Virus record (IMG/VR): IMGVR_UViG_3300040811_001425
Location: 1-24,536 of that record
Strand: one strand, 5' to 3'
Source: a virus
Length of the DNA stretch: 24,536 bases
Shown here piece by piece: positions 1-24,536 of the stretch. The notes under the pieces are model-generated. The model saw only the letters and a program-made list of their open reading frames with translations. It had not been told where the DNA came from and did not search any database. The translations under genes were made by a program, and so were the position numbers. Position 1 is the first letter of the stretch; the number at the start of each line of letters is the position of its first letter.

Positions 1-431
1 AAGACGATGACCTTCCTGCTTTTTTAAAACAAGCAAAGAAAAAAGAAAAAGAAGACAAGCAAAAACAAGCAGAATTAGATAAGAAAACAGCGTCAGCGAG
101 AATGACAACTGCACACACAAATGAAGTTGCTGATCTAAATGATGCTTTAAAACATCTGCAAGATTTACTTTTAGATCCTATGATACAAAAAGACAAACAG
201 ACTTGGATGCATATCAAAAAAAGATATGATGAATTGAGATCTACAGGAGAATCAGTGTCAGAAGGAAAAGCCATCACCGAAGAAGAATTCGACGAAGCGG
301 CAGGCAAAAAAGATGCCTGCTATCACAAAGTCAAAGCAAGATACAAAGTATGGCCTTCGGCCTATGCCTCTGGTGCTCTAGTGCAGTGTCGCAAAAAAGG
401 TGCGGCCAACTGGGGTAACAAGAGCGACTGA
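1..431 (+). CDS. C-terminal part of a phage protein ending in a Cys/basic module (5' truncated)
   Basis: The reading frame is open from base 3 to the TGA at 429-431 with no stop, so the gene very probably begins before the window; the ATG at 102 is an alternative start. The upstream codons give a highly charged Lys/Glu/Gln-rich stretch likely to be helical or coiled coil. The last ~40 residues form a compact module, DACYHKVKARYKVWPSAYAS followed by GALVQC and GAANWG, which I recognise as recurring at the ends of marine T4-like phage proteins. The module has two Cys residues and many basic residues; its function is unknown. The next gene starts on the last base of this stop (TGATG), so the two are translationally coupled. 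Virion or scaffold association is only a guess from the charged composition. Confidence 0.7.
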   Translation, partial: DDDLPAFLKQAKKKEKEDKQKQAELDKKTASARMTTAHTNEVADLNDALKHLQDLLLDPMIQKDKQTWMHIKKRYDELRSTGESVSEGKAITEEEFDEAAGKKDACYHKVKARYKVWPSAYASGALVQCRKKGAANWGNKSD

Positions 432-820
432 TGAAACTCACAGATATACTTCAAGAAAAATGCTGGCCCGGATATGAAAAGAAGGGTATGAAAACTATGT
501 TCGGCAAACGTGTGCCAAACTGTGTTAAAAAAGAAGATGTGGACATTTGTGTGAACTGTGGCGAACTAGTTTTTTCAGAATCATTGAACGAAGATCTACG
601 TAAGTGGTTCAAAGACAAATGGGTGCGTTTCGGACCAAAAGGTAAGATCAGAGGCGATTGTGCCAGAGGGTCAAGCAGTGAGGGTAAACCAAAATGTTTG
701 CCACTTTCGAAGGCACGAGCACTTGGCAAGAAGGGCAGAGCCAAAGCGGCATCACGCAAACGCAGGGAAGATCCTAACAAGAATAGAAGAGGCAAAGCAA
801 AAAACGTGAAGACTAAATAG
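431..820 (+). CDS. Small basic protein with two Cys-containing phage modules (DUF5872-like)
   Basis: This 129-residue protein combines two short modules. Residues ~10-35 read KCWPGYEKKGMKTMFGKR then PNCVKK. Residues ~65-129 begin WVRFGPKGKIRGDCARGSSS, continue to PKCLPLSKA and end in a Lys/Arg-rich tail with DPNKNRRGKA. Both are familiar from marine phage hypothetical proteins, and the second resembles the DUF5872 type. Cys pairs in each module could bind metal, but the spacing matches no zinc finger I know. The tail looks suited to nucleic acid contact. It starts within the stop of the previous gene. The stop codon lies inside a TAAATA late-promoter-like box for the next gene. A 114-residue antisense frame here is judged a shadow. 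Confidence 0.75.
   Translation: MKLTDILQEKCWPGYEKKGMKTMFGKRVPNCVKKEDVDICVNCGELVFSESLNEDLRKWFKDKWVRFGPKGKIRGDCARGSSSEGKPKCLPLSKARALGKKGRAKAASRKRREDPNKNRRGKAKNVKTK
814..819 (+). promoter_or_regulatory. Possible T4-type late promoter box TAAATA
   Basis: TAAATA (extended ACTAAATA, 6 of 8 against the T4 late box TATAAATA) overlaps the TAG stop of the upstream gene and lies 14 bases before the ATG at 828. Similar boxes precede the ATGs at 1854 and 17656. Late promoters of T4-like phages need only this box, so the call rests on spacing and recurrence. Confidence 0.35.
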
Positions 821-827
821 TAGCACT

Positions 828-1238
828 ATGAACTTTGATGAATTTGAACAAGCAGAATCACCTAAAATAGGCGACATTCTAACTTTTGAGTTTGGCGATG
901 ATCTAGCAATAGACACTCCGATTGTTGAAATAAACGGCGAAAACATTCTCGTTTACACCGATGATATCACAGGAAATCTTTTATCTGATATAGAAGAGGC
1001 AGAATACAGGGGAAGAAAAGTGCCTTTGGGCAAACCAATGCGTGGTGATGTCAAGAAGTTCAAAGTGTATGTGCGTGATCCAAAAACTAAAAATATCAAA
1101 AAAGTAAATTTTGGTGATCCAAATATGCGTATCAAAAAATCCAATCCCGCAAGACGAAGATCATTCAGAGCACGCCACAACTGTGCCAATCCAGGACCAA
1201 GAACAAAGGCAAGATATTGGTCTTGTCGTAAGTGGTAA
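828..1238 (+). CDS. Phage protein with C-terminal basic Cys module
   Basis: The 136-residue product has two parts. Residues 1-~70 are acidic, with predicted beta strands (IGDILTFEFGDD, ENILVYTDD). Residues ~85-136 are a strongly basic module, KKVNFGDPNMRIKKSNPARR then SFRARHNC, NPGPRTKARYWSCRKW. I recognise this ending from many marine T4-like phage proteins, where it is attached to different N-terminal domains. It has two Cys and a His that could form a metal or disulfide site, and Arg/Lys suited to nucleic acid binding. It is the third consecutive gene with such a tail. The stop overlaps the GTG start of the next gene by 7 bases. Function unknown; late expression is inferred from the TAAATA box. 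Confidence 0.75.
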   Translation: MNFDEFEQAESPKIGDILTFEFGDDLAIDTPIVEINGENILVYTDDITGNLLSDIEEAEYRGRKVPLGKPMRGDVKKFKVYVRDPKTKNIKKVNFGDPNMRIKKSNPARRRSFRARHNCANPGPRTKARYWSCRKW

Positions 1239-1843
1239 AACAACCAGACAAATTCGATCAAGAATGGCTTAACACTGATCCAGAGGATCTTTGGATCTTT
1301 GACAAACTCATACTATCGACCAAACTAGGATACATCTGTGGACCAGCCGGCGTAGATGTGCCGGAAGATGGATTTTATATTGTAAGGCCTTGTATCAACT
1401 TCCTAGGTCTTGGTCTAGGTGCTAACATAGAATTTCTTAGAGCAGATGTGTGGACTGACTCCTTGCCATATGGTACTTTTTGGTGCCAACAGTTCAAAGG
1501 AGATCATATCAGTGTTGACTATAAATGGGGTGATCCACATCTGACTGTGCAGGGTTTCAAATCCGATTACACTTTCACACGTTGGGACCGATGGAGCAAA
1601 ATCGATCATTGCATTGATTTGCCTGAAATTTTGAAACCATTTGCTAAGAAGTATCAATGGATAAACTGTGAATTTATAGGTGGTAATCTAATCGAAGTAC
1701 ATCTGAGATCTAATCCTGATTTTGAATGGGGAAACAAAGAATTCATTCCTGTATGGTCATCACAGTCCATCAATGTTCCAGAGGGTTACAGATATATCAA
1801 ATATCCTGATATACACGGAAGAATTGGTGCTTACATTAAGTAA
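1232..1843 (+). CDS. Conserved hypothetical phage protein, 203 residues
   Basis: The start is a GTG at 1232, seven bases before the upstream stop, giving VKQPDKFDQEWLNTDPEDLW. The protein is rich in Trp, Tyr and Phe, and it has alternating hydrophobic segments (DGFYIVRPCINFLGLGLGAN; GDHISVDYKWGD; WINCEFIGGNLIEVHLR) that suggest a mixed alpha/beta fold. The beginning, with YIVRP and a Gly-rich loop, vaguely recalls ATP-grasp folds, but I see no complete nucleotide-binding motif. No signal peptide or membrane segment is evident. It follows the Cys/basic-tailed genes and its stop TAA is part of a TAAATA box. Function unknown. Confidence 0.7.
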   Translation: MVKQPDKFDQEWLNTDPEDLWIFDKLILSTKLGYICGPAGVDVPEDGFYIVRPCINFLGLGLGANIEFLRADVWTDSLPYGTFWCQQFKGDHISVDYKWGDPHLTVQGFKSDYTFTRWDRWSKIDHCIDLPEILKPFAKKYQWINCEFIGGNLIEVHLRSNPDFEWGNKEFIPVWSSQSINVPEGYRYIKYPDIHGRIGAYIK

Positions 1844-1846
1844 ATA
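1841..1846 (+). promoter_or_regulatory. Possible T4-type late promoter box TAAATA
   Basis: TAAATA begins with the TAA stop of the 203-residue gene and lies 13 bases before the ATG at 1854. Extended AGTAAATA matches TATAAATA at 6 of 8 positions. Its position relative to stop and start repeats the arrangement at 814-819. Confidence 0.35.
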
Positions 1847-1853
1847 TTAGTGT

Positions 1854-1997
1854 ATGAAGATAGCAGAGATCACAAACGTTCCGATCAAAGATCAAACCAA
1901 AAAACCACAGTCTGCAGGTTCGCGTGGACTCAATCTTTTTAAAAAACGTCCTACCAAGCGATTCTTCGACACTCCTATCTCGAGAAAAAAACAATAG
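1854..1997 (+). CDS. Small basic protein, 47 residues
   Basis: ATG at 1854 opens a 47-residue frame ending in TAG at 1995-1997. The protein starts MKIAEITNVPIKDQTKKPQS and ends in a strongly basic stretch with FKKRPTKRFFDTPISRKKQ. Its MK-hydrophobic N-terminus is typical of small marine phage genes (compare MKLTDILQ at 431). It fills an otherwise empty 200-base gap, has a TAAATA box 13 bases upstream, and its stop is shared with the -35 element of the next promoter. No clear Shine-Dalgarno sequence is visible. There are no Cys residues and no membrane segment. Function unknown; DNA binding or a virion role would fit the charge but is not shown. Confidence 0.5.
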   Translation: MKIAEITNVPIKDQTKKPQSAGSRGLNLFKKRPTKRFFDTPISRKKQ

Positions 1998-2023
1998 ACT
2001 TTTTGTAAGATTTGTTTTATAAT
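1995..2023 (+). promoter_or_regulatory. Sigma70-like promoter for dsbA and DNA polymerase
   Basis: TAGACT (1995-2000), a 17-base spacer and TATAAT (2018-2023). The -35 contains the TAG stop of the preceding small gene. Predicted start is about 2030, giving a ~14-base leader that holds AAGGAG (2031-2036) eight bases before the ATG at 2044. The 11 bases GTTTTATAATA around the -10 recur exactly at the clamp and MoxR promoters. Confidence 0.75.
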
Positions 2024-2043
2024 AAATCAAAAGGAGCACTCAT

Positions 2044-2298
2044 ATGAGAACACTAAATTCAGAAGAACAAGCAAAAATAAAATACACACTAGAAAGTGGC
2101 ATCAAAGTAAAACAAGAAATGAAAGATCTATCAGAAGGTTTGAGAGACACTGTGAAAGCAGTGGCAGAAGAACTAGAAATCAAACCGGCACTATTAAACA
2201 AAGCAATCAATGTGGCATTCAAGCAATCATTAGATGCTGAAAAAGATGATATTGCAGAACTAGAAGAAATACTTGTATTAGCAAAGATATCAGCGTAG
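2044..2298 (+). CDS. dsbA: DsbA-like dsDNA-binding transcription regulator
   Basis: The 84-residue protein is almost all helix and charged. Its central part, KVKQEMKDLSEGLRDTVKAV followed by AEELEIKPALLNKAINVAFK, resembles T4 DsbA, where a K-rich helix precedes an ELGV-type turn and a second helix. T4 DsbA is about 89 residues and binds double-stranded DNA at late promoters. The acidic C-terminus and lack of Cys also fit. A strong Shine-Dalgarno sequence, AAGGAG, sits eight bases before the ATG, and a sigma70-like promoter lies just upstream. Nine bases separate it from the polymerase gene, so the two are likely cotranscribed. The assignment rests on recalled similarity over ~45 residues; a different small helical DNA-binding protein is possible. 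Confidence 0.6.
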   Translation: MRTLNSEEQAKIKYTLESGIKVKQEMKDLSEGLRDTVKAVAEELEIKPALLNKAINVAFKQSLDAEKDDIAELEEILVLAKISA

Positions 2299-2307
2299 TA
2301 TTAGTCA

Positions 2308-4944
2308 ATGAGTTATGTAGACGCTTATTTTGATCGAGAAGCAGATAAGATATCTGTGGTCGAACGAATAAATGGTGAACGGAGATATGTGGAATACCCG
2401 GCTCGCTATGTGGCGTACTATGACGACCCCAAAGGCAAGTTTAAATCCGTGTATGGCACTCCGGTGTCACGCATTGCCACAAAATCAGGTAAGTTGTTTA
2501 AAAGGGAACTGGCTATGCAGTCAGGCAAGCGGATGTATGAGTCTGACATCAATCCTATATTTCGTTGCTTGGAAGAAAATTATCTAAACAAAGATGCACC
2601 AGAACTGCAAGTGGCGTTCTTTGACATCGAGGTAGATTTCGACCCTAATAAAGGTTATGCCAAGCCAGCAGATGCCTGGGCACCGATTATTTCTATCACA
2701 GTATATCTGCAATGGTTGGATCAATTGATATCATTGGCCATCCCTCCCAAAGATTTTCCCAATCCAGAAATCATCGAAAAAGAATTTGAAAATACAATGC
2801 TGTGTGAGTCAGAAGCGGATATGTTGAACAAGTTCATTGCACTCATAGAAGATGCTGATGTGCTGAGTGGGTGGAACTCGGAAGGTTTTGATATTCCCTA
2901 CACAGTGAACAGAATACAAAAGGTGATGTCAAAAGACGACACAAGACGTCTGTGCCTGTGGAATTCATATCCACGCAAAAGATTATTTGAAAGATTTGGC
3001 AACGAAGAAGTCACATACGACATCATTGGCAGGGTGCATTTAGACTATATGCAGTTGTATAGGAAATACACCTATGAAGAAAGGCACTCTTATGCTTTAG
3101 ACTTCATCTCCAAGATGGAGTTGGGGGAACAAAAGACTCCGTATGAAGGCACATTGGATCAATTGTACAACAAAGATTTTGTGAAGTTCATCGAATACAA
3201 CAGACAAGACGTGGCACTGTTGGGTAGATTGGATGAAAAACTAAAATTTATTGCACTATCCAACGAACTAGCACATCAAAACACTGTGTTGATACAAACA
3301 ACAATGGGTGCTGTGGCAGTTACAGAACAAGGCATCATCAATGAAGCACACAGGCGTGGCATGGTTGTGCCCGACAGGGTAAGACGTGAACCAGGATCAG
3401 ATCCTGCGGCAGGTGCCTATGTGGCGTATCCCAAGAAAGGATTGCACGACTGGATTGGATCTATTGACATCAACTCACTGTATCCTTCTGTGATTAGAGC
3501 ATTGAATATGGCCCCCGAAACTATCGTTGGTCAATTACGCCAAACACTCACAGAAGAAGAAATCGAACGCAGAATGACTATGGAAAAGAAATCGTTCGCT
3601 GGTGCTTGGGAAGGTGAATTTGGATCTATGGAGTATCAGGCTGTGATGCGTAAAGACAGAGCACAATCTATCACAATCGATTGGGAAACTGGAGAATCCA
3701 ACATTTTGAGTGCCGCAGAAGTTTATGAATTGATATTCAATTCAGATCAACCATGGATGTTATCCGCGAATGGCACAATATTCACTCACGAATTTGCTGG
3801 AGTAATTCCAGGACTGTTAGAACGTTGGTATGCAGAACGCCAAGAACTACAAGTCAAAAGGAAAAAGGCCATTGATGCAGGCAACAAAACAGAGATAGCA
3901 TTCTGGGACAAGCGACAATTGGTCAAAAAGATTAACTTGAATAGTTTGTATGGTGCAATTCTAAATCCTGGTTGCAGATTTTTTGACACACGCATAGGAC
4001 AATCAACCACGCTGACAGGCAGATGCATCACTAAACATATGGCCGCTAAGACCAATGAAATAATCTGTGGCGAATATGACTACAGAGGGCCATCCATAAT
4101 CTACGGTGACACAGATTCTGTTTATTTCTCAGCATATGAATCACTCAAGACAGAAATCGATGCAGGCAACATTCCATGGACGAAAGAATCTGTGGTGCAG
4201 TTGTATGACTCTGTAGCCGGAGAAGTCAACAAGTCTTTTCCAAAATATATGATAGACGCTTTCAACAGTCCGAGTAGTTATGGAAAATTGATAGCAGGTG
4301 GCAGAGAAGCAGTGGGATCAAAAGGATTGTTCATCACAAAGAAAAGATATGCAATGAAAATATATGATCTGGAGGGAGAACCTGTGGATAAAATCAAAGC
4401 AATGGGTCTTGACTTGAAACGTTCTGACACTCCTGCATATATTCAAGACTTCTTATCTGATGTATTAGACAAAGTATTGATGGGTATAGGCGAAGAAGAA
4501 GTTATGGAATTTATTGCTGACTTCCGTTTGGAATTCAAAAAAATGCCTGGCTGGGAAAAAGGTTCTCCAAGACGTGTAAACAAACTCACAGAATATCATT
4601 CTCGTGAAAAACGCAAAGGCAAGATCAATATGCCAGGACACGTGAGGGCGGCGATCAATTGGAACACTCTAAAAAAAGTCTACAACGACAGATATTCCAT
4701 GGACATCATCGATGGACAAAAATGTATTGTTTGCAAACTGCGTGACAATCCCATGGGATACACATCTATCGCATATCCAACAGATGAATTGAGAATTCCT
4801 GATTGGTTCAAGGAGTTACCATTCGCAGATGATGAAATGGAATCCACACTAATCAACAAAAAACTTGATAACCTAATTGGTGTACTGGATTGGAATCTTG
4901 GAAATTCCGAAGCAGAAAATACCTTTGACAAATTATTTGGTTAG
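2308..4944 (+). CDS. 43: Family B replicative DNA polymerase (T4 gp43-like)
   Basis: The 878-residue protein (T4 gp43 is 898) has an intact 3'-5' exonuclease and polymerase. Exonuclease motifs: FFDIEVDF with D106/E108 (Exo I), NSEGFDIPY with D195 (Exo II) and YNRQDVALL with Y297/D301 (Exo III). Polymerase motifs: DINSLYPSVIR with D387 (A), KKINLNSLYGAIL with K541 (B) and YGDTDSVYF with D601/D603 (C). All catalytic acids are present, so it should be an active proofreading replicase. The C-terminus ends NTFDKLFG, reminiscent of the short hydrophobic tail by which T4/RB69 polymerase contacts the clamp. The clamp gene follows directly; T4 places regA, 62 and 44 between them. No inteins or insertions are visible. 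The start ATG at 2308 has only a weak ribosome site. Confidence 0.97.
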   Translation: MSYVDAYFDREADKISVVERINGERRYVEYPARYVAYYDDPKGKFKSVYGTPVSRIATKSGKLFKRELAMQSGKRMYESDINPIFRCLEENYLNKDAPELQVAFFDIEVDFDPNKGYAKPADAWAPIISITVYLQWLDQLISLAIPPKDFPNPEIIEKEFENTMLCESEADMLNKFIALIEDADVLSGWNSEGFDIPYTVNRIQKVMSKDDTRRLCLWNSYPRKRLFERFGNEEVTYDIIGRVHLDYMQLYRKYTYEERHSYALDFISKMELGEQKTPYEGTLDQLYNKDFVKFIEYNRQDVALLGRLDEKLKFIALSNELAHQNTVLIQTTMGAVAVTEQGIINEAHRRGMVVPDRVRREPGSDPAAGAYVAYPKKGLHDWIGSIDINSLYPSVIRALNMAPETIVGQLRQTLTEEEIERRMTMEKKSFAGAWEGEFGSMEYQAVMRKDRAQSITIDWETGESNILSAAEVYELIFNSDQPWMLSANGTIFTHEFAGVIPGLLERWYAERQELQVKRKKAIDAGNKTEIAFWDKRQLVKKINLNSLYGAILNPGCRFFDTRIGQSTTLTGRCITKHMAAKTNEIICGEYDYRGPSIIYGDTDSVYFSAYESLKTEIDAGNIPWTKESVVQLYDSVAGEVNKSFPKYMIDAFNSPSSYGKLIAGGREAVGSKGLFITKKRYAMKIYDLEGEPVDKIKAMGLDLKRSDTPAYIQDFLSDVLDKVLMGIGEEEVMEFIADFRLEFKKMPGWEKGSPRRVNKLTEYHSREKRKGKINMPGHVRAAINWNTLKKVYNDRYSMDIIDGQKCIVCKLRDNPMGYTSIAYPTDELRIPDWFKELPFADDEMESTLINKKLDNLIGVLDWNLGNSEAENTFDKLFG

Positions 4945-4946
4945 TG

Positions 4947-4975
4947 TTGACTTATTTTACTAAAAGTTTTATAAT
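4947..4975 (+). promoter_or_regulatory. Sigma70-like promoter for the sliding clamp
   Basis: TTGACT (4947-4952), 17 bases, TATAAT (4970-4975): 11 of 12 consensus bases. It starts two bases after the polymerase stop. Predicted start near 4982 leaves a 15-base leader with AGGAG (4983-4987) nine bases before the ATG at 4997. It shares GTTTTATAATA with the promoters at 1995 and 18389. Confidence 0.85.
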
Positions 4976-4996
4976 AAGGGATAGGAGATACACATA

Positions 4997-5734
4997 ATGA
5001 AAGATATATTACAAGACATCGTCAAACACACACATTCATTAGGATTTATTGATCTTGTGAAAATTGTAGGCGATGACAAAAAGACTGAAATGGATGCAAT
5101 GGCTGAAGATAGATCAGTTGTTGTAAAAGCAGATTTTAAAAATCCTGTGAACGAAATGCAAGGAACTTTTGGAATGCCAAATCTAGGAAAATTAGATATT
5201 TTATTGAAATTGCCTGTGTACAAAGACAAAGCACAGATAACCATAAACAGCCAAGACAGAAACGGTGATACAGTTCCTGTAGGATTACACTTTGAAAATG
5301 ATACAAAGGATTTTGAAAATGATTATCGTTTTATGAATTCAGAAATAGTGAATGAAAAACTAAAGTCAGTGAAGTTCAGAGGCGTAAATTGGCACGTGAC
5401 TATCAAACCAACAATGCCAGATGTGCAGAGATTAAATTTCCAGGCACAGGCCAATTCCGAAGAAGGAACATTTGTTGTAAGCACTGACGGTGATAAATTA
5501 AAATTCAAATTTGGAGACGCATCATCACACGCAGGCGAGTTTGTGTTTGCACAAGGTATAAACGGCAAACTTGAAAAATCTTGGGCATGGCCGGTGGCAC
5601 AGGTTACACAGATCCTAAAACTGATCGAATCTAACGAATGTGAAATGGCATTCTCAGATGATGGTGCTTTACAGATTACTTTAGACTCCGGTATAGCGTC
5701 ATATCAATACATACTACCAGCACAAAGCAAGTAA
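4997..5734 (+). CDS. 45: DNA polymerase sliding clamp (T4 gp45-like)
   Basis: The 245-residue product (T4 gp45 is 228) has the clamp pattern: an N-terminal helix and strands ILQDIVKHTHSLGFIDLVKI, the segment GTFGMPNLGKLDILLKLPVY typical of the gp45 N-terminal domain, and a second domain with repeated strands (GTFVVSTDGDKLKFKFGDAS, ITLDSGIASYQYILPAQSK). Gp45 forms a trimeric ring that tethers the polymerase and, in T4, also activates late transcription with gp33 and gp55. It has its own promoter and good ribosome site. The iron permease gene begins one base after its stop. The clamp-loader genes 44 and 62, which usually neighbour 45, are not in this window. Confidence 0.9.
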   Translation: MKDILQDIVKHTHSLGFIDLVKIVGDDKKTEMDAMAEDRSVVVKADFKNPVNEMQGTFGMPNLGKLDILLKLPVYKDKAQITINSQDRNGDTVPVGLHFENDTKDFENDYRFMNSEIVNEKLKSVKFRGVNWHVTIKPTMPDVQRLNFQAQANSEEGTFVVSTDGDKLKFKFGDASSHAGEFVFAQGINGKLEKSWAWPVAQVTQILKLIESNECEMAFSDDGALQITLDSGIASYQYILPAQSK

Positions 5735-5735
5735 T

Positions 5736-6395
5736 ATGGAAACTTTGCCGTTAACTCAATCTTTTTTTATTGTATTCAGAGAAGGATTTGAAATTGCTTT
5801 AATCCTTTCACTGATATTCAATTATATCAAAAACTACAACAATGCCCTGTGCGAAAAGGGATCAGTTGCAGATACGAGAGCGAAAAAATATGTGTATCTC
5901 GGTATTGTGTTTGCAACCATTGTAAGTTTTATAATTGCTTGGGCATTCACAGAATACAGCAACACTTTGACACACGACCATGAAGAAATGTTTGAGGGCA
6001 TCACAATGATCATTGCTTCATTAATGTTATTCTATGTGGCTATATGGTGCCATGGAGCAAAACAACACGTGGAAGGTAAAGTTGACAAAGCAATCAGTCA
6101 AGGCGCGGCATTGGCATTGGCGTTCACTGTGTTTTTTGCAATCATCCGGGAAGGATTTGAAATTGTTTTATTTTATGCGGCCATACTTTCAGACAGCAAT
6201 GATCTAAATAGCATCTTAATGGGAGGATGGTTAGGACTAATCGTGTTAGGATTTGTGGTGTTTGCAATGAACAAGGCCATCATAAAAATGCCAATTGGGT
6301 TGTTTTTCAAGGCAAGTTCTGTTTTACTAATTGTGTTGGCCCTGTATTTTGGTTACAGTGGTATAGAGGAGATATTGGAAGTAATCAATGAGTAA
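5736..6395 (+). CDS. FTR1-family iron permease
   Basis: A 219-residue membrane protein with the two REGFE motifs that define the FTR1/EfeU family: R15-E19 in the first membrane segment and R138-E142 in the fourth. The glutamates and arginine bind ferric iron during transport in this family. Six hydrophobic segments are visible, at about residues 9-31, 52-74, 88-107, 123-151, 160-182 and 187-210. Bacterial EfeU is longer (~275) with seven segments, so this is a compact version. A His/Glu-rich loop (THDHEEMFEG, residues ~78-88) faces between segments 2 and 3. It starts one base after the clamp stop and overlaps dpdA by 8 bases, so it is embedded in the phage operon rather than a stray host fragment. 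It likely acts in the host inner membrane as an auxiliary metabolic gene; iron specificity is inferred. Confidence 0.88.
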   Translation: METLPLTQSFFIVFREGFEIALILSLIFNYIKNYNNALCEKGSVADTRAKKYVYLGIVFATIVSFIIAWAFTEYSNTLTHDHEEMFEGITMIIASLMLFYVAIWCHGAKQHVEGKVDKAISQGAALALAFTVFFAIIREGFEIVLFYAAILSDSNDLNSILMGGWLGLIVLGFVVFAMNKAIIKMPIGLFFKASSVLLIVLALYFGYSGIEEILEVINE

Positions 6396-7851
6396 CATAA
6401 ATCTAACTGAAACACAAAAAGATTATGCAATTTTTTTGCCAGCGGTCAGTGGATTCTATGCAACATTCATAGGCAAACAACAATCATCAGAGTATGTAGA
6501 AACTGCCCGTATCCCTTCGAACTTCAAACACGGTGTGGAGAGTCTAAACTTCCTTAATGACAAAGAAGGTCAATTCAAATACCGTTGGTGTTTGTATTCG
6601 GCAGGCCACGCTGACCTAGACGTAAACAGAGATTCGCCGAAGGAAGATATGTTTAGGAAAAGGAACAGATCAACATCTTGGTCACTGGGTGACTCGGGCG
6701 GATTCCAAATTGGTAAAGGCGTTTGGGAAGGTGATTGGAAAGATCCTAACTGTCCTAAAGCAAAAAAGAAACGTGAGCAGGTTCTTGCGTGGATGGATGC
6801 ATATATGGACTATGGTATGATCCTTGATATTCCGGCCTGGGTGGCACGTTCGCCCAAAGGACAAAAGGCTACAGGCATTTCCACTTACGAAGAAGCCTGT
6901 CAGGCCACCAACATCAACAATGAATATTTTATGAAGCATCGCTCAGGTGCCTGTAAGTTCTTAAATGTTTTACAGGGTGAAAATCACACCGAAGCAGATG
7001 ATTGGTATGAGAGAATGAAAAAATTCTGTGATCCCAAACAGTATCCGGACACACACTTCAATGGTTGGTCCATGGGTGGACAGAATATGTGTGATATACA
7101 CCTTGTGCTCAAAAGACTTGTTGCACTGAGATTTGATGGATTGCTAGAAAAAGGCGTTCACGATTTTATGCACTTCTTAGGAACGTCAAAACTTGAGTGG
7201 GCCACACTGCTCACAGACATACAGAGATCAGTGCGTAAGCATCATAATGAAAACTTTACGATCACATTCGACTGTGCATCTCCCTTCTTAGCAACTGCCA
7301 ATGGGCAAGTTTATTGCCAGGTAGAGACAGAAGACAGATCAAAATGGGTTTATAGAATGGTGCCTTCTATTGATGACAAAAAACTTGCAACAGACAATAC
7401 TCCATTTGCAGAGGCTTTTGTCAGAGAAGGTAAACACACATCATTTTTAGACTCTCCTATCACAGACGGCCTTAAAGCCAAAGATGTATGCATATATGCT
7501 CCTGGTGATTTGAACAAAATTGGCAAAGAAGGTAAAACATCTTGGGACTCATTCTCTTATGCGATACTGATGGGACACAATGTATGGACTCACATAAATG
7601 CAGTGCAAGAAGCAAATAGGCAGTATGACAATGGTCGTATTCCAAATATGTTGATTCAAGAATCATTTGACCGAGTAGCATTCAAAGACATAGTTGAGGC
7701 TATTTTTGCTACTGACGACAGAGATGTTGCAAACGCAGTAGTAGAAGAGTATTCTAAATATTGGATGAGTATAATCGGAACTAGAGGAGCAACTGGCAAA
7801 AAAACTGTAAATGCATCAACACAATTTAGCAACCTATTCGAGGAGGTATAA
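6388..7851 (+). CDS. dpdA: DpdA-like 7-deazaguanine transferase (TGT superfamily)
   Basis: The 487-residue protein has the tRNA-guanine transglycosylase signatures: DSGGFQ with D102, the base-binding and general-acid region, and FDCASP with D295, matching the FDCxxP nucleophile motif of TGT. NVLQGE and the MHFLGTSK region match further barrel elements, and a HNVWTHINA segment lies nearer the C-terminus. The zinc site CxCxxC...H found near the C-terminus of bacterial TGT is not seen. A phage TGT-like protein of this length, beside folE, queD and queE, is best read as DpdA, which exchanges guanine in DNA for a deazaguanine base. Action on tRNA cannot be excluded from sequence alone. Its ATG overlaps the iron permease by 8 bases, and the next gene follows the TAA directly behind AGGAGGT. 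Confidence 0.82.
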   Translation: MSNINLTETQKDYAIFLPAVSGFYATFIGKQQSSEYVETARIPSNFKHGVESLNFLNDKEGQFKYRWCLYSAGHADLDVNRDSPKEDMFRKRNRSTSWSLGDSGGFQIGKGVWEGDWKDPNCPKAKKKREQVLAWMDAYMDYGMILDIPAWVARSPKGQKATGISTYEEACQATNINNEYFMKHRSGACKFLNVLQGENHTEADDWYERMKKFCDPKQYPDTHFNGWSMGGQNMCDIHLVLKRLVALRFDGLLEKGVHDFMHFLGTSKLEWATLLTDIQRSVRKHHNENFTITFDCASPFLATANGQVYCQVETEDRSKWVYRMVPSIDDKKLATDNTPFAEAFVREGKHTSFLDSPITDGLKAKDVCIYAPGDLNKIGKEGKTSWDSFSYAILMGHNVWTHINAVQEANRQYDNGRIPNMLIQESFDRVAFKDIVEAIFATDDRDVANAVVEEYSKYWMSIIGTRGATGKKTVNASTQFSNLFEEV

Positions 7852-8100
7852 ATGGAAGACAAAGTGCTTGAGTTCAAACAAGAACTAAAGAAATTAAAAA
7901 AGAGAGTCAAACAAATGGAGGCTCAGAGAGAAAAAAATAGATCCTGGATCCACAAAGCAGAGTTATTGGAAATGAAAAAACAAAAACTCAAAATGAAAGA
8001 AATGCTGACACACATCGAAGAAAATACACTCAGCACTCCACTCAGTGAATATGAAGCAATCGAAAAATGGATGGAAGATAACAGTGATAACGATCAATAA
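7852..8100 (+). CDS. Small coiled-coil protein, 82 residues
   Basis: The product is a long charged helix. Residues 4-60 show heptad-like spacing of Leu, Met and Ile among Lys and Glu (VLEFKQELKKLKKRVKQMEA), then KAELLEMKKQKLKMKEMLTH, followed by an acidic tail ending DNSDNDQ. It has no Cys, signal or membrane segment. The ATG follows the dpdA stop with no gap and has the best ribosome site in this region, AGGAGGT at 7841-7847. Its stop overlaps the radical SAM start (TAATG), placing it between dpdA and that enzyme. It might be an accessory or oligomerisation partner of either neighbour, but nothing in the sequence proves this. Confidence 0.7.
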   Translation: MEDKVLEFKQELKKLKKRVKQMEAQREKNRSWIHKAELLEMKKQKLKMKEMLTHIEENTLSTPLSEYEAIEKWMEDNSDNDQ

Positions 8101-8756
8101 TGGATTGGCGCAGTTTCAAATCACAGATTAACTTTGGCCTAACCAGTTATTGTAACGCACTTTGTTCTATGTGCGAAAGAACCATACAAATAGATAATCT
8201 AAAGGTCACTCATAACTCCTTAGAAAAAATTAAACACAACATAGAACACAATGTTCCCGACCCTATCACAAAAATAAGCCTAGCAGGTGACTTTGGCGAT
8301 CCGTTGATGCATCCGGATATCAGCGAAATTATCGATTTTATCAAACAAAAAAATTTCGACATAGTCATTCACACAAATGGCGGATTGAGGAATGCTAGTT
8401 GGTTCAAGCAGATAGGAGAAAAACATCCAGATGTAGAAATTGTGTTTGGAATAGACGGCACAAGCCAAGAAATAAATGACAAGTATAGAAAAAACGTAGA
8501 TTTTGATCTCGCATTTAGCAATATGCTAGAATACCAAAAGTATGTTCAGAAAGACAAATGTGTTTGGCAATATATAATCTTTCCTTGGAATCTTCACCAA
8601 ATACAACAAGCAAAGAAGATTTGTGAAGGCAAAAACATCTATCTATACTTTATCGCTAATGACAGAGGCAGTGCCCATGATAGAATTTCTGTACAAATGT
8701 ACAAGAGATTATCACAATCTCTCACCATAGATCTAAAAGGTTCTGTCTACATATGA
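8100..8756 (+). CDS. Radical SAM enzyme, catalytic part (first half of a split SPASM protein)
   Basis: The 218-residue protein starts directly with a radical SAM core: C18NALC22SMC25 gives the CxxxCxxC 4Fe-4S site after a short strand. LAGDFGDPLMHPDI takes the place of the GGEP SAM-binding motif, and FGIDGTSQEINDKYR matches a later barrel motif. It ends after the barrel. The next gene, overlapping by ATGA, supplies a Cys-rich domain like the SPASM domain normally fused at this point in anaerobic sulfatase-maturase-type or peptide-modifying enzymes. The two products probably act as one complex. Substrate unknown; position after dpdA suggests a possible role in base hypermodification, while SPASM proteins more often modify peptides. 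Confidence 0.85.
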   Translation: MDWRSFKSQINFGLTSYCNALCSMCERTIQIDNLKVTHNSLEKIKHNIEHNVPDPITKISLAGDFGDPLMHPDISEIIDFIKQKNFDIVIHTNGGLRNASWFKQIGEKHPDVEIVFGIDGTSQEINDKYRKNVDFDLAFSNMLEYQKYVQKDKCVWQYIIFPWNLHQIQQAKKICEGKNIYLYFIANDRGSAHDRISVQMYKRLSQSLTIDLKGSVYI

Positions 8757-9025
8757 AAATAAAATGTAGAAGCACTGAAATGGTAATCTGTGAACAAAAC
8801 AGATTATGGCCTTGCTGTTATACCAGCTTATACAGGAGAGAAAGCAGTTGGCAGAAAAACCAAAACCCTGATTGGAACAGCCTTGACAAATACTCTGCAG
8901 ACACTATAATAGACAGTGAAGGATTCGCAGAGCATTATAATGACAAGCATTGGAACGATGAACTTATGTGTGATGAAATTTGTAAAAAATGGTGCAACAA
9001 TGATGAGAAAAAAGGAAGAACATAG
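8753..9025 (+). CDS. SPASM-like Cys-rich domain protein (second half of the split radical SAM enzyme)
   Basis: This 90-residue protein has seven Cys in a SPASM-like arrangement: C5-x7-C13-x7-C21-C22, then C73-x3-C77-x3-C81. The segment MVICEQNRLWPCCYTS matches the beta-hairpin plus PCC found in SPASM domains, which hold auxiliary 4Fe-4S clusters. It lies exactly where this domain would follow the radical SAM barrel, but in the -1 frame relative to it, with an ATGA start-stop overlap. I see no strong slippery heptamer before the TGA, so independent translation by reinitiation is more likely than frameshifting. A sequencing or assembly indel could also produce the split. A consensus promoter lies inside the gene at 8883-8910. 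Confidence 0.75.
   Translation: MKIKCRSTEMVICEQNRLWPCCYTSLYRRESSWQKNQNPDWNSLDKYSADTIIDSEGFAEHYNDKHWNDELMCDEICKKWCNNDEKKGRT
8883..8910 (+). promoter_or_regulatory. Intragenic consensus sigma70-like promoter
   Basis: TTGACA (8883-8888), 16 bases, TATAAT (8905-8910), a 12 of 12 hexamer match inside the SPASM-like gene. Predicted start is about 8917, roughly 110 bases before the gene at 9026. It could restart transcription for the queD-folE-guaC segment. Confidence 0.6.
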
Positions 9026-9538
9026 ATGAAAAGAGATTATGACGATGGTGTTCGTAACGGCATCGACTTTTTTGTTGGCAAGGAAGTAGAAAAAACACCA
9101 ACCGAAGGTTTGAAAACATTGTTTGTGGTTGGTAAACAATCACTGCAGGAAATAGTTAATCTTGCAAAAGAAAACCAGTGCCAACACATTTACTTGGGTG
9201 CTAACCACTCATTCAAAGCACTATCAGATTTCGACCAGGTTATAATCCTGAACACTGCTAAAAGTCTTTTAGACAAAGAATATTGGGTGACTATCGACAT
9301 ACCACAAAGTTTGCAAATATCAGGATTGCAAACATTGTTGACAAATCCAAAATTTAGTTTAATATATTCAGTAACAGTTGGCGATATTATGAAGATGAAA
9401 GGCAATGTAGTGATAAAGATCGACGACAAAGATTTCAAAGCAACAAATCCAGGAGTATGGTGTTGGTCTGTGAGAGATTTAATCACAGATGAGCATTTTA
9501 CTGATTGGGAACAGTACAAAGGAGACACAGTTCTATGA
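9026..9538 (+). CDS. Conserved T4-like marine phage protein, unknown function
   Basis: The 170-residue product begins MKRDYDDGVRNGIDFFVGKE and has Rossmann-like alternation: LKTLFVVGKQSLQEIVNLAK, QHIYLGANHSFKAL, DQVIILNTAKSLLD, EYWVTIDIP. It closes with KIDDKDFKATNPGVWCWSVR. I recall close relatives as hypothetical proteins of cyanophages, again beside the QueD-like gene. It lacks the SGGxDS loop of QueC and so is not the missing preQ0 synthase, and it has no other catalytic signature I recognise. AAGGA lies about ten bases before the ATG, which follows the upstream TAG directly. The end overlaps queD by ATGA. Its constant position suggests a role with the deazaguanine or glycosyltransferase genes. 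Confidence 0.75.
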   Translation: MKRDYDDGVRNGIDFFVGKEVEKTPTEGLKTLFVVGKQSLQEIVNLAKENQCQHIYLGANHSFKALSDFDQVIILNTAKSLLDKEYWVTIDIPQSLQISGLQTLLTNPKFSLIYSVTVGDIMKMKGNVVIKIDDKDFKATNPGVWCWSVRDLITDEHFTDWEQYKGDTVL

Positions 9539-9969
9539 AACTGATATGGGTAACATTTAGGAAAGAAGGCATCCACAAGTATCCTGCGGCACTTGAGGAT
9601 CCAAAGTTAAAAACAGGCGATGAGTATGATGTGAGTTTTTTGGGATATCCGCATAGGCACATATTCCATTTCAAGGTTTCGATTGAAGTGTTCCACGATG
9701 ACAGAGACATCGAGTTCATCCAATTCAAGAGATGGCTAGAATCACTGTATGGTGACACACTAAAACTTGATTACAAATCCTGCGAAATGATCGCAGATGA
9801 ATTGGCTCATCAAATCAAACAGAGATATCCTGGTAGGCACGTCCGAATCGAAGTTTCAGAAGATGGTGAAAACGGTTGTGAGATTGATTATGCAGTCGAA
9901 AAAACCCAAGCACTTACTGGTGTTGACTACAAGGAGATCGACAAACAAGTGGAGAACATATTCAACTAA
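9535..9969 (+). CDS. queD: QueD-like protein (6-carboxytetrahydropterin synthase / PTPS fold)
   Basis: The ATG at 9535, overlapping the upstream stop as ATGA, gives 144 residues; an earlier start at 9505 adds ten residues with no conserved pattern. The T-fold layout is visible: H14 in EGIHKYP and H40/H42 in YPHRHIFHF form the likely three-His zinc site of the QueD/PTPS family. DRDIEFIQFKRWLE matches the strand-helix after it, SCEMIADELAHQIK the second helix, and VSEDGENG with E109 the substrate-binding acid near the C-terminus. QueD converts dihydroneopterin triphosphate to 6-carboxytetrahydropterin, the step after FolE and before QueE. The catalytic Cys normally just before the HxH motif is not seen, so activity or chemistry may differ. 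folE, queE and dpdA in the same run support the call. Confidence 0.68.
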   Translation: MKLIWVTFRKEGIHKYPAALEDPKLKTGDEYDVSFLGYPHRHIFHFKVSIEVFHDDRDIEFIQFKRWLESLYGDTLKLDYKSCEMIADELAHQIKQRYPGRHVRIEVSEDGENGCEIDYAVEKTQALTGVDYKEIDKQVENIFN

Positions 9970-10271
9970 TGTCAAATCCAGGTCCATACAAATTCGAACA
10001 CACCATAGTGATAGCATCAGACAAAACTACCCAACGAGGTGGGTACTACGACACAGAGGGCGGTGCTCTCAACAGCAACTACACAGATTTTGATGTTGGT
10101 TGCATCGTGTCAAATGATCTGGGTCGCAAGGGTTATGAATATGGCAAGGACTTTTATTTCGAAGATGCAGGCTGTGATGAAGTTTGCTTTTCTGTGAAAG
10201 ATCCAAAGTTGTTAACATATCTTTCAACCACTTATACAACTGTTGCGGCAGAGGACAGCATACACGGATGA
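9969..10271 (+). CDS. Hypothetical protein, 100 residues
   Basis: The frame starts on the last base of the QueD-like stop (TAATG) and ends in an ATGA overlap with the glycosyltransferase, so it is clearly part of the same coupled set. The product begins MSNPGPYKFEHTIVIASDKT. It is rich in Gly, Tyr, Thr and Asp, with short predicted strands (HTIVIAS, VGCIVSND, DEVCFSVKD) suggesting a small beta-rich domain. It has three Cys without metal-site spacing. No signal or membrane segment is present. I do not recognise the family. A second frame across 9797-10093 is an internal shadow. Confidence 0.65.
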   Translation: MSNPGPYKFEHTIVIASDKTTQRGGYYDTEGGALNSNYTDFDVGCIVSNDLGRKGYEYGKDFYFEDAGCDEVCFSVKDPKLLTYLSTTYTTVAAEDSIHG

Positions 10272-11332
10272 TTTATATTGTAGACATCGAAGCAGTCGAA
10301 ACAAGATACACAGCAGAGTGGAAGAAGTATCTGCCCAAGCAGATCGAAAAACACACAGGGCAAAAAGTGACTACTATATCAGGAGGAGATACACCACAAG
10401 CAACTACTCCTGGTGCATTTTTAAACTTTGGCGGAACAAATGTCTACAAATCCAAACAACTCGAACAGATCGCAACGATGTTCTGCGAAGGCAAAATCAA
10501 AGATGGCGATTATTTTTTGTACACAGATGCTTGGAATCCTACTGTAATACAACTCAAGTATATGGCAGAACTATTAAAGGTCAACATCAAAATAGGTGGT
10601 ATGTGGCACGCTGGTTCTTATGATCCTGCTGATTTCTTGGGTAGATTAATCGGAGATGCAAAATGGGTGAGAAATGCAGAAAGGTCTATGTTCGAAGTAT
10701 ATGATCACAATTTTTTTGCTACTAAATTCCATATCGATATGTTTAACAAAGCATTATATCCTGAAACTTCTATCATTGATAAAAAAATAAAACGCACTGG
10801 GTGGCCAATGGAATATATGGAAAATGAGTTGAGTATGTATGTAGGATTGCCTAAAAGAAATTTAATTTTATTTCCACACAGGATTGCTCCTGAAAAACAA
10901 CCTGAAATTTTCTATGATCTGAAAGAAGCACTTCCGCAGTATGAACTAGTGGTGTGTCAAGAACGCGAACTTAAGAAACACGAATATCATAATTTGTTAG
11001 CAGAAGCAAAATTAATATTTTCTGCGAACACGCAGGAAACACTAGGCATCTCAGGTTATGAAGGTATCGTCTTAGACACAATCGCAATGGTGCCCGATAG
11101 ATTAAGTTACAAGGAAATGTTTTTTGATGACTTCAAGTATCCAAGCGAATGGTCAGAGAACATAGAATCATATCGAAAAAATAAACAAAAATTAATCGAT
11201 AGAATCGTAGACTATATGGAAAATTATTCTAAATACCTTACAACAATCAATAAACAAAAAAAGCAATTGCAACACGATTATTTCCACGGATTTAACTTGT
11301 ATGAAGCAATAGCAGAAAGTATAATAGATTAA
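10268..11332 (+). CDS. GT-B-type glycosyltransferase-like protein
   Basis: The ATG at 10268 overlaps the previous stop (ATGA) and gives 354 residues starting MIYIVDIEAVETRY; an upstream GTG/TTG-type extension to 10184 would only read through the previous gene. The N-terminal half has GGTNVYKSKQLEQIA and DYFLYTDAWNPTVIQLKYMA, consistent with a first Rossmann domain. The second half has the layout of family 4-type glycosyltransferases: NLILFPHRIAPEKQPEIFYD (the hR..peK donor-phosphate motif), YELVVCQERELKKHEYHNLL, and LIFSANTQETLGISGYEG, with an ETLG acidic motif in the donor-sugar site. Relatives occur widely in T4-like cyanophages. Sugar donor and acceptor are unknown. Its place between queD and folE makes a modified DNA base a candidate acceptor. 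Confidence 0.75.
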   Translation: MIYIVDIEAVETRYTAEWKKYLPKQIEKHTGQKVTTISGGDTPQATTPGAFLNFGGTNVYKSKQLEQIATMFCEGKIKDGDYFLYTDAWNPTVIQLKYMAELLKVNIKIGGMWHAGSYDPADFLGRLIGDAKWVRNAERSMFEVYDHNFFATKFHIDMFNKALYPETSIIDKKIKRTGWPMEYMENELSMYVGLPKRNLILFPHRIAPEKQPEIFYDLKEALPQYELVVCQERELKKHEYHNLLAEAKLIFSANTQETLGISGYEGIVLDTIAMVPDRLSYKEMFFDDFKYPSEWSENIESYRKNKQKLIDRIVDYMENYSKYLTTINKQKKQLQHDYFHGFNLYEAIAESIID

Positions 11333-12018
11333 TGAGCATATCTAGTAAAATAAAACAAAGACTTGAACAGGAAGGTAAGCGATACTGGGCAGGCGATAAC
11401 ATTTCAGAATATATCTATGATGGCGAACACAAAGAACTGATAAGCGAACTCACTGATAAATTTAACACTGTGCTAGAATCACTGATCATCGACACTGAGA
11501 ATGATCCTAATTCACAAGACACCGGCAAAAGACTAGCAAAGATGTATGTCAACGAATTAATGAGCGGAAGATATTTCCCACGTCCCAATGCCACTGCCTT
11601 TCCGAATCACGTAGAAGGTGGTTATGAAGGTATGTTGGTTGTGCGGTCAGAACTCAAATCTGTATGTTCACATCATCATCAACCAGTCAATGGAGTGGCT
11701 TATATAGGAATAATTGCGGCGGACACACTGATTGGACTTTCTAAATACACAAGAATTGCTCAATGGTGTGCTAGACGTGGCACACTGCAAGAAGAACTGT
11801 GCAATGATATTGCAAGAGAGATAATGAATGCAACCGGTTCAAAGAATGTCGGAGTATACATCCAGGCCACACACGGCTGTTGTGAAAACAGAGGAATTCA
11901 AGCACACTCAAGCCTTACACAAACCACAGTACTGAAAGGTGCGTTTAACGATGATCCAGGAACTAAAAAAGAGTTCATGGATAATATTAAATTGCAACAA
12001 GAGTATGCCAAAAGATGA
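11332..12018 (+). CDS. folE: GTP cyclohydrolase I
   Basis: The 228-residue enzyme carries the FolE signatures. C112-S-H114-H115 with PVNGVAYIG matches the CxHH zinc motif, [20 protein letters not shown] then QEE matches the GLSKxxRI...R.QxQE stretch, and [10 protein letters not shown] with C183 supplies the third zinc ligand and catalytic region. It converts GTP to 7,8-dihydroneopterin triphosphate, the first step of folate and of 7-deazaguanine synthesis. With QueD and QueE in the window, deazaguanine supply is the likely purpose. It starts on the glycosyltransferase stop (TAATG) and overlaps guaC by ATGA. All key residues are intact and length is near that of E. coli FolE (222). Confidence 0.95.
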
Positions 12019-13052
12019 GAATAGAATCTGATAAAAAATTAGATTTCTCAGATGTCTTATTTAGGCCTAAACGATCACAACTCACTTCAAGGAAAAATGT
12101 CCAACTAGAAAGAGACTTTGATTTCAAACACTCCACACAAAAGTGGACAGGTATTCCGATCATTGCGGCAAATATGGATGGAGTTGGTACATTTACAATG
12201 GCCAAGGCATTACAAAAACACAATCTGCTCACTGCAATTAGGAAACACTACTCAGTGGATGATTGGCACGAAGCAGTCAAGACAGGACTAAAACTTAAGA
12301 ATGTAATGATATGCACAGGATCTGCTTATCAGTACAATCAGGAAGCACCAGATTATGATGTTATGAAAAAAGTTTTGGCGGCATATCCAGACATTCGTTG
12401 GATCTGTATCGATGTTGCCAATGGGTATCAACAGAACTTTGTGGACTTTGTCAAACGAGTCAGAGATGAATACCCGGACAAGATCATTGTGGCAGGCAAT
12501 GTGATCACAGCAGAAATGGTTGAAGAACTGATCATTGATGGGTGTGATGTTGTTAAATGTGGCATTGGTCCAGGATCAGTATGCACCACAAGATTGATGA
12601 CTGGTGTTGGTATGCCTCAACTGTCAGGTGTGATCGAATGTGCAGATGCGGCCCACGGAGTTGGTGGTCACATCATTGCAGATGGTGGTTGCACAGTGCC
12701 AGGTGATATTGCCAAGGCATTTGGTGGCGGTGCTGACTTTGTGATGTTGGGAGGTATGCTGGCAGGCACAGATGAGTCTGAAGCAACTGTTCAAGATGGT
12801 AAAGTAACATTCTATGGTATGAGTTCAGACAAAGCAATGGAAACACACGGTGGCAGGCACTCATATCGTGGCTCTGAAGGCAAAGTAGTATCTATCCCTT
12901 ACAAGGGTGCTGTAGAGACAGTTATCACGGATTATTTAGGTGGTTTAAGGTCTACTTGCACATACATAGGTGCCAAAAGATTAAAAGATATCCCCAAGTG
13001 TACCACATTCGTTCAAGTGAATAACCAGGTTAACAAAGTATATGGCAGTTAA
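12015..13052 (+). CDS. guaC: GMP reductase
   Basis: The 345-residue TIM-barrel protein belongs to the IMPDH/GMPR family. It lacks the CBS domains expected of IMP dehydrogenase and has the GMP reductase size. [20 protein letters not shown] carries the catalytic C190. [20 protein letters not shown] and [13 protein letters not shown] match the GMP-phosphate loop, and [12 protein letters not shown] is the flap with the conserved Glu. GuaC reduces GMP to IMP and ammonia with NADPH. In a phage it could move host guanine nucleotides toward adenine, which suits an AT-rich genome, or rebalance pools around the GTP-consuming FolE. It overlaps folE by ATGA. Its last codons NKVYGS lie in a 14-base repeat also found 154 bases downstream. 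Confidence 0.92.
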
Positions 13053-13200
13053 AATTATATATGATAAAAAAGATTGGCAGTCTTTAGCAGACTGTATAAG
13101 AAGTGATCAAGTCCCTGTGCAAGATTTAATTTTGATACTAGAACAAAATCCTAATTTTGCAAAATGGTACAAGAAAAAATATTTGGACAAAGTATATGGC
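13033..13200 (+). repeat. 14-base direct repeat flanking an inserted small gene
   Basis: ACAAAGTATATGGC occurs at 13033-13046 and 13187-13200. Each copy encodes the last residues of one protein (NKVYGS and DKVYGA) and the start codon of the next. Removing one copy plus the intervening 140 bases would join guaC directly to the phosphoribosyltransferase with both frames intact. Confidence 0.8.
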
Positions 13201-13206
13201 GCCTAA
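13042..13206 (+). CDS. Small protein, 54 residues, inserted between guaC and the phosphoribosyltransferase
   Basis: ATG at 13042 lies 11 bases inside guaC and the frame ends in TAA at 13204-13206, 11 bases inside the next gene. The product begins [20 protein letters not shown] and ends [12 protein letters not shown]. It is helical, with a central [20 protein letters not shown]. Patterns such as W...LA..I..D.VP and NP.F..WY resemble small hypothetical proteins of marine phages. The matching overlaps on both sides and the 14-base repeat indicate recent gain by recombination. Without this gene a ~140-base gap would remain inside a run of coupled genes. Function unknown. Confidence 0.65.
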
Positions 13207-13648
13207 TAAAACATACTACACCTGGAAACAGATAGAAAAAATGTCAGTGCATTTAGCAGACTTACTAGAATCTGGTAGAAATGTGCCAGACTACATCATA
13301 GGTGTTTCTAGGGGAGGATGTATTCCTGCAACAATCATTTCTCACAAGTTAAATGTACCAATGATACCAGTGCAAATATCAACAAGAGATCACGTCGAAC
13401 AATTGATTCCAGATTTTGCAGTTGGAAATGAAAGAGACCATTACAGGTTTTTGGTAGTGGATGACATCAATGACACTGGTCATACATTCAACAAACTTTC
13501 AAAAATATTAGAACATAGGGGGTGTCATTATTTGGAGTATGCTGTGCTGATAGACAACGAACCGTCTACATTCAATGTAGATTATTGGGCAGAAAAAATC
13601 AACAAAAAGAAAAAACCAACTTGGATAGTATATCCATGGGAAGTGTAG
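13196..13648 (+). CDS. Purine phosphoribosyltransferase (xanthine/hypoxanthine/guanine type)
   Basis: Starting at ATG 13196 the protein has 150 residues; a TTG at 13157 would extend it into the preceding small gene and is unlikely. VVDDINDTGHT (87-97) is the PRPP-binding motif of type I phosphoribosyltransferases, and YIIGVSRGGCIPATIISHKL (33-52) is the PPi-loop region. The C-terminal WIVYPWEV resembles the PWE ending of xanthine-guanine enzymes. It should join a 6-oxopurine to PRPP to give GMP, XMP or IMP; which base cannot be read from sequence. Position after guaC and folE points to guanine salvage, perhaps of guanine released by DpdA. Its TAG stop lies inside the -35 of the queE promoter. 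Confidence 0.85.
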   Translation: MAPNKTYYTWKQIEKMSVHLADLLESGRNVPDYIIGVSRGGCIPATIISHKLNVPMIPVQISTRDHVEQLIPDFAVGNERDHYRFLVVDDINDTGHTFNKLSKILEHRGCHYLEYAVLIDNEPSTFNVDYWAEKINKKKKPTWIVYPWEV

Positions 13649-13673
13649 ACAAATTCTAAATATGTGTTATAAT
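13646..13673 (+). promoter_or_regulatory. Sigma70-like promoter for queE, predicted leaderless
   Basis: TAGACA (13646-13651), 16 bases, TATAAT (13668-13673). The -35 includes the stop of the phosphoribosyltransferase. Only five bases separate the -10 from the queE ATG at 13679, so the predicted start falls within a base or two of the A of ATG. No usable ribosome site precedes the ATG. Confidence 0.7.
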
Positions 13674-13678
13674 TAGGT

Positions 13679-14575
13679 ATGGCTGACAAGAAATACTATT
13701 ATTCTGAAATATTTTACTCCATTCAAGGAGAAGGACATTATACTGGTGTGCCAACTACTTGGATAAGATATTTCCTTTGCAATCTTCAGTGTAATGGTTT
13801 TGGACAGATAAATCCAACTGATCCAACATCCTGGGAACTACCATTTGAAACATTTGACGTTTCCAAAGTAAAAAGAGTTGAAGATTTACCTGTGTGGGAC
13901 AAAGGTTGTGATTCATCATACACTTGGGCCAAGAAATACAAGCATCTAATGGGGCAGGAGACCCCATCAGTGTTGGCACAAAAACTGGTGGACATAATGA
14001 AAAATAAAGACAATCCAGATGGATTGTTCCTACATCCTGTAAGCAAACAACATCAACATCTGTGTTTCACGGGCGGCGAGCCATTGATGCCACAGAGTCA
14101 ACAGGCAACCATAGGCATATGGGAAGAACTGCAAAGGCAAAACAACTTACCTGGATCAATGACATTCGAAACCAATGGCACACAAAAACTAACTCCAGCA
14201 TTCAAGGATTGGGTGGATAGCCACAACACAGAAGTATTTTTTAGTTTGAGTCCCAAACTTTGGTCAGTGGCGGGCGAGAAGACAGAAAAAGCCATACGTC
14301 CTGACGTTGTGCAAGATTATTATGCACTGTCCAAAAAAGGACAGTTGAAATTTGTTGTGGGACACACAGAAGAACAATGGCAAGAACTTGATGACACTGT
14401 GAAAAAATTCAGAGATGCTGGCATTGACTATCCTGTGTGGATCATGCCTGTAGGTGCTAGAGAAGAAGAGCAATCTGCAACAGCAGGCGAAGTGGCAAGA
14501 AAGGCATTTCAAAAAGGATACAATGTGGCGGCTAGAGTTCACGTGTATCTGTTTGGCAACGCAATAGGAACATAA
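13679..14575 (+). CDS. queE: 7-carboxy-7-deazaguanine synthase with split Fe-S motif
   Basis: The 298-residue radical SAM enzyme begins, after nine residues, with EIFYSIQGEGHYTGVPTTWI, the QueE N-terminal signature, which fixes the start. C34NLQC38 gives the first two cluster ligands, but the third position is Phe (NGFG). After a ~38-residue insertion comes GC77DSSYTW, which corresponds to the WCDTxYTW ending of the normal CxxxCxxC motif. The cluster motif is therefore CX3CX38C. FTGGEPLMPQ is the SAM-binding GGEP, TFETNGTQ follows, and SLSPK matches a late motif. QueE rearranges 6-carboxytetrahydropterin to 7-carboxy-7-deazaguanine. The insertion resembles phage QueE variants I recall from T4-like marine phages. 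It lies behind its own promoter. Confidence 0.92.
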   Translation: MADKKYYYSEIFYSIQGEGHYTGVPTTWIRYFLCNLQCNGFGQINPTDPTSWELPFETFDVSKVKRVEDLPVWDKGCDSSYTWAKKYKHLMGQETPSVLAQKLVDIMKNKDNPDGLFLHPVSKQHQHLCFTGGEPLMPQSQQATIGIWEELQRQNNLPGSMTFETNGTQKLTPAFKDWVDSHNTEVFFSLSPKLWSVAGEKTEKAIRPDVVQDYYALSKKGQLKFVVGHTEEQWQELDDTVKKFRDAGIDYPVWIMPVGAREEEQSATAGEVARKAFQKGYNVAARVHVYLFGNAIGT

Positions 14576-14895
14576 TGACAATAGAACCAATACAAGAAAA
14601 ATTAGATGACAAAATCAAAAAATTAAATTCGTCAAGGGTTTATAAAAAAGTTACTCCCAAAGGTGATATTTCTTGGTATATCAAATGGGCATCAGTGGTT
14701 CTCATTCTGATCGCAACAGTGGCCAGAAGCGTTGGAACAATACCACACGTTGATATGTGGTTTGGATTATTCGGCACAATAGGTTGGGCAACTGTTGGAT
14801 ATCTTTGGCACGACCGGGCATTATTAGTTCTGAATGCAATATTAGTCACTGTCCTGTTGATGGGTTTAATGAACTATTATTACGGAGCAATATGA
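14575..14895 (+). CDS. Small inner-membrane protein, 106 residues
   Basis: After a charged N-terminal region of ~33 residues there are three hydrophobic segments, near 34-52 (YIKWASVVLILIATVARS), 59-76 (MWFGLFGTIGWATVGYLW) and 80-99 (ALLVLNAILVTVLLMGLMNY). The middle WFGLFGTIGW...WHDRALLVLNA pattern matches a small membrane protein family common in marine phages (DUF6552-like in my recollection). It starts on the queE stop (TAATG) and overlaps the next gene by ATGA. No catalytic residues are evident. Function unknown; a holin is not supported because no endolysin is nearby. Confidence 0.75.
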   Translation: MTIEPIQEKLDDKIKKLNSSRVYKKVTPKGDISWYIKWASVVLILIATVARSVGTIPHVDMWFGLFGTIGWATVGYLWHDRALLVLNAILVTVLLMGLMNYYYGAI

Positions 14896-15218
14896 TCAAA
14901 GTTTTTTTTATAGCAAAGATCAAAAACCTAAATGGCGAATACAAGGATATGAGCAACAAACTTAGAAGTTCGGCTCAGAGAATGCCTGGGTTCATTGATA
15001 TAGTATCAGAAGAAAAAGATGATGTAGAAATAACTGTCAGCACTTGGAGGACTAAAGAAGATGTTGACAAGTGGGCCAAACATCCAACACACATAGAAGC
15101 AAAAAAACGTTCCAATGAATGGTATCATTGGGTGAAAGGAATACACGTGGACAACGTAGAACCAAGCACTAGATATGAACAGATGTCTGTTTTGGCCAAC
15201 GATCCCATGGTTGATTGA
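14892..15218 (+). CDS. ABM-fold monooxygenase-like protein (IsdG/antibiotic monooxygenase family)
   Basis: The ATG at 14892 (ATGA overlap) gives 108 residues. The ferredoxin-like ABM pattern is clear: strand IKVFFIAKIK, helix EYKDMSNKLRSSAQRMPGFI, strand DIVSEEKDDVEITVSTWRTK, helix EDVDKWAKHPTHIEAKKRSN, and strand WVKGIHVDNV. Trp in VSTW and His in the THIEAKK helix occupy positions typical of the family. Members oxidise small aromatic substrates or degrade heme without separate cofactors. With an iron permease in the same genome, iron release from heme is an attractive idea, but the heme-binding His/Asn/Trp set of IsdG cannot be confirmed here. An alternative upstream start at 14757 overlaps the membrane protein and is rejected. 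Confidence 0.72.
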   Translation: MIKVFFIAKIKNLNGEYKDMSNKLRSSAQRMPGFIDIVSEEKDDVEITVSTWRTKEDVDKWAKHPTHIEAKKRSNEWYHWVKGIHVDNVEPSTRYEQMSVLANDPMVD

Positions 15219-15219
15219 T

Positions 15220-15345
15220 ATGGTAAAGCCACTTCCAAAAGACGATAAAACACACGAAGTATGGGAATCTTGGATGAAAAATCGTCTATATAAAAGGATT
15301 ATGCTATTGACAATTATCGGTATTGCAATTATAATCATAGTATGA
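15220..15345 (+). CDS. Small single-span membrane protein, 41 residues
   Basis: ATG at 15220, one base after the previous stop, opens 41 codons to TGA at 15343-15345. The product begins MVKPLPKDDKTHEVWESWMK, continues NRLYKRI, and ends in a 14-residue hydrophobic tail (MLLTIIGIAIIIIV). This looks like a tail-anchored or single-span membrane peptide with cytoplasmic N-terminus. It ends in ATGA with the next gene, and its hydrophobic codons contain a perfect promoter at 15307-15335. Small membrane peptides of this kind are frequent in T4-like phages as host-takeover or lysis accessories; no specific function can be assigned. Confidence 0.6.
   Translation: MVKPLPKDDKTHEVWESWMKNRLYKRIMLLTIIGIAIIIIV
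15307..15335 (+). promoter_or_regulatory. Perfect consensus sigma70-like promoter, predicted leaderless
   Basis: TTGACA (15307-15312), 17 bases, TATAAT (15330-15335): full consensus with ideal spacing, located inside the small membrane gene. Six bases follow to the ATG at 15342, so the predicted +1 is that A. No ribosome site precedes it. Part of the match could reflect Ile-rich codons. Confidence 0.65.
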
Positions 15346-15686
15346 TTGATAAACTAAAAAATTTATTTGCGAAGAAAAACACAAAGAAAGAGTCTCTGTC
15401 CGAAAAAGAAATCGCAACAAAAAAAGGACAACCATATGTGAAAGTTTTGGAAACAAATGTAGATAAGGATAATCCTAAATATGGATATTTCGAACTTGAC
15501 TGGAACAAACACTTTGTAGAAAACTTGAAACAACACGGATTCTCAGGAAACACAGATGAAGAAGTTGTTGATCACTGGTTTTCAGTTCTATGCAACACCA
15601 TCGCAGAAGAATCAACACCAATGAAATCAGACAGCCAAATTGTTAAAGAAGAAAAGAGAGAGGACGGAAAAACTGAAATCTCCTAA
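15342..15686 (+). CDS. Conserved marine T4-like phage protein, unknown function
   Basis: The 114-residue product has a Lys-rich start (MIDKLKNLFAKKNTKKESLS), a conserved-looking core (KKGQPYVKVLETNVDKDNPK then YGYFELDWNKHFVENLKQHG and EEVVDHWFSVLCNTIA) and a charged tail. I recall very similar cores among hypothetical proteins of cyanophages, where they also lie near the RNase H-type gene. It starts in an ATGA overlap and overlaps the following nuclease by up to 47 bases in another frame. No signal, membrane segment or catalytic motif is visible. Expression may come from the perfect promoter immediately upstream. Confidence 0.75.
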   Translation: MIDKLKNLFAKKNTKKESLSEKEIATKKGQPYVKVLETNVDKDNPKYGYFELDWNKHFVENLKQHGFSGNTDEEVVDHWFSVLCNTIAEESTPMKSDSQIVKEEKREDGKTEIS

Positions 15687-16674
15687 AACATATCTATTGT
15701 TCGATTCCGCCAACACATTTTTCCGTGCCAGGCACGTGGTCAGAGGAGAAGATGTTGAGACCAAGTTGGGATTAGCACTGCACATCTGTTTGAATACAGT
15801 TAAAAAGTGTTGGGAACGATTCAACGCCGATCACGTGGTGTTCTGTTTCGAAGGAAGATCTTGGAGAAAGGATTTTTATCCAGCATACAAACAAAACAGG
15901 AAAGAAACTAGAGATGCAATGACACCTTCTGAACAACAGGCAGATGAATTGTTTTGGCAGACTTTCGACGAATTTAAATCATTTGTCACTGAAAAGACTA
16001 ATTGCACAGTATTACAACATCCTGAATTGGAAGCAGATGATTTGATCGCTGGGTGGACACAGGCACATCCTGATGACAAGCACATCATCGTAAGTTCCGA
16101 CACAGATTTTTATCAACTATTGAGTGAGAACATTTCACAGTACAATGGCATCACAGATATCTTTGCCAACACCAACGGGTTTTTAGATGACAAAGATAAT
16201 GTAGTGATAGACAAGAAAACTAAAGAACCCAAACTGCCACCCAATCCAGATTGGCTATTGTTTGAAAAATGTATGCGTGGCGATTCGTCAGACAATGTGT
16301 TCTCAGCATTTCCTAAGGTAAGGAAAACCAAACTGGTAGAAGCCTTTGCTGACAGAGACACACAGGGGTTTAACTGGAACAATCTTATGTTAAGTAGATG
16401 GGTTGATCACAATGGCAAAGAAAGAATTGTGAAAAATGAGTACGCCGTCAATCAACAGTTAATTGACCTGACCAAACAGCCTCAGGACATCAAGGACAAG
16501 ATATTTGACACCATTGACACACGCAAAAACGAACAAAAACAGGTTGCGAATGTTGGTATTCACCTGTTAAAATTTTGTAGTAAACACGATTTAGTAAGGA
16601 TAAGAGATAATGTTAAATTTTATGCAGAACCTTTCAACGCAAGGTTCACTCAAGACCAAACAATTACTGCCTAA
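15640..16674 (+). CDS. rnh: 5'-3' nuclease of the FEN/T4 RNase H family
   Basis: The longest frame is 344 residues from a TTG at 15640; T4 RNase H has 305. The conserved domain begins at residue ~17 with TYLLFDSANTFFRARH, whose Asp is a metal ligand, so the true start is near here but no ATG lies in range. Other family motifs follow: HVVFCFEGRSWRKDFYPAYK (the basic clamp helix), PELEADDLIAGW, VSSDTDFYQLL, and MRGDSSDNV (helix-hairpin and metal site). All expected acidic residues are present. The enzyme would remove RNA primers and 5' flaps on the lagging strand with gp43 and gp45. The start lies within the previous gene, so translation is probably coupled or uses a rare initiation codon. Confidence 0.88.
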   Translation: MLKKKRERTEKLKSPKTYLLFDSANTFFRARHVVRGEDVETKLGLALHICLNTVKKCWERFNADHVVFCFEGRSWRKDFYPAYKQNRKETRDAMTPSEQQADELFWQTFDEFKSFVTEKTNCTVLQHPELEADDLIAGWTQAHPDDKHIIVSSDTDFYQLLSENISQYNGITDIFANTNGFLDDKDNVVIDKKTKEPKLPPNPDWLLFEKCMRGDSSDNVFSAFPKVRKTKLVEAFADRDTQGFNWNNLMLSRWVDHNGKERIVKNEYAVNQQLIDLTKQPQDIKDKIFDTIDTRKNEQKQVANVGIHLLKFCSKHDLVRIRDNVKFYAEPFNARFTQDQTITA

Positions 16675-17113
16675 TAGATTTTGGATTGTTGAACAGAACG
16701 GCATCAGAGTAGGCACCATACAAAGGCAAGAAGATGACTCTTTTTTGGTGACTGGTACTGATTCTTCCATAGGTCAATACAGCAAGTCTGAAATCGAACA
16801 ACAATTTGACATCTTTAAAGAAGTGACACCATCGGACAACGACAGTGATGTAAAATTAGAGGTGTACGGATATCCAACCAAGCACAAACCCTACAACGCA
16901 GTATTGGATGTGAAACACAAGATTCCGTTGTATTCTAAGTCACAAACATCATCCAATATGTATGCGGCTGGATACTATCTGGTGCATTTTCCTAAGGGTT
17001 GGGTAAAAGGATTTTGCCCAAAACTATCTACTTTATCCGCAAACGAATTCAAAGGTCCATTCAAAACAGTGATGGAACAACGTCAGGCTTTTTCAAATGT
17101 CAACAAAGATTGA
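16610..17113 (+). CDS. Conserved phage hypothetical protein, 167 residues
   Basis: ATG at 16610 has AAGGA at 16596-16600 nine bases upstream, which favours this start although it overlaps the nuclease gene by 65 bases in another frame. An internal ATG at 16622 is possible. The body has short strands and turns: NRFWIVEQNGIRVGTIQRQE, DDSFLVTG, KSEIEQQFDIF, then VKLEVYGYPTKHKPYNAVLD and SSNMYAAGYYLVHFPKGWVK, ending in a region with PKLSTLSANEFKGPFKT. I recall related proteins in T4-like cyanophages with the W.VE..G..IGTI pattern. No catalytic motif is recognised. It overlaps the next gene by 17 bases. Confidence 0.75.
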   Translation: MLNFMQNLSTQGSLKTKQLLPNRFWIVEQNGIRVGTIQRQEDDSFLVTGTDSSIGQYSKSEIEQQFDIFKEVTPSDNDSDVKLEVYGYPTKHKPYNAVLDVKHKIPLYSKSQTSSNMYAAGYYLVHFPKGWVKGFCPKLSTLSANEFKGPFKTVMEQRQAFSNVNKD

Positions 17114-17324
17114 TGACACCCTGCATCTAAAAAATTTTATCAACGATGTAAACCGAGCAGATAATTCAAGACAAAAAACTGTTCAGATTGATATAGAAAC
17201 AGCAAAAAGATTAAGAAACGCACTAACCAATCTATTGCTTGACATTGTTGCTGTAAAAACAAACAAACCAGACACAACAAATGACGTGACAGATGTAAAT
17301 ATGGATGGAGGAACATTCAAATGA
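17097..17324 (+). CDS. Small hypothetical protein, 75 residues
   Basis: The frame begins 17 bases inside the previous gene and ends in an ATGA overlap with glutaredoxin. The product starts MSTKIDDTLHLKNFINDVNR, contains an amphipathic helix QKTVQIDIETAKRLRNALTN then LLLDIVAVKT, and ends in an Asp/Thr/Asn-rich tail. Helices of this kind with A..LR..L..LL spacing occur in small marine phage proteins. No Cys, signal or membrane segment. Function unknown. Confidence 0.65.
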   Translation: MSTKIDDTLHLKNFINDVNRADNSRQKTVQIDIETAKRLRNALTNLLLDIVAVKTNKPDTTNDVTDVNMDGGTFK

Positions 17325-17539
17325 ATATAGTGTACAGCAAGCCAATGTGTCCATACTGCGATATGGCGAAAAATTTATTGAAATCAAAAGGTATAGAATT
17401 TGAAACAAAAACTGTGGGAGTTGACTGCACCAGAGAAGAGTTACTGGAAGCAGTTCCTAATGCTAAAACTGTGCCACAGATATTTTTAGATGGCAAACTT
17501 ATTGGCACCTACGAGCATCTCAAAAAACATCTAGCATAA
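17321..17539 (+). CDS. grx: Glutaredoxin
   Basis: The 72-residue protein has the complete glutaredoxin fold in short form: strand MNIVYSKPMC, dithiol active site CPYC at residues 10-13, helix DMAKNLLKSKGIEF, the cis-Pro motif KTVPQIFLDGKLIG, and the C-terminal GTYEHLKKHL helix. It would reduce disulfides, for instance those of ribonucleotide reductase as T4 NrdC does. It overlaps the preceding small gene by ATGA and ends the coupled run; 116 bases without a clear gene follow. No targeting signal is present, so it acts in the host cytoplasm. Confidence 0.93.
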   Translation: MNIVYSKPMCPYCDMAKNLLKSKGIEFETKTVGVDCTREELLEAVPNAKTVPQIFLDGKLIGTYEHLKKHLA

Positions 17540-17616
17540 TTTATCAATGGTCTACAATCATCTAGACGATCTACTTGCAAAAGTGAGTATCGCTAGGACA
17601 AATCACAATAATCGTT

Positions 17617-17636
17617 CCTAAAAATTAAATTTTAGG
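17617..17636 (+). terminator. Intergenic hairpin after glutaredoxin
   Basis: CCTAAAA and TTTTAGG form a seven-base-pair stem around a six-base loop in the gap between glutaredoxin and the gene at 17656. No long T-run follows, so termination would be weak; it could instead mark an RNA-processing site or the upstream edge of the late promoter. Confidence 0.35.
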
Positions 17637-17637
17637 T

Positions 17638-17645
17638 AATAAATA
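17638..17645 (+). promoter_or_regulatory. Possible T4-type late promoter box AATAAATA
   Basis: AATAAATA matches the T4 late box TATAAATA at 7 of 8 positions and lies ten bases before the ATG at 17656, within a true intergenic gap just after a hairpin. It is the best of the three late-type boxes in the window. Confidence 0.45.
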
Positions 17646-17655
17646 CTCATATAAT

Positions 17656-17952
17656 ATGAGTAGACCAAAACCAAAAGTATTGCTTCAATACAGCAACAAG
17701 AAAAACTTTAAGTCAGAAGAGATCTTAGAGTCAAACGCCATCTGGGCTGTATTTTATCAAGGAAAACCAATCAATCTAAAATCATCTAGTCTTGTATCAA
17801 ACTATCCTGGACCCAAGTACAAAAAAGTTTCATTTTCAAATCCTGGACACGCATTCAATCTTGCACAAAAACTAAATGCTATGTTCAAATCAAATGAATT
17901 TGCTGTGTACGAACTTACAACGGGCAAGAAGATCCAAGATGAAACTCACTAA
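17656..17952 (+). CDS. Conserved marine T4-like phage protein, 98 residues
   Basis: The product starts MSRPKPKVLLQYSNKKNFKS and contains AIWAVFYQGKPINLKSSS, SNYPGPKYKKVSFSNPGHAF and NLAQKLNAMFKSNEFAVYEL. I recall the stretch PGPKYKKVSFSNPGHAFNLA as strongly conserved in hypothetical proteins of cyanophages and pelagiphages. It appears to be a small alpha/beta domain with no Cys and no membrane segment. A late-type AATAAATA box precedes it. It overlaps the next gene by 14 bases. Function unknown. Confidence 0.75.
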   Translation: MSRPKPKVLLQYSNKKNFKSEEILESNAIWAVFYQGKPINLKSSSLVSNYPGPKYKKVSFSNPGHAFNLAQKLNAMFKSNEFAVYELTTGKKIQDETH

Positions 17953-18283
17953 ATCAACTCTTGCTGAACTGATCAAAACACAGTGCGATTTAGATATTTC
18001 GATTGATAAGATCATTAAGATGATGTTCAAATCATTTGTGTCAGATCATTCACATTTCAATCTGACCTATAGGGGATATCATTTAATGAAGTTTGCCAAA
18101 TTCAAATCATACAAGATACGACTCAACAAAACTATCACAATGAAAGCAATGCTCAATCTAGACAGGAACTGTCCTGCACCCTACTATCTTCCAAGCAAGA
18201 AAAAAAATGTGGTGTTGTTCGCAGAAAAACCAGCAGTTGTGCTCCAACTACTAGATGGCGATCTAGATAACTTTTCTATGTAA
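17939..18283 (+). CDS. Conserved phage hypothetical protein, 114 residues
   Basis: The ATG at 17939 lies 14 bases inside the previous gene and gives MKLTKSTLAELIKTQCDLDI; an earlier start at 17876 adds only overlap sequence. The middle FNLTYRGYHLMKFAKFKSYK and the end APYYLPSKKKNVVLFAEKPA then VVLQLLDGDLDNF look conserved and basic. I recall LTYRG-type patterns in hypothetical proteins of T4-like phages. The composition (Lys-rich, aromatic) would allow nucleic acid binding, but no known motif is present. It ends the small two-gene unit before a 160-base intergenic region with a promoter. Confidence 0.7.
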   Translation: MKLTKSTLAELIKTQCDLDISIDKIIKMMFKSFVSDHSHFNLTYRGYHLMKFAKFKSYKIRLNKTITMKAMLNLDRNCPAPYYLPSKKKNVVLFAEKPAVVLQLLDGDLDNFSM

Positions 18284-18300
18284 TTCCATGGGTACAGACA

Positions 18301-18350
18301 CCTAGCCGGTGGCTAAAAAACGCAGTGTGAGACCTCTATTCACGTTTTTT
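18301..18350 (+). terminator. Structured intergenic region with possible bidirectional terminator
   Basis: TAGCC (18303-18307) and GGCTA (18311-18315) can form a tight hairpin. Just after it, AAAAAACG (18315-18322) and CGTTTTTT (18343-18350) are exact inverted repeats, giving a longer hairpin with a weak core whose right arm ends in a T-run. This could end transcription from the 17656 unit before the MoxR promoter. The stems share a base, so they compete. Confidence 0.45.
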
Positions 18351-18388
18351 ACACGCAAAATCCTTGATAAATGGAGGTTTCTTGATGG

Positions 18389-18416
18389 TTGACACTATTT
18401 GTAATGGTTTTATAAT
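18389..18416 (+). promoter_or_regulatory. Sigma70-like promoter for the MoxR-VWA operon
   Basis: TTGACA (18389-18394), 16 bases, TATAAT (18411-18416), both hexamers perfect. Predicted start is about 18423, giving a ~21-base leader with AAGGAG (18430-18435) eight bases before the ATG at 18444. GTTTTATAATA is shared with the dsbA and clamp promoters. Confidence 0.85.
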
Positions 18417-18443
18417 AGTATTAATAAACAAGGAGAGCAAACG

Positions 18444-19526
18444 ATGAGCAATAACACAACAGTAGATACAACTAGACAGATAGGCCCTAAACAGGCGATT
18501 ACTGCTCTGAAACATTGTATCAAATTACAAAGACCAGTGATGATGTGGGGTGCACCAGGTATTGGTAAATCTGATATCGTCAAACAGATTGGAGACGAAC
18601 AATCACGTGAAGTGATTGATATCAGATTACCATTGTGGGAACCCACAGATATTAAGGGTATTCCTTTTTACAATTCTAAGTCAAATGCGATGGAATGGGC
18701 ACCACCCATTGAACTACCATCAGATCCTAAATCCACTGCCATATTGTTTTTGGATGAAATCAATGCGGCACCTCCGGCTGTGCAGGCGGCGGCATATCAA
18801 CTTATCCTAAACAGGAAGGTTGGTGCTTACGATCTGCCTGAGGGTGTGTCAATTGTGGCGGCTGGTAACAGAGAAACAGACAGAGGTGTGACATTCAGAA
18901 TGCCTGCACCATTGTCGAACAGATTTGTTCACATCGAAATGAAAGTTGATTTTGAAGATTGGTTTGAATGGGCCACACTCAATAACATACACGCAGATGT
19001 GGTTGGTTACTGCACATTTGCAAAACAAGATTTGTATGACTTCGATCCTAGAGGTTCTTCTAAGGCATTTGCCACACCAAGAACTTGGAGTTTCGTGAGT
19101 CAATTACTAACAGAACACCTGCCGGACAACACGCTCACCGATCTAGTTGCAGGTGCGGTTGGGGAAGGCACAGCCATCAAATTTATGGCTCATCGTAAAA
19201 TTGCGGCTGACCTCCCCAACCCAACAGACATACTATCCGGCAAGATCAAGAAGATGCCTAAGGCAGTTGAAGTGTCAGGACAATATTCACTGGCAGTATC
19301 AATGTGTTATGAACTCAAAGAGAATGAAAAGCACAAGGACTTCGACAAAATGGCAGACTGCTTCTTAAACTTTATGATGGACAATTTCGACACAGAATTG
19401 ACTGTGATGGGTGCCAAGATTGCACTGTCCACATACAAACTACCAATGAAGCCAAGCAAGTTGAAGTCATTCAACAAATTCCATGAGAAGTTTGGCAAAT
19501 ATGTTGTAGCGAGTATGGAGTCTTAA
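18444..19526 (+). CDS. MoxR-type AAA+ ATPase
   Basis: The 360-residue protein has Walker A GAPGIGKS (36-43), Walker B ILFLDE (100-105) followed by INAAPPAVQAAAYQL, the sensor-1 region IVAAGNRETDRGVTFRMPAP, and the arginine-bearing LSNRF, all typical of the MoxR branch. These ATPases act as chaperones that insert cofactors or assemble partner proteins containing a VWA domain. The partner here is the next gene, starting on the last base of this stop (TAATG). Similar pairs occur in T4-like cyanophages, with unknown role. A strong promoter and ribosome site point to high, probably early or middle expression. The C-terminal ~120 residues form the expected helical lid. Confidence 0.92.
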   Translation: MSNNTTVDTTRQIGPKQAITALKHCIKLQRPVMMWGAPGIGKSDIVKQIGDEQSREVIDIRLPLWEPTDIKGIPFYNSKSNAMEWAPPIELPSDPKSTAILFLDEINAAPPAVQAAAYQLILNRKVGAYDLPEGVSIVAAGNRETDRGVTFRMPAPLSNRFVHIEMKVDFEDWFEWATLNNIHADVVGYCTFAKQDLYDFDPRGSSKAFATPRTWSFVSQLLTEHLPDNTLTDLVAGAVGEGTAIKFMAHRKIAADLPNPTDILSGKIKKMPKAVEVSGQYSLAVSMCYELKENEKHKDFDKMADCFLNFMMDNFDTELTVMGAKIALSTYKLPMKPSKLKSFNKFHEKFGKYVVASMES

Positions 19527-20707
19527 TGAGAACTGCTCAACAAGAGAAACTAGTAACAGCCAGAATTTCTTTATTGTTGAAGAAACCATTCTTCGGCAAT
19601 ATGGCCACTAGACTGGTGCTCGAAGAAAAACCAGAAATAGGCACTGCGGCCACTGATGGTAGACATCTTTGGTATGCTCCAGATTTCATTGATAAACTGA
19701 CTCCTAAGCAAACCGAGTTCCTACTTGCACACGAGGTACTCCACGTTGCCTTCGAACATATGTTAAGAAGAGGAGACAGAAATCCTCAAGGTTGGAATGT
19801 AGCCTGCGATTATGCTATCAACCAAATACTGGTAGATGAAGGAGTAGGCGAAACACCTACAGGAGAAAATGCGCCTCTATTAGATTCTCAGTACGCAGGA
19901 TTAAGTGCAGAACAAATTTTTGACAAACTTTCAGACTATCAAAAACAATTAAAAACTTTGGATGTACACATCGACTTAGACAAAGGTGAAATCAAAGTTC
20001 CTAACAAGGATGGCGGTACTACTTCACTTCCTATACCAAAACTAACTGATGCCGAAAAAAATGCACTCAAAGATGAAATTAAAAATTCTCTGCTACAATC
20101 AGCCAAGGCCACACAGGCAGGCGGTGCTGGTAATGTTCCAAAAGGTCTTGAAAGATTAATCACTGACATCACTGCTCCTAAATTGGACTGGAGATCAATG
20201 CTGAGGCAAACAATCAAAAGTCAAATCAAAAACAATTACTCTTGGATGAGACCTTCACGTAAGATGTATTCGACCAATGCTGTTTTACCAGGTCTTGATG
20301 TGCAAAACGAATTAGATATTTGTGTATCAATTGATACTTCGGGGTCTATATCTGATAAAATGTTGCAGGACTTTTTGGGTGAGATCAACGGCATTGCAGA
20401 AGAATTTGATGACTACAAGATCAAAATATGGTGTTTCGACACAGAAGTACACGCACCAGAAGACTTTGAATCTTGGGATGGCAAGACAATTACCAACTAC
20501 AAACCACAGGGATTTGGTGGCACAGATATCGGCGTAAACTGGAAATGGATGCAGGACAACGAAGTAAAACCACAATTGTTGGTTTGTTTTACAGATGGTG
20601 AAACTTGGGATCGTTGGGGTGATTCCGACTATTGCGATACATTATGGGTGATTCATACCAATGAAAGAGTAAAACCACCTTTTGGCCAGACCGTTTACTA
20701 TCAGTAG
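19526..20707 (+). CDS. VWA-like protein with putative metallopeptidase domain (DUF2201 type)
   Basis: The 393-residue protein has two domains. Residues ~10-110 form a putative metallopeptidase: H69EVLH73 is an HExxH motif in LLAHEVLHVAFEHMLRRGDR, followed by WNVACDYAINQIL, the usual third region. Residues ~265-390 form a VWA-like domain with the metal-site motif D270TSGS274, a later GFGGTDIG threonine and LVCFTDGETWD aspartate. A charged linker with Lys/Asp lies between. This arrangement matches the DUF2201 pair, whose members occur beside MoxR ATPases. The ATPase probably remodels this protein or its target. Its location in the cell is cytoplasmic, as no signal peptide is visible. A substrate for the protease is not known. 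Confidence 0.9.
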   Translation: MRTAQQEKLVTARISLLLKKPFFGNMATRLVLEEKPEIGTAATDGRHLWYAPDFIDKLTPKQTEFLLAHEVLHVAFEHMLRRGDRNPQGWNVACDYAINQILVDEGVGETPTGENAPLLDSQYAGLSAEQIFDKLSDYQKQLKTLDVHIDLDKGEIKVPNKDGGTTSLPIPKLTDAEKNALKDEIKNSLLQSAKATQAGGAGNVPKGLERLITDITAPKLDWRSMLRQTIKSQIKNNYSWMRPSRKMYSTNAVLPGLDVQNELDICVSIDTSGSISDKMLQDFLGEINGIAEEFDDYKIKIWCFDTEVHAPEDFESWDGKTITNYKPQGFGGTDIGVNWKWMQDNEVKPQLLVCFTDGETWDRWGDSDYCDTLWVIHTNERVKPPFGQTVYYQ

Positions 20708-20730
20708 TCTAGTGCTGATAACTAATTATT

Positions 20731-20765
20731 ATATACGTATATTAAAATAAAAACTTAAATTTAAG
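20731..20765 (+). promoter_or_regulatory. Two perfect 12-base palindromes before the gene at 20775
   Basis: ATATACGTATAT (20731-20742) and CTTAAATTTAAG (20754-20765) lie 11 bases apart in the 67-base gap. The second overlaps the ribosome site AAGGAG (20763-20768). They could be operators or an RNA switch hiding the ribosome site. A weak promoter, CTGATA (20715-20720), 17 bases, TATATT (20738-20743), overlaps the first palindrome. Confidence 0.4.
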
Positions 20766-20774
20766 GAGACTATA

Positions 20775-21095
20775 ATGCCAGAAGATAAAAAACAAGAATC
20801 AGCAAAGATGGAGGCGCCGGCAACTGCACCAGCAGATGCTCCTGCAACATCAGAAGGTGGAACCTCACTCACTGTCGCTGATCTAAGAAACTTAAGAACT
20901 ATCATTGATGTTGCTTCATCACGTGGTGCCTTCAGAGGTGCTGAACTAAAAGGTGTTGGAGAAGCATTTGAAAAATTAGATAACTTTGTAAAAGCCATCG
21001 ATGCAAAAGCACAGGCAGAAACACAGGCCGCTACAGGCGAACAACCTGCACCTGCTGATGCCAAAGAGAGCGGAAACAAAGCAGACAAGAAATAA
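20775..21095 (+). CDS. Ala-rich phage protein with conserved core, 106 residues
   Basis: A strong AAGGAG site precedes the ATG. Residues 1-30 are Ala/Pro/Glu-rich and probably disordered; residues ~31-78 hold a helical core (SLTVADLRNLRTIIDVASSR, GAFRGAELKGVGEAFEKLDN, FVKAID); the rest is again Ala/Gln/Glu/Lys-rich. I recall the LTV.DL..L..IIDVAS.RGAF pattern from cyanophage hypothetical proteins. The composition suggests a small abundant scaffold- or decoration-type protein, but nothing demonstrates it. Two palindromes lie just upstream. The gene at 21105 follows after nine bases with AAGGA between. Confidence 0.75.
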   Translation: MPEDKKQESAKMEAPATAPADAPATSEGGTSLTVADLRNLRTIIDVASSRGAFRGAELKGVGEAFEKLDNFVKAIDAKAQAETQAATGEQPAPADAKESGNKADKK

Positions 21096-21104
21096 AGGAA
21101 CCAA

Positions 21105-21713
21105 ATGAAACACACAGGATTTCTAAAGAAAAGCAACGCCAAAGTTATTGTTGTGTACAAAACAATACCTAACGATTCTGCAAACTGTCTTGTGATAGAC
21201 AGAGATGCATTAAGACCTTTTGAAGCAGATCAAATTATCCCTGCTCTCGAATCAAAAGACGGTCAAGACGCATTTGATTTTGGCGACTTACTTGCAAGGA
21301 AAAAAATGCCTATTGATGCCATGGTTGATCAAGCAGGAGAAGAGGTCGGGCAATCTGTACAAGGAGTTACCGTATTAGCATATCTACATCAAAAAGGTAT
21401 GCTCATCAAACAGCCAACATATAATGTTGTGATGACTCCTGGAGCAAATGTTACGATTACTCTTGATGAATTAAACATGGAAATTGCAAACCAACGTGGC
21501 ACTAGTGTAAACGATCTAGCACTGAAGGATCCCACAAGACTGCCGGATGATTCGCAAGAAAAGACGGATGCACAAAATATGCTGTCACGAGCAGATAGAT
21601 TACAGGCACAGGTAGACGAACTCAAAGAGAGAGCATACAAACTTGACGAATCTTTAAGACCAAAAAAAGGTCGTCCAAAGAAAGCATCTACTAAAGAACA
21701 AGTAGAAGCATAA
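21105..21713 (+). CDS. Conserved T4-like marine phage protein with coiled coil and AT-hook-like tail
   Basis: The 202-residue product begins MKHTGFLKKSNAKVIVVYKT, a start I recall from cyanophage homologues. Residues ~10-105 have alternating strands and helices (ANCLVIDRDALRPFEADQII, GVTVLAYLHQKGMLIKQPTY). Residues ~110-140 include ITLDELNMEIANQRGTSVND. A coiled coil (ADRLQAQVDELKERAYKLDE) follows, and the tail has KKGRPKKAS, an AT-hook-like GRP core suited to minor-groove binding of AT-rich DNA. The overall role is unknown; DNA association is inferred from the tail. AAGGA lies just before the ATG. The omega-like gene follows after three bases. Confidence 0.75.
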   Translation: MKHTGFLKKSNAKVIVVYKTIPNDSANCLVIDRDALRPFEADQIIPALESKDGQDAFDFGDLLARKKMPIDAMVDQAGEEVGQSVQGVTVLAYLHQKGMLIKQPTYNVVMTPGANVTITLDELNMEIANQRGTSVNDLALKDPTRLPDDSQEKTDAQNMLSRADRLQAQVDELKERAYKLDESLRPKKGRPKKASTKEQVEA

Positions 21714-21716
21714 GGT

Positions 21717-22013
21717 ATGGCTAGAGTTTTCGCTCAGGACGTGCTTAAGGCGTGTCAGGAACAAGGTATCGATTCCAAATATGAAATGATTATGTTGGCG
21801 GCGTACCGTGCCAAAAAACTTAGGAAGATGCCAATCAAAGAAAGAGTGCTACCGGACGATGAATATAATGAACCATCTGTCGGAGTGATAGCAATGAGAG
21901 AAATCGAATCAGGTCAGATCGATCTACATTCTCTAAAAGAAGAGGCTATCAAATCAAAATGTCAGGTATCAGAAAAAGATCTAGATATCGACGAAGAAAA
22001 TCAAGATCAGTAA
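21717..22013 (+). CDS. rpoZ: RNA polymerase omega subunit-like protein
   Basis: The 98-residue protein matches bacterial omega in order and spacing. MARVFAQD resembles the MARVTVED start of alphaproteobacterial RpoZ. K21YEMIMLAAYRAKKL corresponds to RFELVLLAAxRARxI, the helix that embraces the beta' C-terminus. VGVIAMREIESGQID (56-69) corresponds to PVVALREIAEGxIxxxxL, followed by LKEEAIKS. An acidic tail completes it. Omega helps fold beta' and in some bacteria binds ppGpp. A phage copy could replace host omega or bring a phage factor to the enzyme. It begins three bases after the previous stop with no good ribosome site, so coupling is likely, and ends at a strong terminator. I judge it a phage gene from its setting rather than host contamination. 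Confidence 0.78.
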   Translation: MARVFAQDVLKACQEQGIDSKYEMIMLAAYRAKKLRKMPIKERVLPDDEYNEPSVGVIAMREIESGQIDLHSLKEEAIKSKCQVSEKDLDIDEENQDQ

Positions 22014-22014
22014 A

Positions 22015-23154
22015 TTATTGAACAGGGTATAACGGAACGTTGTGCCCTGTTTTTCTTTTTGGAATTTTAGAATCAGCAGAACTCACACAACTTTGAGTGA
22101 TACAAGGTTGCGGTGCATCAAACAGTTTGAATCCTGTTTCAATGTTACCCAACGGCACATCAGCACAAGAATATGATCGTTTTACAGATCCATCAGGTTC
22201 CCTTATTATGATCGATCTATATCCGGAACTACATTCCCAACCTTTGAATTGATTGAAATTGAAAGCATTGAATCTTTCTGCTTGGTCCATATACCATTTC
22301 TTACCTTTGGAGTCTTGGAACTCAACCTGGAAATGCTGTGGCACAGTTTTTTGTTCTACGATTTGACTTTCGCTGAGTAAAGGAAACTTGGGTTTAGGTC
22401 TTTCGACATATTTGTTTTTGATCTCTGTGAATGCCCGCTGTGGCATTCCGTTGTACAATTTCTGTTTCATCTCATCTGTGTAACCATTCACTATCTTAGA
22501 TGCTGTTGGATCTGATTGAGGTTTTAGTGTGACATTGATGCCTTGGTTGTGGAAGAATAAAGCATTTTCATAATAGGTATCAAATGATTCAGGAACCATA
22601 ACCATATTAATGGTCACCTGTACATCGTGTTCCTGGCAGAAAATAAGTTTATCCGCAAACTCCTGCATCTTAGTTGGCGTATTCACGTGTTCTACGTGTA
22701 GACTTGCGGTTATACTTGCTCGATGGAACTTTGATGCGTGACTAACATACGTTTCAAACCATTTCATTGGTCTAGAACAATTGGAAGTCATATGCACAGA
22801 TGTATAATTGGTGTTAGGCACATCGTCGGCAAGATGTTGCATAATATCAAGATACCCCGGATGGAATGTGGGTTCACCGCCACTCAAACTAAAATGAAAT
22901 GAATTAAATGATCTTTCTCTGGCTTGCCTTTTGATTTCATCTATCGTTTTTAAACACAGTTTAGTTGGTCGATGATCTTTTGTGTTGGATCTTGCATATG
23001 GCCAACAATAACTGCAACGATAGTTACAAAACCTACCAAGCAACCAACTAACACTAAAGATATCTCTGTATAAAAGAGTTCTTTGACCCACGCTGACCAA
23101 ATCGTCGAATGGGATTGCACTGAAGTCATATTGTGAAGTTTTTAGATCGCTCAT
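22015..23154 (-). CDS. Radical SAM protein with Cys-rich C-terminal domain
   Basis: Starting at ATG 23154, within an ATGA overlap with the upstream minus-strand gene, the protein has 379 residues; a TTG two codons earlier is unlikely. C43NYRC47SYC50 is the radical SAM cluster motif, SLSGGEPTFHPGYLDIM the SAM-binding GGEP, and HMTSNCSRP and ITASLHVEH later barrel motifs. The C-terminal part, KGWECSSGYRSIIIREPDGS then YSCADVPLGNI and CITQSCVSS, has four or more Cys like a SPASM or twitch domain for extra clusters. Substrate unknown. Its final codons are shared with the plus-strand omega terminator, the two genes being separated by a single base. Confidence 0.88.
   Translation of the reverse strand: MSDLKTSQYDFSAIPFDDLVSVGQRTLLYRDIFSVSWLLGRFCNYRCSYCWPYARSNTKDHRPTKLCLKTIDEIKRQARERSFNSFHFSLSGGEPTFHPGYLDIMQHLADDVPNTNYTSVHMTSNCSRPMKWFETYVSHASKFHRASITASLHVEHVNTPTKMQEFADKLIFCQEHDVQVTINMVMVPESFDTYYENALFFHNQGINVTLKPQSDPTASKIVNGYTDEMKQKLYNGMPQRAFTEIKNKYVERPKPKFPLLSESQIVEQKTVPQHFQVEFQDSKGKKWYMDQAERFNAFNFNQFKGWECSSGYRSIIIREPDGSVKRSYSCADVPLGNIETGFKLFDAPQPCITQSCVSSADSKIPKRKTGHNVPLYPVQ
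22021..22060 (+). terminator. Strong rho-independent terminator after rpoZ, inside the convergent gene
   Basis: AACAGGGTATAACG (22021-22034) pairs through all 14 positions, including two G-T pairs, with CGTTGTGCCCTGTT (22038-22051) around a GAA loop; TTTTCTTTTT follows. It ends plus-strand transcription eight bases after the omega-like stop. The hairpin sequence also encodes the last residues of the minus-strand radical SAM protein. Confidence 0.9.
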
Positions 23155-24347
23155 TGCCAATAATCCTTAAACGCTGGGACTACTTCTAATATATTTTCGT
23201 TTCTGGATTTGTCCAGTGTATTTGTATATGCCATAAATTCTTTCCAATGTTTTTGATGCCAATCTTCGCTGTTCATATAGTCTATCATCTGTTTTACTTT
23301 TGGTCTATCCATATATGGAGCAAGTTTGTTTTCCACTTGATGTTTGATTTCACTAGGCAATACTTTGATGTTGAGACACTTAGGATGATTCAATATGTTA
23401 AGATAGACATCGCTGAACTCAATCGAATCGGCCCATTTGTATAATTTGTCTAGATCTAAAATATTGTATGTCTGTATAGTGGAATGTATCTGTAATCTCA
23501 CATTGTCCAACTCTCTTAATTTTTTAAAGTTTTCTTCTATCTTCGACCAGGCTGATGGGTATCTCACATATCTGTCTAACTCTCCTACCGCATCTATGGA
23601 AGCATTGATCTTGATTGTTTTAAATTTTTTCCAATGCGTCAGCATTTCGTCTGGAATGTTGGTTAAGTTTGTGTTGTATTTCAATCTAATTTTTTTACTT
23701 AGATTGTTGCTGTGTAGATATTCAAACAAATCATATTGCTTCACAGCAAGAGTGGGTTCTCCTCCAGTGAGATAAATTTCTTCTATGCTGTCGGCTATCT
23801 TTGCAACATTGTCCCAAACCTTTTGATTTTCAAACCAATCCATCTTAGATAATCTTTCCGTTTCTGATTGGTCTAGTTTTTCGTTTGGCACTAGTTCCGC
23901 TGTTTCAACAACATCGTTCCATTCTTTGATCCATTGAGAACTGGCATAGGGATTGCACATCCTACATTTTAGGTTACACAGATTACCTAATCTTAGATCG
24001 ATGTATCTGATATCCATTTTTGACTGTACAATGCTCGTGTCTACATTATCTCTGTACCAACCCTCATTGAAACTTTGCCTAGATGATTTGACTCCGGCAT
24101 CCTCTTCTGAAAAACATCTCTGGCAAATTTCCGGCCTTTCGTTGTTCAACAGTTGTTTCCTGATTGTTTGATAAAATTCACTGTTCCACACATCTTCTAT
24201 ATCGTGTCTTGCAAGATTCATGGATTTGCCTTGCTCATCTAATATTTGGTTTTTTCCGGGTGTAGAGTTGCAACAGATTCGGTAATTACCACTGGCGTTT
24301 GTTGCCAAATGCATAAAGGGTAACACACAAAAAGTCTTTGAATTCAT
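23151..24347 (-). CDS. Twitch-domain radical SAM protein
   Basis: The 398-residue protein has an N-terminal Cys-rich domain before the barrel: C7VLPFMHLATNASGNYRIC25C26, then EIC75QRC78. This resembles the twitch/SPASM cluster site but is moved to the front. The radical SAM core follows with C124NLKC128RMC131, IYLTGGEPTLAVKQYDLFE and INASIDAVGELDRYVRYP. Proteins with this order are found in marine T4-like phages, where they are annotated only as twitch-domain radical SAM proteins. It overlaps the second radical SAM gene by ATGA, so both are made together. The start ATG at 24347 follows an AT-rich leader without a clear ribosome site. The target is unknown; peptide or protein modification is typical of such domains. 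Confidence 0.88.
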   Translation of the reverse strand: MNSKTFCVLPFMHLATNASGNYRICCNSTPGKNQILDEQGKSMNLARHDIEDVWNSEFYQTIRKQLLNNERPEICQRCFSEEDAGVKSSRQSFNEGWYRDNVDTSIVQSKMDIRYIDLRLGNLCNLKCRMCNPYASSQWIKEWNDVVETAELVPNEKLDQSETERLSKMDWFENQKVWDNVAKIADSIEEIYLTGGEPTLAVKQYDLFEYLHSNNLSKKIRLKYNTNLTNIPDEMLTHWKKFKTIKINASIDAVGELDRYVRYPSAWSKIEENFKKLRELDNVRLQIHSTIQTYNILDLDKLYKWADSIEFSDVYLNILNHPKCLNIKVLPSEIKHQVENKLAPYMDRPKVKQMIDYMNSEDWHQKHWKEFMAYTNTLDKSRNENILEVVPAFKDYWQ

Positions 24348-24389
24348 AACTATAATCTACCTATAATATGGTGCTTTAACCGTGTTTTT

Positions 24390-24407
24390 AGCGTCATACA
24401 GCGTCAT
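24390..24407. repeat. Two direct copies of AGCGTCAT, ten bases apart
   Basis: AGCGTCAT at 24390-24397 and 24400-24407 repeat with a ten-base period, one DNA turn, about 45-60 bases upstream of the minus-strand radical SAM start. On the minus strand they read ATGACGCT twice. A regulator binding site is possible; it may also be chance. Confidence 0.4.
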
Positions 24408-24536
24408 TTATTTGTCTTCGCCTGTAATGTACTTAAAATACTCCGGAGTCCAATTGTCGTAGTATTTTGTTGTTTTTAAATGTTCTCTTCTGGACATAAT
24501 ATCGCTTTTGATCTGCACAAATACACAGTTGGTAAA
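24408..24536 (-). CDS. 3' end of a minus-strand gene (truncated by the window)
   Basis: On the minus strand a frame is open from the window edge through 42 codons to TAA at 24408-24410. It reads FTNCVFVQIKSDIM, then SRREHLKTTKYYDNWTPEYF and KYITGEDK. The composition is normal for a phage protein and no stop interrupts it, so it is probably the C-terminus of the gene upstream of the radical SAM pair. An internal ATG at 24497 could alternatively give a free 29-residue peptide. No family is recognised. A 60-base gap with two AGCGTCAT repeats separates it from the next gene. Confidence 0.5.
   Translation of the reverse strand, partial: FTNCVFVQIKSDIMSRREHLKTTKYYDNWTPEYFKYITGEDK

Follow-up and report, generated by a model that had tools for sequence, protein, structure and literature searches.

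An omega gene in a jumbo phage operon

The viral DNA analysed here (the window, 24,536 nucleotides) is a fragment from IMG/VR and not a complete genome. Its plus strand carries an operon that begins with a gene for a MoxR-type AAA ATPase (18444..19526; PF07726, E 2e-8; phrog_1297, E 1.5e-101), followed by a DUF2201 metallopeptidase-like/VWA gene (19526..20707; PF13203, E 2e-50; PF09967, E 1e-18), a gene for a protein of about 100 residues (20775..21095; phrog_13789, E 4e-9) and one for a protein of about 200 residues (21105..21713; phrog_15894, E 6e-18), the latter conserved among jumbo phages and present in 82 named phage records. Three bases separate its stop from the start of the gene of interest (21717..22013, plus strand, ATG to TAA), which codes for a 98-residue protein of the RpoZ family, the omega subunit of RNA polymerase, beginning with MARVFAQDVLKACQEQGIDSKYEMIMLAAYRAKKLRKMPIKERVLPDDEYNEPSVGVIAMREIESGQIDLHSLKEEAIKSKC.

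Candidate expression signals frame this arrangement. A perfect sigma-70-type consensus, TTGACA-16-TATAAT (18389..18416, plus strand, 12 of 12 matches), stands 28 bases ahead of the AAA ATPase gene; 120-base stretches taken at random from the window mostly reach 7-9 of 12. In related loci a promoter with 10-12 of the 12 matches precedes the same gene at an almost constant distance; it is kept across dozens of jumbo-phage contigs (loci L001-L076). After omega, a hairpin resembling an intrinsic terminator (22020..22052, plus strand, 15 pairs and then a T run) overlaps the end of a convergent radical-SAM gene, and in L001, where the nearest relative of the window omega lies, the stem is retained via paired changes (ACAGGG/CCCTGT to GTAGGG/CCCTAC). 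Since the consensus promoter is conserved, early transcription by the unmodified host polymerase is likely, and it is a natural inference that the operon would be transcribed as one unit by the unmodified host sigma-70-type holoenzyme, hence early. No T4-type late promoter (TATAAATA) was found within the window, and a search for sigma-70 region 2 (PF04542) that included two complete relatives returned no match.

The operon neighbours of omega in the window are jumbo-phage genes. For the B-family DNA polymerase of the window, the closest counterparts are in two jumbo phages with alphaproteobacterial hosts, Sinorhizobium phage Phosso (49%) and Agrobacterium phage Atu_ph07 (45%); judged by its genes, the carrier is a relative of these jumbo phages rather than T4 itself. 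Elsewhere in the window, a nucleotide cluster (11332-14575) codes for GTP cyclohydrolase I (PF01227), a member of the IMPDH/GMP-reductase family (PF00478) and a phosphoribosyltransferase (PF00156), together with a frame that has the appearance of a QueE-like radical-SAM protein. Further radical-SAM proteins are encoded at 8100-8756, 22015-23160 and 23151-24347, one of them with a SPASM domain, the last two genes being convergent with the omega operon. The phage also carries an FTR1-family iron permease gene (5736-6395; PF03239, E 4e-30) and, at 6388-7851, a frame of 487 residues with no Pfam match. Scans of the window for tRNA and Rfam families gave no matches.

Membership of the omega family

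The original prediction took the product for RpoZ from its start through a conserved helix and the stretch that follows. These features fall where they should: MARV occupies residues 1-4, the helix MLAAYRAKKL residues 26-35 and VIAMREIESG residues 57-66. The profile search that had been suggested as a check bears this out, with both curated cut-offs exceeded: 34.2 bits against Pfam RNA_pol_Rpb6 (PF01192, E 2.5e-8, gathering cut-off 26 bits) and 28.8 bits against NCBIfam rpoZ (TIGR00690, E 9.5e-7, equivalog cut-off 23.6 bits). In a phmmer search the top 22 PDB matches of the protein are omega subunits (best E 1.3e-4). A profile made of eight phage members only had omega chains as its sole significant matches in the PDB, the best being Caulobacter omega (7ye1_E, E 3.8e-11), aligned across profile positions 1-91 with the C-terminal helix included, and E. 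coli omega the next (1.7e-10). Seven members of an eight-member phage-omega set matched PF01192 (with E up to 1), and two proteins of the lineage described below lie under the TIGR00690 cut-off (L172 with 21.0 bits, L171 without a score). The PHROG search matched no family to the window omega. At the level of sequence, these comparisons confirm a genuine member of the RpoZ/RPB6 family. The frame is moreover under purifying selection, being constrained like the neighbouring genes: relative to its nearest relative, in L001, dN is 0.15 and dS is near saturation, for a dN/dS of about 0.07.

An AlphaFold model (pLDDT 82) predicts the helical fold of omega. Its five top PDB matches in Foldseek are omega chains, with probabilities of 0.97, 0.93, 0.96, 0.60 and 0.30 and with weak E-values, the best being 0.27.

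Two phage lineages

A survey of related phages had been proposed, and it found the same gene in the same operon in nine further IMG/VR contigs (L001, L015/L171, L021/L172, L173, L174, L175/L258, L176, L259 and L260), ten with the window, and a second set of omegas in 13 contigs. In the former, lineage A, the proteins are about 35% to 75% identical to the window copy, and wherever the contig reaches far enough the gene order is AAA ATPase, DUF2201/VWA, the 100-residue and 200-residue proteins, and omega last. That the gene is phage-encoded, as first claimed, is upheld by the phage genes that flank it in all ten contigs. In sister jumbo phages the first four operon genes are retained, and other genes occupy the omega slot. 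The gene for the 200-residue protein is held by 37 related-phage loci, where the next gene, when it could be read, codes for thymidylate synthase, a DHFR-like protein, an epimerase or another frame, and in complete named jumbo phages the slot is usually filled by an unrelated protein with an ERxRQ...NDW signature. The slot genes of GAP32, RaK2, Munch, XaC1, Atu_ph07, Phosso and Vibrio 2.275, considered as hidden omegas, mostly belong to this ERxRQ...NDW family and none is omega by sequence; that of PA5oct is another small protein, again not omega by sequence. The phage-omega profile had no match anywhere in seven complete named genomes. Because related jumbo phages lack omega in the slot, the gene would be a gain of the lineage-A clade, or a gene locally retained in it.

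Lineage B (L268-L279 and L282), the more divergent of the two, was found by a scan with mixed omega sequences, the first copy met being that of L177 (31.5 bits against TIGR00690). Its members score 29-52 bits with this model, above the cut-off; their profile recovers PDB omegas with an E-value of 6.5e-21, and the predicted structure has omega chains as top matches (probability 1.0, best E 3e-4). Five of nine distinct members start with MARVF, as in lineage A. Both lineages are on phage contigs, but lineage B forms a separate clade, and its gene cluster is another one, with phage dnaK and tail genes close by: most of its omegas are placed between a gene for a protein of about 210 residues, often after phage dnaK, and one of about 195 residues, followed by tail-fibre-like genes. 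One lineage-B contig, 3300007609_001168, also has an AAA ATPase 68% identical to that of the window, so that the phage backgrounds of the two lineages overlap. On the 155-kb lineage-B contig L268, the surroundings of omega include a succinate-dehydrogenase-type iron-sulfur protein (3079-4632; PF13085, PF13534) and a cytochrome-c-like frame with CAACHG. Brevundimonas jumbo phages have one lineage-B neighbour gene in common and no omega. By sequence, then, omega genes occur in at least two phage lineages, and the existence of the second argues for omega use in phages.

Several other records were set aside. Acinetobacter phage MD-2021a (CAKLQH020000003.1, L265) shows the order gmk-rpoZ-spoT and is therefore bacterial sequence; MT839270.1 (L266) and Campylobacter phage A11a (MG065691.1, L267) are unverified, unannotated records with a host-like rpoZ; L262 and L263 appear to be bacterial. 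Marine virus AG-345-E08 has no omega within the 12.5 kb examined. The best viral structural match, by comparison of predicted models, is UniProt A0A6J7WH19 from BFVD (probability 0.98), a protein of 72 residues from an uncultured Caudovirales phage, hence shorter than the window omega and from a different phage. It was automatically named 'DNA-directed RNA polymerase', so that annotation pipelines have already met isolated copies; no account of its context or function was found.

Conserved and altered residues

Phage omega resembles alphaproteobacterial RpoZ in length, helical order, MARV start, A-x-R-A helix and V-x-A-(L/M)-R-(E/D) motif, and shares with it (Caulobacter 7ye1_E, for example) the C-terminal helix LK-x-x-(L/I)-I-x-S-x-Q. 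It differs from its cellular counterparts in not lying beside gmk or spoT, in sharing no more than about 40% identity with any cellular omega found, and in a set of consistent changes. In E. coli numbering, nine lineage-A proteins compared with 52 alphaproteobacterial and 23 gammaproteobacterial omegas all retain M1, R3, V4, A27, V48 and R52, and eight of the nine retain A2. By contrast, residue 5 is F, not T, in all nine. The Asn43-Asp44-Lys45 loop, a conserved omega trait that stands outside the published family definition, is common to the 75 proteobacterial omegas and missing from the window protein; Asp44 and Lys45, present in 100% of both cellular panels, are also absent from most other lineage-A members. 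Lineage-A omegas also have 5 residues inserted after helix 1, ahead of the next helix. With Thr5 and Asp44-Lys45 changed and this insert present, the contacts made by phage omega may differ from those of the cellular subunit. Site 1 for ppGpp uses omega residues 2-5 (PMC7676912), so that lineage A keeps three of the four omega residues of the site.

The assignment to an alphaproteobacterial type, part of the original prediction, stands with a qualification. It agrees with the rank of Caulobacter omega among PDB matches, with full-length profiles, where the alphaproteobacterial one outscores the gammaproteobacterial one in all nine lineage-A members, and with the full-length tree, which groups lineage A with a support of 96 and nests it, by a long stem, among the alphaproteobacterial omegas, Pelagibacter not being its sister. 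The core domain by itself does not discriminate, the alphaproteobacterial profile being ahead in four members and the gammaproteobacterial one in five. As the core scores about equally with both, the signal comes mainly from the C-terminal helix; on balance, the alphaproteobacterial type is the better reading, resting largely on that helix. Trees of the core domain recover clade A (support 100/98) and clade B (97/90), and the p-AU of 0.40 for a single phage-omega clade uniting them neither establishes nor rejects it, all these omega trees having 65-100 columns and long branches.

What might a phage do with omega?

Nucleocytoplasmic large DNA viruses encode RPB6 homologues, members of the omega/RPB6 family, within a whole multisubunit polymerase, whereas the omega-bearing fragments of the window phage and its relatives are without beta and beta'. 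Searched for beta (PF00562) and beta' (PF04997), 11 omega-bearing records, all of them fragments, gave no match, while 14 of 14 control genomes matched; nor was PF00562 matched in the lineage-B records, likewise fragments. This absence makes the host RNA polymerase the likely partner, a point that is suggestive only. Phage omega would then be made early in infection, bind host beta' and enter the host core enzyme alongside or instead of host omega, and the altered polymerase would favour phage transcription, the simplest reason being a different docking surface on the phage subunit or a shift in sigma or promoter preference. We lean, with some reserve, towards such an exchange or addition of omega in the host core as the most likely role. 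We advance more tentatively, and as somewhat short of probable, the bolder proposal that in two or more lineages of large phages a dedicated omega replaces the host subunit and redirects core RNA polymerase to phage promoters or activators. Replacement with an effect on promoter choice or on the ppGpp response, as originally put forward, is plausible; it would require competition, since host omega should already be present.

Precedents suggest by analogy that omega can be a target of phage-like regulators. GafA activates RcGTA in Rhodobacter capsulatus by directly contacting host omega, by which it recruits the polymerase (PMC9638019), a chimera of lambda-cI and omega activates transcription (reviewed in PMC7700224), and in E. 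coli the lack of omega in RNA polymerase alters how the enzyme is distributed over prophage genes (PMC5811629). The GafA/RcGTA case is close in that a phage-derived system in an alphaproteobacterium depends on omega for its transcription (PMC9638019); there, however, omega belongs to the host, and it is the activator that is phage-like.

Other readings have to be weighed against omega exchange. Phage omega might simply act as host omega does, assisting the folding and stability of beta' and the core under high transcription demand with specificity unchanged. The family-wide role of omega is the folding and stabilisation of beta' (PMC7700224, PMC9973325), two pelagiphage infections upregulate host rpoZ (PMC12753301), and the core helix residues are conserved in phage omegas; yet lineage A has a long stem branch and, in place of a host-like sequence, consistent derived changes (T5F, NDK loss, the 5-residue insert), and we regard a pure dosage role as rather unlikely. 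A subunit used to shut off the host, as a competitor or poison of its polymerase, has a model in the dominant-lethal omega mutants of E. coli, which bind the core more tightly and are defective in initiation (PMC7700224), and the operon promoter suggests early expression. With no phage beta or beta' found, however, poisoning the sole polymerase would harm the phage itself unless the effect were selective, which makes this reading distinctly unlikely.

Alternatively, the omega fold may have been put to a use unconnected with RNA polymerase, such as partnering the AAA and VWA proteins. Its constant position as last gene of their operon in lineage A and its derived sequence features would fit, but many jumbo phages have the first four genes of this operon and no omega, lineage B keeps its omega in another cluster, and the residues typical of the RNA polymerase family are retained; we hold this for improbable. 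As for host DNA or a chance match, host rpoZ among host neighbours is indeed present in several records labelled as phage. Here, however, phage genes surround omega in ten contigs, which rules out contamination by synteny, and the clade is distinct from all compared cellular omegas; shuffled versions of the window protein reach at best 4-10 bits in 200 trials with cellular omega profiles, far below the 37-46 bits of the real one, so that the probability left to such an artefact is negligible.

The omega family is known; in the open-access literature searched, no published description of a phage-encoded omega was found, and both the phage carrier and its probable use are undescribed there. Phages are known to control host RNA polymerase through sigma-like factors, anti-sigma factors, small inhibitors and covalent modification. 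A core subunit borne by the phage would, if true, follow a different route, and omega exchange would be a strategy undescribed among the known phage modifications of host polymerase. The operon, its promoter, the relatives and the conserved changes make the idea testable in laboratory alphaproteobacteria, and phage omega would be a natural probe of the role, long unclear, that omega has in specificity, assembly and the ppGpp response.
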